A stretch of 64,000 nt of DNA from Bacteroidota bacterium (GTDB taxonomy: Bacteria > Bacteroidota > Ignavibacteria > Ignavibacteriales > Ignavibacteriaceae). The stretch covers positions 62,001-126,000 of the forward strand of contig JAIUOE010000001.1 in NCBI GenBank assembly GCA_020161395.1. The letters run 5' to 3'. The stretch's first letter is position 1, and each line of letters begins with the position of its first letter. This document shows positions 1 through 64,000 of the stretch, piece by piece. The notes under the pieces were generated by a model. That model made no database searches. It had not been told where the DNA came from and worked only from the letters and a program-made list of their open reading frames with translations. The position numbers were made by a program, and so were the translations under genes.

Positions 1-3000
1 CATTCACTTCAACCGACAAAAACTTTACCCAAATTGAGATACCCGGATACGGTGTCACTTCTGTTGCGGGAAAACCTGCACTTCCCAAAATAAGTTTTAA
101 TATTGTTATCGGTGAGGCTGAAAATTCACCCGCTGTATTGACTCTTAACAAAAAAATCGAAAATCTGACAGTGAAGGAACATGTCTATCCGTTTCAGGCT
201 CCCTGGAGAAGAGACTTCCCGCTGAAAGACCGTCCTTTTAACTACGACAATGCATTTTATACATCAGGTGGCAATCCCCGTCAGCCACTGATAGAGATTT
301 CTGAGCCATTTTTCGTCGCCGGTGTAAAGGGTGTTACAATCACCATTTATCCGTTTAATTATATCCCGTCGGAAAAACGGCTCGATATCACCCGGTCTGC
401 ATCGTTCTCAATTGAGCTGACTCAGCCCGTGGGGAAAAAGAGCGGATATTCCGATGTCTATTCTTCGTTTTTCGAGAATTTCTTCGCCAACTATGAAAGA
501 GGTGTCCTCGAACAAATCAAGAATTATCTGATTATCACAGCACCGGAGTATGAAACCGGACTCGCACCTTTCATAGCTCATAAAACTGCCAACGGGTTTA
601 ATGTAAATCTCTTTACAACCTCAGTCGCTGGAACCACAACAACTGCAATAAAGACATTCATCCAACAGCGTTACGATAACCCTGCCACTAAGCCGGAATT
701 CATCCTTCTGGTTGGGGATGTTGATAAAATTCCCGCATGGACAGGATCCGGCGAGGGTAATCCAAAAACAGATCTCAACTATGCCCTCCTTCAAGGTACA
801 GACTGGTATGCAGATGCATTTATAGGGCGGTTCTCGATAACCTCGGCAACCGAACTCGCGAATGTGATCAGCAAAACGCTCTACATGGAGAACAACATCG
901 CCACTTTTGCCAAGAACAATGTTTTTATGGCATCACAGGATAATTATTCGATTACTGAAGGAACTCACAATTTCGTAATAAGCACCTATTTCGAACCGAA
1001 TGGTTACAACAACCAGAAACTTTACAGTAACAGCGGGGCTACCACAAGCCAGTTGATAGCTGCATTAAACAGCAACAAGGTTTTCGCCATCTACTCGGGC
1101 CACGGATCGGAATCATCATGGGCTGACGGTCCTGTCCTCGGTCAATCTGATGTAAGAAACCTCACCAATTCGATATTCCCGTTCGTTTATTCGTTTGCCT
1201 GCGTCACAGGATCCTACCACCTGGCTGAGTGCTTCGGAGAGACCTGGATAAGGACACAGCGAGGTGGTGCCTCATTTTACGGTTCTTCCGTAAATTCCTA
1301 TTGGGATGAGGACGACATTCTCGAGAGGAAACTGATAAAATCGATGTTTGAAGACAACCTTACCAAGGTTACCCCGATGATGGATATGGGGAAATATCTG
1401 ACAACCCTCCATTTCGGAAATATTGGACCCGGCACCACGATGCTCAGATACCTCGAAATGTATAATCTGATGGGAGACCCCTCTCTCGAGACAAAGAGAA
1501 ACATCCCTCCGGATCCGACTCCTCCGAATCCTGTTACAAATCTTGCAACTGGTGATCCCTGTTCAAATTCTCTCAAATTGAACTGGACAGCCCCTTACGA
1601 TTCAACTTTCGGCGGTGTGCAAAGCTACGATATCCGTTATTCATTGACACCGATTGTAAACGACAACGATTTTAATGCCGCGGCGAGTATCATCTATTCG
1701 GGACATAATGACACACTCGGTACTCCCAAGACCTATACGGTATTGGGACTCACCGCCATCAGCACTTATTATTTTGCCGTAAAGGCAATGGACATGTGGT
1801 CAAATAAATCCACAATGTCAAATGTTACCTCCGGTACCACACTTGCTCCACCACTTGCATCCGTGAACCCCGGAAGCATTCATCACCTCCTGACTCATCA
1901 AACCGAGGTAATTGATACTGTCTACATTTCCAACAACTCTGCGAATCCATCCACACTCGACTACACTGTCGAATTCGCCAACAGCAGCTATCCGTCAAAG
2001 GCTGTCTCATTTTCTCTTATAAATGAGAGCCCCAAAGGCGATCTGAATCAGTCGAAAGATTCACAGTTCCGTTATCCCGGACAATCTGCCAAAGGTTCAG
2101 GCGGTCCTGATCTTTTCGGATATAAATGGGCTGACAGCGATGATCCGCAGGGACCTGCATATGAATGGAACGACATCGCTTCCACAGGTACCCAGGTAAC
2201 TTCGTGGACTCCCACAGGTACCCTCTCCGCTACGGATGAAGGATATGCAGGACCAATAAATCTTGGATTCAACTTCAAATATTACGGGCAGGCGAAATCG
2301 CAGATATACATTTCAACCAATGGATTGCTTACTTTTTCGCCCATTTCAACAAACATTTATACAAACACCAACATACCAAACAACGCCGTTCCGAATGAAA
2401 TAATCTCTCCATTCTGGGACGACCTCGATGCAAAAGCACCGGGTACCGTTCACTATAAACAGGATGGCAACAAATTTATTATCCAGTGGACAAACTACCA
2501 AAGGTACAGCGGAACTGCAAGCTATACCTGGCAGGTTGTGATCTATTCGGGTGGTAAAATCATGTATTATTTCAACAACATGACCGGTACATTAAACGGT
2601 GCCACCACGGGAATTGAAAATGGTGCAGGAACCGACGGTTTGCAAATGGCTTACAATGCCAATTATATCAAAAACAATCTTGCCGTGAAACTTGCCGCAG
2701 AGCCCGAATGGATAATCACTTCAGGAAATATGGCAGGTACCCTTAACCAGGGAAACAGAACCGGAATTGTGATCAAAATAAGAACCGAAGATTTCAATTT
2801 TGGCAATTATTCCATGGACATGATTGTAAGAAGTAATTGCGGTCAGCACCCCGTGCTCACTGTCCCTGTTTCCATGACACTTTCTGTAATACCTGTTGAA
2901 CTCGTTTCACTTGACGCGGAAACCATCCGTGATGAAGTTGTTCTGAAATGGATCACTGCAACAGAAACCAACAATATGGGATTCACAGTCGAGAGAAAAG

Positions 3001-3467
3001 ACAACACCAAAGCCGCATGGAGCCCGGTTTCGTTCGTAAAAGGAAAGGGTACCACCTCTACAATCTCGGAATACTCTTTCAGAGACAAAAATGTAAAACC
3101 CGGCAGTTATGAATACCGTATCAGGCAGACTGACTTCAACGGCGCCGTTTCATTCAGCGATGTGGTAAAAATTGAAGTGGGGCTTCCCGACAATTTTGCT
3201 CTCTATCAAAATTATCCGAATCCGTTTAACCCGGTCACCACGATTGCATACGCGGTGCCGCAGGTTAGCGGGACATTGGTCTCTAATGTGCAATTGAAAA
3301 TATTCGATGCTCTCGGCAATGAAGTTGCAACTTTGGTCGACGGAGAGAAGGAAGCCGGCATCCACAGTGCCGTTCTCGATTGCTCAAATTATTCCAGTGG
3401 TGTCTATTTTTACCGTATGACATCGGGAAAATTCACGGAGACAAGAAAATTTGTTGTTATGAAGTAA
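1..3467 (+). CDS. Gingipain-like C25 cysteine peptidase with T9SS sorting domain (5' partial)
   Basis: Secreted cysteine protease of the gingipain family (Peptidase C25). The frame is open from position 3 with no ATG, and the TTG at 138 is only an internal codon, so the true start lies before the window. Residues before the TTG read as a C25 propeptide with a G-K-P-A-L-P motif. Counting from the TTG, the catalytic pair is visible as His322 in YSGHGSESSW and Cys355 in FACVTGSY. A fibronectin-III-like domain follows at about 460-555, then a beta-sandwich at about 660-860 and a C-terminal T9SS type A sorting domain from about 1020 (NYPNPFNP). The protein is therefore expected to cross the outer membrane by T9SS and be surface-attached or released. 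It is followed by a palindrome and a terminator. Confidence 0.93.
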   Translation, partial: FTSTDKNFTQIEIPGYGVTSVAGKPALPKISFNIVIGEAENSPAVLTLNKKIENLTVKEHVYPFQAPWRRDFPLKDRPFNYDNAFYTSGGNPRQPLIEISEPFFVAGVKGVTITIYPFNYIPSEKRLDITRSASFSIELTQPVGKKSGYSDVYSSFFENFFANYERGVLEQIKNYLIITAPEYETGLAPFIAHKTANGFNVNLFTTSVAGTTTTAIKTFIQQRYDNPATKPEFILLVGDVDKIPAWTGSGEGNPKTDLNYALLQGTDWYADAFIGRFSITSATELANVISKTLYMENNIATFAKNNVFMASQDNYSITEGTHNFVISTYFEPNGYNNQKLYSNSGATTSQLIAALNSNKVFAIYSGHGSESSWADGPVLGQSDVRNLTNSIFPFVYSFACVTGSYHLAECFGETWIRTQRGGASFYGSSVNSYWDEDDILERKLIKSMFEDNLTKVTPMMDMGKYLTTLHFGNIGPGTTMLRYLEMYNLMGDPSLETKRNIPPDPTPPNPVTNLATGDPCSNSLKLNWTAPYDSTFGGVQSYDIRYSLTPIVNDNDFNAAASIIYSGHNDTLGTPKTYTVLGLTAISTYYFAVKAMDMWSNKSTMSNVTSGTTLAPPLASVNPGSIHHLLTHQTEVIDTVYISNNSANPSTLDYTVEFANSSYPSKAVSFSLINESPKGDLNQSKDSQFRYPGQSAKGSGGPDLFGYKWADSDDPQGPAYEWNDIASTGTQVTSWTPTGTLSATDEGYAGPINLGFNFKYYGQAKSQIYISTNGLLTFSPISTNIYTNTNIPNNAVPNEIISPFWDDLDAKAPGTVHYKQDGNKFIIQWTNYQRYSGTASYTWQVVIYSGGKIMYYFNNMTGTLNGATTGIENGAGTDGLQMAYNANYIKNNLAVKLAAEPEWIITSGNMAGTLNQGNRTGIVIKIRTEDFNFGNYSMDMIVRSNCGQHPVLTVPVSMTLSVIPVELVSLDAETIRDEVVLKWITATETNNMGFTVERKDNTKAAWSPVSFVKGKGTTSTISEYSFRDKNVKPGSYEYRIRQTDFNGAVSFSDVVKIEVGLPDNFALYQNYPNPFNPVTTIAYAVPQVSGTLVSNVQLKIFDALGNEVATLVDGEKEAGIHSAVLDCSNYSSGVYFYRMTSGKFTETRKFVVMK

Positions 3468-3492
3468 AAAAATGCATTTTACTCTTGCACAG

Positions 3493-3512
3493 AATTAGTA
3501 AATTTACTAATT
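3493..3512. repeat. Perfect 20-bp AT-rich palindrome
   Basis: AATTAGTAAATTTACTAATT reads the same on both strands and lies 26 bases after the peptidase stop codon. It could add an RNA hairpin at the mRNA 3' end or bind a protein. Only the symmetry is seen; function is inferred. Confidence 0.5.
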
Positions 3513-3569
3513 TTGCTATGTCACTCTTCAGTATTCCCTGCTGCTGATTAGTGATACATTACTCCCTGT

Positions 3570-3601
3570 GACCCTCGCCTCGTGCGGGGGTCCTTTTTTT
3601 T
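3570..3601 (+). terminator. Rho-independent terminator after the C25 peptidase
   Basis: A 9-bp stem (GACCCTCGC with GCGGGGGTC, one G-T pair) and a 5-base loop are followed by a run of eight T. It lies about 100 bases after the stop codon and before the next promoter region. Confidence 0.85.
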
Positions 3602-3760
3602 AAATATCCCGCACCTCTCCACAAATATCATTCTCATATTTCCATTTTTTATTTAAAAAATATCAGTTTTTTTATTAATTTGAAGATGTAGTTTTACCTT
3701 TCCTTTCCGAGGAGAGATTTCTGACTTTTCAGAGCAACTAATTCTGAACGAAATTTTTAA

Positions 3761-6328
3761 ATGCAATTAGATATGCGAACTCTTGTCGTCGTGACAGGGG
3801 TTCTCCACTTGATTCAGTTTGCTGTACTCTATACTCTTTACAGAGTAAACAGGCAGTATAAAGGAATTGGCTGGTGGTTGCTCTGGAATATCATGGAAGT
3901 GATTGGTTTCGGCTTTGTCCTGCTGCGAAACATACCCGGGCTTTTTGAAGTTGTTGTGATATTGCAAAATTCCTCCATCATTCTTGGAGTTATTTTTATT
4001 TACAATGGAGTGGTTGCCTTCCACGACAGGAAAATTAACATAACTCTCGTCTCTGTGATTTTTCTGTTATTCATCATCCCTTTCCTCTCCCTGCTCTTCA
4101 TTGTAAACGACATAACAGCCCGTGGTGTGCTGATTAACCTGATTGTCTCTGCAATATCGCTGATTATTGCGTATGAAATGCTGAAGAGCGATCTGATACC
4201 GGTCAGATCCACAATAAGAGTGCTTGCCTACACTTTTATTATTCATTCCATGATTCTTCTTTACAGATGCTGGGTGATGTTAACCGCACCACCCGATTAC
4301 GATTTTCTTCAGCCTTCGCCGGGAAATGTGATACCTCTGTTCGACACGATAATTGCGGGTTCTTTCTGGACTTTTGGTTTCGTCCTGCTGATCAATCAAA
4401 GACTCAACTTCGACATTGCAATCTCAAACGAACACTTTCAGCAGATATTTCAATCTTCGCCGGTTGCTGTACTTCTGATTGAAAGATCGACTGACACCAT
4501 TACAGAATGTAATTCAGCTTTTAGCTCACTTTCCGGATTCTCCACCGGTGAGATCATAGGAAAATCAACTTTGGAGATGGGACTGTGGGAGAGTCCCGCT
4601 GATCGGGAGCAGACTATTTCTGAAATTAAAGCAAAAGGCTTTTGCACCGACCGTGAAACAAGATTTGTCCGAAAATCGGGTGAGGTGTTTACCTCTCTCC
4701 TCTCTGCCAAACTGATCTCACTCGGCGGGGTTGATCTTGTACTCGCAAACATCCAGGATGTTTCCGATATGAAGGAAGTGGAAGATACACTCCGGAAATC
4801 AGAAGAAAAATACAGACTCCTTACCGAAACCATGCCCGACCTTGTTGTTCTCCATGACCTGCACCAGAAGATTGTCTATATTAACAGCGCCGGAATCCAG
4901 GTCTCGGGGTACACGAAGGAAGAACTCACCGGCATGCATCTCTCGCGTCTCGTCCCTCCTGAACTCCTGCCTGAAATAGAAAAAAGGAAGAACCTCCGGT
5001 TTTCCGGTGATAACAGAGTGCTTACCTACAGAACTATGCTGTTGAGAAAGAATGGCACAAGGGTTCCTGTGGAAGTGAGGTCCTCTCCAATTCTGGAAAA
5101 CGGGAAGCTGAAAAATCTGTTACTCGTTGGCAGGGATGTTACCGACCAGGAAAGAACCCTGGCTGAACTCACCGCTGCAAAAGAAAAAGCTGAAGAAATG
5201 AATATGATAAAGTCTTATTTCTTCGCGAACATGAGCCACGAGCTTCGGACACCTTTTGTGGGAATTTGGGGTTATGCCCAGCTTCTCTCAGAAAGTGTAA
5301 AAGCGCCGGGTGAAAAACAGATGGTTGCAAGCATCATGAAAAGTGCGGAGAGGCTGACTGATACACTCAATAAAATTCTCTCACTCTCTCAGGCTGAGTT
5401 CTCTGAAGTAAAATGTATTGTCGAAACGGTAAACCTGGCAGATTTCGTTACTGAAATTTATTTGACTTATAAAGAGGCAGCAGACTCAAAGAAAATCAAT
5501 TTTATTGTAAACGAACAAAAAAAGGGCATTTACATCGTTTCCGATCCGAGAATCCTCCGCTCCATTCTGAACAATCTTGTCAGCAATGCCGTAAAATATA
5601 CAGAAGAGGGTAAAGTTGAATTGTCGGTTAATCTTGTGAACTCGAAGAACAGAAATCTTTTGGCTTTTACCATTACTGATACGGGAATCGGCATTCCGCA
5701 CGACAAACAGGAGATTATTTGGGCTCCGTTCAGACAGGCAAGTGAAGGAAGGGGCAGAACTTTCGAGGGTACCGGTCTCGGACTCTCAATCACTAAAAAA
5801 TATGTCGAACTGCTCGGTGGCACCATTTCACTTGAAAGTGAACCCGGAAACGGCACAGTTTTCAAGGTTGTTCTGCCTGTCAACGAAGTTATTAACAAAT
5901 CCAATGAAGAACTTATCATCGAAGAGGAAACACCAATGGAAAAAGAAATTCGCCACTCGGAAAAAAAACTGCTCTATGTGGAGGATGATCAGTTTTGCCA
6001 GAATATAGTATCCAGGGTACTTTCCGATAAATATTATCTCGATTTTGTGATCGATGCCGAGGAAGCTCTTCAACGATTGAAAACGAATGTTTATCACGGA
6101 TTTCTGATAGATATCAATCTTAGACACGGCCTGGATGGCGTGCAGCTTATGCAAAAAGTTAAATCGATGGAAGAAAACAAAGGCAAACCGTTCGTTGCCA
6201 TTACAGCTTATGCTGCTTTCTCCGACAGGGCTGAATTTTTGGAAAAAGGATTTACTCACTATCTGTCAAAACCTTTTTTCCTGAAAGAGCTCAGTGAACT
6301 GATCGATTCCATATTCCTGGAGAATTAA
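3761..6328 (+). CDS. Seven-TM hybrid sensor histidine kinase with two PAS domains and a receiver
   Basis: Membrane-bound hybrid two-component kinase of 855 residues. Residues 1-225 contain seven hydrophobic segments. PAS domains lie at about 226-345 and 345-465. The HisKA dimerisation domain has the phospho-acceptor His493 in MSHELRTPF. The HATPase domain lies at about 590-710 with an N-box (NNLVSNAVKY) and G boxes (DTGIGIP, GTGLGLS). A C-terminal receiver at 735-853 has the phospho-acceptor Asp784 in LIDINL. The gene stands alone between two terminator/repeat regions. The receiver is strikingly like the separate response regulator at 8035-8427, which suggests a shared relay. No strong Shine-Dalgarno is seen; an alternative ATG lies four codons downstream. 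The sensed signal is unknown. Confidence 0.93.
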   Translation: MQLDMRTLVVVTGVLHLIQFAVLYTLYRVNRQYKGIGWWLLWNIMEVIGFGFVLLRNIPGLFEVVVILQNSSIILGVIFIYNGVVAFHDRKINITLVSVIFLLFIIPFLSLLFIVNDITARGVLINLIVSAISLIIAYEMLKSDLIPVRSTIRVLAYTFIIHSMILLYRCWVMLTAPPDYDFLQPSPGNVIPLFDTIIAGSFWTFGFVLLINQRLNFDIAISNEHFQQIFQSSPVAVLLIERSTDTITECNSAFSSLSGFSTGEIIGKSTLEMGLWESPADREQTISEIKAKGFCTDRETRFVRKSGEVFTSLLSAKLISLGGVDLVLANIQDVSDMKEVEDTLRKSEEKYRLLTETMPDLVVLHDLHQKIVYINSAGIQVSGYTKEELTGMHLSRLVPPELLPEIEKRKNLRFSGDNRVLTYRTMLLRKNGTRVPVEVRSSPILENGKLKNLLLVGRDVTDQERTLAELTAAKEKAEEMNMIKSYFFANMSHELRTPFVGIWGYAQLLSESVKAPGEKQMVASIMKSAERLTDTLNKILSLSQAEFSEVKCIVETVNLADFVTEIYLTYKEAADSKKINFIVNEQKKGIYIVSDPRILRSILNNLVSNAVKYTEEGKVELSVNLVNSKNRNLLAFTITDTGIGIPHDKQEIIWAPFRQASEGRGRTFEGTGLGLSITKKYVELLGGTISLESEPGNGTVFKVVLPVNEVINKSNEELIIEEETPMEKEIRHSEKKLLYVEDDQFCQNIVSRVLSDKYYLDFVIDAEEALQRLKTNVYHGFLIDINLRHGLDGVQLMQKVKSMEENKGKPFVAITAYAAFSDRAEFLEKGFTHYLSKPFFLKELSELIDSIFLEN

Positions 6329-6334
6329 ATCAGA

Positions 6335-6372
6335 TCAGCTCATAGTTCATAGATCACAGCTAATAGCTGATT
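6335..6372. repeat. Word-like repeat with short inverted arms between convergent genes
   Basis: The sequence is built from variants of a short word (CTCATAGTTCATAGATCACAG, then CTAATAGCTGATT). It sits exactly between the 3' ends of the hybrid kinase and the convergent SDR gene and overlaps the latter's last codons. It resembles the AGTTATGA-type repeats at 40178-40250 and 59054-59172. It may act as a transcript end for both genes; this is inference. Confidence 0.4.
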
Positions 6373-7799
6373 ATGTTTCTTGCCATTCCATCGAATACGA
6401 AATAGTGGAAAGGGAGGACTGAATACCAGTATAATCTGCCAAAAATCCCTTTTGGTCTGTAAGTTGCCGACTGAATCAGTATATCTTTCCCGTCTCTTCT
6501 GACAATCCTGAACTCAAGCCACGCCTCTCCCGGTAGCTTCATCTCCGCATACAGCAGGAGCCTCTTTTTGGTGATATCTGCCGCCAGCACCCGCCAAAAA
6601 TCCAGTGTGTCGCCTGTATTAATTGTGTTGGGATTGGTTCTTCCCCTCCGCAAGCCGACACCTCCGGCAAGTTTATCGAGAAATCCTCTGATTCCCCACA
6701 GGAAATCCGCGTAATACCACCCTCTCTCTCCACCTATCGACCAGATATTCCGCAAAACCCTCTCAGGGTCACTCTCAATCACTTTTTCACGGATGTCTTT
6801 AAACACACCGTTTTCAGGCACATTTATGTGATCGAAGAGGGAACTGTCCTCAGAACTTGACACGAGCGAATCTTTCCAGCTTGACAGTACATTGTTCTGC
6901 TCTATCTTCTGAAAAGCGAGTTCGACTGCCTCCTTATATTCTATCGGTTTTATCCCCAAAAGTTCGATAAGATCGTTGTCCCTCGCTATCACTTCAATTT
7001 TCATGCTGTTTACAAGATTCACGGCAAGTTTATAGGAAGTGGCGGTTACGAAATAGAGCCAGTAGGAGGAGATCCGGGGAGTCATCACGGGAACGGTGTA
7101 GATATACCGCCTCAATCCCCTTACTTCGGCGAACTTCAGAAGCATCTGCTTATAGGTCAGAATATCGGGACCACCGACATCATATGATTTGTTCCCGGTT
7201 TCGGGATGGTCCAAAACTCCCGTCAGACATTCAAGTATGTTCCGTATGGCGATTGGCTGGTTTTTTGTGTTCAGCCACTTCGGTGTAACCATTACAGGAA
7301 GCTTTTCCACCAGGTCACGAATAATTTCAAATGAAGCACTTCCGGAGCCCACAATTATCCCTGCACGGATTGAAGTCAGTGGAATTGAAGTGCTGCCAAG
7401 GACTTCTTCCACCTTTTTTCGCGAAGCCAGATGCTTCGAAAGTTCAGAAGAATTTGTGATTCCACCCAGATAGATTATCCTTTTGGTACCGAGCGCGGTA
7501 GCCAGCTTCATGAAATTATTTGCAGATGTCTCCTCAAGTCTCTCAAAATTCCGGATGTCTGAAGTCATGGAATGAATCAAATAATAAGCTGCATCCACAC
7601 CTGCCGACGCCGGAGTCACGGATATCTCTTTGAGGAAATCCACTTCAAAATAACTCAATCTCCTGTCCGAATAAATACCTTCAGTTGGAATCCGTTTTTT
7701 GTCACGGACACAGCAGACAATTTCATGCCCCTGTTCAAGAAGGAGCGGTAAAAGCCGTTTTCCAATATAGCCGGTCACTCCGGTCAGCAGAATTTTCAT
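6360..7799 (-). CDS. SDR-family NAD(P)-binding protein with C-terminal DUF2867
   Basis: A 479-residue cytoplasmic protein. The N-terminal half is an atypical/extended SDR (NmrA-like) Rossmann domain with the dinucleotide motif TGVTGYIG at residues 6-13 and a YLGGITN segment near 130. The C-terminal part, from about 330, resembles DUF2867, a lipid-transfer-like fold found fused to such SDR domains. Substrate and reaction are unknown; the domain pair usually suggests a nucleoside-sugar, lipid or quinone-related reductase, but that is not shown here. It is monocistronic on the minus strand and convergent with the hybrid kinase. Confidence 0.85.
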   Translation of the reverse strand: MKILLTGVTGYIGKRLLPLLLEQGHEIVCCVRDKKRIPTEGIYSDRRLSYFEVDFLKEISVTPASAGVDAAYYLIHSMTSDIRNFERLEETSANNFMKLATALGTKRIIYLGGITNSSELSKHLASRKKVEEVLGSTSIPLTSIRAGIIVGSGSASFEIIRDLVEKLPVMVTPKWLNTKNQPIAIRNILECLTGVLDHPETGNKSYDVGGPDILTYKQMLLKFAEVRGLRRYIYTVPVMTPRISSYWLYFVTATSYKLAVNLVNSMKIEVIARDNDLIELLGIKPIEYKEAVELAFQKIEQNNVLSSWKDSLVSSSEDSSLFDHINVPENGVFKDIREKVIESDPERVLRNIWSIGGERGWYYADFLWGIRGFLDKLAGGVGLRRGRTNPNTINTGDTLDFWRVLAADITKKRLLLYAEMKLPGEAWLEFRIVRRDGKDILIQSATYRPKGIFGRLYWYSVLPFHYFVFDGMARNIISY

Positions 7800-8034
7800 T
7801 TAATTCCTTGGTGTTTTGATATGTAAATTAACAATTTTTAAGGATTATAAATTCATTTCAATGCCTCTCCAAGAAAAATGACACAAAACACCACTTATAT
7901 TCCGGATTATCATTATTTTTACAGTTGCAAATCCAAACGGCGGGAGATCCCCGGGTCGTTTTGGTATTGTTCAACTTTTTATACCAGGTAATTGTTGCGA
8001 GCTCGAAACAATATCTTGTATCCGGAGAATAGCG

Positions 8035-8427
8035 ATGGAAAACGGTAAAAAGGCTAAAAAACTTCTTTATGTGGAAGATGACATTTACTGTCAGAATCTG
8101 GTTTTTAGAGTCCTCGGTGGCAGGTTTCACCTGGATATGGTTCCTGATGCAGCAGCAGCATTTCAAAAACTTGCAACAGATGATTACGACGGAATGCTTA
8201 TTGACATAAACCTCGGTCATGGAATAGATGGTGCCCAGTTGATGGAGAGAATAAAAGTCACCGACCATTATAAAGACAAGCCCCTCGTCGCAATAACTGC
8301 GTATGCTGCCCATTCTGATGAAGAAGAATTCCGGGCAAGAGGGTTTACCCACTATCTCTCGAAACCCTTCCACCTGAAAGACCTCATCGGCTTAATGGAA
8401 GAAATTTTCGGTACCGGAGACGAGTAA
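8035..8427 (+). CDS. Stand-alone CheY-like response regulator
   Basis: A single receiver domain of 130 residues with no output domain. Phospho-acceptor Asp57 lies in LIDINLGHG; the acidic pair is in VEDD, the conserved Thr in ITAYAA and the Lys in LSKPF. It follows the receiver of the hybrid kinase (3761-6328) almost word for word, sharing KKLLYVEDD, CQN, LIDINL, GHG/RHG, VAITAYAA and GFTHYLSKPF. The two probably arose by duplication of one domain. It is likely a phospho-relay or sink partner of that kinase (inference). The ATG has only a weak ribosome-binding site. Confidence 0.92.
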   Translation: MENGKKAKKLLYVEDDIYCQNLVFRVLGGRFHLDMVPDAAAAFQKLATDDYDGMLIDINLGHGIDGAQLMERIKVTDHYKDKPLVAITAYAAHSDEEEFRARGFTHYLSKPFHLKDLIGLMEEIFGTGDE

Positions 8428-8492
8428 AATCATGCTTTTCGGGTGTTTTCAAACAAAAAATTAAAATATTTAAAGAAATTTCAAGAAGACAC

Positions 8493-8523
8493 TTGCAAAA
8501 TATTTCTCCCCGTTGTATATTTG
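8493..8523 (+). promoter_or_regulatory. Bacteroidota-type promoter of tRNA-Asp
   Basis: A TTGC -33 element at 8493-8496 and TATATTTG at 8516-8523 are separated by 19-20 bases. This matches the known Bacteroidota consensus (TTTG, 19-21 bases, TAnnTTTG). Transcription would start near 8531, about 20 bases before the tRNA. Confidence 0.75.
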
Positions 8524-8551
8524 AAGTCCAAATCATTCTGATTTAGGAAAT

Positions 8552-8625
8552 GGGATTGTAGTTCAGTTGGTTAGAACGCCTGCCTGTCACGCAGGAGGTC
8601 GCGAGTTCGAGTCTCGTCGGTCCCG
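8552..8625 (+). tRNA. tRNA-Asp (GTC)
   Basis: A 74-base cloverleaf. The acceptor stem GGGATTG pairs with CGGTCCC (two G-T pairs). The D arm contains AGTTGGTTAGA. The anticodon stem CCTGC/GCAGG encloses CTGTCAC with anticodon GTC. The T arm carries GTTCGAGTC. The discriminator base is G8625 and CCA is not encoded. It has its own promoter and terminator. Confidence 0.97.
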
Positions 8626-8632
8626 CAAATTA

Positions 8633-8667
8633 AACCCTTGTAATTAAATAAGTTACAAGGGTTTTTT
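8633..8667 (+). terminator. Terminator after tRNA-Asp
   Basis: An 11-bp perfect stem (AACCCTTGTAA with TTACAAGGGTT) and a 9-base loop are followed by TTTT. It starts seven bases after the tRNA. Confidence 0.88.
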
Positions 8668-8893
8668 GTTTTAAAGGATTTCTTCATTTTTGATTCTGAG
8701 ACGAAATTGAGACGAATGCTCGGATAACCTGCATCTGGAGATCATCAGCAAAAGAAGTAAAACAGTTTTTTTGCATTCTCGACCTCAATGAAGCTCGTGA
8801 TTAAAAAGATCAAAAAGTTCACAATATAAACAGATCTTTCAGTTCAATTCCAATACCGGAACTGCTCGAACAATACCACCTTCGGAAACCTGT

Positions 8894-9304
8894 TTACTTC
8901 ATTTTATCTATCCGAATACCCATTCTGGGATGTGCCCTTATTGAATATTTAAATCCTTCCATTGCCCATGAAGATTCTGTCTCATTCACGATTTTGAATC
9001 CTTCATTCAAGGCTTCTGCCTTAAACTGTTCCAACCTCTTTTTCCCGGGCACCTCCTCAAAATAATACAATGGATCAAACTCTGATTTCCTGAAAATCTC
9101 AAATCGTTCAATTCCTTTTTTATATTTTCCCGCACCCATATTTAAATAGCCCTCTTTTTCTAAAGCAAGGCTCACGACTTCGGGTGCCGGCAAAGCCAAA
9201 AGCTTAAGAATCTTATTAAGGCTGATCCGGTCACTCTTTCCCTGCTGCGGGAAAATCATTCCTGTTAAGACAAGAAAAAACAAAACAATCGTTTTTGTAC
9301 GCAT
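8894..9304 (-). CDS. Small exported protein of unknown function
   Basis: A 136-residue protein not recognised as any family. Residues 1-21 form a clear signal peptide (MRTKTIVLFFLVLTGMIFPQ). The mature part is charged and soluble, with alternating Lys/Glu and several Phe/Tyr. It lies alone between tRNA-Asp and a two-component pair, with about 230 gene-free bases on the tRNA side in which nothing beyond the terminator was seen. Confidence 0.7.
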   Translation of the reverse strand: MRTKTIVLFFLVLTGMIFPQQGKSDRISLNKILKLLALPAPEVVSLALEKEGYLNMGAGKYKKGIERFEIFRKSEFDPLYYFEEVPGKKRLEQFKAEALNEGFKIVNETESSWAMEGFKYSIRAHPRMGIRIDKMK

Positions 9305-9504
9305 TTTTACCTCGATTAAATGAAAGATTAAAAATCATTCCTTTAAAATAATAATATGACAATATTATAAACAAAATAAATTATCTGTTTTAAGGTCCAA
9401 TACCCTCTGGCGCAGGCTGGAGTTCTGTTCCTGACCGGTGCAGTAATAATAAGTGAAAGCCCCTATATGATCAGAAAAATATAATAGTTAATTTGCACTG
9501 TTAA

Positions 9505-11775
9505 ATGAATCGTTTAATCGTGAAAACAATCTCTTCCACCCGTTTCTTTTTTATCTGTGCACTCCTTTTGCTGTGCACCCCGAAATATTATGCCTTTTCG
9601 CTCGAAGACAGTCTTTTTGTTCTGAACCCTTTCACGCAGAGAGAAACACTTAAAGCACTGTTTGACAATTACTTCTCGATTCCCGGTGTCAGGAATGCGC
9701 AACTCGTTAAACAATATTCCTCTGAACTTGAATCCGCAAGAAACCGGAAGAAACCGGAAGAAATGCAGCGTATCCTGACTACTCTGGGCGACATATATCT
9801 TCACACCACACTTTCATCAAGAGCTTTAAAATATTACTCGGATGCGATGGAAATCTCCCGGAAGAGAGGTGATTCCGTTCAAACAGCCCTTTTGCTTATG
9901 AAGATCGGCAGAGCTTATTACTTTGGAGACCTGAGAGACAAGCAGAGGGATTATATCAACCGTGGTTACGAAGTCCTCAAGAACTGTAAAGATATCGAGA
10001 TAAGAGCAATGGCTTTGTATTACAAAGGTGTGCTCGAAGACGGCACCGCCATGGCAGAAACCCTTTTCGCTGAAGCCCTGCGGTTGCAGCAGAAGGTGAT
10101 AGCCTCGAAACCCGGGGATTACGCAGCAAATCAGTTCCTGGCGCGATATCTGTATGCAAATAACAGGGAAGAGGAAGCGATCTCAATAGCGAAGAAGATC
10201 GGCGACAACTGGATGCTCATCATAATCCTGAACAACCGCGGGATGACAAAATTTCTGGAGAAGAAATTTAATGAGGCACTGGAGATCTATCAAACCTCGC
10301 TAAAGCTTTCGATGGAATCCAGACTCAAAGGGCTGCTTAAGAATACTGTTGTGAATCTGGCTGAACTTTACCGTGGTATGGGGGAATGGCGCCTTGCTTC
10401 GAAGTTTCAGTATATACAGGCGATCCTCGAAGAAAGCATTTACAACGAAAGATACAACGACCTTTATTCCGAATTTCAGGCGAAATATCAGAATGAACTT
10501 AAGGAGTCCCGGATAAAGGATCTGCAGGTCGAGACCAGCCGGCTTTCCGACCTTGTCATCAATGAAAAATATCTGAACTACCTGCTGATTTTCCTGCTTC
10601 TGGCTTTTTCCGGATTGATTGCCGCAGTTTTCATAAGTCGAAAAAAATTGAAGACAATTTTAACTGAGCTGAATGAGCAGCACAGAGAGGTGTCGATGCA
10701 GAAAAGCGAACTCGAGATACTCCATGCAGAACTCTCCAGCAGTGAGCGGAATCTTAAGTACGCCCAGGAGATCGCAGCGCTGGCAAACTGGGAGTGGATC
10801 CGGGAAGGAGACAGGTTCACATACTCTGACCAGATCGCTGATATTTTCGGCGTCGATCCCCTGAAGCTAAGGGAGAATTTCCGCGATACGATCCTTTCCT
10901 GCATTGTCCCCGAAGACCGGGAAATGGTGGGCACATACCTCTACCAGGGGCGCAACAGCGAGCAGTACCATGAGAGGGAGTACCGGATCAATCACCCTGC
11001 AGGAATAAGATGGATAAACTCCAAATATTCGACCCTCACTGATGAGAACGGCGAACTGATAAGTGTCACCGGCACAGTTCAGGATATATCCGGTCGCAAA
11101 GAGGAGGAGGAACGGAAACTTGAGGCTGCATCGCAAAGGGCTTTCACGGTACAGCTTATACAGTCTCAGGAGGAGGAGCGGAAACGGATCGCCCTGGAGC
11201 TGCACGACAGCTTCGGGCAGGACCTGCTTTTCATAAAAACAAAGGCAAAACTCGCTTTGAGGGAAAAGAAAATCGGGAAACTTGCGGCACCATACCTGAG
11301 TGAGATCGATTCCTCGATCGATACTATGCTCTCAATGGTGAGGGATATCGCCGGGAACCTGAAGCCACTTCATCTTGAACGCATTGGTTTATCTGAGACG
11401 GTTATCGAGCTGCTGTCGAGAGCCTCACAATCAACCAGTATCAAATTCAGTCACGACATAATCCCGGTGAACGGCATTTTTTCACCGGACAAGGAACTTG
11501 CAATTTACAGGGTGATACAGGAAGGAGTAAACAATATCGTAAAACACTCAAAAGCGGCAAATGCCTCGGTTCAGTTATCGGTCGATGGAAATAACTGCTC
11601 ACTTGTAATTTCCGATGACGGTACCGGACTGATCACACCCGGGAATGGAAACAATAAAGGCTTTGGTCTCACAAGCATGTCACACAGGATCAGCCTCCTG
11701 AACGGCACAATAAGGTTTACAGAGGCTCCCGGCGGGGGAACCGAAATAACCATCAATATTCCGGTGGAGGCTTAG
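9505..11775 (+). CDS. TPR-PAS sensor histidine kinase (HisKA_3, NarX/LiaS type)
   Basis: A 756-residue sensor kinase. It has a signal-like hydrophobic stretch at 9-30, a periplasmic TPR-like helical repeat region at about 60-310, and one TM helix at about 357-377. A coiled coil follows at 380-415, then a PAS_3 domain at about 415-535. The HisKA_3 domain has the phospho-acceptor His567 in ALELHDSFGQDLL. A HATPase domain at about 640-755 has NNIVKH and GFGLTSM motifs. The stop codon is immediately followed by the ATG of the response regulator, so the two are translationally coupled cognate partners. The input is unknown. Confidence 0.93.
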   Translation: MNRLIVKTISSTRFFFICALLLLCTPKYYAFSLEDSLFVLNPFTQRETLKALFDNYFSIPGVRNAQLVKQYSSELESARNRKKPEEMQRILTTLGDIYLHTTLSSRALKYYSDAMEISRKRGDSVQTALLLMKIGRAYYFGDLRDKQRDYINRGYEVLKNCKDIEIRAMALYYKGVLEDGTAMAETLFAEALRLQQKVIASKPGDYAANQFLARYLYANNREEEAISIAKKIGDNWMLIIILNNRGMTKFLEKKFNEALEIYQTSLKLSMESRLKGLLKNTVVNLAELYRGMGEWRLASKFQYIQAILEESIYNERYNDLYSEFQAKYQNELKESRIKDLQVETSRLSDLVINEKYLNYLLIFLLLAFSGLIAAVFISRKKLKTILTELNEQHREVSMQKSELEILHAELSSSERNLKYAQEIAALANWEWIREGDRFTYSDQIADIFGVDPLKLRENFRDTILSCIVPEDREMVGTYLYQGRNSEQYHEREYRINHPAGIRWINSKYSTLTDENGELISVTGTVQDISGRKEEEERKLEAASQRAFTVQLIQSQEEERKRIALELHDSFGQDLLFIKTKAKLALREKKIGKLAAPYLSEIDSSIDTMLSMVRDIAGNLKPLHLERIGLSETVIELLSRASQSTSIKFSHDIIPVNGIFSPDKELAIYRVIQEGVNNIVKHSKAANASVQLSVDGNNCSLVISDDGTGLITPGNGNNKGFGLTSMSHRISLLNGTIRFTEAPGGGTEITINIPVEA

Positions 11776-12411
11776 ATGACCAGGATAAGAGTTGTAATAG
11801 CTGACGACCATCCCGTTTTCATTCAGGGACTGCTAACGATCCTGAAGGAGGAAAAAAACATCGAAATTCTCGGACAGGCTTCAGACGGGAGGACCGCTCT
11901 GACCATGATCCACAAATACAAACCCGATATTGCCATTCTCGATGTCCAGATGCCGGAACCTGACGGGCTGCAGCTTGCGGAAATCCTGAATTCGGAAGGA
12001 GACCCGGTAAAGATAATCATCCTTACGATGTTCAAAGAGGAGTCCATTATAAAGAAAGTGCTCGACCTTGGTGTGAAGGGCTATGTGCTTAAGGAGAACG
12101 CTATCGATGATATTATAGACTCGATAAATATCGTTTATGACGGGGGCATTTATCTTAGTGATACCGTCTCTGAAATCATCAGGAAAAGCGAAGATAATCT
12201 GATCTCAGGGCAGGTACAGATGCTCACCCCCTCGGAAAAGAGAATAATGGCACTGATTGGCGAAGGTCACTCGAGCAAAATGATAGCCGACCGGTTGTTT
12301 GTGAGCATAAAAACTATCGATAACCATAGAAGCAACATCTGTAAGAAACTCGGCATTACGGGCACTTCCGCACTGATTAAATACGCTCTGTCGAAAAAAC
12401 CACTCACCTGA
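11776..12411 (+). CDS. NarL/FixJ-family response regulator (LuxR HTH)
   Basis: A 211-residue transcription regulator. The receiver domain covers 1-125 with phospho-acceptor Asp56 in ILDVQMPEPDG. A LuxR-type helix-turn-helix lies at about 147-207 (LTPSEKRIMALIGEG, then IKTIDNHRSNICKKL). It starts at the base after the stop of the preceding HisKA_3 kinase and is its cognate partner. The outer-membrane protein gene 250 bases downstream is a possible target, but no binding site could be assigned. Confidence 0.95.
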   Translation: MTRIRVVIADDHPVFIQGLLTILKEEKNIEILGQASDGRTALTMIHKYKPDIAILDVQMPEPDGLQLAEILNSEGDPVKIIILTMFKEESIIKKVLDLGVKGYVLKENAIDDIIDSINIVYDGGIYLSDTVSEIIRKSEDNLISGQVQMLTPSEKRIMALIGEGHSSKMIADRLFVSIKTIDNHRSNICKKLGITGTSALIKYALSKKPLT

Positions 12412-12664
12412 AATCCCTGGTCTGCGGTACTTTGGGAAATTCTCCACTGATCAAAATGAGGGAAAGTCCCTATTTCAATTAAATCTGTTTTTGCACAAAT
12501 TTGCATCCGGTTCGCTGCATTGTTTGAATACACCACTGCATGCCCTGCAGTATTTCGCGGGACTTGATTTTTGAAGTGACTTTTCTTAAAAGTTGCAACT
12601 TTTAATCTTTGTTTAATAATACTTTAATCTTGAAGTTTTAATCACATGAAGAAAGGATAAGCAG

Positions 12665-13753
12665 ATGTCCAAATCTACGATCAGGATATTTGTGCTTATG
12701 CTGGCGGTTCTTGCCGGCGTTTCACATGCCCAGGGGCTTAACAGCGATCTGAGCAAAATAGGCAGCCTCGCTGGCAAAGCCTACATTACCCCAATAGTAA
12801 GCAATATGGGCGTGGGTCTCAACAGCGGATGGATGAACACCGCTCCAGCAAAGAAGAAATTCGGCTTCGATGTTGAGTTCGGCGTTATTGGCATGTCCAC
12901 AAATCTGGATCCCGGTGGAAACAGCCGCTTTTCGGTTGACGGAACCTTCCGTTTCAACAGATCGCAGCTTCTACAGATTACCTCCGGTGTTGCAGATGCC
13001 TCAGTCCGTGCCGATGTAATCAACCAGCTTCTCGTTCGCGACTTGCCCGTCAGGATATACGGTGCCACGATAACGGGAGGCAAATATGATAACATCAAAG
13101 TTCTCTTCGGCTCGAACGGTGACGAGGTCGTCAATGTGAACGGTCCGTTCCCCGTAACTGTAACGCTTCCCTCGAAGGAAGTTGACCTTGGCGTTGCCGG
13201 ATTGCTTTACGGAGCGAGCAAGTTACCTACCGGGGCTCCACAACTTAAGATCGGAACCCTTTTCGGCACAAGGGCGATAATCCGCCTGGTGCCTGAGATG
13301 AAGGTTGGCGATTCGCTCGGCACATTCAGCTATTTCGGGTTCGGGCTTGAACACAATCTGGGATACTTCCTCGAGTCGTTCACGGGTCCGTTGCCTGTGG
13401 ATATTACGGTTGGCTTTCTCGCTCAGAGTGCTAAACTTGACAAAACCTCTGAATTTTCAGTTTCGAGTTACGGCTTGAATGTCTCATACAAATTTGGGCT
13501 TCTCGGCTGGATGGATGTAACACCATACGCGGGATTCATGCTTGAAAGCACAAAACTCTCTGTGAATGTATCGCAGAAGATTGACACACCGAACGGAGTG
13601 GAGACCGCAACGGTCGCTTTCGATGTGGAGGGAGAGAACAAGTCGCGTTTCACGATTGGCGCGAACCTGAGGCTTCTGTTCCTCAACTTTAACATTGAAT
13701 ACGCGGCGGCAAAGGCGGGTTCCCTGTCAGCCGGTCTGATGTTCAAATTTTAA
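12665..13753 (+). CDS. Outer-membrane beta-barrel protein, DUF6588-like
   Basis: A 362-residue exported protein with a signal peptide at 1-22 ending near SHAQ. The mature sequence alternates polar and hydrophobic residues in short amphipathic strands and ends in Phe (LMFKF), the usual C-terminal signature of outer-membrane barrels. It resembles DUF6588 proteins. A good RBS (GAAAGGA) precedes the ATG. The next gene starts 14 bases later after another strong RBS, so the two probably form an operon. Function unknown. Confidence 0.8.
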   Translation: MSKSTIRIFVLMLAVLAGVSHAQGLNSDLSKIGSLAGKAYITPIVSNMGVGLNSGWMNTAPAKKKFGFDVEFGVIGMSTNLDPGGNSRFSVDGTFRFNRSQLLQITSGVADASVRADVINQLLVRDLPVRIYGATITGGKYDNIKVLFGSNGDEVVNVNGPFPVTVTLPSKEVDLGVAGLLYGASKLPTGAPQLKIGTLFGTRAIIRLVPEMKVGDSLGTFSYFGFGLEHNLGYFLESFTGPLPVDITVGFLAQSAKLDKTSEFSVSSYGLNVSYKFGLLGWMDVTPYAGFMLESTKLSVNVSQKIDTPNGVETATVAFDVEGENKSRFTIGANLRLLFLNFNIEYAAAKAGSLSAGLMFKF

Positions 13754-13767
13754 GAAGGAGAATGAAT

Positions 13768-14706
13768 ATGAAAAACATTTTTAAGAAATACGGGTACGCC
13801 GTTATGAGCGTCTCGATGATACTTTTGTATTTTGTTATCACCGGAGGGGTGACGGCAACTACTGTGACCAGTCCTGGGATCAGAAAAGACCCTTTAACTT
13901 CGACAGCCCTGACAGTCGGGCAACCGGGGGGCTTTTACTTTTTAATTGATGACAAGGCTGAAGCCGATACCTATAAAGAGACAGTTTGTAACCCGATAGG
14001 CTGGGAAGAAACTACGCTAACAATTACTCCGGAAATGCCGGTATTGGAATATTGTGTAAAGGACAATTCCCCCGGCATACCTCTAACAGGCTGGGCTGGA
14101 AGGTATTTGCAGCCCTCCAACATCCCAAGTCCAACAGGCTTTCCGACCTATACTGGTAACTTTCATTTTACATTTAACACACCTGGATTGAAAACGGTAT
14201 ATGTCAGATCGAAAGTAAAGAGAAAATCGGGCGAAAGTGCCTGGGCGTACGATTCAGTAAAGGTAAATGTAACCGGCACTGCCCCATTGCCATTAAAGAA
14301 ATATACATTTATGAGACTGTTAGCTGAATACAGAGATGCTTCCGGTGGAACAATCTCTGCGACACAAGTTATTTTCACCGATCCCGCCAATCAGTATTTC
14401 GAACTGAAGGGTGATGACAAGATAGATATGGTATTCAAGTGGAAGCCAAGCGCGGCGGACATTCAGGCAGTGCCCGATTTCGAAACAAACTATGATATCA
14501 GGGACTTGAACAAGACCTATCAGGTTCTGAACAAGGCACCTTCCGGAACAACACCATTTTGGTCTTACAAGATCATATATGATGAAACAAGAGTGGTTGA
14601 ATTTGAATTTATCGAAGATGCCCTGAATGGAAATCTTTATGCTACCAAACCCGCCAAAGCAGGAAACGGTACCACTATAAGGCTTATTTTCCAGTTCCGA
14701 AAATAA
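13768..14706 (+). CDS. Exported beta-rich protein of unknown function
   Basis: About 312 residues, not recognised. An N-terminal signal/anchor covers about 10-32. The rest is beta-rich with a PKD/Ig-like segment around 140-175 (TPGLKTVYVRSKVKRKSG). The ATG at 13768 is preferred over 13762 because AAGGAG at 13755-13760 leaves 7 bases of spacing rather than 1. It sits directly downstream of the DUF6588-like barrel gene and may be its partner (inference). Confidence 0.7.
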   Translation: MKNIFKKYGYAVMSVSMILLYFVITGGVTATTVTSPGIRKDPLTSTALTVGQPGGFYFLIDDKAEADTYKETVCNPIGWEETTLTITPEMPVLEYCVKDNSPGIPLTGWAGRYLQPSNIPSPTGFPTYTGNFHFTFNTPGLKTVYVRSKVKRKSGESAWAYDSVKVNVTGTAPLPLKKYTFMRLLAEYRDASGGTISATQVIFTDPANQYFELKGDDKIDMVFKWKPSAADIQAVPDFETNYDIRDLNKTYQVLNKAPSGTTPFWSYKIIYDETRVVEFEFIEDALNGNLYATKPAKAGNGTTIRLIFQFRK

Positions 14707-14729
14707 CGCCCACAATTCTTTAACTTTAT

Positions 14730-14751
14730 CCGGGCAGCCACCGCTGCCCGG
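14730..14751 (+). terminator. Strong GC-rich hairpin between two genes
   Basis: A perfect 9-bp stem CCGGGCAGC/GCTGCCCGG with loop CACC. No T-run follows, and it ends only 13 bases before the next ATG, so it may be a weak terminator, an mRNA-end stabiliser or a translation modulator. Confidence 0.5.
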
Positions 14752-14764
14752 CTGATATAAAACA

Positions 14765-15526
14765 ATGCACCCTGTAATAAACCTGTTTGGCGTTTTCGCG
14801 GTCAACTCTTACTCACTTTTCGCCACCATCGGAGCGGTCGCCTTAGCGGTGTTCTGCTACCTGGAGGCAAAACGGCTTTCCTTTCCTTTAGAGACATACT
14901 GGAGGCTCTTCTTCATGGTCGCAGGTTTCGCGATCGTTGGAGCAAAGCTTGCTTCAGCTCTCTTTTTCAGCACTTCAGAGTTCTTTCATGACCCGTTCCA
15001 CACATTTCTGAAATCAGGGTGGATGTTTTACGGCGCTGTTGCCGGAGGCTATGCTGCTCTTTTCACCGGCAGGGCACTTTTCTCTTTCCCGCTTTTCACC
15101 GCACTTGATACCATGACCTGTGGCGGGGCACTTGGGCTTGGATTCGGGAGGATAGCGTGTTTTCTCAGCGGCTGCTGCGGCGGATTGCCGACCGATTCAT
15201 TTCTTGGGATAACATTCCCGGGTGGTAGCTGTGCGGTCCATCCGACTCAACTATACGAGTCGGGTTTTGTCTTCCTCCTGTTCGCTTTCGTTACCGTGGC
15301 GAGAAAGAAGTTCACATTCGAGGGGTTTCAGCTCTCCGCGATACTGATCTGCTACGGTATATTCAGGTTCATGGTCGAGTTCATCCGTGAAGACTCACTT
15401 CTCCCCGGCTTTCAGCCATTTACTCCTTCCCAGTACATCTCACTCTTCCTTATCGCCACGGGCACCGTCGTTCTGCTTGTCAAAAGCGGCGGCACAGGGT
15501 ACATCAGGAAAAAACTCACCTCCTGA
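14765..15526 (+). CDS. Divergent Lgt-like (prolipoprotein diacylglyceryl transferase family) membrane protein
   Basis: A 253-residue polytopic membrane protein of the Lgt family. Family landmarks are GRIACFLSGCCGG (equivalent to GRIGxFxxG), HPTQLYES and FRFMVEFIRED. The histidine of the F-H-G-G motif, important in E. coli Lgt (His103), is replaced: the aligned segment reads MFYGAVAGG. A more canonical lgt with FHGG is at 55816-56700, so this copy is a paralog that may have another lipid-linked substrate or be inactive. It is monocistronic after a hairpin. Confidence 0.75.
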   Translation: MHPVINLFGVFAVNSYSLFATIGAVALAVFCYLEAKRLSFPLETYWRLFFMVAGFAIVGAKLASALFFSTSEFFHDPFHTFLKSGWMFYGAVAGGYAALFTGRALFSFPLFTALDTMTCGGALGLGFGRIACFLSGCCGGLPTDSFLGITFPGGSCAVHPTQLYESGFVFLLFAFVTVARKKFTFEGFQLSAILICYGIFRFMVEFIREDSLLPGFQPFTPSQYISLFLIATGTVVLLVKSGGTGYIRKKLTS

Positions 15527-15646
15527 CAGGCACTGGTCATTTCACCCTCCTTTTGATTTAAAGTGTCATTCTTTCTTCAAGGTAAAGGCTTGACTCAACC
15601 GCGACGATTTCGAACATTTTGCCGCTCGATTCCGTTGCAATCGTTT

Positions 15647-16447
15647 TTATTTCTTTATGGCAACTATGGAATATACCATCGGAATTTTGTTGCCTAAATG
15701 CTCTATGCGAAATTTTCCGGGTTCAAATTCGATTGTCTTGTTAAAACAGTTGTAAGGAGAATAATCATATTCCTTAAAAGAGCTTATTTCAAGTCCGTTT
15801 TGTATCAGGCTGGTGATTACTTCACTTAAACTGTGATTCCACGACACAGATTCGATGACAATGTCTGCGGTTTTATCAGCGTATGTCCCTTTTTCAGTTT
15901 CTATAATTGCCTCTGACCTAAAATAATTATAGCCTATCTTTTCAAAATTGTCATCGAACATCCAAACCACAGGATGGAACTCCACAAACACAAATTTCCC
16001 GTCATTTTTCAAGTACCTGGAAACAATTTTAGCCCATTTATCCAGATCGGGTAACCAGCCGATTGTTCCGTAACTCGTAAAGACAATATCAAACTGCCTG
16101 TCCAAATGATTTGGTAAATCGTAAATGTCGCAGCAGATGAAGTTTGCATTTGAGTTTGTATCAGAAGCAATTCGATTTGCGCTTTCAATTGCCTTGTCCG
16201 ACAGGTCCACACCTGTAACATCCGCGCCGAGTCTGGAGAGTGAAATTGTGTCCTGACCAAAATGACATTGCAGATGTAAAATCATTTTCCCTTTTAAATC
16301 TCCAAGGAGATCGAGCTCAAAACTGTTCAGGGAATTTTTTCCTTTGATGAAATTCTCAAGGTCGTAAAATTCAGATTTTAGATGTGCAGCAACTCTGTTG
16401 TTCCACGATTGCCGATTGATTTCTATATAATTATTTTCTTTTTTCAT
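15647..16447 (-). CDS. Class I SAM-dependent methyltransferase
   Basis: A 266-residue Rossmann-fold methyltransferase (Methyltransf_11/25 type). Motif I at about 76-90 reads ILHLQCHFGQDTISL, where the usual E/D-x-G-x-G-x-G is degenerate. The acidic residue ending strand 2 is in VTGVDLSDKAI, and the motif IV region is FDIVFTSYGTIGWL. The substrate is unknown; its C-terminal half resembles ubiE-like small-molecule methyltransferases. It stands alone. Confidence 0.82.
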   Translation of the reverse strand: MKKENNYIEINRQSWNNRVAAHLKSEFYDLENFIKGKNSLNSFELDLLGDLKGKMILHLQCHFGQDTISLSRLGADVTGVDLSDKAIESANRIASDTNSNANFICCDIYDLPNHLDRQFDIVFTSYGTIGWLPDLDKWAKIVSRYLKNDGKFVFVEFHPVVWMFDDNFEKIGYNYFRSEAIIETEKGTYADKTADIVIESVSWNHSLSEVITSLIQNGLEISSFKEYDYSPYNCFNKTIEFEPGKFRIEHLGNKIPMVYSIVAIKK

Positions 16448-16807
16448 TTCTCTTTGTTTCGTTTTTACTATTAAAACTTAATCGCTCTCTCTTTTTTCTC
16501 ATTTCAGCCGGGTGTCAAAAATTTTCCCGGGTTCTGAAAATATCTAACCGATCAACTTCCCAAATATATAAAAAACGAATCAGACTGCACCTTCGAAGAA
16601 CAAATCTGCAATACCTGATTTGCATCAGATGTAATTATACAACCGAAATGACATAAGCAACTTCGGTGTTTATTTTGTTCTAATGATCAATATTTTTTGT
16701 ATCTTGCATTGAGGGCAATTTTAATTATCTTTTCTTTAATTTAAATTAAAGGTAATCATCAACTCAAGCCTTCCCTTTTTATTCTTCAAACAGACTGAAT
16801 ACACACA
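16448..16807. other. Gene-free stretch with a possible promoter
   Basis: 360 bases between divergent genes. ACCGAA and TTCGGT can pair in a 6-bp hairpin around 16641-16667. A possible plus-strand promoter is TTTTG at 16673-16677 and TATCTTGC at 16700-16707 with a 22-base spacer, for the phosphatase gene. No open frame of note. Confidence 0.35.
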
Positions 16808-17704
16808 ATGAATCACACCAATAAACTTTATACAAATTTCACGCTTGTTTTATTTATCCTACTGACAAGTATTATTTTTAGCTCCTGCTCTATCTTCAGT
16901 GACAACAAACCGGAGCCCGGCAAGAGTCTGGGGATTAATTCCATCCCCAATCTGCGGGACATGGGTGGCTACAAAACCGCAAACGGAGCCACTGTTACCG
17001 GGGGGCTGGTATACCGTGCCAACCAGTTCTATAACATCAGTGCCGGTGACATGCTTAAAATTGAGAAACTGAATCTCAAGAATGTTTTCGACCTGCGTAC
17101 TTCTGCAGAGAAAAACACCAGCCCCGATGAGCTGCCTGCCGGTGTAAACAATATCTGGCTTGATGTGCTGGCTGATGTTCCGGCGTCGGGACCCGCAAAT
17201 CTGACAGCCCTTTTGACTGAACCCAAACAGGCGAATATCGAGCTTGGTAACGGCAAAGTTGAAGCACTTTTCAAGCAGGCTTATCGCAATTGCATTTCCC
17301 TCCCAAGTGCAAAAACTGCCTACAGGAAGCTGTTCCTCTCGCTCGGAGACAAAAACCAGTTGCCCGCGCTTTTCCATTGTACAACCGGGAAGGACCGGAC
17401 AGGGTGGGCAGCAGCAGCTCTTCTGACACTTCTTGGTGTGCCAAGGGATGTGGTTATGCAGGATTACCTTCGCAGCAATGAATATATTCTCCCGATGTAC
17501 GACAGTTTAATCCAAAAATTTGTTGATGAGGGCGGATCAAAATCCATTCCTTTAGCCATTTTTGGTGTAAAAGAAGAGTACCTCAATGCCGCTTTTGACG
17601 AGTTGAACAAAAAATATGGAAGCATAGAAAAATATTTTTCTGAAGGATTGGGAATAACTGCTGAACAGCAGAACGCCTTGCGAAATTTATACCTTAAGTA
17701 CTGA
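16808..17704 (+). CDS. Lipoprotein tyrosine phosphatase (Y_phosphatase3 type)
   Basis: A 298-residue protein-tyrosine/dual-specificity phosphatase, probably a lipoprotein of the cell envelope. The signal peptide ends in a lipobox-like SSC with Cys27. The N-terminal motif NLRDMGG is typical of the family. The P-loop C-x5-R-T/S reads HCTTGKDRTG with Cys191 and Arg197. The FDLRTSAEK segment near 95-103 is also characteristic. Such enzymes act on phosphotyrosine, phosphoinositides or other phospho-esters. It is followed by a strong terminator. Confidence 0.9.
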   Translation: MNHTNKLYTNFTLVLFILLTSIIFSSCSIFSDNKPEPGKSLGINSIPNLRDMGGYKTANGATVTGGLVYRANQFYNISAGDMLKIEKLNLKNVFDLRTSAEKNTSPDELPAGVNNIWLDVLADVPASGPANLTALLTEPKQANIELGNGKVEALFKQAYRNCISLPSAKTAYRKLFLSLGDKNQLPALFHCTTGKDRTGWAAAALLTLLGVPRDVVMQDYLRSNEYILPMYDSLIQKFVDEGGSKSIPLAIFGVKEEYLNAAFDELNKKYGSIEKYFSEGLGITAEQQNALRNLYLKY

Positions 17705-17730
17705 AAATTAAAAAACATTCGCTCCCGCTT

Positions 17731-17758
17731 AAAAGCCCTGATTTATTCCGGGCTTTTT
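17731..17758 (+). terminator. Terminator after tyrosine phosphatase
   Basis: An 8-bp stem AAAAGCCC/GGGCTTTT with an 11-base loop, ending in a T-run, 27 bases after the stop codon. Confidence 0.85.
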
Positions 17759-17800
17759 CATTTTAAGCAGTCGTTCCCTCAACCATTCCCCCCCTTTTCT

Positions 17801-17808
17801 TATATTTG
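17801..17808 (+). promoter_or_regulatory. -7 element TATATTTG of the first AAA/PD-(D/E)XK gene
   Basis: TATATTTG is 23 bases upstream of the ATG, in a context (C-rich run, TTTTCT, then TATATTTGC) repeated almost exactly before the paralog at 23373. A clear -33 element is not seen. Confidence 0.6.
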
Positions 17809-17831
17809 CGAATATCATTATTGGAAATTGT

Positions 17832-19367
17832 ATGAAAAATCTTCCTCTTGGCATTCAGAATTTTGCGAAACTTCGTGGTGATGAGTCTGTTTATATTGAT
17901 AAAACGGCTTTTATTGTCCAACTGATTGAAAACTTCAATTATGTCTTCATATCCCGTCCGCGAAGATTTGGTAAATCTCTTTTTATTTCAACTTTGGAAG
18001 AATTCTTCAGAGGGAATAGAGAACTTTTCAAAGATCTGGATATTTATGAATACGAGAAGTGGGACAGCTTCCCTGTCATTCGGATTGATTTTTCGCAAAC
18101 TTCCAACCTGAACGCCAAAGTTTTTCAAAGGTCCATTTCAAAACGACTCAAAACAATTGCCGAAGAGAATGACATAGATCTCAGTTCGTCAATTGAAACT
18201 GAGATATTGCCTGACCTTATCGAATCACTCTTTGAAAAATTCAATAAGCGGGTAGTTATTCTCATCGATGAGTATGATAAGCCAATTACAGATCACTTTA
18301 CCGATTCCGAGAAAGCAGACGCCAACAGAGATGTGCTGAGAAATCTGTACTCCCCACTAAAGGGCTTGGACAGTAAAATTCGATTTATGTTTTTTACCGG
18401 GGTAAGTAAATTTGCCAAATTATCTTTATTCTCCGGGTTAAACCAGATTTCCGATATTACCTTGGATTCCAAATTCACAACCCTTTTTGGATACACACAA
18501 GATGAACTTGAAGCATCCTTCGAAGATCACATAAACCGTTCGGCGAAAAAATTTAATGTTGAACCTGAAATGTTATTGCAGGAGATGAAATTGTGGTATA
18601 ATGGTTACAGTTGGGATGGAAAAAACTTCCTCTACAATCCTTTCTCCATACTGAATTTCTTTTCTGATTCAAACTTCAGAAATTTCTGGTTTACTTCAGG
18701 GTCGCCAAATTTCCTGATAAGACTTATTGCTGCCAAAAACTATGACATTTCATCATTTCAAAATACTTTGGCTGTAGAAACTTCATTCGATAACATCGGA
18801 ACAGGTCCTGTTTCCCTTACAAACCTCTTATTCCAAACAGGTTATCTGACAATAAAATCGAGTTTTCTCGATAATTTCCGGCAGGTTTTCAGACTCGATT
18901 TTCCAAATTTCGAGGTGAAGGACTCCCTTTTCAGCTATCTTTTTGCAGATGTATCTTCAACCGATTCTGACTCTGTAACTGCCGACATTTCAACACTAAG
19001 AAATTCCCTTTTAACCGGGGATTTTGACTCATTTTTGAACATATTAAAATCACTTTTTGCACAAATTCCTTCAAACCTCCACATCCCTCAAGAAAAATTT
19101 TATCATTCCCTGTTCATAATGGTAATGTATATGTCCCGTATACAGATGGAATCAGAAGTGAACACAAACATTGGAAGAATCGACGGAGTAATAGAATTTT
19201 CAGATAAAATCTACATTATCGAATTCAAATACAACCTCCCCCCGGAAGATGGTCTCGATCAGATCAAACAAAAAAAATATTATGAGAAATACCTGACCTC
19301 GGGTAAACGGCTGTTTTTGATCGGCGTCAGTTTTACCCGGGAAGAGATTACCATGGTGGTAGGGTAG
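17832..19367 (+). CDS. AAA-ATPase-like protein with C-terminal PD-(D/E)XK nuclease domain, copy 1
   Basis: A 511-residue protein of the AAA-ATPase_like plus DUF1703/PDDEXK_9 family. Walker A is SRPRRFGKS with Lys48 and Walker B is VVILIDEYD at about 140-148. A middle helical region contains the family motif WYNGYSWDG. The C-terminal nuclease core has Asp451 in GRIDGVIEF and Glu464-x-Lys466 in IIEFKYN, so both sites look intact. The family is common and multi-copy in Bacteroidota, and its role is not established. A paralog of identical length lies at 23373-24908, roughly three-quarters identical by eye, with the N-terminal 60-130 region the most divergent. The ATG follows a GGAAA sequence. Confidence 0.93.
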   Translation: MKNLPLGIQNFAKLRGDESVYIDKTAFIVQLIENFNYVFISRPRRFGKSLFISTLEEFFRGNRELFKDLDIYEYEKWDSFPVIRIDFSQTSNLNAKVFQRSISKRLKTIAEENDIDLSSSIETEILPDLIESLFEKFNKRVVILIDEYDKPITDHFTDSEKADANRDVLRNLYSPLKGLDSKIRFMFFTGVSKFAKLSLFSGLNQISDITLDSKFTTLFGYTQDELEASFEDHINRSAKKFNVEPEMLLQEMKLWYNGYSWDGKNFLYNPFSILNFFSDSNFRNFWFTSGSPNFLIRLIAAKNYDISSFQNTLAVETSFDNIGTGPVSLTNLLFQTGYLTIKSSFLDNFRQVFRLDFPNFEVKDSLFSYLFADVSSTDSDSVTADISTLRNSLLTGDFDSFLNILKSLFAQIPSNLHIPQEKFYHSLFIMVMYMSRIQMESEVNTNIGRIDGVIEFSDKIYIIEFKYNLPPEDGLDQIKQKKYYEKYLTSGKRLFLIGVSFTREEITMVVG

Positions 19368-19861
19368 CTGAGAAACAAAAGCCATAGACCGCCAGGTAAG
19401 AATTCTGCATTCTTAACTCCCTCGAATTCGAGGGAATTAAAAACCGCTCACAATATCGGTTAATAATTGACAGAATGCCTCAGAATGAAATCAGTTCATC
19501 CCTGTAAATTCCCCCAAATAACACCCTTTTTCAAAATAATTGTTTATATTATCCCTTGTTAATAATTTTTTTACTAATTCCGTTAATTGTGATTTGTGAT
19601 TGATGGACTCTTAAATCTTTTGGTTACGCCAAAACAAGAGTAAACAAGGGGAATCCGCATCGGAGAAATAAATTTCCGGTGGCAGGCGGGAGCGGTTTAT
19701 TTATAACCTGTCTTTAATACAGAATTGCTTTAATAGGGATGTTTTTCCCCCGATACATTTCGGGGATCGGAGAAGCATCCGGAAAAAATTCACAGGCAAT
19801 TATGCCTCAATACAGGTGCTGATAAGAAGGCACAAAAAAAAAGCAATGTATGGAGATGGTT
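19368..19861 (+). other. Long structured leader candidate upstream of the metallophosphoesterases
   Basis: A gene-free stretch of 494 bases. Nested complementary segments cluster at 19618-19820. TTTTGG/CCAAAA flank a 5-base loop. AAATAAA and TTTATTT enclose a GC-rich core at 19666-19701. CCCCGA/TCGGGG form a 6-bp hairpin at 19749-19766, itself bracketed by GGATG (19737-19741) and CATCC. CTCGAATTCGAG is a perfect palindrome near 19423. It does not match a riboswitch class I recognise. Confidence 0.4.
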
Positions 19862-21538
19862 ATGAAACCAGGATACAAGTTATATTTCTCATTGTTAATT
19901 CTCCCCGCTTTAGTATTGACGGGATGTAAATCGGACTCGCCCAACGGTCCCGCAGTTAACCCTTCCCTCGTAAGTTCCAATATCGCCCTGTCGAAAGATG
20001 CCGGTGACCCCCCTGTAAATAATTCAGTCGAAACCATTGAATTGACATTCAGCGAGGCACTTGATACTGCCGGCTTGACTTCCTTTGTTAAAGTGTACAA
20101 AATGGACTCCACAGGTAATCCCGTAAAACTCCCTGCTTATGTGGCTCTCGATCAGTTTAACAAAGCGATTATAAGAATAAAAACCGCGCCTGTACAAAAA
20201 TTCCCCGACGGAATGGAGTATAAAATTGAAATAGATGGTGCTCTGAAAACCAAAACCGGCACTCCACTCGGTGCCAATTATACCGGCTATTTCGCCACAA
20301 ACCGCACATTCACATTCCTTGGCGACCCGACTCTGAATTCACTTAGAACCCAGGTGGTGGTTATAAGTGACATTCATCTCGGAATGGATAACAGTTTCGC
20401 AGAGTGTAACGCCAACCGTGCCGCTCTGGTCAGTTTCCTGACAAAGATAAAAAACTCACCCAATGTGAAGGAACTTGTTATCGCAGGGGACTTGATCGAT
20501 CAGTGGTTCGTTCCCATGGAATATCAGCCACCAACATCCGAAGCAGCATTTGTTGACGCCATTGCAGCCAACAATCAGGCAATAATGGATGCTTTTAAGG
20601 CAATAATTGCTGAAGGACAGATCAAACTGACCTACGCTCCGGGCAACCACGACATTCTGGTGACTGCCGCAGATATGGAAAGAATTCTGCCCGGAATCAA
20701 TCAGGCACGCGGTTCTGTTCAAGGAATAGGCGAGTACAAAACGGGACTTCAAAACGAAATTATCGTCGAACATGGTCATAAATACAACCTCTTCGTTGCT
20801 CCCGATCCAATTTCGAACAGAAACATAACCGGTAACACTACTTCAATTCTCCCCCCGGGATACTTCTTCACGAGAATCGCCACATCCTCGGTAGTCCAGG
20901 GGAAACCTGTATCACCGAATGTCTGGCCCGATATCACCTATGATAAAAACGACCCGATGCAGGAGTTGCTCTATCTTTACTATCAGACATGGAAATCGAT
21001 TCTTGTTACCCTGCCAATCAAGCAGAAATTTTCAGACAAGGTAATGACCACGAACATCGATGGATTTACAGCCAATTATTCAGTCAATGACATCCTCCCA
21101 CAGGTTAATCCAACAACCGGGAAGCTTGAAGTGGTGCTGTTCGACAATATGCTTGCAACCTGGGATCAGAGACAAACCATGAACGGAGTCAAAGTAAAAA
21201 CACCCGTAAAAGACGCCATTATTCTTGCAAACGACAGTCATCTCACTGACAATCAGTCGAAATTTCAATATTTTGATACAGACGGCTCGATAAGAATTGT
21301 AATTTTTGGTCACACTCATGAAGCACGGATTTTAACCTTCAAAAATCTTAACGGTAAAAAGACCATCTATGCGAATTCGGGCACATGGATAGATCATTCA
21401 CTGGCACATCCCGGGATGATATTCACCGTGGTTAACGAGGCAGGTGCCGGTTCACCACTCAGCATCGTTAACAATTATCAATATTCCGCCAACGGTACTG
21501 TAACCCAATGGGAAACGGCACAGGCAATCACCAAGTAA
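19862..21538 (+). CDS. Exported lipoprotein metallophosphoesterase with N-terminal Ig-like domain, copy 1
   Basis: About 558 residues. A lipoprotein signal peptide ends in LVLTGC. A beta-sandwich of the SbsA/Big_5 type covers about 35-145 (VETIELTFSEALD). The calcineurin-like phosphoesterase domain follows, with all metal-binding blocks: VVISDIHLGMD, VIAGDLID, YAPGNHDI, EHGHKYN and IFGHTHEA. It probably hydrolyses a phosphoester at the cell surface or in the periplasm; the substrate is unknown. The ATG at 19862 is preferred because GGAG at 19852-19855 gives 6 bases of spacing. It is followed 27 bases later by a full-length paralog in the same operon. Confidence 0.9.
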   Translation: MKPGYKLYFSLLILPALVLTGCKSDSPNGPAVNPSLVSSNIALSKDAGDPPVNNSVETIELTFSEALDTAGLTSFVKVYKMDSTGNPVKLPAYVALDQFNKAIIRIKTAPVQKFPDGMEYKIEIDGALKTKTGTPLGANYTGYFATNRTFTFLGDPTLNSLRTQVVVISDIHLGMDNSFAECNANRAALVSFLTKIKNSPNVKELVIAGDLIDQWFVPMEYQPPTSEAAFVDAIAANNQAIMDAFKAIIAEGQIKLTYAPGNHDILVTAADMERILPGINQARGSVQGIGEYKTGLQNEIIVEHGHKYNLFVAPDPISNRNITGNTTSILPPGYFFTRIATSSVVQGKPVSPNVWPDITYDKNDPMQELLYLYYQTWKSILVTLPIKQKFSDKVMTTNIDGFTANYSVNDILPQVNPTTGKLEVVLFDNMLATWDQRQTMNGVKVKTPVKDAIILANDSHLTDNQSKFQYFDTDGSIRIVIFGHTHEARILTFKNLNGKKTIYANSGTWIDHSLAHPGMIFTVVNEAGAGSPLSIVNNYQYSANGTVTQWETAQAITK

Positions 21539-21565
21539 ATATGAAATAACTTTCGGAGATCGAAC

Positions 21566-23239
21566 ATGAAAAATTCATTCAAATATTTAACAGCATTTAT
21601 TGCTATTTCTGCCATGCTGACAACAATCTTCGCAAATAATCTGCCGGGGGAACCTGTAAATGCGCTGACAATTGTCAAATCAAATGTGGAACTGTCGGAA
21701 AACATCGCCAATCCACCTGTCAACAACTCGGTGGAAGTTGTGCAGCTCACTTTCAGCGAAGCTCTCGATAAGGCAACAGTTCAGGGGAGTGTAAAACTTT
21801 TCCGGATAGACGCAAAAGGGACAGCATCAGAAGTGCCCTGTTATCTTCGGACAGATTACTACAATCCGGCAATATTGTCAATAAATACCAAACCGGTACA
21901 AAAATTTGCCGATGGTGTGGAGTATAAAATTGAAGTAAACGGGAATCTGAAATCAAAATCGGGAGCTACCATGGGTGGAGGCTCCTCCCTCTATTTCGCA
22001 ACCAATGTTGAACCTGCTTTCTCCGGATCAAAGAAGGAAGTGAAGAGAAATAAAATTGTCGTGATCAGCGACATACACCTCGGAATGGACAGCAAATTCG
22101 CCGAGATAAACAAAAACTTCCCTAATCTCGTTGATCTTGTAACAAAAGTTGGAAATTCTCCCGATGTGAAGGAGCTGGTTATCGGCGGTGATCTTATGGA
22201 TCAATGGTTCATTCCGATGAACTACAAAACTCCCGCAGATGAAGCTGCCTTTGTGGATGCCATCGCTGCCAACAACAAACCATTTGTTGATGCTATTGTT
22301 GCAATCATAAAAGAAGGAAAAATTAAAGTTACCTATGCACCAGGTAACCATGATCTCACTGTGAAAGATTCAGATATCGCCCGGGTTTTCCCAGGTATCA
22401 ATCAAGCCCGTGGATCAGTTCAGGGACTTGGCGAGTATGTTACTGGAGACAAGAACTCAATTGTGATTGAGCATGGACACAAGTATAATTTCTTCTGCGC
22501 CCCTGATCAAATTTCAATCAGAAAAACCACAAAGAACACCACATCGATAATGCCTCCGGGATACTTCTTTACCCGTATCGCAACTTCCTCGATTGTAGAG
22601 GGGAAACCGAAAACAGAGAACTCGTTTCCGCTCTACAATGTCGATAAAAATGACCCCGAACAGTTGCTTCTGAATTACTATTATATGACCTGGAAAGGGA
22701 TTCTTGAAACGCTCCCAGTCAAGGAAAAATTCACTGAAAAAGTAATCGTCACCAATATCGATGGGATGAATGACACTTATGCAATGAGTGATGTAATCCC
22801 TCAGTTCAACGCAAAAACGGGTAAATTCTCTGTGAATGTTTATGACGGACTCGTTACTTCATGGGAAAAACGGCAGGAAATGAATGGTGTGAAAGTTAAA
22901 AATTCCGCTGCAGATGCAATTCTCGGTGCAAACGATGACGATCTTACCGATTTTCAGGCAAAACTTCAATATTTTGATGCAGACCCCTCCAAAAGAATCG
23001 TTATTTTTGGACATACACACAAGGCAAAGGTTGTGCCTTTTGAGAACCTCAAAGGACAAAAAACGATTTATGCCAATTCCGGCACATGGATCGACCACTC
23101 CCTCAACTATCCAAACAGTACATTCGTGGTTGTTACCGAAGGCGGCAACGATTCACCCCTTACTTTCGTGAATCTCTACCAGTACACAGGTAACGGAACC
23201 GTAACCCAATGGGGAACAGCTCAGGCGATCACTCACTAA
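21566..23239 (+). CDS. Exported metallophosphoesterase with N-terminal Ig-like domain, copy 2
   Basis: A 557-residue paralog of the preceding gene with the same layout. It has a signal peptide at about 1-25 (no lipobox, so probably soluble periplasmic or secreted), an Ig-like domain, then metallophosphoesterase blocks VVISDIHLGMD, VIGGDLMDQW, YAPGNHDL, EHGHKYN and IFGHTHKA. The lipoprotein cysteine of copy 1 is absent, so the pair may work in different compartments. RBS GGAGATC precedes the ATG. Confidence 0.9.
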   Translation: MKNSFKYLTAFIAISAMLTTIFANNLPGEPVNALTIVKSNVELSENIANPPVNNSVEVVQLTFSEALDKATVQGSVKLFRIDAKGTASEVPCYLRTDYYNPAILSINTKPVQKFADGVEYKIEVNGNLKSKSGATMGGGSSLYFATNVEPAFSGSKKEVKRNKIVVISDIHLGMDSKFAEINKNFPNLVDLVTKVGNSPDVKELVIGGDLMDQWFIPMNYKTPADEAAFVDAIAANNKPFVDAIVAIIKEGKIKVTYAPGNHDLTVKDSDIARVFPGINQARGSVQGLGEYVTGDKNSIVIEHGHKYNFFCAPDQISIRKTTKNTTSIMPPGYFFTRIATSSIVEGKPKTENSFPLYNVDKNDPEQLLLNYYYMTWKGILETLPVKEKFTEKVIVTNIDGMNDTYAMSDVIPQFNAKTGKFSVNVYDGLVTSWEKRQEMNGVKVKNSAADAILGANDDDLTDFQAKLQYFDADPSKRIVIFGHTHKAKVVPFENLKGQKTIYANSGTWIDHSLNYPNSTFVVVTEGGNDSPLTFVNLYQYTGNGTVTQWGTAQAITH

Positions 23240-23253
23240 TCCTTTTTACCTTT

Positions 23254-23281
23254 CGGGCAGATACTCTAAAGTGTCTGCCCG
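23254..23281 (+). terminator. Hairpin terminator after the metallophosphoesterase pair
   Basis: A 12-bp stem with one mismatch (CGGGCAGATACT with AGTGTCTGCCCG) and loop CTAA, followed by a weakly T-rich tract (TTAATTAGTTT). Confidence 0.7.
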
Positions 23282-23341
23282 TTAATTAGTTTGATAAATT
23301 TGGCTATTACCTTCACTTAACAATTTCCCCCTTCCTTTTCT

Positions 23342-23349
23342 TATATTTG
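23342..23349 (+). promoter_or_regulatory. -7 element TATATTTG of the second AAA/PD-(D/E)XK gene
   Basis: TATATTTG sits 23 bases before the ATG in the same sequence context as at 17801. RBS AAAGGA at 23361-23366 gives 6 bases of spacing to the ATG. Confidence 0.6.
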
Positions 23350-23372
23350 CAGAGATTATAAAAGGAATTTGT

Positions 23373-24908
23373 ATGCGGAATCTCCCGTTAGGCATTCAGA
23401 ATCTCTCTGAAATTATAGAGGGAGGTATGATATATGTCGACAAAACGAAACATATACCAAAACTGGTTGACAGTTCCAAATATGCCTTCATATCCCGTCC
23501 TCGCAGATTTGGGAAATCTCTCTTTATTTCAACTCTGGAAGAATTTTTTAGAGGTAATAGAGAGCTTTTTAGGGGTTTGGATGTTTACGATTACCCAAAG
23601 TGGGATTCCTTCCCCGTCATTCGAATTGATTTTTCAACTACCGACAATTCCACCGCCAATTTACTTCAAGACTCCATTTCCGAAAGAATATTGGCACTGG
23701 CAAATGATTATGAAGTCAGTATTGAGACCTCAATCAGGTCTTTGTATCTTTCCGATCTCATCGAATCCCTTCATAAAAAGTATAACAAGCGTGTTGTCAT
23801 CTTAATTGATGAATATGACAAACCAATTACCGATCATTTTACAGAGCCTGAAAAAGCGGATGCAAACCGGGATGTACTAAGAAACATTTACTCACCAATA
23901 AAGGGATTGGACAGCAAGATTCGTTTCATGTTCTTCACCGGGGTGAGCAAATTTGCCAATTTATCATTGTTCTCAGGATTAAATCAGATATCTGATATTT
24001 CGTTTGACTCGAAATTCACTTCTCTCTTTGGTTATTCACAGGAGGAACTGGAATCCTGTTTTGCGGAGCATATTGAATTTTCGGCTGCCAAATTCAATGT
24101 GGACAAACAGTTGTTGCTGAGTGAATTGAAATTGTGGTACAACGGTTACAGTTGGGACGGAAAAAACTTCCTCTATAATCCCTTCTCCATTCTCAGTTTT
24201 TTCACTGATTCGAGCTTTAGAAATTTCTGGTTCACTTCCGGTTCTCCAAATTTCCTGATTAAACTCATTGCCTTAAATAACTATGATGTATCTTCACTTC
24301 AAAATACTTTGGCAATTGAAACTTCGTTCGATTCAATCGGCACAGGTTCCCCTTCGCTGACGAACATCTTGTTTCAAACAGGCTATCTTACTGTAAAATC
24401 AACATATCTTGATAATTTCAGGGAAATATTCAAACTCGATTTCCCTAATTTTGAAGTGAAAGATTCACTCTACAGTTACTTGTTCGCTGATGTATCGTCC
24501 TCGGATTCTGATTTAGTAACCGCAAATATTTCAACTTTAAGAAACTCGTTGGCGAATGAAGATTTTGTCACATTTCTGAACATTCTAAAATCTTTGTTTG
24601 CGCAAATTCCTTCTCATCTCCATGTGCCACAAGAGAAGTTTTATCACTCGCTGTTTATAATGGTCATGTACATGTCACGGATTCAGATGGAATCGGAAGT
24701 GAATACCAATGCCGGCAGAATTGACGGTGTTATTGAATTCTCTGATAAAATTTACATCATCGAATTCAAATACAATCTCCCCCCTGAAGATGGTTTAAAA
24801 CAGATAAAAGAGAAGAAATATTATGAAAAATATCTCTCCTGCGGTAAGCGACTGCTAATGATCGGAGTAAGTTTTACCAAAGATGAGATTACCATGGTGG
24901 TGGAATAG
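23373..24908 (+). CDS. AAA-ATPase-like protein with C-terminal PD-(D/E)XK nuclease domain, copy 2
   Basis: A 511-residue paralog of 17832-19367 with the same order of motifs: Walker A SRPRRFGKS, Walker B VVILIDEYD, WYNGYSWDG, and the nuclease core GRIDGVIEF with IIEFKYN. Conservation is highest in the C-terminal nuclease half. Together with copy 1 it brackets the two metallophosphoesterase genes. Role unknown; candidate functions for the family include genome defence or element maintenance, but none is shown. Confidence 0.93.
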   Translation: MRNLPLGIQNLSEIIEGGMIYVDKTKHIPKLVDSSKYAFISRPRRFGKSLFISTLEEFFRGNRELFRGLDVYDYPKWDSFPVIRIDFSTTDNSTANLLQDSISERILALANDYEVSIETSIRSLYLSDLIESLHKKYNKRVVILIDEYDKPITDHFTEPEKADANRDVLRNIYSPIKGLDSKIRFMFFTGVSKFANLSLFSGLNQISDISFDSKFTSLFGYSQEELESCFAEHIEFSAAKFNVDKQLLLSELKLWYNGYSWDGKNFLYNPFSILSFFTDSSFRNFWFTSGSPNFLIKLIALNNYDVSSLQNTLAIETSFDSIGTGSPSLTNILFQTGYLTVKSTYLDNFREIFKLDFPNFEVKDSLYSYLFADVSSSDSDLVTANISTLRNSLANEDFVTFLNILKSLFAQIPSHLHVPQEKFYHSLFIMVMYMSRIQMESEVNTNAGRIDGVIEFSDKIYIIEFKYNLPPEDGLKQIKEKKYYEKYLSCGKRLLMIGVSFTKDEITMVVE

Positions 24909-25069
24909 AGTTGGACTACTGTTAATTTTATGTTTATAATCTCAAAAAATCTTAATTTTATCCATCCGTTTCTTTTGTTTTTTGCAATTCTTTTGAACAG
25001 CTTCACTCGAGTGATGCCTCAAAAAGAAACTGACACTTACATTTATCATCATCAAATACGGATTTTACA

Positions 25070-25630
25070 ATGAAAAAAACGATTCTTTTTCTTACTGTCG
25101 TACTCTCTTTCATTTCTTTCGCTCAAACAGATGCCGAAATGAAAGCATACATGGATTACCTGACACCCGGACCAATGCACAAACATCTTGCTGAAAGTGT
25201 CGGGAACTGGGATTACACCCTGAAAACCTGGGGTGATCCCGCTGCCCAGCCCACAGTTGACAAAGGGACTTCAAAAGGTGAAATGATCCTCGGCGGAAGA
25301 TATTTTCAAATGACCCACGAAGGAACCGCCTGGGGAATGCCCTTCAATGCCATCCAGCTTATTGGGTTCGATAATGCTAAACAGGAGTTCCTGGGTTTCT
25401 GGATCGACAACATGGGGACTGGGTTTTCTGTTTCATCGGGCAAAATGGACTTTAGCAAACCGTATCTTGAGATGTTTGGCACCTTCGTCGATCCCCTCAC
25501 AAAAAAGGATGTGAAATTCAGATCAGTACTGAAGAGCGCTGACATCGACCACTTCTCAATCCAAATGCACATCGAAAAAGACGGCAAGGAAATGCTTTTC
25601 TGGGAAACGGGCTACAGCAGAAGAAAATAA
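25070..25630 (+). CDS. Exported DUF1579-family protein
   Basis: A 186-residue protein with a signal peptide at 1-18 (ending SFAQ) and a lipocalin-like beta-barrel typical of DUF1579: an early GNWDYTLKTW, a central GGRYFQMTHEG and a later IQLIGFDN. Function unknown. Its stop codon overlaps the ATG of the next kinase gene by one base, so the two are translationally coupled. Confidence 0.82.
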   Translation: MKKTILFLTVVLSFISFAQTDAEMKAYMDYLTPGPMHKHLAESVGNWDYTLKTWGDPAAQPTVDKGTSKGEMILGGRYFQMTHEGTAWGMPFNAIQLIGFDNAKQEFLGFWIDNMGTGFSVSSGKMDFSKPYLEMFGTFVDPLTKKDVKFRSVLKSADIDHFSIQMHIEKDGKEMLFWETGYSRRK

Positions 25631-26838
25631 TGGACCACCACTTCGCTGAAATGTCAAAAGAAGAACTTGTCAAAAGAGTTGAAGAACTCGAATTCAAACT
25701 CCGCAAATTTGAAAGTGAACAGGAATCCTTCCTCGAAGACAGATTGAGACTTGAGCTGGCAATCGATACAGTTGACATGGCGTGGTGGAGTATGGATGTG
25801 GTTACGGGGGCAGTCGAGTTTCACAAACGAAAAGCCGAAATGCTTGGTTATCCACCGGAAAAATTCAAGCATTATCAAGATTTTACCGATATGGTGCATC
25901 CCGATGATATTGAGAATGCGATGGAATCGATGCGGAACCACTTCAAGGGAATAGCCCGTACTTATGAAACCGGATACAGGATAAAAACTGCTCAGGGCGC
26001 CTGGAAATGGTTCTATGATATTGGAGCCATCGTAAAAAGAGATGAAAACGGCGCCCCCCTGAGAATTGTTGGCTTTGTAATTGACATGACAAAGCAAAAA
26101 GCCGCCGAAGAGGAGTTACAAAAAGCCAACAGAGACCTCCAAAGAACAAATGCCGAAAAAGACAGATTTTTCTCTATAATTGCTCACGATTTAAGGAGCC
26201 CGATTGCTACACTGATTCAAACCACCGAAATACTGAACGATGAGGATGAGGAACTGACAGAAGAAGAAACCGGAAAGCTGTTGAACAATCTGGGACACTC
26301 AGCCAAAAGTGCCTTTAAACTCCTCGAAAATCTCCTTGAGTGGGCAAGCATGAAGAGTGGCAGAATCAGTTTCGAACCCGTCCCGCTTCCATTAATAAAT
26401 GTGGTTAACGATGCGGTTCGACTTCTTCACCATCAGGCAGATCTGAAACGCATCACCTTGAAAAACGGAGTTGACGCCAATTTGAGAGTGACCGCCGACA
26501 AAAACATGACGAGTCTCGTGATCAGAAACCTTATCGCCAACTCGATCAAATTCACACCTGAGGGAGGCAATGTCGAAATCTTTGCCGTCAGTCTTGAGGA
26601 CGGGTTTGTCAGGGTTTCCGTAAAAGATACCGGAATCGGGATGCCCGGGGATATCATTGAGAATATGTTTAAAATCGACACCAAAGTCAGTCGCCCTGGC
26701 ACAAACGGCGAACCGAGCACGGGATTAGGGTTGCTGCTTTGTCATGAATTTGTAGAAAAACATAACGGGGAGATATGGGCAGAATCAGAAGAAAATGTCG
26801 GAACCGTTTTCCATTTTACACTTCCGGCGGCAAAATAA
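25630..26838 (+). CDS. PAS-domain sensor histidine kinase
   Basis: A 402-residue soluble kinase with no TM segment. An N-terminal coiled coil covers 8-45, a PAS_3 domain about 45-155, and a second coiled coil 155-178. HisKA has phospho-acceptor His186 in IIAHDLRSPI. HATPase motifs lie in NLIANSIKFT, DTGIGMP and GLGLLL. It has no adjacent response regulator. It is coupled to the DUF1579 gene upstream, and an esterase lipoprotein gene follows 12 bases later. Confidence 0.93.
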   Translation: MDHHFAEMSKEELVKRVEELEFKLRKFESEQESFLEDRLRLELAIDTVDMAWWSMDVVTGAVEFHKRKAEMLGYPPEKFKHYQDFTDMVHPDDIENAMESMRNHFKGIARTYETGYRIKTAQGAWKWFYDIGAIVKRDENGAPLRIVGFVIDMTKQKAAEEELQKANRDLQRTNAEKDRFFSIIAHDLRSPIATLIQTTEILNDEDEELTEEETGKLLNNLGHSAKSAFKLLENLLEWASMKSGRISFEPVPLPLINVVNDAVRLLHHQADLKRITLKNGVDANLRVTADKNMTSLVIRNLIANSIKFTPEGGNVEIFAVSLEDGFVRVSVKDTGIGMPGDIIENMFKIDTKVSRPGTNGEPSTGLGLLLCHEFVEKHNGEIWAESEENVGTVFHFTLPAAK

Positions 26839-26850
26839 GAGGATAGAAAC

Positions 26851-28134
26851 ATGGAAAGAACCACACATCGAAATTATTTATTTTTTTTGATTCTTTTCCT
26901 GTCCGTTTTTTCTTTCCTCACCGGTTGTTCCGAAAAGATTAGTGAGCCATCTGATCCACCATCAGTTCCCCCTTCAGTTGCCCCGACAAAAGAACAACTC
27001 GCAAAGAGCTCTTTTTTAGCATTCACCCAAAGACTGGAATCCATTCCTGAAGAAAAACGGGGAGAAGCCGTAAAAGAATTTCTGGCAGCGAATCCGCATT
27101 CCCCTGTTATTGAAGAGAGTGCTCTCGCATGTTTCTTTTGGTACGGGAAAGCTGACACTGTAATTATCAAGGGTGATATTCAACTCGCGTGGAGTTCACA
27201 GGATACTCTCACACCGGTAAAATGTGGAGATTCCACTCTCTTCTATAAAATCTGCGCTCTTCCTGCTGATGCACGCGTTGACTACCTCTATCTTGTTGAT
27301 GGATTTGAAATAACCGATCCCCGGAATCCGGTTGTTACCCCCAGTGGCTTCAGCTCGCACTCCCAATGTGCAATGCCACTTTTTAAACCCGACACTGTCA
27401 GAAATTTCAGGCCTGATGTGAAGCATGGCAGACTGGACAGCATGAAATTCGGAGACGGGCAAACTGCAGCAGACAAACGAACAATAAAGATATACCTGCC
27501 TGCAGGATATGATACTCTCAAAGACCTCCCTTCACTCTACATAAATGATGGAATAAAAGCTCTACAATATTGCTCCTACAAAAACATTCTCGATAATCTG
27601 ATAGTAGAAGAGAAAATTGCTCCCATGATTGCTGTTTTTATCGAGTTCAGAGAAGGTGATCAGGATTTTTATCTAAACAAAACAGATGAGTACACCTCCT
27701 TTATCTGTGAGAGTTTGATGCCTTTTATCGATAAGAAATACAAAACCTCCGCTTTACCCGAAAAAAGAGGAATCGCGGGAATCTCGGCAGGAGGGCACAT
27801 TTCGCTTCTGATTGCGTTAAAAAGACCCGACAAATTTTTGCTCGCAGCCGGGCAGTCTTCCACTCTCACACCATTCTTCTTCGAGACTGTTGAACCGCTT
27901 ACCGGTAAACAGCCGCAGACTGCCAAATGGAGGTTCTGGCTTGATGTTGGAAAATTCGATCTGCTCAGCGGAACATTTAATAATATGTCATTTCTCTCAT
28001 CCAACAGGTTACTCGATAAAAAACTGACAGAAGCAAAAATTGAGCATAAATTTACCATTTTGAACGATGGCCACCAGTGGGCTAACTGGCGCGAACGAAC
28101 TGATGATATTCTCATTTACTTTTTTGGAAGATGA
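26851..28134 (+). CDS. Lipoprotein esterase, enterochelin-esterase-like alpha/beta hydrolase
   Basis: A 427-residue exported lipoprotein. The signal peptide ends in FLTGC and a Pro/Ser-rich linker follows. An N-terminal beta-rich region at about 80-190 is probably a carbohydrate-binding-like module. The C-terminal PF00756 esterase domain has nucleophile motif GISAGGH and a terminal His in DGHQW. It may hydrolyse a sugar or siderophore ester; the substrate is not known. It is probably co-transcribed with the preceding kinase. Confidence 0.87.
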   Translation: MERTTHRNYLFFLILFLSVFSFLTGCSEKISEPSDPPSVPPSVAPTKEQLAKSSFLAFTQRLESIPEEKRGEAVKEFLAANPHSPVIEESALACFFWYGKADTVIIKGDIQLAWSSQDTLTPVKCGDSTLFYKICALPADARVDYLYLVDGFEITDPRNPVVTPSGFSSHSQCAMPLFKPDTVRNFRPDVKHGRLDSMKFGDGQTAADKRTIKIYLPAGYDTLKDLPSLYINDGIKALQYCSYKNILDNLIVEEKIAPMIAVFIEFREGDQDFYLNKTDEYTSFICESLMPFIDKKYKTSALPEKRGIAGISAGGHISLLIALKRPDKFLLAAGQSSTLTPFFFETVEPLTGKQPQTAKWRFWLDVGKFDLLSGTFNNMSFLSSNRLLDKKLTEAKIEHKFTILNDGHQWANWRERTDDILIYFFGR

Positions 28135-28313
28135 TTTTACATTGATCAGTCCCGTTTCCTGAAGAAATAAAGTTTATTATTTCGTTTCACCATGATTTGA
28201 TTAATATTCTTTTATATTACCGCTTGCTCTTGTTACTTTTTATCAATTTGAAGATAGAGGCAAGCCATGGGACTTAATCCTCAAATCGCTGAACTTAAGA
28301 TATCCATGAACGA

Positions 28314-29774
28314 TTATTTCTCCACTATCATTTTGATCACGGAGATATTGTTCTCCGTTTGAAGTCTGAAAAAATAAACACCCGAGGGCAGCCCACTTGC
28401 ATTGAAATCAATTCGATGACTCCCCGCAGAAATAATCCCATTGACAAGGGTTTTTATTTCCCTGCCAAGAATATCGTAAACCACCCCTCTTGTGAAACCT
28501 GTCTCAGGCAGCGAAAAATGAATTATGGTACCGGGGTTAAACGGGTTGGGGTAATTCTGCTTGAGTAAGAATTCTGCAGGCATAATCGTCTCATCAGCGA
28601 TGTCTGAAACTGCTGATACAACGATCGTTCTCGAATAGAGCATGGAATCATTAACCACCACTTTTGCCCGATAGGAACCTGCATCAATGGAAGAAAGTCC
28701 GGTAAACAAGAGAGTTCTTGTCGTGGCTCCGGCTATGCTGTAACCATTTTTTGTCCACTGATACGATGTTCCTTCCAGGTCGGAGACGAATTCCACACCC
28801 CCCCTGAATGCAGAGTCAGTTGGCATCGAGATATATTGAAAATCCGCACCGTTATCCTCAAATAGAGTTCTGTAATTTTGCCATGATCCCCTGTTGATAG
28901 TGTAATCGCCCGAAATGTGCAGGGTTAATCCTCTTTGTGCGATATTAAATGAGCCTTCATTTATAAAGGAATTCGTAATGTATATCTCTGTATACTCAGG
29001 CTGACCAAGCACACGATCGTATATTGCTCCGCGATTAATCACATTTTCTGCGATTTTGAGACCCCAAATGCCCGTTCCATTTCCGTAAAGATTGTTAGCC
29101 CCGGTCAGTCTCAGATTCCTCAGAGTGGTATGTTGCGGATTGAAGGAAGAAGCTCCGCTCCAGCCAAACAAACCCGGTTCACCTTTAACGATGGCACCGC
29201 TGCCATCGATTATTCCTCCGTCGATGGTGGTGTTTACGAGAGTAAGGGTATCTGAAAATGAAAGACGGGCTTTGTGAAGGAGTATCCATCCACCTTTGAA
29301 TATGACAGTACCGGCAAGTTTTACCGGATTCAATGAGTCGGGTGAACTCATGTCTGCTATCATAATGGTGTCCTTTGAAGTGATTACATGCTCACGGTTT
29401 CCCCACAACCAAAGAATCTCGGTATGAAGTTTACCAAAATTCAGAATTGAATCGCGAACCTGAATGCCGTCATAGGAAGATGCGTTCCTGTAGGCGTCAA
29501 AAAAACCGTAATTTTTTAATGAGCCATATACCTTTATCAAGCCGTTAAAGAGGAGACCGGATGAATCGATTACGAGGTTCCGGCATCCGCCGTTGTTGTA
29601 AATATCGACTGTATGCCTGATAATGACATCTGTGTTGGTGTCAGGCACCTGGTTGTTACTCCAGGTTGTCGCCTGGTGCCATCCGCCGTCGGCGATCGTT
29701 ACGGATTGCCCGTAAGAAGGGTTGCTCTGCAAAGTCAACAGAACAATTATGAGGACAAAGAATCTGTCTTTCAT
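28314..29774 (-). CDS. Secreted protein with Ig-like domain and T9SS sorting domain
   Basis: About 486 residues. A signal peptide ends near SYGQ. It opens with a short G8-like motif (WHQATTWSNNQVPDTNTDV) seen in surface beta-helix proteins, then a right-handed beta-helix-like region to about 330. An Ig-like domain covers about 335-395 (YQWTKNGYSIAGATT). A T9SS type A sorting domain from about 405 carries NYPNPFNPGT. The start is placed at the ATG with GGAA 6 bases upstream. The target is unknown; probably adhesion or structure. Confidence 0.87.
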   Translation of the reverse strand: MKDRFFVLIIVLLTLQSNPSYGQSVTIADGGWHQATTWSNNQVPDTNTDVIIRHTVDIYNNGGCRNLVIDSSGLLFNGLIKVYGSLKNYGFFDAYRNASSYDGIQVRDSILNFGKLHTEILWLWGNREHVITSKDTIMIADMSSPDSLNPVKLAGTVIFKGGWILLHKARLSFSDTLTLVNTTIDGGIIDGSGAIVKGEPGLFGWSGASSFNPQHTTLRNLRLTGANNLYGNGTGIWGLKIAENVINRGAIYDRVLGQPEYTEIYITNSFINEGSFNIAQRGLTLHISGDYTINRGSWQNYRTLFEDNGADFQYISMPTDSAFRGGVEFVSDLEGTSYQWTKNGYSIAGATTRTLLFTGLSSIDAGSYRAKVVVNDSMLYSRTIVVSAVSDIADETIMPAEFLLKQNYPNPFNPGTIIHFSLPETGFTRGVVYDILGREIKTLVNGIISAGSHRIDFNASGLPSGVYFFRLQTENNISVIKMIVEK

Positions 29775-29936
29775 AACCATTTCCTTCCGGTTAAAATTTC
29801 AGCAGATTGCATCCATGGGTTCCCGGGAGTTCAATTCTGCCGCAGGAAATATAATCACAACAGAAAACAAAAGCAAGAACAATGGTCACAAAACGGGGAA
29901 GCTCAATATCTGATCACATAAAAAGCCTTGTCACAA

Positions 29937-30653
29937 TCAATTTCGTTCGAGACAGAATTTCTCGATATTCTCCTGAGCCTTTTTATAACCCAATTCCGCA
30001 GCTTTTGCCCAGTCATCACAGGCTCCTTGGAGGTTATCCATCTCCTTCTTCGCCCTGCCTCTGCCATTCCAAGCATCTGCAGCTTTTGGATTGAGGTCAA
30101 TTGCCTTCGTAAAGTCGTCAATTGCCCCGGAATAGTCTTTAATTTTATCCCTGCTCACCCCCCTGTTAAACCAGGCACTTTCGTACTTTGGATCAACTTC
30201 TATCGCACTTGTATAATCGTCTATAGAGCCTGTGAAATCCCCAAGGTCGAACTTGCAAACTCCTCTGTTATAGAAAGCATCTGCATCCTTTGGATTGATT
30301 TCGACCGCTTTTGTATAATCTTCAATGGCACTTTTCAGATCTTTCATTTCAGACTTACAAATTCCTCTGTTGTAAAATGCATTCCCGTTCTTTTGATTAA
30401 TTTCGATTGCCTTGTCGAAATCACCGATTGCCGATTGAAATTCACCAAGGTGTTCCCTGCACAAACCCCTGTTGAAAAAAGCCACATCTGATTTTGAATC
30501 TGCCTCTATCGCCTTGGTAAAATCTTCTATTGCCCCTTTATGATCCTTATTCTCACATTTGGCAATCCCGTTCTTTATATGCTCCTCAGCTCCGGGCTTG
30601 CAGCCAATTCCGTATAAAGCGAAAACTGTTACCAATACACATGCTCGCCACAT
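29937..30653 (-). CDS. TPR-repeat protein, probable lipoprotein
   Basis: A 238-residue protein with a short signal peptide and Cys18 in a weak lipobox (YGIGC). It is followed by about six TPR units of 34 residues with the recurring core A-F-Y-N-R-G and A-I-x-D-Y/F-T-K-A-I-E. It probably mediates protein-protein contacts in the periplasm. It is transcribed away from the AbiE locus. Confidence 0.88.
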   Translation of the reverse strand: MWRACVLVTVFALYGIGCKPGAEEHIKNGIAKCENKDHKGAIEDFTKAIEADSKSDVAFFNRGLCREHLGEFQSAIGDFDKAIEINQKNGNAFYNRGICKSEMKDLKSAIEDYTKAVEINPKDADAFYNRGVCKFDLGDFTGSIDDYTSAIEVDPKYESAWFNRGVSRDKIKDYSGAIDDFTKAIDLNPKAADAWNGRGRAKKEMDNLQGACDDWAKAAELGYKKAQENIEKFCLERN

Positions 30654-30782
30654 TCCAACCTCCGAAAAGATTAAATTGATGAAGAGATAACATCAGTAAA
30701 ATTTTTGAAAAAAGCAAAATTGTTGGAAATATTGTTATTTTGTCTGATTATAAGAGATTTTGGGGGAATTAAGGGTGTAGAT

Positions 30783-30829
30783 GGTTCTTTTTTAAGGTGA
30801 ATTAGCTATATTTACCTTATAAAAGAACC
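30783..30829 (+). promoter_or_regulatory. Operator and promoter of the AbiE locus
   Basis: Two 16-base arms, GGTTCTTTTTTAAGGT at 30783-30798 and ACCTTATAAAAGAACC at 30814-30829, are complementary at 15 of 16 positions and separated by 15 bases. A -7-like TATATTTA (30807-30814) lies in the spacer. AbiEi antitoxins are known to repress their own operon by binding inverted repeats in the promoter, and this matches that layout. Confidence 0.75.
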
Positions 30830-30843
30830 AAATTGAGGCGACT

Positions 30844-31428
30844 GTGATAGATTATCTGGCTTTTAGTAACGGTTATGCCCGAATGAAAGACCTGAAAGAA
30901 AGAGGAATTCATCCTCGCGAAATTAAAAAAGCCCTGGATGACGGGCTTATCGACAAGGTAAAACCGGGGCTTTACAAACTCATTGATTTCCCATGGGACG
31001 AGAACTCCTCATATGTGGATGTTTACAGGTCTGACAGTAAAGCGGTTATTTGTCTTACTTCTGCAATCGAGTATTACGGACTGACTACTTTCAATCCAAG
31101 CTATATCTCCATAGCTCTGCCTGAGAACGCTCGTCTGAACAAAATATTTTACCCTCCCGTAAGGGTATATTATTTTCGTGATACCGTGTACAAAACAGGG
31201 ATAGAGAAGGTCAGCTCAAAAAGCGGTGAGTTTCTCATCTATTCTGTTGAAAAGACACTCGTCGACCTTTTTAGATATCAGGAGAAAATCGGTGATGATA
31301 TTGTCCTTGAGTCTCTGAAAAATTACATGTCAAGCAAGAACAGAAATATTGCAATGCTCTGGCGTGTAGCTGAAAAATGCGGTGCCCTTAAAAAGATGAA
31401 GGATTATATGAAGGCATTTACGATATGA
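30844..31428 (+). CDS. abiEi: AbiEi-type antitoxin / transcriptional repressor
   Basis: A 194-residue type IV TA antitoxin of the AbiEi family. The N-terminal winged helix covers about 1-55 (GYARMKDLKERGIHPREI, then GLIDKVKPGLYKL). The C-terminal antitoxin domain has the typical TSAIEYYGLT and EKTLVDLFRY motifs. The start is GTG with GAGG five bases before it. The stop overlaps the ATG of the toxin remnant (ATGA), the normal arrangement of abiE operons. It appears intact while its toxin is broken. Confidence 0.9.
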   Translation: MIDYLAFSNGYARMKDLKERGIHPREIKKALDDGLIDKVKPGLYKLIDFPWDENSSYVDVYRSDSKAVICLTSAIEYYGLTTFNPSYISIALPENARLNKIFYPPVRVYYFRDTVYKTGIEKVSSKSGEFLIYSVEKTLVDLFRYQEKIGDDIVLESLKNYMSSKNRNIAMLWRVAEKCGALKKMKDYMKAFTI

Positions 31429-31658
31429 CAAGAAAAGACGAGCCCAGGAATAAAATAGCTTCATTAAAAGCGAGGTTATTAGAAATTGCAAGGGAAAGAA
31501 AGATCGATTACAATGCCTTATTAAGATTGTACTTCCAGGAAAGGTTTATCGACAGAATCTCTAAATCCAAGTATTCTGACAATTTCATTTTGAAATGAGC
31601 TTTACTATTCCTGACTTATGATATGACACCTGACAGATTGACACAGGATATCGATTCC
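31425..31658 (+). pseudogene. abiEii: AbiEii-type nucleotidyltransferase toxin, broken
   Basis: An ATG overlaps the antitoxin stop. The first 57 codons encode a typical AbiEii N-terminus (KARLLEIARERKIDYNAL, then FQERFIDRISKSKY). A TGA at 31596-31598 falls where the family has glycine (F-x-L-K-G). The same frame then continues as ALLFLTYDMTPDRLTQDID, which is family sequence up to the catalytic D-x-D. Homology stops at about 31655, where a repeat begins; the remaining roughly 200 residues are missing. A full toxin should be about 270-310 residues. The locus is dead by nonsense mutation and truncation. Confidence 0.88.
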
Positions 31659-31765
31659 CCTCCGGGGAAAAATGCGGTTGATGGGGAATCAATCTTGCTA
31701 CCAACATCAATTCCCCTCCGGGGAAAAATGAGGCTGCTGGGGGGAATCAATCTTGCAACGAACAT
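31654..31765. repeat. Two 56-58 bp direct repeats with internal palindromes
   Basis: Each unit begins ATTCCCCTCCGGGGAA (a 6-bp hairpin) and ends GGGGAATC-AATCTTGC-ACAT. GATTCCCC and GGGGAATC can also pair across the unit. The first unit starts exactly at the point where the toxin homology ends. Confidence 0.75.
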
Positions 31766-31810
31766 GTAATCCCGAAAACGGGATATTAATCGTATCGCGG
31801 AGACAAAAAC

Positions 31811-31896
31811 CCATCCGTGAAATCCGTGCTTAATCCGTGAAATCCGTGGAACTATAAAATCCTCATCTGCGGAAATCCGTCTAATCTGTGTGTACC
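31811..31896. repeat. Word-like repeats (ATCCGTGAAATCCGTG and ATCTGCGGAAATCCGTCTAA)
   Basis: ATCCGTGAAATCCGTG occurs twice (31813-31828 and 31833-31848). It is followed by a copy of the CATCTGCG-AAATCCGTCTAATC word (31862-31896) that recurs in the 54-55 kb array. The stretch 31656-31933 contains no gene. Confidence 0.7.
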
Positions 31897-31933
31897 ATGC
31901 CCGCCGTGGTGGGTCTGCGTCCCCTCCCTTCGA

Positions 31934-33490
31934 TCAACCAACCACTTTAAACACAGAATCAAGCACAGTTCCGTCCACCCAGTTGACAATCGCTACCACT
32001 TTGTCTCTGTCAAGCACAGGTTTCTGCGGCGGACCACCGACTATCTGATAAACCTCATCACGGATTTCCTCGATTTTCCTGATCGGCAAGCCCTTTCCTT
32101 CAACAGCTTTGAGGAGGTCTTCCCGTCTCGGGTTTATCGCTATTCCGCGCTCTGTCACAATGACATCGACAAGCTCGCCAGGGGCACAAATGGTTGTAAC
32201 CTCGTCCAAAATCACGGGTATTCTGTCCCGGAATGATGGTATTGCCAAAATGGAACATTTTGAAAAGAGACAATTCTGCCATCCACCAATTCCGTGCAAA
32301 AGCAAACCATCTGAATGAGAGACAACATTCGCATTAAAATTCACATCCACTTCTGTAGCTCCAAGCACAACGGCATCGAGGATCGAGGCAAAATTACCTT
32401 TACCGTGATAGTTGTAACTGGTAAATGGTGAAGTGTTCACATGCCCCGGGTTTTCTCTCATCGAACGCACACCCTCAAGATCGAAAGTTTGTCCGTCAAG
32501 GATGTAATCCACCAGTCCTTCCTCAAGCATCTGTACAAGATATTTGGTACTTCCGCCTCTGATGAACCGGGCTTTTATTCCGGTTTCCTTCATCCGTTCC
32601 TTAAGGAACATGGCAAAGGCGAGAGCAGTACCTCCGGCACCTGCCTGAAAAGAAAAACCGTCTTTCATTATTCCTGAAAGCTCGATGAATTTTGCCACAT
32701 ACTCAGCGATAAGGAGCCGGTCGGGCGATTTTGTAATCTCTGTTGTACCGGAAACAATCTTTGAGGAATCTCCAAGCGATTCCACCTCAACGACATAATC
32801 GACATTATTTCCCTGAATCTGCCATGGAATGCACGGGAAAGGGACAAGATTATCAGTAACAACAATAACCCTGTCGGCATATTCCGAGTCAGCAAGAGCA
32901 AATCCCAATAATCCGCATGCCGCGCGTCCCGTAACACCGTTGGCATTTCCAAAAGGATCTGCAGTTGGAGAAGCAATCACAGCAATATCGATATGTACCT
33001 CACCGTCCTGCACAGCCTGATATCTTCCTCCATGCGAACGGAGAACACCCACACCATTCATTTTACCATATGAAGTAAATCTGCCCAAAGGACCGTTCAT
33101 GCTACCTTCGATATGGCTTATGGTTCCGTCTTCGAGATATGGAATGAGGTGTTCGTGACACGGGAATGAGGCACTTGGGAACCACCGTATGTTCTTTATG
33201 CCCATCTCTTTTATTGTATCAAAAAGCAGATTTGTAACCACATCACCGTTTCTAAGGTGGTGGTGGGTTGAAATAGTCATACCATCTCTCAATCCCGCCT
33301 TTTCGAGAGCTGAACGGAGATTTGGCAAAAGTTTGTTACCGTCAGCAGGATAGTCAGCACATGTTCTTATCGGAGGTTTTGCTTTGAAACCGTCCGGTTT
33401 GTGCTGTCCGATTCCTTTATATGGGATTCTTTTTTGTCCGTTGACTTCGGTTGGCACAAGCCTACCCGCAGCATTTTTAATCATTTCCAT
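31934..33490 (-). CDS. citF: Citrate lyase alpha subunit (citrate CoA-/ACP-transferase)
   Basis: 518 residues, close to the usual length of CitF. It transfers the acyl carrier thioester from acetate to citrate to make citryl-ACP (or citryl-CoA). Family sequence is continuous: STHHHLRNGD, IEGSMNGPLG, GVLRSHGGRYQAVQDG, VVTDNLVPFPC, FQAGAGGTALAFA and a C-terminal GIAINPRREDL. It overlaps the upstream CitD-CitE fusion by 14 bases, so they are co-translated. The accessory genes for prosthetic-group synthesis (citC, citG, citX) are not in the window. Confidence 0.93.
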   Translation of the reverse strand: MEMIKNAAGRLVPTEVNGQKRIPYKGIGQHKPDGFKAKPPIRTCADYPADGNKLLPNLRSALEKAGLRDGMTISTHHHLRNGDVVTNLLFDTIKEMGIKNIRWFPSASFPCHEHLIPYLEDGTISHIEGSMNGPLGRFTSYGKMNGVGVLRSHGGRYQAVQDGEVHIDIAVIASPTADPFGNANGVTGRAACGLLGFALADSEYADRVIVVTDNLVPFPCIPWQIQGNNVDYVVEVESLGDSSKIVSGTTEITKSPDRLLIAEYVAKFIELSGIMKDGFSFQAGAGGTALAFAMFLKERMKETGIKARFIRGGSTKYLVQMLEEGLVDYILDGQTFDLEGVRSMRENPGHVNTSPFTSYNYHGKGNFASILDAVVLGATEVDVNFNANVVSHSDGLLLHGIGGWQNCLFSKCSILAIPSFRDRIPVILDEVTTICAPGELVDVIVTERGIAINPRREDLLKAVEGKGLPIRKIEEIRDEVYQIVGGPPQKPVLDRDKVVAIVNWVDGTVLDSVFKVVG

Positions 33491-34748
33491 GGTTCACCAT
33501 CCAGTCTTTCTCAATCAATCCGTTTAGAAGTGCAAGTTCAATAACTCTCTGAGCCCGTTTGACAACCGGCGGATCGATCATTTTTGTACCTATGGAGACA
33601 GCAGCGAGTCCTTTTGTGAGAGCATCTTCGAATGCCATTACAATTTTCATCGCCTTCTCGATCTCTTTTGAGGTCGGAGCAAAAGCGGTATGAATCGGCT
33701 GAATCTGCCTTGGATGAATGCAGCCCTTCCCTTCAAAACCGAAAGATTTGGATTCGAGGGTTGATTTTACAAGTCCTTCCATATCACCTACATCCGAGAA
33801 CACAGAATCAATCGCCTGAACTCCGGCTGCTTTTGCGGCATTAACCACCTGCATCCGTGCCCAAAAACTTTCGTTTCCTTCGAGAGTCCTTTCAGCACCG
33901 ATATCAGCAGTGTAGTCTTCGAGTCCAATGGCGAGTGAGCAAACGAGCGAAGAGGCTTTCGAAATTTCATAAGCATTTATCGCACCTCTTGCACTCTCTA
34001 TTATCGGCATAAACCAGATGTCATCTGTAATTCCGTGAAGTTTCTTTATCGCCTCCACTTCCTTCTCAACTTCGAGAATCTGCGAAGCTTCCTCAACTTT
34101 TGGAATCAATATCAGATTAACTTTTGCGGGAATGATGTATTTCAAATCCTCGAGTCCTAAGGGTAGCTGATTAATCCTTACCATCCTTTCACAACCGTAG
34201 AAATCGACACTTCTTAAGGCATTCCTTACGAGATACCTCGCGGCATCCTTTTCATCGGGTGCGACACTGTCTTCAAGATCGAGAATTATTCCATCGGGTC
34301 CGTGAAGTCCGGCATTCACAAAGAATTTTGGCTCATTTCCCGGAAGATAAAGCCTGCTTCTTCTAAGCCGGTTTTTGGCGGTTGGATTAATATCCTGTCG
34401 CAAAAAAGGCATCAAATATTCAGAAGTGACCGAAGAATCCATCCTTTTTACTGCAGCTTCAAACCGAGCAGCAATTACAAAAGGAAGTGCTCCTGCATCT
34501 TCGAGAGTAATTTCGACATTCTTTAAATCAAAAAATGCGGCCAGTTCCTCAAGTTGCCTTCTTATCGCATTGCCGTAAAGATTTCCAACCTTCGATTTGA
34601 TATTGAAGGAAGGGGAAGCAGCCCCATCCTTCAAATTTTTTGTTATCTCAATCCAACAGTCGGAACGGACTGATGTGCCTCTTTTACCGGCAGAACCACT
34701 TATCCGTGACTCTGTGACTCCGTGACTTTGTGACTTATTACTGTCCAT
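33477..34748 (-). CDS. CitD-CitE fusion: citrate lyase acyl-carrier domain plus citryl lyase beta subunit
   Basis: 423 residues. Residues about 22-105 align with the acyl carrier CitD (GTSVRSD, then YGNAIRRQLEELAAFF and EDAGALPFVIAARFEAAVKR). Residues 128-415 are an HpcH/HpaI-type CitE lyase (RSRLYLPGNEPKF, LDLEDSVAPDEKDAARYLVR, PIIESARGA, GLEDYTADIG, GKGCIHPRQI). CitD and CitE are normally separate. The CitD serine that carries the CoA-like prosthetic group is replaced by Arg28, with Ser29 one position later. The first 20 residues are encoded by a short repeat. The ATG follows the PrpD stop by one base. The CitE part could also act as citramalyl- or another acyl-CoA lyase. Confidence 0.88.
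   Translation of the reverse strand: MDSNKSQSHGVTESRISGSAGKRGTSVRSDCWIEITKNLKDGAASPSFNIKSKVGNLYGNAIRRQLEELAAFFDLKNVEITLEDAGALPFVIAARFEAAVKRMDSSVTSEYLMPFLRQDINPTAKNRLRRSRLYLPGNEPKFFVNAGLHGPDGIILDLEDSVAPDEKDAARYLVRNALRSVDFYGCERMVRINQLPLGLEDLKYIIPAKVNLILIPKVEEASQILEVEKEVEAIKKLHGITDDIWFMPIIESARGAINAYEISKASSLVCSLAIGLEDYTADIGAERTLEGNESFWARMQVVNAAKAAGVQAIDSVFSDVGDMEGLVKSTLESKSFGFEGKGCIHPRQIQPIHTAFAPTSKEIEKAMKIVMAFEDALTKGLAAVSIGTKMIDPPVVKRAQRVIELALLNGLIEKDWMVNHGND
34704..34735. repeat. GTGACTCY 8-mer repeat inside the citDE 5' coding region
   Basis: Four copies of a GTGACT-x-(x) word run from 34706 to 34735. On the coding strand they encode SQSHGVTESR at the N-terminus of the CitD-CitE fusion. Confidence 0.7.
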
Positions 34749-34749
34749 T

Positions 34750-36117
34750 TTAAACTACCAGTTTATCCATAAATTCAGCCGCTGAAAGATCATCACAATT
34801 GAATATCAGTTCTTTCACCGCATCTCTTCTTGCCTTGTTAAGTTTATCACCAGAAAGGGCTTCGAACTTGTTGTCGAGGTCTTCCTGAGTCATCGGTTCT
34901 CTCGGATCACCTTTTGGATACTCGAGATATTCCGAGAATTCTCTTCCGTCTTTTGTGCGTACCACGGCTTTGGAAGGCTGTTTTGCAGGGAACATCTTCT
35001 CAAATTCAAGTGATGCTTCACCTTTTATTTTGTCTATCACTTCCCAGATGTGCGGATCTTTCATCTTTTCATCGGAGAATGAATTGGTTGTGATTTTTTT
35101 ATCGACAATCGCGGCCGCAATGCAGTATGGAAGTGAATGATCAGCAGTTTCCCTCGATTCGGGACGGTATTTGTGCGGATCGAAAAGAATGTCGCAAGCT
35201 CTGGCAATGGTTGTGATAATAACTTCATCAATATCGTTATAGGTGAGATTGTTTTTGGTCATCACCTTCAAAACGGCGGTAATGTGAGTGTGAGTAAGTG
35301 CCTCGGTAGGGAATGCCTTCATGCTGCATTCGAGAATTTTATACTTTACACCAAGGTCACCAACAAGTTTTTCCATAGCCCAGCCGTCACCGAAACACTG
35401 CATAAATCCTTCTTTCCCTTCAAACACCAGTTCGGTACCTGAGTATCCCTTTTTCGCCATCAAAGCAGCGAAAACACCCGTCTGAACTGCCATCGGATCG
35501 ACGGTATTCTTCATCATTGTGAGTTTCCCGGCAGTCGGACATCCAATGGTATGATTGTGACATCCATTAATTCCGATTGCATTAACCATCTGATCCACCG
35601 TCAAACCTAAAACCTTGCCCGCAACTATCGGAGACACAAACTGCGTAAGCGTTGCATGATGCCATTTCCTTTCACGGACTCCCGGCACTGCAAACTCGCA
35701 AAGTCTCTGTTCAAATTCATAAGCGAGAACTATCGCCACAATTACATCCTTCATCGATGCACCTGCAAGTTCACCCGCAGAAAGTGCAGCCGGAATAATA
35801 TCCGACGGATGTGAAGGGTCTTCCTTCCAGTAGATGTCGTTGAAGTCGAGTGCACGAATCATCAGTGAGTTTACAAGTGAAGTGCTGACAGCAGGGAGTT
35901 TTGTGCCGAATCCGATGAGAGTCGACTCACCTTTGCCACCCATCTCTTCGTAAATCTCACGCATAATCCGCACATCTTTGGTGTTCATCGCACCATATGC
36001 ACAGCCGATTGAATCGTAGAGATACCGTTTTACTTCGTGTATTACTTCTTTTGGCAGATCTTCATATTTCAGATTTACTGCAAATTCCGATATAATTCTT
36101 GATATTGATTTGTCCAT
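34750..36117 (-). CDS. MmgE/PrpD-family dehydratase or decarboxylase
   Basis: About 455 residues of the MmgE/PrpD family, which includes 2-methylcitrate dehydratase (PrpD) and cis-aconitate decarboxylase. Recognisable segments are the N-terminal DSIGCAYGA, the substrate-loop motif SHPSDIIPAALSAGE, KWHHATLTQFVSP and the late MKAFPTEALTHTH. The start is set at MDKSISRI (36117) because GGATAC lies just before it; the longer frame runs into an intergenic repeat. The aconitase upstream and citrate lyase downstream favour a tricarboxylic substrate, but dehydratase and decarboxylase activities cannot be told apart by eye. Confidence 0.88.
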   Translation of the reverse strand: MDKSISRIISEFAVNLKYEDLPKEVIHEVKRYLYDSIGCAYGAMNTKDVRIMREIYEEMGGKGESTLIGFGTKLPAVSTSLVNSLMIRALDFNDIYWKEDPSHPSDIIPAALSAGELAGASMKDVIVAIVLAYEFEQRLCEFAVPGVRERKWHHATLTQFVSPIVAGKVLGLTVDQMVNAIGINGCHNHTIGCPTAGKLTMMKNTVDPMAVQTGVFAALMAKKGYSGTELVFEGKEGFMQCFGDGWAMEKLVGDLGVKYKILECSMKAFPTEALTHTHITAVLKVMTKNNLTYNDIDEVIITTIARACDILFDPHKYRPESRETADHSLPYCIAAAIVDKKITTNSFSDEKMKDPHIWEVIDKIKGEASLEFEKMFPAKQPSKAVVRTKDGREFSEYLEYPKGDPREPMTQEDLDNKFEALSGDKLNKARRDAVKELIFNCDDLSAAEFMDKLVV

Positions 36118-36139
36118 TTTTGTATCCTTTTTTATATAA

Positions 36140-36264
36140 AACCGCAAAGGTCGCAAAGAACGCAAAGATTTTTATCAGTAAGCAGATTAGAAAGATTTAG
36201 GCAGAAAAACATCAATAATTAATACCTGATACCTGACTTTGCGTTCTTTGCGTTCTTTGCGGTT
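36140..36264. repeat. Inverted pair of CGCAAAGAA-type 9-mer repeats
   Basis: 36140-36167 reads ACCGCAAAG-GTCGCAAAG-AACGCAAAG, and 36238-36264 carries nearly the reverse complement. The two arms can form a long hairpin between the aconitase and PrpD genes. Confidence 0.75.
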
Positions 36265-36271
36265 TATCGAA

Positions 36272-38269
36272 TCATAAATTATTCTTGACCCAGTTTTCAA
36301 GCCCGCCGGCAACTATAAGTTCCTGAGCTGCCTGACCGACAGCACCAAAGGGATAAATCTTTTCACCGACCGTTGCAGTTGAAGTTTGGAAATCCACTTT
36401 TATTTTCAGACCGGGTTTAACTGATGCTTTTTCGGCACCGAATTTTGCTTTCAGGTCATTCACCAGTTCGGGCACTTCAATTGTCAGAAATCCGTTGTTG
36501 ATCGCATTTCTCTTGTAAGTTTCGCTGAAAGAACCTGCAATCAGTACAGAAATACCGCGATATTTCAAAGCAGTTGCAGCCTGTTCACGAGAACTACCCG
36601 TGCCGAAATTGAATCCGCCAACCATCACATCACCTTCTTTGGCAAGGTTCTGAAATTCGGGATCATAGTTTTCCATCGCAACCGCAGCCTGACCTTCCGG
36701 TGTAATGTCATCCTGATAAGTGTACTTGCCCGGATAAATTCCATCCGTATTCAAATTGTCCTGATGACAGAAAATAATCTCACCTTCAATAACACCCGGA
36801 AAACCATCTATAATGGAGATTTGGGATGAGGTTTGAGGTTGCATTTTTGAAGTTTGAAGTTTGAAGTTTGAAGTTTGACTATCATACTTCATACCATCAT
36901 ACTTCATACCATCAAAATTGATGTATCCCGAAATCGCCGACTGAGCAACGACTGCCGGTGAAGCGAGATAAGCAAAGGAATCAGGACTCCCCATTCTTCC
37001 TTTGAAGTTACGGTTAGTTGCGGAAATTCCCGTTTCACCTGCTTCGAGGAGACCTGTACCAAGTCCGATACAAGGACCGCATCCCGGAGGAAGTGGTACC
37101 GCACCGGCATCCATCAGAATCTGCCAGTCGCCCCGTTTTTCTGATTCTGCCTGCACTTCGCTTGAAGCGGCAGCTACGAAAAACTTCACACCATCTGCAA
37201 TTTTGTTCCCTTTAAGAACGGCAGCAGCCTCGGCAATATCCTCGACACGACTGTTCACACAGGAAACGAGATATGCCTTGTCGATTTTTATCTTTTTGGC
37301 TTTCAGCTCCGATACCTTGTTCCACACCTTCACACCATTCGGTCCTGAAACAGCAGGTTCAACTGCATCGAGATTGATGGTGATTACTTTAGCATAAAAA
37401 GCATCCACATCAGGTCTGAGATCGTGCATGCTTGATTTTAATGAATCGATGGTTTTCTCATTGATTCTGGGGTGGATACCATCAATCGCATCAGCATCGG
37501 AATTGACACCCTGCAGACCGCGTTTTTTTATAAATTCTGCCCGCTCGGTAAGCCAGTCAACAGTCTCATCGTCCACAGGGAAAAGTCCGACAAGGGCACC
37601 CCATTCTGTGGTCATGTTTGCGATGGCGAGTCTTTGATCTATTGTAAGATATTGAACTCCGTCACCTGAAAATTCCACGGCATGATTCAACACCTCATCC
37701 TTCGAGAAATATCCGCAAAGCGTGATAATCAGGTCTTTACCTGTAACTCCGTGAGGAAGTCTGCCGTTAAGGACTACTTTTGCAACAGGGGGTATCTGCC
37801 ACCAGGTTTTGCCCGTTGCCCAGATTGCTGCCGCATCTGTACGGACGACCGGTGTCCCAAGACATCCCATTCCGCCGTACATGTTTGAGTGACTGTCTGA
37901 AGCCACCGCAAGCGCACCCGGGAAGGCATATCCCTCTTCGATCATAATCTGATGCCCGATTCCTCTTCCTGCGGGATAAAAATCGGCACCCATCCCGCGG
38001 GAAAATTCCTCGATCTTGCGGTATTTTTCAAGGTTTTTCTCGGAAGTATCCTGTATGTTGTGGTCGAGCGTGTTCACTACCTGTCTTGGATTGGCAAGCT
38101 TTGTGGCACCCGTTTCCTTGAATTTTGGGATCACAGCACCTGTGTTGTCATGAGTCATCACATGCTTTGGATGAATCATAACATAGTCGCCCGACTTGAC
38201 TTTGTACCCCTCGGGATAACCCGAAGAGTACCGCTGAACAATCTTTTCAACTAAATTCTGTGCCATCAT
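36272..38269 (-). CDS. Aconitase/homoaconitase-family hydratase with repeat-encoded linker insert
   Basis: 665 residues; interconverts citrate and isocitrate (or a homologous tricarboxylate) using a 4Fe-4S cluster. Cluster ligands are Cys337 in SCVNSR and Cys397/Cys400 in GCGPCIG. The N-terminal NLVEKIVQRY and HPKHVMTHDNTG, and the C-terminal swivel domain with FGTGSSREQAA, are intact. It has a single-chain aconitase/Lys4-like layout. The linker at about 453-486 is unusual: GMKYDGMKYD followed by SQTSNFKLQTSKMQPQTSS, encoded by tandem short repeats. Isocitrate is the simplest substrate given the neighbours, but homoaconitate or methylcitrate forms cannot be excluded. The second ATG, three bases downstream, is an equally good start. 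Confidence 0.92.
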   Translation of the reverse strand: MMAQNLVEKIVQRYSSGYPEGYKVKSGDYVMIHPKHVMTHDNTGAVIPKFKETGATKLANPRQVVNTLDHNIQDTSEKNLEKYRKIEEFSRGMGADFYPAGRGIGHQIMIEEGYAFPGALAVASDSHSNMYGGMGCLGTPVVRTDAAAIWATGKTWWQIPPVAKVVLNGRLPHGVTGKDLIITLCGYFSKDEVLNHAVEFSGDGVQYLTIDQRLAIANMTTEWGALVGLFPVDDETVDWLTERAEFIKKRGLQGVNSDADAIDGIHPRINEKTIDSLKSSMHDLRPDVDAFYAKVITINLDAVEPAVSGPNGVKVWNKVSELKAKKIKIDKAYLVSCVNSRVEDIAEAAAVLKGNKIADGVKFFVAAASSEVQAESEKRGDWQILMDAGAVPLPPGCGPCIGLGTGLLEAGETGISATNRNFKGRMGSPDSFAYLASPAVVAQSAISGYINFDGMKYDGMKYDSQTSNFKLQTSKMQPQTSSQISIIDGFPGVIEGEIIFCHQDNLNTDGIYPGKYTYQDDITPEGQAAVAMENYDPEFQNLAKEGDVMVGGFNFGTGSSREQAATALKYRGISVLIAGSFSETYKRNAINNGFLTIEVPELVNDLKAKFGAEKASVKPGLKIKVDFQTSTATVGEKIYPFGAVGQAAQELIVAGGLENWVKNNL
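36828..36908. repeat. Heptanucleotide and 15-bp repeats inside the aconitase gene
   Basis: Two GAGGTTT-like units at 36828-36841 and four perfect GAAGTTT units at 36849-36876 are followed by two copies of ATACTTCATACCATC. All are in frame with the hydratase and encode the inter-domain linker. The same GAGGTTT word occurs in non-coding DNA at 54241-54266. Confidence 0.9.
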
Positions 38270-38273
38270 TTCC

Positions 38274-38807
38274 TCAGGCTTTAAATGGTTCGAAACTTAC
38301 AAAATCAGCATGGTGAACAATGAGTGACTCTACACTTCTGTAGCCAAGATCACCCTCTTTTGAGTGTGTTGCAATGATGTGCTGAACCTCCGCCGGCAGA
38401 CCAAATCTGTCGGCAATTGCCAGTCCGCTAAATGGATGTCTTACAAGTTTTCCGGCAGGTGAAGTAATAAGTTTTCCGTCTTTCATGTCGTACTCAATCA
38501 GTTTGCCAACATCGATCAGAATTGCTCCCGAAATAACGAAGTCCATGTTGAAATTGATCGAATCACCAAAATTGTTTTTCATTATTTTGGCAATTTCGAA
38601 AGAGAGTTGAACTGCAGTCCTTTTATGATTCATAAAGGAGACATTGCAGTCTTTTATCAAAAGTGAGAAGGGAATTACATCAAGGTCTTCGGGCGACAAA
38701 ACACTGTTTTCGATTGCGTAAATCCAGCATTGAAGTGTCTTTTCTTTTAATTCGGGGTCCTGAATCCAATCGATTTCAGGCCATATTTTTAAAACTTTTT
38801 CTCTCAT
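38274..38807 (-). CDS. HD-domain-like protein with an altered metal motif
   Basis: About 177 residues. The layout is that of an HD-type phosphohydrolase: FMNHKRTAVQLS, GAILIDVGKLIEYD, RHPFSGLAIADRFGL, IIATHSKEG and SLIVHHADF. The defining His-Asp pair is Ile-Asp here (codons ATC GAT), so one metal ligand is missing while other histidines remain. The start is set at MREKVLK (38807) with GGATAC upstream. It lies four bases before the aconitase start in the same operon. It may be a regulatory or nucleotide-binding relic rather than an enzyme (inference). Confidence 0.75.
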   Translation of the reverse strand: MREKVLKIWPEIDWIQDPELKEKTLQCWIYAIENSVLSPEDLDVIPFSLLIKDCNVSFMNHKRTAVQLSFEIAKIMKNNFGDSINFNMDFVISGAILIDVGKLIEYDMKDGKLITSPAGKLVRHPFSGLAIADRFGLPAEVQHIIATHSKEGDLGYRSVESLIVHHADFVSFEPFKA

Positions 38808-38828
38808 GTTGTATCCGTTGAATTGTGA

Positions 38829-39007
38829 AACCGCAAAGAACGCCAAGATCGCAAAGGGTTGATTATTGTCTCCGCAACTTTTGCGGTGTTACGATTGTAA
38901 AATTCTTAATTGCACTATAGTGTTGTTTTTGTAATAAACCGCAAAGACCGCTAAGTTGCGCGAAGATTAAAAAACTATCTTTGCGCTCTCTGCGTCCTTT
39001 GCGGTTA
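38829..39007. repeat. Three CGCAAAGAA-type repeats in the HD-dehydrogenase gap
   Basis: Forward copies lie at 38829-38858 (AACCGCAAAGAACGCC...) and 38937-38965, and an inverted copy lies at 38979-39007 (CTTTGCGCTCTC...GCGGTTAA). Either forward copy can pair with the inverted one. They fill much of the intergenic gap. Confidence 0.75.
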
Positions 39008-39018
39008 AACATTTTATC

Positions 39019-40137
39019 TTAAATATACGCTGCTATTGCTTCTGCCATCTCGAGGGTTTTGGTATCGCCACCCATATCATAGGTTTTGAATTTACCTTCT
39101 TCGATAACACGGGCAACGGCACTCTCCACTTTTTCGGCAAGTTCTGTTTCACCAAGCCATTCAAGCATCATTTTTGCTGCGAGAATTGTAGCTATTGGAT
39201 TTACTTTGTACTGTCCGAAATATTTTGGAGCTGAGCCGTGTGTCGGTTCAAATACAGCGAGTTTTTCACCGATATTACCGGAGCAGCCAAAACCGAGTCC
39301 ACCCACCATCTGGGCACAGAGATCGGAAATGATGTCACCGAAGAGATTGGTGGCAACGAGTACATCATAGTTGTGGGGATTCTTTAACAGCCACATTGTG
39401 ATTGCATCAATGTTTGCGTCGTCCATCTGAATTTCAGGATAATCTTTTCTGACCTCTTTTGCGATGTCAAAGAAAAGTCCGTCAGTGGCTCTAACGACAT
39501 TGGCTTTGTGCACAATGGTTACTTTTTTGCGGTTGTTTTTGCGGGCATATTCAAAAGCAGCTCTGATGATTTTTTCAGAACCTTTTTTGGTATTTATTTT
39601 GCAGTTAATTGCATAATCATCGGCACCGAGTCCGGCGAAAACGGAGAAAGGTTTCGAATGTTTTGCAAGTACTTCAGCAACTTCTTCCGGAACGGGAGCG
39701 AACTCAACGCCGCAATAGAGATCTTCGGTGTTCTCTCTGAAAACTACGAGATCAATATTGTCCTTATAGTTGAGTGCGTTTCCTTTGTATCCTTTAGCAG
39801 GTCTTAGACAGTTGTAAAGGTCGAACATCTGACGCATTCTGACGATCGGTGACCTGTAAACAAGTCCTTTGCCCTGAAGCTCGGGAATCAGTTCCGCTTC
39901 CGAATCTTTTTTAGGTTTTGAAGTGATGGCACCAAACATGGCAGCATCAACATTTTTAAGCAATTCAATTGTTCTTTCAGGGAAGGCATCTCCTTCTGTT
40001 CTCCAGAATTCCCAGCCGATGTCTCCGTGAATATACTCAGCATCCAAGCCCGTTTTATCGAGCACTATCTTCGCGGCTTCAAGCACCTCAATGCCTATGC
40101 CATCGCCCGGCAACCAGGCTATTTTATATTTTGCCAT
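39019..40137 (-). CDS. NAD-type isocitrate/isopropylmalate-family dehydrogenase
   Basis: A 372-residue beta-hydroxyacid oxidative decarboxylase. Family motifs are WLPGDGIGIEV, the Lys-bearing TIVHKANVVRATDG, the metal-binding NLFGDIISDLCAQMVGG and GSAPKYFG near the cofactor. The substrate-recognition helix reads SPIVRMRQMFDLYNCLRP, which keeps the Ser and two Arg but does not exactly match textbook isocitrate, isopropylmalate or homoisocitrate versions. Isocitrate dehydrogenase is the simplest call because aconitase and citrate lyase are neighbours. RBS GGAGAG gives 6 bases of spacing. Cofactor preference cannot be decided reliably. Confidence 0.85.
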   Translation of the reverse strand: MAKYKIAWLPGDGIGIEVLEAAKIVLDKTGLDAEYIHGDIGWEFWRTEGDAFPERTIELLKNVDAAMFGAITSKPKKDSEAELIPELQGKGLVYRSPIVRMRQMFDLYNCLRPAKGYKGNALNYKDNIDLVVFRENTEDLYCGVEFAPVPEEVAEVLAKHSKPFSVFAGLGADDYAINCKINTKKGSEKIIRAAFEYARKNNRKKVTIVHKANVVRATDGLFFDIAKEVRKDYPEIQMDDANIDAITMWLLKNPHNYDVLVATNLFGDIISDLCAQMVGGLGFGCSGNIGEKLAVFEPTHGSAPKYFGQYKVNPIATILAAKMMLEWLGETELAEKVESAVARVIEEGKFKTYDMGGDTKTLEMAEAIAAYI

Positions 40138-40177
40138 TATTTTCTCTCCGTATTTACATTGTTAACCAAAAAAAATT

Positions 40178-40250
40178 ATTAGTTATGAATTATGAGTTAT
40201 CAGTTGAACCCGGCACTGGTGTTAGCCGAAATTCGTAACTCATAACTAAA
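40178..40250. repeat. AGTTATGA-type element with inverted ends between idh and mmdB genes
   Basis: The left part (TTAGTTATGAATTATGAGTTA) pairs with the right part (TAACTCATAACTAA). A similar element, also with inverted ends and a related core, lies at 59054-59172. It starts 4 bases after the mmdB-like stop codon. Confidence 0.75.
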
Positions 40251-40254
40251 AAAG

Positions 40255-41394
40255 TCATCCCGTCATAAAGCTGAGGAGAATACCTGCAGCTACTGCACTT
40301 CCGATAACACCCGCGACATTTGGTGCCATCGCGTGCATCAGGAGATGATTCGTTTTATCATATTCCAATCCGATAACTTGTGAAACTCTCGCACTGTCAG
40401 GAACAGCAGAAACACCTGCATTTCCGATAAGCGGATTTATCTTGTCACCCGGTTTTAAAAAGAGGTTCATAACCTTTACAAACAGAACACCTCCCGCAGT
40501 GGCAACAATAAAGGATACGGCTCCAAGAACAAAGATCAGTATCGACTTCGGCGTGAGAAATGTAGTTGCCTGTGTGGAGGCACCCACAGTAAGGCCGAGG
40601 ATAATCGTTACAACATCGATCATGGGTCTGGCTGCGGTATCTGCAAGTCTTTTTGTTACTCCGCTCTCTTTTAGGATGTTACCAAAGAAGAGGGTTCCCA
40701 AAAGAGGGAGTGCACTCGGTGAAATGAAGGTGGTAAGAAGCAGACCAAGAATCGGAAAAAGAATTTTCTCTGTTCTCGAAACCACTCTCGGGGGCTTCAT
40801 TCTGATGAGCCGTTCCTTTTGATTGGTAAAGAGTCTCATAACAGGCGGCTGAATCAGCGGAACCAGTGCCATATATGAATAAGCTGAAATTGCGATTGCA
40901 CCTATCAGATGCGGCGCCAGTTTTGATGCGAGGAAGATAGCGGTTGGACCGTCAGCTCCGCCGATAATACCAATTGATGCGGCTTCGTTTGGTGTAAAAC
41001 CAAGCATAATTGCGCCAATAAATGTGGCGAAGATCCCAATTTGAGCCGCTGCCCCTATCAGAATCAACTTGGGATTCGACAGGAGCGTGGAAAAATCGGT
41101 CATTGCTCCAATTCCAAGAAAAATTAATGGCGGGTATATACCATTTAGTACACCAAAATAGAGATAATTAAGAGTGCTTCCTTTTTCATAGATGCCTATA
41201 CCAAGACCGGCATTCTCTAAAAAAGGTATATTCCCCACTATTATCCCAAACCCAATGGGAACCAAAAGTAATGGTTCATACTCTTTGGTGATGGCAAGAT
41301 AAATAAAGAGCAACCCTACAATAATCATAACGATATGTCCAATCGTTATGTTAGCGAAGGAAGTGTATTCGATAAACTTGGTAATACTCTCCAC
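40255..41394 (-). CDS. mmdB: Na+-translocating decarboxylase beta subunit
   Basis: A 379-residue polytopic membrane protein of the OadB/GcdB/MmdB family. It is the sodium channel/pump subunit where decarboxylation of the carboxybiotin drives Na+ export. The hallmark GGADGPTAIF contains Asp148, matching the essential Asp of OadB. About ten TM segments are visible. The start codon is GTG (41394), supported by TAGGAG seven bases upstream and overlapping the previous gene's 3' end. The last gene of the pump set, directly after the biotin carrier. Confidence 0.94.
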   Translation of the reverse strand: MESITKFIEYTSFANITIGHIVMIIVGLLFIYLAITKEYEPLLLVPIGFGIIVGNIPFLENAGLGIGIYEKGSTLNYLYFGVLNGIYPPLIFLGIGAMTDFSTLLSNPKLILIGAAAQIGIFATFIGAIMLGFTPNEAASIGIIGGADGPTAIFLASKLAPHLIGAIAISAYSYMALVPLIQPPVMRLFTNQKERLIRMKPPRVVSRTEKILFPILGLLLTTFISPSALPLLGTLFFGNILKESGVTKRLADTAARPMIDVVTIILGLTVGASTQATTFLTPKSILIFVLGAVSFIVATAGGVLFVKVMNLFLKPGDKINPLIGNAGVSAVPDSARVSQVIGLEYDKTNHLLMHAMAPNVAGVIGSAVAAGILLSFMTG

Positions 41395-41395
41395 T

Positions 41396-41836
41396 TTAAT
41401 CTCCTATTACTAACAGGAGATCACCTTCCATAACAGTATCACCTTGCTTTACAACCAGTTCCTTTATAGTACCCGGTTTGTCGGCATCTATCTTGTTTTC
41501 CATCTTCATGGCTTCAAGTATAAGGAGTTTGTCTCCCATCTTGACTTTGTCACCAACTTTGACGAAGACTTCCAAAATCGTACCAGGCAGCGGACTTTTG
41601 ATTCCGCCGGTTGCTTTTGGGGCTGGTTTCGTCGTCTTAACAGTCGATTTATCAACATCTGTCGATGGAACTGCTCTCTCTCTTACGAGTTTGGGAGTTA
41701 TCGGCTGAGCGAGTTTTTTCTCAATCTCTACTTCATAGACCGATCCGTTTACTTCTATTTCGGCAGTATCACCCTCGATGTTCTTAACCTGTACATGGTA
41801 ATCGTTGCCGTTTATTTTAAAGTTAAATTTTTTCAT
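41396..41836 (-). CDS. mmdC: Biotin carboxyl carrier subunit of methylmalonyl-CoA decarboxylase
   Basis: 146 residues. A small N-terminal beta domain and a Pro/Lys/Thr-rich flexible linker (about 45-78) precede a biotinyl/lipoyl attachment domain at 79-146. Biotinyl-Lys111 lies in LEAMKMENKI and the fold signatures are SPLPGTILEV and VKVGDKVK. It shuttles CO2 between the carboxyltransferase and the beta pump subunit. RBS GAGGAA. Confidence 0.95.
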   Translation of the reverse strand: MKKFNFKINGNDYHVQVKNIEGDTAEIEVNGSVYEVEIEKKLAQPITPKLVRERAVPSTDVDKSTVKTTKPAPKATGGIKSPLPGTILEVFVKVGDKVKMGDKLLILEAMKMENKIDADKPGTIKELVVKQGDTVMEGDLLLVIGD

Positions 41837-41850
41837 TGTTTCCTCATTAA

Positions 41851-42381
41851 TTACCAGTTTCTGGGGTGGCGGCGAAGGTTATAAATCTTGGAGCTCCATG
41901 GAGTGTACATTCTGGAGACCCTGTTGATCGTCAGAATCGTATTTTCCTGGTCGTGATTTGCGTTAAAGAATGAGTACAAAGCCATTGCTATGGCGGCATT
42001 CACTTCAGCGCTCATCTCTTCCTTCGGTTGACTTCCTTCCTTTTCAGGACTTCCTTTCGCATGTTTTTTTGCAACTGATTTTTTGATCAGATTACTCGCC
42101 AAAGAAAATGAAAGATAAAGGGCAGCGAGTGCAAAAAACACAACTCCCATTCCAATAACCGTCAGGACAAAGCTGTTGCCATTTCCTTTGATGTCATCCA
42201 TCGTATTAGCAGGGTTGAAGTGTATCAGTTCGCTTACATTCTCATCTTTCACAGGCTGTTTAAGAGAATCAGCCGCCTGAACTTTCGCCGTATCAACTTT
42301 TGCAGTTGCATTATTCTGTGGCAAGGCAACAGACACCATCAGCAAAAGAAGAAAAAGCAGCAGAAATTTTGTTTGTTTCAT
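41851..42381 (-). CDS. mmdD: OadG-family (gamma/delta) membrane subunit of the Na+ pump
   Basis: 176 residues. An N-terminal hydrophobic signal/anchor (about 5-20) is followed by a polar stretch and a single strong TM helix at about 70-95 (TVIGMGVVFFALAALYLSF). A charged segment leads to a conserved C-terminal part (AAIAMALYSFF, then SRMYTPWSSKIYNLRRHPRN) typical of this subunit in Bacteroidota. It anchors the soluble subunits to the pump. RBS AAGGAAG. Confidence 0.88.
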   Translation of the reverse strand: MKQTKFLLLFLLLLMVSVALPQNNATAKVDTAKVQAADSLKQPVKDENVSELIHFNPANTMDDIKGNGNSFVLTVIGMGVVFFALAALYLSFSLASNLIKKSVAKKHAKGSPEKEGSQPKEEMSAEVNAAIAMALYSFFNANHDQENTILTINRVSRMYTPWSSKIYNLRRHPRNW

Positions 42382-42391
42382 GGCTTCTTCC

Positions 42392-43945
42392 TTATAGCGG
42401 TATGTTAGCGTGTTTCTTAGGCGGAAGTGTATCCTTCTTTGTAGCGAGCGACTGCAATGCCCGGATTACTCTGAAACGGGTATTTCTTGGCTCGATTACA
42501 TCATCAAGGTAGCCATATTTTGCAGCAACATAGGGAGAGGCAAACTTGTTTTTGTACTCTTCCTCTTTCTGCTTGATGAATTCCACTCTTTCCTTGTCAT
42601 CGGTAATGGCACTTATTTCCTTGTTGTGAAGTATTTCTATAGCACCTTTTGGACCCATAACTGCTATTTCGGCTGTGGGCCATGCGTAGTTGATGTCGCC
42701 TCTAAGGTGTTTCGAACCCATAACATCATAGGCTCCACCATAGGCTTTTCTAAGTACGATTGTAACTTTTGGAACTGTTGCCTCACCATAAGCGAAAAGA
42801 AGTTTTGCTCCGTGGATGATGATTCCGCCATATTCCTGAGCCGTGCCGGGAAGGAAGCCGGGAACATCTACAAAGGTTACAACTGGAATGTTGAAAGCAT
42901 CGCAGAATCTTACAAAACGGGCTGCTTTTCTGGATGAATTAATGTCCAAAACACCGGCAATATAATTTGGCTGATTTGCTACAATTCCAACGGGCATCCC
43001 ATTGAATCTTGCAAAACCAATCACTATGTTCGGAGCAAAGTGCCGCTGAATTTCCACAAATTCGTTATAATCAACCACTGCGTGAATAACATCTCTTACA
43101 TCGTAAGGAACCGACGGATTATCAGGAATTATTGAATTGAGATGGTCTTCAAGCCTGTCAATCGGATCATCACAAGGTGCCAGCGGGGGATCTTCAAGAT
43201 TGTTCTGTGGCAGAAAGCTTAAAAGTTTTCTTATAAGCAGTATTCCCTCTTCTTCATCTTCAGCGATAAAATGGGAAACACCCGACTTGGAACCATGAAC
43301 ATATGCACCCCCCAGTTCCTCATCTGTTACATCTTCACCCGTTACGGTTTTTACAACTTTTGGTCCTGTCACAAACATGTAACTGGTGTCCCTCGACATC
43401 AGGATAAAATCGGTAAGCGCAGGTGAATAAACAGCGCCGCCCGCACAAGGTCCAAATATTGCCGAAATCTGTGGGATTACACCGGAGGCAAGAATGTTTC
43501 TTTCAAATATTTCTGCATAGCCTCCAAGTGATTTAACACCTTCCTGAATACGGGCACCGCCTGAATCGTTGATACCAATTACAGGAGCGCCAACTTTAAG
43601 GGCTTTGTCCATTACCTTGCAAATCTTTTCAGCATACATTTCTGACAGGGAACCGCCAAAAACGGTAAAATCCTGCGAAAAGATATATACAAGCCTTCCA
43701 TCAATTGTGCCATAACCGGTAACAACACCATCAGAGAGGTACTGTTGCTGATCGAGACCGAAATCGATGCAACGGTGCGATACAAACATGTCAAACTCTT
43801 CGAAACTCCCGGGATCGAGAAGAAGATCAATCCTCTCCCTCGCTGTCATCTTACCTTTTTTATGTTGTGCTTCTATTCTTTTTTCACCGCCACCCATACG
43901 GGCTTGTTTGCGGAGATCCATCAATTCTTTTATTTTTTGTTCCAT
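42392..43945 (-). CDS. mmdA: Methylmalonyl-CoA decarboxylase carboxyltransferase subunit (acyl-CoA carboxylase beta family)
   Basis: 517 residues, full length for the family. It transfers the carboxyl group from methylmalonyl-CoA to biotin, giving propionyl-CoA. Motifs include [55 protein letters not shown] and [14 protein letters not shown]. The neighbours (biotin carrier, OadG, OadB, epimerase) argue for the Na+-pumping decarboxylase rather than propionyl-CoA carboxylase, which would need a biotin carboxylase gene that is absent here. Confidence 0.93.
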
Positions 43946-43969
43946 ATATGTATACCTCGGAAACCGAAA

Positions 43970-44380
43970 TTAATTTTCCGGATGTTCGCACAGTTCAGTG
44001 AGAACGCCCAGAGTTGATTTTGGGTGCAGGAAGGCGATATTCAATCCCTCAGCACCTTTTCTTGGTTGTTTATCTATCAGTGAAACTCCTTTAGCCGCAG
44101 CATCATCCAGCGACTCCTGCAAACCTTTGGCTGCAAAAGCGATGTGATGAATTCCGGGTCCTTTTTTTTCAATGAATTTGGCGACAGGTCCGTCGGGTGC
44201 GGTCGATTCGAGGAGTTCTATTTTGGTCTGCCCTATCTGGAAAAAGGCGGTTTTTACTTTTTGATCTGCCACTTCTTCAATTTTGTAGCATTTCAAACCC
44301 AGTATATTTTCATAATAAGCGATTGCTGCTTCCATGTTTTCAACAGCAATCCCGATATGTTCTATGTGTGTTAGATTCAT
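43970..44380 (-). CDS. mce: Methylmalonyl-CoA epimerase
   Basis: About 136 residues of the glyoxalase/VOC fold. It interconverts the R and S forms of methylmalonyl-CoA, feeding the decarboxylase. Metal ligands appear as His in HIEHIGIAV, His in IHHIAFAA and Glu in LTELCEH. The start is set at MNLTHIEH (44380), since the longer frame adds 28 residues not found in the family. It is the promoter-proximal gene of the pump operon. Confidence 0.93.
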   Translation of the reverse strand: MNLTHIEHIGIAVENMEAAIAYYENILGLKCYKIEEVADQKVKTAFFQIGQTKIELLESTAPDGPVAKFIEKKGPGIHHIAFAAKGLQESLDDAAAKGVSLIDKQPRKGAEGLNIAFLHPKSTLGVLTELCEHPEN

Positions 44381-44462
44381 TTTTCTGTCCAAAATATAAT
44401 AAATCAGGTTATAAAACATCGTAAAAATGTTCGAATCTAACAAATCTTTTTCACGGGTTGAC

Positions 44463-44495
44463 AAAAAAAAAGCCGCCCTTTTTAAGGGGCAGCTT
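44463..44495 (-). terminator. Terminator of the large T9SS gene
   Basis: Read on the minus strand, AAGCTGCCC pairs with GGGCGGCTT (one G-T pair), followed by a run of nine T. Confidence 0.85.
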
Positions 44496-44545
44496 CCTCA
44501 ACATCATCAAACAAAAATTAATCACTCATAAGTCATAACTCAGAA

Positions 44546-47500
44546 CTACTTCAGAAGTACCATCCTCTTTGTTTCAACAAATGAACCGGCCTGGATTCTG
44601 TAGAAGTAAATTCCACTGGTGAGGTTTCTCGCATCGAAGGAGACTTTATGGCTTCCCTTTGCAAAACTGCCTTCTGCCAAAACTGTCACTTCCCTGCCTG
44701 TAACATCATAAACTTTCAATACGACTTCTGACGCTTCGGGAAGGTTAAATCCGATCACAGTCGAAGGATTGAATGGATTGGGGTAATTCTGCGATAGTGA
44801 GAAGACCTCGGGATTCAGAATCTCCTTTTCAGTTCCGATGGAGGTGGTAGGTGAATTGTTGACATACAACCCGCCGGCAGATGTAAATGCAATGAGTGAA
44901 CCGGAAGTTGGATTTATTATAATCGAGGATACTTCAAGTCCGCCCATTCCCATGTAGTTCCAGTCATCTGTCATGGCATCCATGGAACCGGTGTTAAGAG
45001 TGAATACACCCGCACCCCATCCGCTTACAAAAACATGATTCTGTGGATCGGTTACAATTGAATAAATATGGGTGGCGGTAAGGTTATTGTTTATCGCATA
45101 CCATGTTGCACCGTTATCAATCGATCTGTAAACTCCACCGCCATAAGTTCCGGCATAGATTCTGCCGTTGGCACTCTGACCGAGCGACCAGATAAACTGA
45201 TAGTTGAGTGTGGTCTTCGTCCATGTGGCTCCGTTATCATCTGATTTATACAAGCCACCGTTAAATGTACCTGCATAAATTGTACCGTTTGAAGCTGTGA
45301 GCATTGCAGTAACTGCAGTCGACTGAAGTCCCGCGTTGCTCTGTGACCAGGTTGTACCACCGTTGGTCGATTTAAAGACTCCTTCACCCCATGTTCCGGC
45401 ATAAAGGACACCACTCTTGATGGTAAGCGATCTTACATCTTTGTTAACCATTCCGGTGATATTCCAGGTTGCACCGTTGTCAGTCGATTTGAAGACTCCA
45501 AGTTCAGTGGAGGCATAAATCGTTGACCCGGTAACATCGATATCCCAAATGTATCCAACATTCATTGTGGGATTAATGCGCTCCCATGAAACACCGTTAT
45601 CAGTCGATTTCAATACTTTTCCGCCCCATGTACCTGCAAGAATATTGCCCGAGTCGTCATAAGTCGAAACCCATACCATGTCTGTCAGACCCGAGGGTTG
45701 AGCCGGTTGCCAGTTTACGCTTCCTGTCTGACCTGGGTCGCCGTAACCGGCAAGGGTAATCATCGCCGAGGCGTAGTTGTTTGTTGTGTCAAGATCAGTC
45801 TGATCCATCGACACCACTTCGGCTGAATTGAGAATGTCACGGGTAACGGGAAGTGTACCATTAAAATAATTTGTCTGATTTGGAGCAGAGTTAAACTGTC
45901 CCGAACCGTACATCTCCCTTACAATCACCTGTCCGTTAATCACGCCTGAAGGGAAATCAAGGTGAGCTTTTGGAGCAAGAATCGAACCTCTTACATCTAT
46001 GAAACTGATCTTGAGATTCAAGGCATCATGGAAATTGTAGAGCACATTGCTGTGTGCGGTTCCGTTTACGATTACATCTCCCGACCACTTGACATCAGAT
46101 GAATCAACATTCACCAGCACAACCGCACCATTTGGTGCATTAATTGTAAAGTTCGTGCAGTTTGAAAGGGTTTTTCCCGAAATGTTGAAGACATTAAGGA
46201 AAGGATTGTATCCGTAAAGCTGTATTCCGCTGCTGTTGTAGGTAATAGTTCCGGTTGTGTTGTATGCCGACAGCGAAGCTGAAAGGGAATTAAGATATGC
46301 CCCGGCAGCAAGGAAATTGATTACACTGTCTTTTCTTACGGTACCGTCGATGATTGAAACCTGATTTATCGGAAGGTTGGAAACACCACCGTAAACCACA
46401 TTTCCACCCGTTACATTACCGCTTATGAACATCAGATTGTTTCCGACTATAAGCACATCAGCAGTTCCGCCCGAAGCGGGAAGAAGGTCACCGAGCGAAT
46501 AGCTTGCAAAATATGCATTTTTCCCGACGGCTACTTTACCTTCTGAATCAGCAGAAGGCTGGGTAAGATCACCAAGTGTGAAGATGTTAAAATCTTTTGC
46601 AGGACCGAGATCAAATGCCGCCTGGCTGATCGATTTTATCGATACCTTGCCCTGAAGTGTAAGGGTTGCTGTCGCATTTATTGCGAGCGATGCGATCCTC
46701 CAAAGTCCTGTGGCGGTATCATAGGTTCCTGTGCTAACGGAATGTCCCTGATATTTGATCCCTTTTGGTAACACATCCTTCAACACAACATTGGTTGCAC
46801 CATCGGTACCGAGATTTTTTGCTGTAATTGTGAAATTAACAATCTCGTTGTCCGAGGGATTCGCCTTGTCAACTGTTTTCGTCAGTTTCAGGTTGGCAAC
46901 TGTTGCCCCAGTCGGATTGCTGATGAAAGGGATATTTGTGTAGCTTACGCCATTTGGCGGATTTGCTGTTGCATAGAAAACGACATCATTAAAATCCTGA
47001 TCACCACCACGGTAACGGGAAATATCCTCGAATGCCAGCACAATTCTTCCTGAATTCAGGTCGTTCAGGAGCACATTATGCTGACGAAGGTCGGGAGTTG
47101 GTGCCCAGTTTAAATTTCTGTTTGAATAGTTGATCCAGTTTCCCTGAGTCACATTCGGTGATCTGAAACCGTCTGCAACGACAAACCATCCGATAACGGT
47201 ACCGGGCTGGAATCTCCCGATTTTCACTTTATTTCCCGCTACAAGTCCACCGCCTGAATTCTTGGCTGATGAGTTCGGAAAAATGAGTGTCATGGTATTC
47301 ATGATATCATTCACAGTCTGGGGAGGGGTGTTTACATTGTAGGTATAAAATCCCAGAGCATTTTTATATCCGGCTCCTTCAGAAACGAAGGTAACCCAGA
47401 CATCTGATTCCTGAAGAATGTAAAGATTGGTTTGTATTGTGTCGTTCAAAAATTCAGGGTGACTCGTGGGGAGTCTCACATACTCCGGAAGTGTCGCACT

Positions 47501-47662
47501 TATTCTGTTAAGAAGTGATTGTGGGATCACATCACTTACCGACTCAAGATAGTTGGGAACGCCATCACTGTTCCAGGTACCGAGCGTCTTGTATACTATT
47601 GTCTGTGCTCCGGCAGGGATCACCAACAGTATTGCGATTAAAAGTGTAACAAGGTTTTTCAT
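44546..47662 (-). CDS. Large T9SS surface protein: DUF4114, DUF11, choice-of-anchor A and BNR-type repeats
   Basis: About 1038 residues. The start is set at MKNLVTLL (47662) with GGAGATC upstream and a clean signal peptide ending PAGAQ. In order: an N-terminal region with a DUF4114 signature (FEDISRYRGGDQDFNDVVFY); a DUF11-type repeat (KTVDKANPSDNEIVNFTI); a choice-of-anchor A domain (NIFTLGDLTQPSADSEGK). Next comes a propeller-like region with five BNR/sialidase-type repeats (S-x-D-N-G-x-T/S-W), then a T9SS type A sorting domain from about residue 955 (NYPNPFNPST). Probably a cell-surface adhesin or structural protein. Confidence 0.92.
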   Translation of the reverse strand: MKNLVTLLIAILLVIPAGAQTIVYKTLGTWNSDGVPNYLESVSDVIPQSLLNRISATLPEYVRLPTSHPEFLNDTIQTNLYILQESDVWVTFVSEGAGYKNALGFYTYNVNTPPQTVNDIMNTMTLIFPNSSAKNSGGGLVAGNKVKIGRFQPGTVIGWFVVADGFRSPNVTQGNWINYSNRNLNWAPTPDLRQHNVLLNDLNSGRIVLAFEDISRYRGGDQDFNDVVFYATANPPNGVSYTNIPFISNPTGATVANLKLTKTVDKANPSDNEIVNFTITAKNLGTDGATNVVLKDVLPKGIKYQGHSVSTGTYDTATGLWRIASLAINATATLTLQGKVSIKSISQAAFDLGPAKDFNIFTLGDLTQPSADSEGKVAVGKNAYFASYSLGDLLPASGGTADVLIVGNNLMFISGNVTGGNVVYGGVSNLPINQVSIIDGTVRKDSVINFLAAGAYLNSLSASLSAYNTTGTITYNSSGIQLYGYNPFLNVFNISGKTLSNCTNFTINAPNGAVVLVNVDSSDVKWSGDVIVNGTAHSNVLYNFHDALNLKISFIDVRGSILAPKAHLDFPSGVINGQVIVREMYGSGQFNSAPNQTNYFNGTLPVTRDILNSAEVVSMDQTDLDTTNNYASAMITLAGYGDPGQTGSVNWQPAQPSGLTDMVWVSTYDDSGNILAGTWGGKVLKSTDNGVSWERINPTMNVGYIWDIDVTGSTIYASTELGVFKSTDNGATWNITGMVNKDVRSLTIKSGVLYAGTWGEGVFKSTNGGTTWSQSNAGLQSTAVTAMLTASNGTIYAGTFNGGLYKSDDNGATWTKTTLNYQFIWSLGQSANGRIYAGTYGGGVYRSIDNGATWYAINNNLTATHIYSIVTDPQNHVFVSGWGAGVFTLNTGSMDAMTDDWNYMGMGGLEVSSIIINPTSGSLIAFTSAGGLYVNNSPTTSIGTEKEILNPEVFSLSQNYPNPFNPSTVIGFNLPEASEVVLKVYDVTGREVTVLAEGSFAKGSHKVSFDARNLTSGIYFYRIQAGSFVETKRMVLLK

Positions 47663-47829
47663 GACCTGATCTCCGTTTTTTTGATGCAAGACCAAAGAAC
47701 AAACCGTTCTTATGAATCTGTAAATTGTCAAATTTCTTAATCTAACTTAATCAAATTGGTATTCGTATTATGTAAGATTCGTTAAAAAAGATAATTCTTG
47801 CGATGTAACGGGGAAAGGGCGGGTTAAAA

Positions 47830-47866
47830 TAAAAAAAGGCTGCTTCCAAATGATGAAAACAGCCTT
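47830..47866 (-). terminator. Terminator of the yceI-marR operon
   Basis: On the minus strand, AAGGCTG pairs with CAGCCTT and is followed by TTTTTATTTT. It lies 13 bases after the marR stop. Confidence 0.8.
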
Positions 47867-47878
47867 GCGGAATGGTTA

Positions 47879-48328
47879 TTAGCCTCTTAGCTTATCGAGG
47901 AGATCATTAAGAACTGTGGCTTCCTCCGGAGAGATGTTTTTCAGAAGTTTATACATCTGTTCCTCTGCTACATCAATCTTCGAGAGTATGTCCAGGCCTT
48001 CCTGTGTGATGGTGATGTCCACCCTCCGCCTGTCGATTTCACACGACTTTCTCACAAGCAACCCTTTTTCCAGCAGCCTGTCTACAAGTCTGGAAGCATC
48101 AGACATCTTGTCGAGCATTCTTTCTTTCAACAGATTTACTGTTGCCGGCTTCGGATATTGCCCCCTTAGAATTCGGAGGATGTTGTACTGTTGCACAGTA
48201 AGCCCGAATTCCCGCATTATGGGAGAATGTTTCGCCACAAGCCAGTTGTTGGTGTAAATCAGATTTACTACCGCTTTCTGATACTCGTCTCTGAATTTTT
48301 TCTGTTTGATCTCTTCTTCTAAGCGCAT
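47879..48328 (-). CDS. MarR-family transcriptional regulator
   Basis: A 149-residue winged-helix regulator. The core is LTVQQYNILRILRGQ, then a recognition region with DASRLVDRLLEKGLLVRK and the wing CEIDRRRVDITITQEG. It starts 3 bases after the yceI stop, so it is the second gene of that operon and probably controls it. A palindrome upstream of yceI (48977-48988) is a candidate operator. Confidence 0.93.
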   Translation of the reverse strand: MRLEEEIKQKKFRDEYQKAVVNLIYTNNWLVAKHSPIMREFGLTVQQYNILRILRGQYPKPATVNLLKERMLDKMSDASRLVDRLLEKGLLVRKSCEIDRRRVDITITQEGLDILSKIDVAEEQMYKLLKNISPEEATVLNDLLDKLRG

Positions 48329-48331
48329 AAT

Positions 48332-48916
48332 TTATTTTTTAATGAGTGTTACATTTATGTTTAATGTTACATCATCACCGACAACAAAACCGCCACCATC
48401 GAGGGCTTTGCTCCAGTTAATGCCAAAATCTTTTCTGTTTACTTTACCTGTAAGTTTAAAACCGGCTTTTGTGTTTCCCCATGGATCTTTTTTCACACCA
48501 CCGAAAGTACCGCTGAGTGTAACTGATTTTGTTACACCTCTCATTGTAAGATTTCCAATGAGTTTGTAGTTGTTTCCACTTGTTTTCTTCATCGAAGTAC
48601 TTTTAAATGTAAAATTAGGAAATTTTTGTGTGTAAAAAAAGTCTTCGCTTCTTAAATGTTCGTCTCTTTTCGGTTCGTCTGTATCAACGCTGCCTGCATC
48701 AACGGTAAAACTGATCAGAGCATCCACAAAATCCTCTTTTGCAGTGGTGACAGATCCGTCAAATTTCTTGAAATAACCATCGACATCTGTGATGAGCATG
48801 TAGTCAACGCTGAAACCGATTTTTGAGTGAGTTTTATCAAATGACCATGATGACTGAGCAAATGATGCACCTGTAAGCATTACCGCGAGTGCCAGTGAAA
48901 GAAGTGTTCTTCTCAT
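48332..48916 (-). CDS. YceI-family exported protein
   Basis: About 194 residues. The start is at MRRTLLSL (48916) with GGAGATAC upstream and a signal peptide ending ASFAQ. The mature lipocalin-like barrel has FDKTHSKIGFSVDY, then HLRSEDFFY, NLTMRGVTKSV and GINWSKALDGGG, all typical of YceI. Family members bind polyisoprenoid or amphiphilic ligands. The pairing with marR suggests a stress-responsive operon (inference). Confidence 0.93.
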   Translation of the reverse strand: MRRTLLSLALAVMLTGASFAQSSWSFDKTHSKIGFSVDYMLITDVDGYFKKFDGSVTTAKEDFVDALISFTVDAGSVDTDEPKRDEHLRSEDFFYTQKFPNFTFKSTSMKKTSGNNYKLIGNLTMRGVTKSVTLSGTFGGVKKDPWGNTKAGFKLTGKVNRKDFGINWSKALDGGGFVVGDDVTLNINVTLIKK

Positions 48917-48967
48917 TTTTGTATCTCCATTTTTGATGGGTGTGTGATTAATTAACATTTTTTGTAT

Positions 48968-49005
48968 ATGTAATATATGTTAAAACATTTAATGTTACTA
49001 CATAG
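48968..49005 (-). promoter_or_regulatory. Candidate MarR operator upstream of yceI
   Basis: ATGTT-AA-AACAT at 48977-48988 is flanked by further weaker symmetry (ATGTAATAT before, ATGTTACTACAT after). It lies about 60 bases before the yceI ATG and overlaps the 3' end of the ligase gene. Confidence 0.45.
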
Positions 49006-50593
49006 TTCCCGGAGATACAAGTTTTTTTATTTGCCCGAGAGAATCAGCATCTTTTATCGAGAGGTCTTTCCGCCACCTCGCTATCCTCGGGAATCTTACA
49101 GCTATTCCACATTTGTGGCGGCTCGAAAGTTGAATCCCCTCAAATGCTATCTCAAAAACCAGTTTTGGGGTAACTGACCGGACGGGACCAAACTCTTCGA
49201 TCGTGTTTTGCTTCACAAATTTGTCCACTTCAACAATTTCCTCATCTGTGAGTCCTGAATATGCTTTGGCAAAAGGAACAAGCCTTCCGTTATCCCAAAC
49301 TGCGAAAGTGTAATCAGTAAAAAGCCCTGCCCTCCTTCCATGACCCGCCTGGGCATAGAGTAAAACGGCATCAACAGTTATGGGATCAACTTTCCACTTC
49401 CACCAGTCACCCCTTTTTCTGCCTGCCTGATAAAGGGAATTGAGCCGTTTCAGCATCACCCCTTCAACCGATCTTTCGCGTGAACGGGAACGCAATTCAT
49501 CAAGCTCTCCAAAATCAGAAAATTGAATGACAGGTGACAGAATAATCCTCTCTGAACTGCCGCCTTTAAGAAGTACCTCCAGTTTTTTTCTTCTTTCAGT
49601 GAGTTTTTCGTTTCTAATATCTTCGCCCGAAAATTCAAGAATATCAAAAACGACGAATGAGACGGGGTATTCCTTTATCATTTTCTGCGAGACGGTTTTC
49701 CGGCCGATCCTTTTTTGCATTTTGGCAAAGGACTGCGGAGACCCGTCCTCCCACACCAGCAACTCTCCGTCGAGCACGGTACCATCCGGGAGTGATTTCG
49801 CCGCTTCAGCAATCTCGGGAAACTGATCATTAATTATCTCCTCCCCTCTCGACCAGATAAAGACTTCCCCTTTCCTTTTGATGAGTTGAGCTCTGATTCC
49901 GTCATATTTCCATTCCGCAATCCAAAGCCCCGGGTCTCCGAGACTTTCATGAGGAATATCAAGAGGGTGTGCCAGACAAAAAGGATAAGGCCTGCTGATA
50001 TCCCCCGATTCATCATCTTTTGAAACAAGATATCTGTAAAACTCAAGAGTTGGTTGCCACTTCCCCATCAGGCGGTGCGTAAGGACATTCTGGTCGATCC
50101 CTGTATGCGCAGAGAGAGCTTTCACGATGGTTTGTGTGGAGACACCGATTCTGAATCCACCCGATATCAGCTTTGTAAAGATAAACCTCTCATCATTCCC
50201 AAGCGACAGCCATGCTGCAACAATAGCTTCCTTCTGCTCTTCGTTCGTCATTTTTCCCAAAGGAAGTATCACCTCCTCCACCCAATCCGTCAGACTCTTC
50301 CCGCGCCCCGTCCCGCCTCCTTTTACCAACAGAGAAATGGTTTCAGCCAGATCGCCAACATTTTCATAACATTCTTCAAAGAGCCAAAGAGGAATTGCCG
50401 CAGCTTCCGCTCCCCACGCTCTCAAACCGGAAATTTTAACCGCTCTTTTGGGTCTGTTACCCGAAAGGAAGGCAACTACATAAATCTGATCTTTTTCGGG
50501 AGCTGTTGAAAAGAATTTCAAGAGGGCTTCCTGCTTCCCGTTGTTGCTTGTGGTCTCTTCGAGGTCTCTGAAAAGTTCTGCAAACTCTCTCAC
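48998..50593 (-). CDS. ATP-dependent DNA ligase (bacterial LigB/LigC-like)
   Basis: A 531-residue three-domain ligase. An N-terminal DNA-binding domain covers 1-200. The nucleotidyltransferase domain has adenylation Lys229 in EWKYDGIRAQL, plus DGELLVW, FVVFDILEF, EGVMLKR and WWKWK. The OB-fold C-terminus ends in FEIAFEGIQLSSRH and RFPRIARWR. It overlaps the upstream exonuclease gene by four bases. In many bacteria this ligase operon also carries Lhr-type helicase and phosphoesterase genes; neither is adjacent here. It is probably used in DNA repair. Confidence 0.94.
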   Translation of the reverse strand: MREFAELFRDLEETTSNNGKQEALLKFFSTAPEKDQIYVVAFLSGNRPKRAVKISGLRAWGAEAAAIPLWLFEECYENVGDLAETISLLVKGGGTGRGKSLTDWVEEVILPLGKMTNEEQKEAIVAAWLSLGNDERFIFTKLISGGFRIGVSTQTIVKALSAHTGIDQNVLTHRLMGKWQPTLEFYRYLVSKDDESGDISRPYPFCLAHPLDIPHESLGDPGLWIAEWKYDGIRAQLIKRKGEVFIWSRGEEIINDQFPEIAEAAKSLPDGTVLDGELLVWEDGSPQSFAKMQKRIGRKTVSQKMIKEYPVSFVVFDILEFSGEDIRNEKLTERRKKLEVLLKGGSSERIILSPVIQFSDFGELDELRSRSRERSVEGVMLKRLNSLYQAGRKRGDWWKWKVDPITVDAVLLYAQAGHGRRAGLFTDYTFAVWDNGRLVPFAKAYSGLTDEEIVEVDKFVKQNTIEEFGPVRSVTPKLVFEIAFEGIQLSSRHKCGIAVRFPRIARWRKDLSIKDADSLGQIKKLVSPGTM

Positions 50594-51606
50594 GCTGTCA
50601 TCTCCCCCGCATACCCAGAGTCACCCGAAAAAGCCGTCTCCAAGGGTTCAGCGTCATATCCAATTTCTCTAAGATACCGGGTGAACTGCTGCGAGAAGCC
50701 GTGAGTTGCAAGTATCTTCTCCGCACCCGTAGCCTCCACAGCCCGTAGAAGTCCTTTCCAGTCTGCATGATCCGAGAGGACAAACCCCCGACCGATGTTT
50801 CCCATTCTTCTTCTCCCTCGAACCATCATCCAGCCCGATGCGAATGCGGTGGTATATTCTCCGGTTCCGGCAAGCCACGCTTCCGTACCGTTTGCCTGAG
50901 GTGCAACCACGATGGAACCCGGTTCAATCCGGTTACCTGCAAGCCTCTCTACCGGAAGTGTATCAGGCAACCATACACCCGCCTCACGGTAGCAGCGATT
51001 CATTTCATCTACAGGACTGGTTACATAAATCTGTCCGGTTTCGGGATTTAACGATGCCAGCAGCCGCTGAGCCTTTCCGAGAGAATAACCCAAAAGGAGG
51101 GAGGTTATTCCATCCTTTTTGTTCCTCGCCCACCAATCATCTATCTGCTTCGAGATGTTTTTTGGATCGTCCCAATCGTAAACCGGCAGGGCAAAAGTCG
51201 ATTCGGTAATAAAGGTATCGCATTTCACGGGCTCAAACGGGGCACAGGTCGGGTTATCGGTGGTTCCAAAATCTCCCGTGAACACGGTCACATTTCCCCC
51301 GTATTCAAGTCTGATTTGAGAGGAACCCAAAAGATGTCCCGCCGGATGGAGCGAAACAGTCACTCCGTTTATCCTGATTTCCTCTCCATATTCCAGTGTT
51401 TCGAGCGAAATGTCGCTGCCGAGCCTCGTTTTTAGAATCTGTTTTGAATCTTTATGAGCAAGGAAACTCTTCGCAACTCTTCTCGCGTGATCGCTGTGAC
51501 CATGGGAAATTACTGCCCTGTCGACGAATCCGTGCGGGTCAACATAAAAATCCCCCTGAGGGGAGTAAAGCCCCCGCGGGGTCGTAACCAGTAAACTTCT
51601 TGCCAT
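50590..51606 (-). CDS. Ligase-associated DNA exonuclease (metallo-beta-lactamase/beta-CASP fold)
   Basis: About 338 residues. The start is at MARSLLVTTP (51606); a longer frame has no family support. The metallo-beta-lactamase motif is ISHGHSDHAR, then HPAGHLLGSSQIRLE and FTGDFG, with later LSDHADWKGLL and ATHG. It belongs to the mRNA 3'-end-processing-factor-like exonucleases linked to ATP-dependent ligases and shares a 4-base overlap with the ligase gene. It likely trims DNA ends before ligation. Confidence 0.9.
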   Translation of the reverse strand: MARSLLVTTPRGLYSPQGDFYVDPHGFVDRAVISHGHSDHARRVAKSFLAHKDSKQILKTRLGSDISLETLEYGEEIRINGVTVSLHPAGHLLGSSQIRLEYGGNVTVFTGDFGTTDNPTCAPFEPVKCDTFITESTFALPVYDWDDPKNISKQIDDWWARNKKDGITSLLLGYSLGKAQRLLASLNPETGQIYVTSPVDEMNRCYREAGVWLPDTLPVERLAGNRIEPGSIVVAPQANGTEAWLAGTGEYTTAFASGWMMVRGRRRMGNIGRGFVLSDHADWKGLLRAVEATGAEKILATHGFSQQFTRYLREIGYDAEPLETAFSGDSGYAGEMTA

Positions 51607-51751
51607 AAACTTCTTTAAATTTTTAATCTCAAATATATGAAACAACTTCCCCTCATTCCTTGTAATACAGACAATTGTAACAATTTTAACCAAATCGGGA
51701 ATTTTGGAAAAGATTATATTTAAATACTTTATTCAATAAATTTTAAGCAAA

Positions 51752-52771
51752 ATGAAAACTCTCAAAATATTCATCGCCGTTCTGTTTCTGGTTCACTTTT
51801 CCGCTTCAAGCCAGAGTCCTGAAAAGTCGATATTTGTGGCATCATACAATGTCGAAAACCTTTTTGATACAATAGACGATCCCACGATCGACGATGCACA
51901 GTTCCTTCCCGGAGCGGAATCAAAATGGGATACCGAAAAATATACGACCAAACTTAAAAATCTCGCCCGTGTTATCGACGCGATGAACGACGGCAAAGGT
52001 CCCGATGTTCTGGGGCTTGTGGAAGTCGAAAATCTTGGTGTAATTCGTGATCTTCTCGCCCGTCTTAAGGGGAGTAAGAATTACGAAATCATTCATTATG
52101 AATCCCCGGACGGAAGGGGTATCGATGTGGCGCTGGTGTACGATAAGGCTCTCTTCACTATGGTGAAGTCAGACACGGCTGTGGTAACCCTGCCGAACAA
52201 CTGGCCCACACGCTCAATCCTCCATGCAACACTTCTCGCAGAAAACGGAAAAACATTTCACTTCTTCGAAAACCACTGGCCCTCAAGAAGAGGCGGTTCG
52301 GATGAGTCGGAAGGCAACAGAATTGCAGCCGCACTTCGCCTGAAAACAGAAACTGATAAAGTTCTGAAAGAGGATCCCTCGGCAAATATTATCATAATGG
52401 GCGATTTTAATGACGAACCGGCAGATAAGTCAATCGTTGAAAACCTGAAGGCTCCCGAACTCAAATGCCCCGTCGAGTCACCCGTAAAAGGCGATCAACT
52501 CTATAACATCGCTGCGACAAAGAAGAGCAAGGGCGAAGGTTCCTATAAATATCAGGGGCAGTGGAACATGATCGATCAGATGATTATCTCGGGAAATCTC
52601 GCCAACAATGGCTATGTCTGCGACTCCTACGGCATTTTTAATCCCGAATTTATTCAGCAAAAAGGGGGCAAGTACGAGGGTTCATCTCTCCCCACATTCG
52701 GCGGGAAAAAATATCTCGGCGGTTACAGCGACCATTTCGCAATCTACGCAAAATTTAAACTGACGAAATGA
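51752..52771 (+). CDS. Exported endonuclease/exonuclease/phosphatase-family protein
   Basis: A 339-residue protein with a signal peptide ending SASSQ. EEP-fold motifs are SYNVENLFD, LGLVEVEN, YESPDGRGIDVALVYD, NHWPSRRGG, IIMGDFNDEP and GGYSDHFAI. It probably acts as a secreted DNase/phosphodiesterase. Its TGA overlaps the start of the PLP decarboxylase gene, so the two are translationally coupled. Confidence 0.9.
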   Translation: MKTLKIFIAVLFLVHFSASSQSPEKSIFVASYNVENLFDTIDDPTIDDAQFLPGAESKWDTEKYTTKLKNLARVIDAMNDGKGPDVLGLVEVENLGVIRDLLARLKGSKNYEIIHYESPDGRGIDVALVYDKALFTMVKSDTAVVTLPNNWPTRSILHATLLAENGKTFHFFENHWPSRRGGSDESEGNRIAAALRLKTETDKVLKEDPSANIIIMGDFNDEPADKSIVENLKAPELKCPVESPVKGDQLYNIAATKKSKGEGSYKYQGQWNMIDQMIISGNLANNGYVCDSYGIFNPEFIQQKGGKYEGSSLPTFGGKKYLGGYSDHFAIYAKFKLTK

Positions 52772-54246
52772 TGAAAAACGAAATCAATGACCTGCTCGGA
52801 ATTTTCCTTGGACCCAAAGCCGAAAACACACCCCTTTTCAAGGAGCTTCTACTCAAAGTGGTGGACAGTCACGATGCAATAAGGAAATCCGCCTTCCCTG
52901 AAGACACCTCTCTTATTACGGAGTCACGGGCGTCGCAGTCATTGATTTCAGAACTGGATAAATTTCTCGATCTCCAAAAGAAAAATCTCCCTTATTTCCA
53001 TCCCCGCTATTCCGCTCAGATGCTGAAGGACCCGACAATCCCCTCAGTTCTTGGGTATCTGGCATTTATCCTTTCCAATCCCAACAATCACGCCTGGGAG
53101 GGAGGTCCCGTTACCACAGAGATGGAACTCGAAGTAACGGATACACTTCTGAAGATGTGCGGGTTCAAAACAGGCTGGGGGCACCTCGCAAGCGGCGGCT
53201 CCCTCGCTAACACTGAAGCACTCTGGGCAGCAAGGGATCACTACGGGAACGGAAGGGTCTTCTTCTCGGAGGTGTCCCACTACTCGTGGAAAAGAATCTG
53301 CAAAATCCTGAGCATCGACTCCTTCGAGGAAGTGGCAGTCGACGGTAATTTCAGAATGAGCCTCAACTCCCTCGAGGAAGGACTGAAGAAGTGCAGCAAT
53401 CCCCTTATGGTTATTGCTAATTTTGGCTCCACAGGTGCCGGAACCGCCGATGACATTGAAGGCATTCTCGAACTTAAAAAGAAATACAATTTCCACCTCC
53501 ACATCGATGCAGCCTACGGTGGCTTTTTCAGATCATGCATCCTCGATGATTACTTCAACCTTCTGCCGTTCAATCCGGAAGGAGATATTTCGCTCCATTC
53601 ATACACCCAAATGAAGCATTTTGCAGAAGCGGATTCAATAACCATCGATCCGCACAAACAGGGTTTTATGCAATATGGTGCCGGTGCTGTTATCTATAAG
53701 GATGAGGCTCTGAGAGAACCCCTCTCAAACACTGCTCCCTACACTTATCATAAAACCGACAAACCAAACATCGGTATGTTCTCCCTCGAGGGAAGCCGGC
53801 CCGGTGCCATGGCTGCTGCCTGCTACCTGACATACAAGGTCATGCCTCCCGTTGCCTCCGGACTTGGACAGCTCCTCAATCTCTCAATAGCATCCGCAAA
53901 CAAATTTCATTCCCTGATCGAAGAATCGGGAAAATTCAAAAATTTCAACAGACCCGACCTCGATATCTGCACCTTCTATGCAAACAAAGGTACGACAGCT
54001 AAAGATATCAACGACTCTAATCTCGCAATCTACCAAAAACTCTCCGTCGAAAACCCCGATGCAGAATTCATCATTTCAAAATTCGTCACTTCCGCCGAAA
54101 TTGCCTCCCGCGCCATCCCCGGACTCATCAACCCCGAAAACGAAAATTTCTCAGCTCTTCGCTCCGTCTTCATGAAACACTGGAATGCCCTCGATGACTT
54201 CAGATATGTGAAACTTCTGGTGGAAAAGCTGAATTTTGAAGTTTGA
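52768..54246 (+). CDS. Group II PLP-dependent amino-acid decarboxylase
   Basis: 492 residues. PLP Lys297 lies in TIDPHKQGFMQYG. Other family motifs are HLASGGSLANTEAL, HIDAAYGGFF and PNIGMFSLEGSRPGAMAA. It belongs to the glutamate/aspartate/diaminobutyrate decarboxylase group; the exact amino acid cannot be assigned by eye. Two ATG codons in tandem mark the start, overlapping the upstream gene. It ends at the edge of the repeat array. Confidence 0.9.
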   Translation: MMKNEINDLLGIFLGPKAENTPLFKELLLKVVDSHDAIRKSAFPEDTSLITESRASQSLISELDKFLDLQKKNLPYFHPRYSAQMLKDPTIPSVLGYLAFILSNPNNHAWEGGPVTTEMELEVTDTLLKMCGFKTGWGHLASGGSLANTEALWAARDHYGNGRVFFSEVSHYSWKRICKILSIDSFEEVAVDGNFRMSLNSLEEGLKKCSNPLMVIANFGSTGAGTADDIEGILELKKKYNFHLHIDAAYGGFFRSCILDDYFNLLPFNPEGDISLHSYTQMKHFAEADSITIDPHKQGFMQYGAGAVIYKDEALREPLSNTAPYTYHKTDKPNIGMFSLEGSRPGAMAAACYLTYKVMPPVASGLGQLLNLSIASANKFHSLIEESGKFKNFNRPDLDICTFYANKGTTAKDINDSNLAIYQKLSVENPDAEFIISKFVTSAEIASRAIPGLINPENENFSALRSVFMKHWNALDDFRYVKLLVEKLNFEV

Positions 54247-54649
54247 GGTTTGAGGTTTGAGGTTTGAAAGGGGACGCGGATACACGCAGATTAGACAGAT
54301 TTACGCGGATGGAGTTTTCATAATCTGAAAAGGAGCGACAATCGTCTCGATTGTCCTGCCGACAATTTTGAGCCCTTGTGGCGACATGTGGGTAGAGTTC
54401 GCAGATACACGCAGATTAGACAGATTTACGCGGATAGAGTTTTCATAATCTGAAAAGGAGCGACAATCGTCTCGATTGTCCTGCCGACAATTTTGAGCCC
54501 TCCGGGCGACATATGGATAGAGTTCGCAGATACACGCAGATTAGACGGATTTACGCGGATGGAGTTCTAAAATCGGAAAAGGAGCGACAATCGTCTCGAT
54601 TGTCCTGCCGACAATTTTGAGCCCTTCGGGCGACATGTGGGTAGTATTA
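54247..54649. repeat. 125-bp tandem repeat, three copies
   Basis: Units begin at TACACGCAGATTAGAC: 54281, 54406 and 54531, a constant 125-base period. Each contains GACAATCGTCTCGATTGTC, an 8-bp palindrome with a 3-base loop, and the word CGGATTTACGC. A GAGGTTT heptamer run at 54241-54266 leads in. Only a few bases differ between copies. No gene is seen in 54247-55078. Confidence 0.92.
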
Positions 54650-54714
54650 TTTCTCTATAATAATCCCAAAATTTCCATAGTGGAATGTTTAAATATTTTT
54701 TTGTTCTATTTTAT

Positions 54715-54740
54715 CCATATGTCGCCACAAGGGTTCTTTT
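54715..54740. repeat. Inverted fragment of the 125-bp unit
   Basis: CATATGTCGCCACAAGGG is the reverse complement of the CCCTTGTGGCGACATG segment of unit 1, with T-A differences. Confidence 0.6.
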
Positions 54741-54788
54741 GATCATCAGGTCGCAGTCTGTTTTATTCTCTATCCGCAGTATATTTGA

Positions 54789-54865
54789 GTTTTTCGGATT
54801 CTATTACGAAATAATCATAAGTTTTTCGGATTCTATTACGAAATAATTATATGTCTTTCGGAATA
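54789..54865. repeat. 32-bp direct repeats in the array spacer
   Basis: GTTTTTCGGATTCTATTACG is repeated at 54789 and 54821 with a 32-base period, and a decayed third copy starts near 54852. TTTCG and CGAAA arms lie in each unit. Confidence 0.75.
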
Positions 54866-54901
54866 CGGTTGATTTTGTGAAATTGGGAGTGTATTGAGTC
54901 G

Positions 54902-55003
54902 TTAATTTTGTCGACAGGACAATCGGGACGATTGTCGCTCCTCTTCAGATTTTAAAACTCATCTGCGTAAATCCGTCTAATCCGCGTGTATCTGCGTACC
55001 TAA
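54902..55003. repeat. Inverted, diverged copy of the 125-bp unit
   Basis: Reads as the reverse complement of most of one unit: GACAGGACAATCGGGACGAT, CTCCT-TTCAGATT, then CATCTGCGTAAATCCGTCTA and GCGTGTATCTGCG. It closes the array just before rlmB's 3' end. Confidence 0.85.
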
Positions 55004-55078
55004 AAAAATCCTCTTCTACCTGGGAATGAATTTCCAGGCTATTGATTTTTCAGCCCTCAGCCTTCTCTCTTCATCCTT

Positions 55079-55819
55079 CTACCAAATTCCTCTTTCTCTC
55101 AGGATATTGAAGAGGGTGACGCCTGTGGCGACAGAAACATTGAGGGATTGAATTTTACCGAGCATGGGGATGGTGACGATGAAGTCGCATTTGTCTTTTA
55201 CGAGGCGGCGGATCCCTTTTTCTTCATTGCCGGAGATTACGAGAAGGGGGGATGTGTAGTCAATTTTGGGTTTGTGAGGATTGTCTTCGAGGGCGAGTCC
55301 AAGAGACCAAAAGCCTGCCTTCTGACACTCTTCGATGGCAGCCACGAGATTGTTTACTTCGGCAATTTTCATGTGTGCGGCGGCACCTGCCGAGGTTTTG
55401 AATGCTGTGATGTTTAAGGGGGCACTTCCATGTTTTGTGACGATGATTCCATCGACTCCGGCACATTCAGCAGAACGGATGATGGCACCGAGATTGTGGG
55501 GATCCTGCACGGAATCGAGTGCGAGGAGAAGTTTGTTCCTTTTAAGGGAGAGCGAAATCAGTTCCTGAAGTGCGACCGTCTGGAATGCCTGAACCTTTGC
55601 AGCAACTCCCTGGGTGGTTTCATGTCCGCGGGTAAGATCGGCAAACTTTTTCGCATCAATTTCGGAGACCTGGATTCTTCTTTTGCCGGCAAGTTCCGAA
55701 ATTTCTTTTAGCAGTTCACCTTTGATACCGCGTTGAAAAAAAACGATATCAACTTTGGCAGTGGCTTTAAGAGCTTCCAAAACGGGTTTTCTGCCCGCTA
55801 TAACGATCGATTCGCTCAC
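55079..55819 (-). CDS. rlmB: 23S rRNA (guanosine-2'-O-)-methyltransferase RlmB / TrmH family
   Basis: A 246-residue SpoU/TrmH-fold enzyme that methylates ribose in 23S rRNA. The N-terminal substrate-binding domain covers 1-75. SpoU motif 1 reads DSVQDPHNLGAIIRSAECAG, motif 2 VISGNEEKGI and motif 3 IPMLGKIQSLNVSVATG. The start overlaps the stop of the downstream-listed lgt by four bases; lgt is upstream in transcription. Confidence 0.94.
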   Translation of the reverse strand: MSESIVIAGRKPVLEALKATAKVDIVFFQRGIKGELLKEISELAGKRRIQVSEIDAKKFADLTRGHETTQGVAAKVQAFQTVALQELISLSLKRNKLLLALDSVQDPHNLGAIIRSAECAGVDGIIVTKHGSAPLNITAFKTSAGAAAHMKIAEVNNLVAAIEECQKAGFWSLGLALEDNPHKPKIDYTSPLLVISGNEEKGIRRLVKDKCDFIVTIPMLGKIQSLNVSVATGVTLFNILRERGIW

Positions 55820-56700
55820 TTTTTGGTTTTCTTTGCCGCTTGTTTTTCTTCTTTTTTCGGTTTCAGTGAATCTGGTGGAACAAACCTTGGCTTGTCGGGA
55901 TTCTGAATTGTATAGTAGTAGAAGCCCCAGGCACCTGCAAAAAAGAGTCCGAGAGCCACGAGTTGAGCTTCACTTAGTCCGAGAAACAGTCTGGGATTCA
56001 GTCTGATAAATTCGATCATGAATCTTTCGAGACCGGCAAAAATGAGATAGATTGAAAACAGTTTCCCTGTGGGCCAGTCTTTTGTCCTTAGTTTCCACAA
56101 CCCGAATGATAAAACACACATCAGAAGAAACTCATAGATCGGAGTCGGGTGAAGCGGTGTGTTGTCGGGCACCATTCCACCGGGGAAGGCTTTACCCACT
56201 TCCGTGCCGAGGAACATCAGTGAAGGTTTTACAATACCGTGCTCATAATTGGTACCCCACGGCAGATCGGTTGGCAGACCGTAGTCACCGTCGCCGGCGA
56301 GGTGACAGCCGATTCTTCCGATACCGTAGGCAAGAGCGAGCGCCGGAGCTACTGCATCAGCCACAAAGAGGAACGGGATTTTCTTCTGTCGCATCCTGAG
56401 GAATATCGCGAGCATGGCGAGTAGAAGCCCACCGTGGAATGTCAGGCCGCCGGGAGAGAAAATCGCAGCCACGGGGTCGGTTCTGAATTCACCGGGATTA
56501 GCCAGCAGGTGAAAAAGCTTGCTTCCAGCCACACCAAAGACGATGGCGAGTAGTGTAATTTCAGTGGCAAAATTGGTATCAACTCCCCTTCTTTCAAACT
56601 CCTTCGAGAGCATCCAGCTTGCGACAATGAATGAAATTCCAAGCATCAAGCCGTAACTGTGAACTGTAAAGGGTCCGATTGTCAATATTTCAGGATACAT
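55816..56700 (-). CDS. lgt: Prolipoprotein diacylglyceryl transferase
   Basis: A 294-residue polytopic inner-membrane enzyme that attaches diacylglycerol to lipoprotein cysteines. Family motifs are GGLTFHGGLLL (the conserved His), YGIGRIGCHLAGDGDYG, LHPTPIYE and ERFMIEFIRLN. A Lys/Glu-rich tail (KPKKEEKQAAKKTKK) follows the last TM. This is the canonical copy; a divergent paralog lies at 14765-15526. It is adjacent to an unknown gene and overlaps rlmB. Confidence 0.94.
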   Translation of the reverse strand: MYPEILTIGPFTVHSYGLMLGISFIVASWMLSKEFERRGVDTNFATEITLLAIVFGVAGSKLFHLLANPGEFRTDPVAAIFSPGGLTFHGGLLLAMLAIFLRMRQKKIPFLFVADAVAPALALAYGIGRIGCHLAGDGDYGLPTDLPWGTNYEHGIVKPSLMFLGTEVGKAFPGGMVPDNTPLHPTPIYEFLLMCVLSFGLWKLRTKDWPTGKLFSIYLIFAGLERFMIEFIRLNPRLFLGLSEAQLVALGLFFAGAWGFYYYTIQNPDKPRFVPPDSLKPKKEEKQAAKKTKK

Positions 56701-57222
56701 CTATCTGTCAACCTCTTCAAAAGTGTTTAACTCGGGGGCAAGACGGAAACCGCAGAAAAGCCTGTTGTTTTTCTTGTCAGGCATCGAATCTTCAACCAGC
56801 AGCATTTCCTTCTTGTAGATATTAAAATCAACTGAAATGGAGTTTATACTGCCATCCTGTTTGATAACATTAAATGTGTGTTTACCGAAGAGGTCTTCAA
56901 AAAAGAGGTCGACCCGTGCGGGACCTGCCTGAACATAATAAGCCTGCCGGGTGTTAAGACCAAGCAGGCTTATATCAATAGTGTTCCTGACCTTCCTGAC
57001 ATCCACCGATATCTCGTAGTTCAGATAAACAAACTCTTTTACTGTCATTATAGTCAGCACATGGAACTGTTTTTTCTGAACTTTGTCGAAGTAGTAGTAA
57101 ACCATCGCCTTGTATTCGATAGAATCCTCTGTTTTCACCGGAGTGGTATTCATCATCTTGTCGATGGTCTTTTTTCGTGTTTTGGGTATCTTTGGGACAC
57201 CCTCTTGCTTGCGTAAAGGCAT
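56701..57222 (-). CDS. Conserved-looking protein of unknown function
   Basis: A 173-residue protein not recognised. It has no signal peptide or TM and a basic first 25 residues. The rest is beta-rich with many Phe/Tyr/Val (MVYYYFDKVQKKQFHVLTIM, then FVYLNYEISVDVRK). It ends at the base before the lgt start and begins 15 bases after the PTS IIA gene's stop, so it belongs to the ptsN-unknown-lgt-rlmB operon. A role linked to envelope or nitrogen PTS is only a guess. Confidence 0.7.
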   Translation of the reverse strand: MPLRKQEGVPKIPKTRKKTIDKMMNTTPVKTEDSIEYKAMVYYYFDKVQKKQFHVLTIMTVKEFVYLNYEISVDVRKVRNTIDISLLGLNTRQAYYVQAGPARVDLFFEDLFGKHTFNVIKQDGSINSISVDFNIYKKEMLLVEDSMPDKKNNRLFCGFRLAPELNTFEEVDR

Positions 57223-57237
57223 CAGTTTTCTGTCAGA

Positions 57238-57711
57238 TTACAGGTTTTCGTAGTAGGTTTCTTCTTCGGTGTTGAAGATATTCATTATTTCGTCAGAAGT
57301 TTTGGCTTCCATCAGTTTACGACGGAACTCATCCTTCGTCATCATTCTCGATATCCTGCTGAGAAGTTTGATGTGGAGGCTGACGAGATTTTCCTTCCCC
57401 ACGAGAAGAAAAACGAGGTGAACGGGCTGACCGTCATGCGCATTATACTCCACAGGGTGCGAAGCTTTTCCAAATGCACAGAGTATCTCCGTTATTGCGT
57501 CTGTCTTGCCGTGAGGAAGTGCAAAGTTTTTGCCAATTCCCGTTGATATTATTTTCTCTCTCTCAAAAACTGAAGTTCTTACTTTTTCGAGATCGTTTAC
57601 ACGAGGATCTTCAGCAAAAAGATCCACCATTTGGTTAATAACTTCTTCTTTTGTGTTACCTGAGAGTTCAGGAATTATGAATTCCTTTTTCAGCAGATCA
57701 GAAAGTTTCAT
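57238..57711 (-). CDS. PTS EIIA (fructose/nitrogen type, PtsN-like)
   Basis: A 157-residue single-domain PTS IIA protein. Phospho-acceptor His67 lies in GKNFALPHGKTD. The upstream segment EREKIISTGIG and the later HLVFLLVGKENLVSLH are family signatures. With no membrane PTS component nearby it is probably a regulatory phosphocarrier (PtsN-like) rather than a sugar transporter. First gene of the operon leading to lgt and rlmB. Confidence 0.9.
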   Translation of the reverse strand: MKLSDLLKKEFIIPELSGNTKEEVINQMVDLFAEDPRVNDLEKVRTSVFEREKIISTGIGKNFALPHGKTDAITEILCAFGKASHPVEYNAHDGQPVHLVFLLVGKENLVSLHIKLLSRISRMMTKDEFRRKLMEAKTSDEIMNIFNTEEETYYENL

Positions 57712-57784
57712 TTTTCTTATTCCGATTCTTTAATGTTTGAGAATAAAAATGATCAATATCTCACGGTATTGAAAATTGTTTTTG

Positions 57785-58987
57785 TCATGCCATCAGAAGG
57801 ACTTCACGGATGTGACCGAGAGCCTCATCTATTTCCGCTTTTGTAATCACAAGCGGAGGAGCGAAACGGATAACATGAGTATGTGTTTCTTTACATAAAA
57901 TTCCTCTTTCAGCGAGTGCTTCGCAGAATCTTCTGGCACCGCCCGACGACTCATGCAGCTCTACACCGATGAACAATCCTTTCCCTCTGATCTGTTTTAC
58001 ATGAGATGAGGCGATTTTGGAAAGTTCTGCACGGAAGTAGTTTCCGAGTTCAAATGAGTTCTCAACGAGCTTCTCTTCAACCAGAACTTTAAGGCTCTCT
58101 CTTGCCACTGCGGCACCGAGAGGATTACCGCCGAAAGTCGATCCGTGATCACCGGGATTGAAAACCCCCAGCACTTCCCTGTCGGAAAGAACTGCTGACA
58201 CAGGATAACAGCCTCCTGAAAGGGCTTTCCCTATAATCACTACATCAGGCTTAATCTCTTCATACTGGAAAGCAAAAAGCTTGCCGGAACGACCAAGACC
58301 TGACTGAATTTCATCTGCGATGAAAAGTACATTGTGTTTTTTGCACAGGTCAAAAGCCTCTTTCAAATAACCGTCGGGTGGTATTATGATACCTGCTTCT
58401 CCCTGAATCGGTTCGATAAGGAACGCGATGGTATCATCATTAATTGCCGCTTTCAGCGATTCAATGTTACCGTATTCAACATTCTGAAAACCGGGGGTAA
58501 AAGGACCAAATCCGTCTTTGTACTGTTCTTCAGTCGAAAAACTTACGATGGAGATGGTTCTTCCCGAAAAATTGTTAGTGCAGGTGAGGATTGTCCCTTT
58601 ATCTTCGGCAATTCCTTTCACCTTGTGTCCCCATTTACGGGCAGCCTTTAGAGCGGTCTCGACAGCTTCAGCACCCGAATTCATCGGAAGCATCATCTGA
58701 TAACCGGTCAGTTCGCACAATTCCTGAGCGAGCAGAGGCAACTGGTTGTTTCTGAAAGCTCTTGAGGTCAATGTAACCTTTTCTGCCTGATCTTTCAATA
58801 CCTTTACAATTCTGGGATGGCAATGCCCCTGATTTACCGCTGAATAGGCAGCAAGACAGTCCAAATATTTTTTACCGTCAACATCCCACATATACACACC
58901 TTCTGCATGATCAATCACCACATCCAGCGGATGATAATTATGGGCACCAAACTTTTCTTCAATTGCAATATAATCTTTTGAGTTCAT
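57785..58987 (-). CDS. rocD: Ornithine-oxo-acid aminotransferase
   Basis: A 400-residue class III PLP aminotransferase that converts ornithine plus 2-oxoglutarate to glutamate semialdehyde plus glutamate. PLP Lys254 lies in VVIIGKALSGGCYPVSAV. Substrate and cofactor motifs include NSGAEAVETALK, NNFSGRTISIVSFS and FIADEIQSGLGRSGKLFA. The wording and length match RocD rather than ArgD, although the latter is closely related. RBS AAGGATATCC. Confidence 0.92.
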   Translation of the reverse strand: MNSKDYIAIEEKFGAHNYHPLDVVIDHAEGVYMWDVDGKKYLDCLAAYSAVNQGHCHPRIVKVLKDQAEKVTLTSRAFRNNQLPLLAQELCELTGYQMMLPMNSGAEAVETALKAARKWGHKVKGIAEDKGTILTCTNNFSGRTISIVSFSTEEQYKDGFGPFTPGFQNVEYGNIESLKAAINDDTIAFLIEPIQGEAGIIIPPDGYLKEAFDLCKKHNVLFIADEIQSGLGRSGKLFAFQYEEIKPDVVIIGKALSGGCYPVSAVLSDREVLGVFNPGDHGSTFGGNPLGAAVARESLKVLVEEKLVENSFELGNYFRAELSKIASSHVKQIRGKGLFIGVELHESSGGARRFCEALAERGILCKETHTHVIRFAPPLVITKAEIDEALGHIREVLLMA

Positions 58988-59053
58988 GGATATCCTTTTT
59001 CAAATTTTAAAAATCTCCGTCCCTAAATGTACCAAAAAAAAGACTCTAAGAGA

Positions 59054-59172
59054 ATTATCAGTTATGAATTATTAGTTATGAATTATGATTTAATCCGGAA
59101 ATTTTGTGCTAACCCGGGGAAATTCCTGAGTCTCTAATTCAACTAATAACTCATAACTAAAAACTCATAACT
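59054..59172. repeat. AGTTATGA-type element with inverted ends at the mrp operon 3' end
   Basis: AGTTATGAATTATTAGTT near 59060 can pair with AACTAATAACTCATAACT at 59141-59158. The repeat supplies the TGA stop codon of mrpG (AAG-TTA-TGA). The core GTGCTAACC...GAAATTC resembles the core of the element at 40178-40250. Confidence 0.75.
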
Positions 59173-59482
59173 TATCCAAGTCATCCCTCTTTGTATTCCA
59201 GAGAGGTAATTTGTTAAGATATGCTGCTTTTCCGAGGAGGTGGGATGCCACAGGGGCGGTTATCATCAGGAAAACCACAATAAGAATGGTACGGGACATG
59301 ATTTCCGTTGTGCCAAAGTGGAATCCGGTGGTAATCAGGATAATGGAGATGCCAAGGGTTGAGGCTTTTGTTGAAGCCGACATTCTAAGATAGATATCGG
59401 GCATTTTCACGATACCGAGAGCGGCAAGAAGGACAATGAAACTGCCAAGGATAAGAAAAGCACCTGTGAGTATGTCGCTCAT
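59165..59482 (-). CDS. mrpG: Mrp-type Na+/H+ antiporter subunit G
   Basis: 105 residues with three TM segments; LILGSFIVLLAALGIVKMPD and YLRMSASTKASTLGI are typical MrpG/PhaG/MnhG sequence. Required for the heptameric antiporter. Last gene of the operon; its start overlaps mrpF by four bases. Confidence 0.92.
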   Translation of the reverse strand: MSDILTGAFLILGSFIVLLAALGIVKMPDIYLRMSASTKASTLGISIILITTGFHFGTTEIMSRTILIVVFLMITAPVASHLLGKAAYLNKLPLWNTKRDDLDKL

Positions 59483-59748
59483 TTTTTACTCCGTAATTGT
59501 AGATAATATGCAAATCCCGCTGTACCGAGAAAACTGACAAAGCCGAGGACGAGTCCCGCATCGAGTATGTAGGTCTCGCCGCTTTTTATGGAATAAACCG
59601 CGATGAATGCAATTCCGAGGGAGGTTGTAAGGTCCAAAGCCACAACCCTGTCGGCAGTATGAGGTCCCTTCACTAACCTGATTAATACGATAAGCATGGA
59701 AAGTGAGATCAGTATCAGAGAGTATGTGACAGCAAATTCAAGAAACAT
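59479..59748 (-). CDS. mrpF: Mrp-type Na+/H+ antiporter subunit F
   Basis: 89 residues, three TM segments, with family motif KGPHTADRVVALDL. It overlaps the mrpE stop by one base and mrpG by four. Confidence 0.92.
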   Translation of the reverse strand: MFLEFAVTYSLILISLSMLIVLIRLVKGPHTADRVVALDLTTSLGIAFIAVYSIKSGETYILDAGLVLGFVSFLGTAGFAYYLQLRSKK

Positions 59749-60224
59749 TATTCGAACACCTCCATTATCCTTCTTTCGAAACCTGACTTGATATCTGCAA
59801 TTACCTTGTCAGGATCACCACCGTACATCAAATGGACATAGAGAAATTTCCTGTCAGGCGACACATCTATGCTGAGAGTCCCGGGGGTGAGGGTAATCAG
59901 ATTTGCAAGAAGGGTAATCTCGAAGTCACCTTTTAGAGAAAGGGGCACTGCTACAATTGCAGGTTCTGAAAGGAAATGTGGTGTCAGAAGTTCCTTCGCA
60001 ACATTGTAATTTGACACAATCAATTCCCACAGAAAAAAGAAAAGCAGATTCAATGCCTTAAAGAGTTTTTTTGTGTAGTTTGATGCTCCTATCACCCTCT
60101 CGAGGAGGAATATTACACCAAATCCAACTGCCAGTCCTTCAATTAAGGCAAAAATGCCAAAACTGCCTGAAAGGAACATCCAGACAACCGCAAGAGTGAT
60201 GTTGAGTGAGAGTTTACCCATCAT
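59748..60224 (-). CDS. mrpE: Mrp-type Na+/H+ antiporter subunit E
   Basis: 158 residues: TM segments at 8-30 and 55-75, then a cytoplasmic C-terminus with LANLITLTPGTLSIDVSPD, the MrpE signature. It overlaps mrpD by four bases. Confidence 0.92.
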   Translation of the reverse strand: MMGKLSLNITLAVVWMFLSGSFGIFALIEGLAVGFGVIFLLERVIGASNYTKKLFKALNLLFFFLWELIVSNYNVAKELLTPHFLSEPAIVAVPLSLKGDFEITLLANLITLTPGTLSIDVSPDRKFLYVHLMYGGDPDKVIADIKSGFERRIMEVFE

Positions 60225-61726
60225 TTGAACCTCAGCACGGAATTGATGTAATCAGTTTTGTTCAACAGTTCCCTTGCAGATTCTGCGGCGGCAGCAAAAA
60301 AGGGTGCGGTATAAAACCCGATAATGAGTGTACAAAGTGCCAGAGCCACAGCGGGAGCAATGAGCATTATTTTTTTATTACGGGAAATTGAAGGATATCT
60401 GTCAATCTCAGGAACATCCTCGGGCAGATCCTTCCAGAAAACCTCGTTCCAGATTTTCATCATTGAATAGAGGGTAAGAATTGAGACAAAAAGTGACACA
60501 CCGGTAATCAGCCATGCTTCAGCAGCAAAACCCGCCTTGACCAGTGAAAATTTCGCCCAAAATCCGGAAAGCGGTGGTATCCCGGCAAGTGAAAGGGCGG
60601 GAACGAGAAAAAGCAAGCCAAGCAGAGGATATGCCTTGTAGACCCCACCGAGTCTGTCAAGAGCATAACTTCCCTTGATCTCCCTGATTATGCCTCCGAC
60701 GAGAAACAGATTCGTTTTTACAATGATGTGGTGGATTATATAGAAAATTGCACCCGCAAGGGCGAGGGGAGAATTGAGGGCAAGCCCCATGATCATATAA
60801 CCTATCTGGCTGACGATGTGAAACGAGAGTATACGCCTTATGTCATTTTGGGCGGCAGCTCCCAAAACACCAACTACCATTGTGAATCCCGCGATGACCA
60901 GCAGAATTGTGTGTGTCACTTCCGTGTTGTTATCAAAAATCAGGGTGAATACCCGGATCATGGCATATACACCAACTTTTGTGAGCATTCCTGCAAATAC
61001 TGCGGAAACGACTGCGGGAGGTGTATGATAGGAAGCCGGTAGCCAGAAGAAAAGTGGAAAAACCGCCGATTTGATTCCAAAAGCTATCAGAAAAAAGATC
61101 GCAACGGTTGTTGTAAGCCATTGCTCTTTTATCGCAGGAATCTTCACCGCAAGGTCTGCCATGTTCAGAGTGCCTGCAATTCCATACAATATTCCGACTG
61201 CAACAAGGAAAAAGAGTGAGGACACAAGATTGAGCGTTACATATTTTATCGCTCCCTCGAGCTGTGCTTTCGTTCCCCCGAGCGAAATCAGCACGAATGA
61301 CGACATCAGCATCACTTCGAACCAGACATAGAGATTGAAGATGTCACCCGTAAGGAAACTGCCATTGATCCCCATAAAAAGAGTGGAAAGGAGTGTGTAA
61401 AATCCGAATTTCTCCCTTTCAACATCTATCGTTGCGAAGGCATAAAACGAGGAGGCAAAAGCCATTAACCCCGAGATAGCGATCATTATTGCAGCTAATT
61501 TATCGACAACAAATGATATTCCAAAGGGTGCCTCCCAACCGCCAACCTGAACAGCATAAGTTCCGGATGTAAAGACATGCTGCAACAGAAAAACGGAAAC
61601 AAGAAGTACAAAACCTGAGGATGCAGAGAATATTATCCTTTGCGCCTTAATTCTCTCCCTGAAGAAGAGGGTCAGAATTGCGGCAAAAAACGGTATCAGG
61701 AGCGGTAATAAAATCAGAAGTTTCAT
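60221..61726 (-). CDS. mrpD: Mrp-type Na+/H+ antiporter subunit D
   Basis: A 501-residue NuoN/NuoM-like transporter with about 14 TM segments. Typical segments are FNLYVWFEVMLMSSF, EGAIKYVTLNLVSS, FLIAFGIKSAVFPLFFWLPASY, HTPPAVVSAVFAGMLTKVG and SQIGYMIMGLAL. The charged residues in these helices belong to the proton/sodium path shared with complex I. mrpC starts a few bases upstream. Confidence 0.94.
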   Translation of the reverse strand: MKLLILLPLLIPFFAAILTLFFRERIKAQRIIFSASSGFVLLVSVFLLQHVFTSGTYAVQVGGWEAPFGISFVVDKLAAIMIAISGLMAFASSFYAFATIDVEREKFGFYTLLSTLFMGINGSFLTGDIFNLYVWFEVMLMSSFVLISLGGTKAQLEGAIKYVTLNLVSSLFFLVAVGILYGIAGTLNMADLAVKIPAIKEQWLTTTVAIFFLIAFGIKSAVFPLFFWLPASYHTPPAVVSAVFAGMLTKVGVYAMIRVFTLIFDNNTEVTHTILLVIAGFTMVVGVLGAAAQNDIRRILSFHIVSQIGYMIMGLALNSPLALAGAIFYIIHHIIVKTNLFLVGGIIREIKGSYALDRLGGVYKAYPLLGLLFLVPALSLAGIPPLSGFWAKFSLVKAGFAAEAWLITGVSLFVSILTLYSMMKIWNEVFWKDLPEDVPEIDRYPSISRNKKIMLIAPAVALALCTLIIGFYTAPFFAAAAESARELLNKTDYINSVLRFK

Positions 61727-61730
61727 GCCA

Positions 61731-62084
61731 TCACCCCAGCCTGTCTGTTGTGTTCATGTCATCAAGATCGTCAGACTGCAGGCTCTTGTAGTTTTGCTTG
61801 AAAAGTACAATAAGAAACGCCTGAACACCAAAACCGATTACAATGGCAGTAAGGATCAATGCCTGTGGAAGGGGATCGGCAAAAGGTTCAAAAGGAGAAT
61901 CGAGCCCTTCAGGTACAAAAGCTGCCTTCCCGACTGTTATTCTGCCGATGGTAAAGATAAGGAGATTGGCTGCATGCCCCAGAAAAGCAAGACCGATGAT
62001 CATTTTCACCATGCTTCTTCTGAGAATCATGTATATCCCGACAGCAGTAAGAACTCCTGTGATTATCGCAAGGAAAAGCACCAT
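61731..62084 (-). CDS. mrpC: Mrp-type Na+/H+ antiporter subunit C
   Basis: 117 residues, NuoK-like with three TM segments. Visible landmarks are RSMVKMIIGLAFLGHAANLL and DPLPQALILTAIVIGFG, both standard for MrpC. The C-terminal tail is acidic. Confidence 0.92.
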   Translation of the reverse strand: MVLFLAIITGVLTAVGIYMILRRSMVKMIIGLAFLGHAANLLIFTIGRITVGKAAFVPEGLDSPFEPFADPLPQALILTAIVIGFGVQAFLIVLFKQNYKSLQSDDLDDMNTTDRLG

Positions 62085-62085
62085 A

Positions 62086-62505
62086 TCAGCCCTCCTCCTC
62101 TTTCTCTGCGAGCGTAAATATCACTTTCACTACCATACCGGTTACAAGGAGATAGACCCCCATATCGAAGAGGACCGGAGTGCCAAACTTTCCGATTACG
62201 GGTATTTTCATGTCGAGCCATACTCCCTGCATGAATTCACCACCCGCAATCAAGCCGGGAAAACCCGCAAGAAATGCGACGAACAAACCTGTTGCAATCA
62301 GAGTGACGGGAGGGACACGAAGCATTTCACCCGCTTCCTTTACTCCTGAAGAAAGGGTATAGAGGACTATTGCAGCCGATGCCACAAGCCCGCCGACAAA
62401 TCCGCCTCCGGGTTCGTTGTGTCCTCTGAAGAGAAGGAAGAGGGAAAAGAGGAACAACCCCGGCATCAGATATTTTAATGCAGTTCTAAGAATTAAACTG
62501 GGCAT
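62086..62505 (-). CDS. mrpB: Mrp-type Na+/H+ antiporter subunit B
   Basis: 139 residues, four TM segments; the motif [20 protein letters not shown] is diagnostic of MrpB. It starts within the last base of mrpA and ends one base before mrpC. Confidence 0.93.
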
Positions 62506-64000
62506 TATCCGTCCCTCCTGATCAGTTTCACAAGTCCGTAGATACCAATTGCAGCAATTCCGAGAACGGTTATCTCACCCATAGTATCAATTGAACGGAA
62601 GTCGACAAGAATCACATTGACGATGTTTCTCCCCTTCCCTTCAGTAAGGCTTTTCTCAGCAAAAAACTGTTTGAGTTCTGTACTGTGTTCAACGGAATAT
62701 ACCGCAAGAATAACAAATGTGATGAATATCCCAACCGCAGAGGCAATGACAATATCCCTGATCTTGACGCTTTTATTTGATATTTTAAGGAACCGGGGCA
62801 ATTTGTAAAGTGCAAGCACAAAAAGTATTACCGAGAGGGTCTCGATGGAAAACTGTGTCAAAGCGAGGTCGGGTGCACCGTACAAAATGAAAATCATTGC
62901 CATTCCGAACCCCGTAATACCCAGTCCCGTTACGGCATACAGTCTGCTGTTGGCGAGTGCTGCCACAAGTGCCCCCAATATCATTACAAACCCGACGAGG
63001 AGCTCATAAACTTCAATCCTGGAATCGATGGAAATTGTATCGACATCGAAGTGGAGGACAAAATAACCTCCGGCAAGAAGTACTGCTGTAGCAAATATTG
63101 TGATTATATAATAACGCAAATATCCGTTCTGAAAGAATGCGGTCTGCTTTTTTGAGGTAAGTACCAGAAATTTAAGGGCTTTATCGTAAAGTTTTGACGG
63201 CATAAGGTACTCAAGTGGACCGTAAACCTGCGGCAGAAGGTAAAACTTTTCCCTCACCCTGTAGAATCCATAACCTGCAGCAATTGTGGCGAGACTCAGA
63301 ATGAAAATGAAATTGAAACCGTGCCAAAGCCCCGCCTTTACCACGATCTCCCTTCCCAGAACGGGTGAAACCGCCATTGTCGCGATACCTGAAAGGAGAG
63401 ATGAGGAAAAAAGTCCGAGAACAAGTCCAAGTGTAGCGGTTACGCCAATGCCAAGAGTAAGAGTAAAATCACCTTCATGCGGTTCTTTTGGGGTTTCACT
63501 TCCCTGTCCGAACCATGGATGAAAACCCGCCTGAATCGCGGAAAATACCATCACAACACCCGAGAAGAAAACAGCAAAAACGAGAAAGGGTTCCCCTTTT
63601 AGCGCATTTTCATAGAGATATTCCTTACCGATAAATCCTACGAAAGGTATTACACCCGACATGGAAAGTGCAGCCGCAATTCCGGCAAAGGCGGTAACAG
63701 GCATTTTCTTTGCCAGTCCTCCCAGTATCCGGACATCCCTCGTTCCCGTCGAGTGATCAATCGCTCCGGCAGTCAGGAAAAGTGTTCCCTTGTAGAGTGC
63801 ATGTGCCACGAGATAGATTATCATCGTTTTAAGCGCAAGTTCCGTACCGTACCCTATTAGCATCATCAGTGTACCAAGCACACTGAGGGTGGTGTAGGCA
63901 AGGATTCGTTTAAGGTCAGTCTGCTTAAGGGCAAGGAATGCACCCAGAATCATTGTATATCCGCCAAACCAGAGGAGAAGATCTCCCCATAAGCCAATCC
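62505..64000 (-). CDS. mrpA: Mrp-type Na+/H+ antiporter subunit A (5' partial)
   Basis: At least 498 residues; the frame stays open to the window edge (LWFGGYT precedes the first internal Met), so the N-terminus is missing. The visible part has the NuoL-like end ([18 protein letters not shown]), a middle linker, and the MrpA-specific C-terminal DUF4040/MbhD and MbhE-like segments ([19 protein letters not shown], then [19 protein letters not shown]). It is the first gene of a complete A-G operon. Confidence 0.93.

Follow-up and report, generated by a model that had tools for sequence, protein, structure and literature searches.

Citrate lyase is a textbook enzyme with an unusual covalent CoA-like arm. 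The locus studied here encodes a citrate lyase-type enzyme in which the serine that should bear this arm reads as an arginine, which raises the question of what might carry the acyl group instead. The features concerned lie in the window, the whole 64,000-nucleotide stretch analyzed from a member of the Ignavibacteriaceae (contig JAIUOE010000001.1):

31934..33490, minus strand: CitF, citrate lyase alpha / acyl transferase, 518 aa (TIGR01584, PF04223)
33477..34748, minus strand: CitD-CitE fusion protein, 423 aa (ORF)
33519..34370, minus strand: CitE (acyl thioester lyase) domain, residues 127-410 (profile match and catalytic residues)
34440..34679, minus strand: CitD/MdcC-like (Pfam ACP) domain, residues 24-103 (Pfam ACP/CitD match)
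34656..34667, minus strand: R28-S29-D30-C31 loop in place of the E-S-S/G-D attachment motif (alignment)
34750..36165, minus strand: MmgE/PrpD family protein (profile match; present in 14 of 25 loci)
36272..38269, minus strand: aconitase-superfamily protein, homoaconitase type (TIGR00139; superfamily present in 17 of 25 loci)
38274..38846, minus strand: HDIG-domain protein, role unassigned (profile match; present in 16 of 25 loci)
39019..40137, minus strand: isocitrate/homoisocitrate/isopropylmalate dehydrogenase-family protein (profile match; present in 17 of 25 loci)

An earlier note, made from the sequence alone, had described CitD and CitE as joined in one protein. This was confirmed, as the ORF at 33477-34748 matches both Pfam domains, with HpcH_HpaI covering residues 130-346. 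The ORF runs on the minus strand, a detail absent from the note. The citF gene lies downstream with a 14-base overlap, and the order fusion then CitF is found in all 25 loci inspected (15 stretches plus 10 of the 14 loci from other fusion-bearing genomes; L032, L033, L040, and L041 were too short to be included). A near full-length fusion homolog is present in 44 of the 59 genomes of relatives, the organism's own genome counted. Sequencing error or chance as the origin of the loop was ruled out, since there are 57 distinct homologs and the same motif occurs in 56 distinct proteins.

The attachment-site loop

At the CitD attachment site, the window protein reads V-R-S-D-C, whereas nine of nine canonical CitDs read E-S-S/G-D in a MAFFT alignment of these sequences with 56 distinct fusions. 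We take the first serine of the canonical motif to be the attachment point of the prosthetic group. Its column holds Arg in 54 fusions, Lys in one, and Ser in one; L062, which is frameshifted and shows RSDC in another frame, was left out of the count. The remainder of the fusion loop is nearly fixed, with Ser29 and Asp30 in 56/56 and Cys31 in 55/56 (L048 has Val), and Cys is found at the last of these columns in 0/9 canonical CitDs.

The CitD equivalog profile TIGR01608 gave the same register. E. coli CitD 1-94 aligns to profile positions 1-94 and the window protein enters at residue 24, profile position 10, which places Arg28 in the column of E. coli Ser14, provided that no gap lies between residues 24 and 28; the MAFFT alignment puts Arg28 in that column and has no gap there. 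On both counts, we rejected the option of shifting the alignment so that Ser29 becomes the attachment site. Ser29 corresponds to the second serine of the canonical ESSD (Ser in 8/9 canonical CitDs, Gly in E. coli) and is thus an old neighbor rather than a moved attachment site. Hence, the attachment serine appears to be replaced, not displaced. The earlier note was right to place Arg28 at the Ser14 position and Ser29 directly before the Asp, but the displacement that it read from them does not hold, and its suggestion that Ser29 might be modified instead is weakened, both by this correspondence and by the failure to find homologs of the enzymes needed to synthesize the group and link it to the protein.

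The earlier note had also pointed to homologs with the standard serine as contrary evidence. Such a homolog does occur, but only once in 56: the fusion L018 reads ISSDC. It is nested among Arg-bearing fusions in a tree of 53 fusion and 10 canonical rows (3 of the 56 fusions were lost by the trimming rule), and the 59 genomes in which CitX was not detected include its own, G057. The serine of L018 counts against the use of free CoA proposed below.

Genes for making and attaching the cofactor

The genes for the prosthetic group were reported as missing nearby, and none of citC, citG, and citX was found in the whole of the organism's own genome (4.07 Mb including the window, 100% complete by the tool's figure). 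No CitG was detected in 247 genomes of the phylum, nor in the own genome (E. coli control positive). CitD was found in 26 genomes of an equal-sized draw from the phylum, all 26 of the fusion type. CitX was likewise detected in none of the 59 relatives' genomes, own included (E. coli control positive). CitC (PF08218) had no match in the own genome, and the partial matches in 28 of the 59 relatives are frames of 160-187 aa scoring 19.9-30.4 bits, short against the 1059 bp of E. coli citC. MdcG was found in 0/59 genomes, with a control set that itself had no genome over the cut-off.

Among 14 other fusion-bearing genomes, most of them bins of unstated completeness, CitG was found in one, G286. 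This genome alone of the 14 has a second CitD, of the ESSD type, which sits in a separate canonical cluster with CitE, CitF, CitX-CitG, and CitC, adjoining a true AcnB and a monomeric IDH. This set serves as a natural control. CitG alone is no proof of cofactor use in citrate lyase: Geobacter sulfurreducens is described in an excerpt of PMC2996986 as having both citG and citX but no genes for the lyase.

Fold of the CitD domain

The CitD part of the fusion scored 43.2 bits with TIGR01608, under the cut-off of 63.5 (E. coli 100.3, the canonical CitD of G286 86.8, and K. pneumoniae 154.9 bits). MdcC, the malonate decarboxylase carrier, was not among the PDB matches when this domain was searched by sequence, and it emerged from fold comparison alone. 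The AF2 model of the domain (pLDDT 88.5) had MdcC (5vit_C) as its top row in VIA-align (Z 9.5, rmsd 2.1, 83 residues), followed by rows at Z 8.4 and below. In Foldseek, MdcC ranked 9 (E 1.0e-2, probability 1.00) with elongation factor G above it, and no match reached E 0.001. EF-G domain IV is listed among the nearest folds to MdcC in an excerpt of PMC5534430. The structure prediction called for by the earlier note thus yields a domain that still resembles MdcC, and the MdcC/CitD-like carrier fold is kept in the model. The model of the whole fusion protein is moderate (pLDDT 73.7), and its residues 120-154 are too poorly predicted for the loop to be positioned against the CitE site.

The CitE domain and CitF

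In the structure-based alignments, which cover the window protein or its fragment and L031-L044 only (15 sequences), the CitE residues E159, D160, R191, E251, D278, and D392 are invariant (15/15); their catalytic roles were assigned by homology from an excerpt of PMC3832036. The fusion scored 291.2 bits with the CitE equivalog TIGR01588, under the cut-off of 443.4, but the canonical-cluster CitE of G286 also falls under it (323.7 bits), so this cut-off does not separate the two types. The citE model was preferred to RipC (291 versus 162 bits). The motif I[N/H]P in CitE was considered as an unambiguous indicator that free CoA is used and rejected because the canonical Gluconobacter albidus CitE has IHPRQ. 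This sequence is present in 56/57 fusions and IHP in the 5 CitE-like PDB sequences examined; the nine canonical CitEs comprise one with IHPRQ (that of G. albidus), five with INPRQ, and three where the pattern was unmatched.

The window CitF scored 465.9 bits with PF04223 and 515 bits with TIGR01584, only narrowly over the cut-off of 501.45 compared with 644.2 bits for the canonical CitF of G286. Fusion-type CitFs (24 full-length of 26 sequences) carry fixed changes where nine of nine canonical CitFs are conserved, e.g. L304R, H397W, and D399N in E. coli numbering (the Azospirillum CitF was left out).

A possible lyase acting on free CoA thioesters

The best-supported reading, at a probability of about 0.6, is the one raised in the earlier note: this citrate lyase-type enzyme would have abandoned the covalent phosphoribosyl-dephospho-CoA arm, with free CoA thioesters serving as carrier. 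CitF would act as an acyl transferase with free CoA (acetyl-CoA + acid <-> acid-CoA + acetate). The hydroxyacyl-CoA would be split by the CitE domain, yielding acetyl-CoA plus a 2-oxo acid, and CoA thioesters would be the carrier that shuttles between the two components. The former carrier domain, fused to CitE, would be retained as a docking piece whose Arg28 loop would most likely recognize the ribose-phosphate end of free CoA. Citrate would give oxaloacetate, and homocitrate would give 2-oxoglutarate. The use of free CoA, docking by Arg28, the choice of acid, and the reaction direction are all inferred from the sequences.

We favor free CoA because the attachment serine is Arg or Lys in 55/56 fusions and Ser in 9/9 canonical CitDs, because CitG, CitX, and CitC were not found while the fusion is widespread, and because the CitG of G286 goes with a separate canonical cluster. 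The invariant CitE catalytic residues, a CitF over its cut-off and next to the fusion, and the first place of MdcC in VIA-align argue in the same direction. Precedent is given by MdcD-MdcE and by stand-alone CitE-like enzymes. Excerpts of the respective papers describe MdcD-MdcE as acting on malonyl-CoA in vitro, with a model that sets the carrier-ribose 2'-OH ~10 A from MdcC Ser25 (PMC5534430), and characterized stand-alone CitE-like enzymes as taking free CoA thioesters (PMC3832036).

Other explanations of the loop were weighed against free CoA. Ser29 or another loop residue might carry the prosthetic group, attached by an unrecognized enzyme unrelated to CitX and CitG, and the strong constraint on Ser29, Asp30, and Cys31 would fit such a role. 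However, the counterpart of Ser29 is also conserved in canonical CitDs, where we presume the first serine to be the attachment point, and neither CitG nor CitX homologs were detected, nor MdcG within the limits of its control, which makes a modified residue improbable. We regard it as more improbable still that Cys31 replaces the prosthetic thiol and carries the acyl group directly as a cysteine thioester: the cysteine does distinguish the fusions from the canonical CitDs, but it would lack the long arm needed to visit two active sites, and L048 has Val there. Finally, the lost attachment serine and the CitD score under the curated cut-off could mean that the domain is a nonfunctional relic in a complex that is inactive or merely structural. 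The loop is nevertheless invariant in 15/15 of the structure-aligned sequences, with a mean column identity of 54% over the CitD part, and so are the CitE catalytic residues, a pattern that does not fit decay; of all these explanations, we give this one the least credence, next to none.

Neighboring enzymes and the acid

The earlier note spoke of citrate lyase, and citrate as the substrate is now less sure, given the types of the neighboring enzymes. The window aconitase-superfamily protein scored 862 bits with the homoaconitase model TIGR00139 (cut-off 529.9), and its nearest solved structure is the homoaconitase large subunit 4kp2. Neighbor typing beyond the window covered four aconitases and four dehydrogenases. 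The L081 aconitase is also over the homoaconitase cut-off (900.9 bits), the best-scoring models for those of L035 and L036 were of the aconitase/isopropylmalate dehydratase and homoaconitate hydratase families, and that of L087 gave no family match at the threshold used. Among the dehydrogenases, those of the window, L035, L036, L081, and L039 all scored best with homoisocitrate dehydrogenase models, all under cut-off. Elsewhere, the own genome encodes an aconitase of the standard type (TIGR01340, 1210.6 bits) as well as an NADP-IDH (TIGR00183, 672.4 bits), and with the ordinary enzymes placed there, homocitrate becomes a rival to citrate.

Under the free-CoA mechanism, with which this is compatible, the acid would be either citrate or a closely related compound, for instance homocitrate, and we consider the two about equally likely. 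That it is homocitrate or another homologue and not citrate has, in our estimate, slightly less than an even chance. The fixed CitF changes point the same way and, together with the neighbor types, suggest that the enzyme may use substrates other than citrate and acetyl-CoA; the canonical cluster of G286, by contrast, lies beside a true AcnB and a monomeric IDH. On the other side, the window CitF does pass the curated citF cut-off, citrate and isocitrate may nonetheless be what homoaconitase-type proteins and dehydrogenases of this kind convert, and the nearest solved structures of the window dehydrogenase, a homoisocitrate dehydrogenase (253.6 bits) and a putative NAD isocitrate dehydrogenase (247.0 bits), differ by less than 7 bits. 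In the homocitrate version, CitF would form homocitryl-CoA and CitE would split it into acetyl-CoA and 2-oxoglutarate, or the reaction would run in reverse. The complete picture of a carrier-free homocitrate lyase with a CoA-gripping Arg dock, acting with the homoaconitase- and homoisocitrate dehydrogenase-like enzymes of the cluster, seems unlikely to us. The term 'homocitrate lyase' had no match in the paper library searched.

Relation to known systems and significance

The ATP-independent citrate lyase of E. coli, Klebsiella, and lactic acid bacteria has the same three components in the order D-E-F, shares the CitE catalytic residues, and belongs to the family whose cut-off the window CitF passes. 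It differs in that, here, CitD and CitE are fused, the attachment Ser is Arg, citC, citX, and citG were not found, the CitD part falls under its curated cut-off, and the neighbors are of the homoaconitase and homoisocitrate dehydrogenase types. The free-CoA CitE-like lyases (malyl-CoA lyase, human CLYBL, M. tuberculosis CitE, RipC) are of the same family with the same metal and catalytic residues; to our knowledge, they have not been described as CitD-fused or CitF-paired, whereas here a CitD domain is fused and CitF follows in every locus inspected. MdcC, whose fold is like that of the CitD-domain model, carries its prosthetic group on Ser25 according to an excerpt of PMC5534430, where the fusion loop has Arg. 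In Aquificae, as described in an excerpt of PMC9560492, citrate is cleaved via free citryl-CoA by citryl-CoA synthetase and citryl-CoA lyase; the thioester is made there by a synthetase and here, instead, would be made by a CitF-type transferase. A literature search, with subscription papers largely outside its scope, returned no description of this fusion or of a prosthetic-group-free citrate lyase.

If the free-CoA reading is true, this lineage has kept the carrier fold and lost the arm, which would illustrate how a carrier of this kind is given up and leave a lyase of only two genes. Should the acid be citrate, the enzyme could bear on carbon metabolism: Melioribacter roseus is said in an excerpt of PMC3534657 to be without ATP-citrate lyase, its reductive TCA cycle being incomplete unless another enzyme substitutes. 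If the acid is homocitrate, the locus would point to an undescribed 2-oxo-acid route.

Gene organization around the CitD-CitE fusion

The fusion gene and the CitF (citrate lyase alpha, acyl transferase) gene that follows it lie downstream of PrpD-family, aconitase-superfamily, HDIG-domain and isocitrate/homoisocitrate-dehydrogenase-family genes on the same strand, preceded in turn by genes of a sodium pump of the methylmalonyl-CoA-decarboxylase type.

Genes of the fusion cluster in the window
34748-33477, minus: CitD-CitE fusion, 423 aa; CitD/MdcC-type carrier domain (residues 24-103), then CitE lyase (130-346)
33490-31934, minus: CitF, next gene after the fusion with a 14-base overlap; above the curated citF cut-off
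34750-36165, minus: MmgE/PrpD-family protein, directly upstream of the fusion; match in 14/25 loci
38274-38846, minus: HDIG-domain protein between the aconitase-type and dehydrogenase genes; match in 16/25 loci
40255-44464, minus: methylmalonyl-CoA-decarboxylase-like sodium pump (epimerase, carboxyltransferase, biotin-carrier-like and beta subunit)

CitF was found 3' of the fusion on the same strand in all 25 loci inspected, within ~0.6 kb in 24. Aconitase-superfamily and dehydrogenase-family genes each had a match anywhere in 17 of these stretches, beside the PrpD and HDIG counts listed, where matches were taken at E 1e-8 or better on either strand, with identities down to ~30%, and several stretches were cut by contig ends. 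The pump genes are conserved in a same-genus locus (L080) for the portion that it covers; the methylmalonyl-CoA epimerase scored above its cut-off and the mmdA-like carboxyltransferase below. An AbiEi-antitoxin-like gene (30844-31428, plus) has no ORF of at least 90 aa directly downstream on its strand.

Arginine at the attachment site

The attachment motif is E-S-(S/G)-D in nine canonical CitDs (E. coli and eight plasmid-collection records), with Gly in place of the second Ser in E. coli. The window's domain reads V-R28-S29-D30-C31. Among 57 distinct fusion proteins, 56 were counted after one frameshifted row was dropped: the attachment column holds Arg in 54, Lys in one and Ser in one, and is followed by Ser (56), Asp (56) and Cys (55) or Val (1). 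The register given by the TIGR01608 profile agrees with the motif alignment. The loss of the serine, noticed earlier in the window alone, is confirmed and extends to all but one of these fusions. The attachment serine is replaced by arginine, not displaced: canonical ESSD has two serines, the first being the attachment point, so Ser29 is the old second serine.

One fusion gene (L062, genome G056) is frameshifted after RSDC in a genome that retains CitF and further genes of the cluster; this may be a sequencing error or real decay.

Distribution and phylogeny

The fusion protein was matched in 45 of 59 genomes searched (the window's own and relatives), near full length in 44 and by a 41-residue piece only in G026. 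In a draw of 247 genomes of the phylum, 26 had a CitD domain, and the frames that hold it, 377-455 aa long, all match the fusion. Named records contributed another 14 loci, from Ignavibacteria, Bacteroidales and other Bacteroidetes, from one Cloacimonadota and from bins with no title beyond "bacterium". In a tree of the CitE part, which carries the tool's long-branch warning, 53 fusions and 10 canonical sequences fell on opposite sides of one branch (support 100/100). Both exceptions to Arg, L018 with Ser and L046 with Lys, look derived, since each is nested within the Arg-bearing group. A 5.4-Mb Klebsiella record of the plasmid collection (L098, CP125156.1), labelled plasmid, is chromosome-like in size.

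Signs of a working enzyme that would use free CoA thioesters

E159, D160, R191, E251, D278 and D392, the counterparts of catalytic and metal-binding residues in CitE-like lyases (roles described in PMC3832036), are invariant in 15 aligned fusions, as are R28, S29, D30 and C31, and the enzyme looks alive from its sequence. A CitE-like second sequence elsewhere in the window's own genome (G000:C5:248290-249243, 36% identity) has three stops inside the aligned stretch.

The CitD domain was modelled with good confidence (pLDDT 88.5). Foldseek alone gave no match reaching E 0.001, with MdcC ninth, behind elongation factor G; at a second look, VIA-align placed MdcC (5vit_C) in the top row (Z 9.5, rmsd 2.1, 83 residues). 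According to PMC5534430, the prosthetic Ser25 of MdcC is at the tip of a loop connecting two antiparallel strands, and a published model puts the ribose 2'-OH ~10 A from it. The R-S-D loop in the fusion models is likewise predicted to connect two strands.

Searches for the modification genes, all positive in the E. coli control, found no CitG in the window's own genome or in a draw of 247 genomes of the phylum, no CitX in 59 genomes and no CitC in the own genome. Partial CitC matches in 28 of 59 relatives (19.9-30.4 bits, frames of 160-187 aa) are unlike the 1059-bp E. coli gene. MdcG was found in 0 of 59, but the control set likewise had no genome above the cut-off.

The earlier note had proposed either use of free CoA or modification of the neighbouring serine. 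The latter is not supported, Ser29 being the old second serine; the former is supported by the intact CitE residues and by the failure to find CitG, CitX and CitC. The most economical account is that free CoA thioesters take the place of the covalent arm. For MdcA, a transferase of CitF's class, a direct attack of the acid on the acyl thioester has been proposed (PMC5534430), and therefore a diffusible thioester could serve. The same source has MdcD-MdcE acting on a free CoA thioester in vitro, and free CoA thioesters are the substrates of characterised stand-alone CitE-like enzymes (PMC3832036). The arginine that took the place of the attachment serine would be close to CoA's ribose-phosphate end. 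The fusion is best called a citrate-lyase variant, because its sequence is that of a seemingly working citrate-lyase-like enzyme, yet it departs from the prosthetic-group type in attachment serine, CitG/CitX/CitC and curated CitD score.

Citrate or homocitrate

Homocitrate is a serious rival to citrate because of the typing of the neighbours and the motif changes in CitF. The cluster aconitase scored 862 bits with a homoaconitase model (cut-off 529.9) versus 351 with aconitate hydratase PRK07229 (cut-off 612), and the solved structure closest to it is the large subunit of a homoaconitase. For the dehydrogenase, the best models are homoisocitrate dehydrogenases, all below cut-off; among solved structures homoisocitrate dehydrogenase ranks first at 253.6 bits, with a putative NAD isocitrate dehydrogenase close after it at 247.0 bits. 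On other contigs the window's own genome also encodes an aconitase (1210.6 bits) and an NADP-IDH (672.4 bits), both of the standard type. Outside the window, loci L035, L036 and L081 show a similar leaning in aconitase and dehydrogenase alike, and L039 in its dehydrogenase; the L035 and L036 aconitases matched best with broad family models for aconitase/isopropylmalate and homoaconitate dehydratases, and the aconitase of L087 had no family match at the threshold used. Fusion-type CitF (31934-33490, minus) carries fixed changes, Arg311, Trp404 and Asn406 among them, at positions conserved in 9/9 canonical CitFs, hinting at altered acyl or acid recognition. Since CitF, at 515 bits, remains above the citF cut-off of 501.45, we regard citrate and homocitrate as about equally likely. 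Citrate synthase is present in 57 of 59 genomes.

A genome with both types of carrier

Among 14 further fusion-bearing genomes, mostly bins that may be incomplete, CitG occurs in G286 (Bacteroidales isolate metabat2.99) and in no other; the same genome is the sole one with a second CitD, free-standing, with ESSD and above the CitD cut-off, so within G286 CitG goes with the canonical carrier.

Canonical cluster of G286
L104, 7044-17088: citrate lyase cluster with AcnB and monomeric IDH

This CitD is accompanied by CitE, CitF (644 bits), a CitX-CitG protein and CitC (282.6 bits, above cut-off), and the adjoining monomeric IDH and AcnB are both above their cut-offs. G286 is a metagenome bin of possibly mixed origin; if the bin is clean, its canonical cluster and RSDC fusion would be useful for a direct comparison of the two within one organism.
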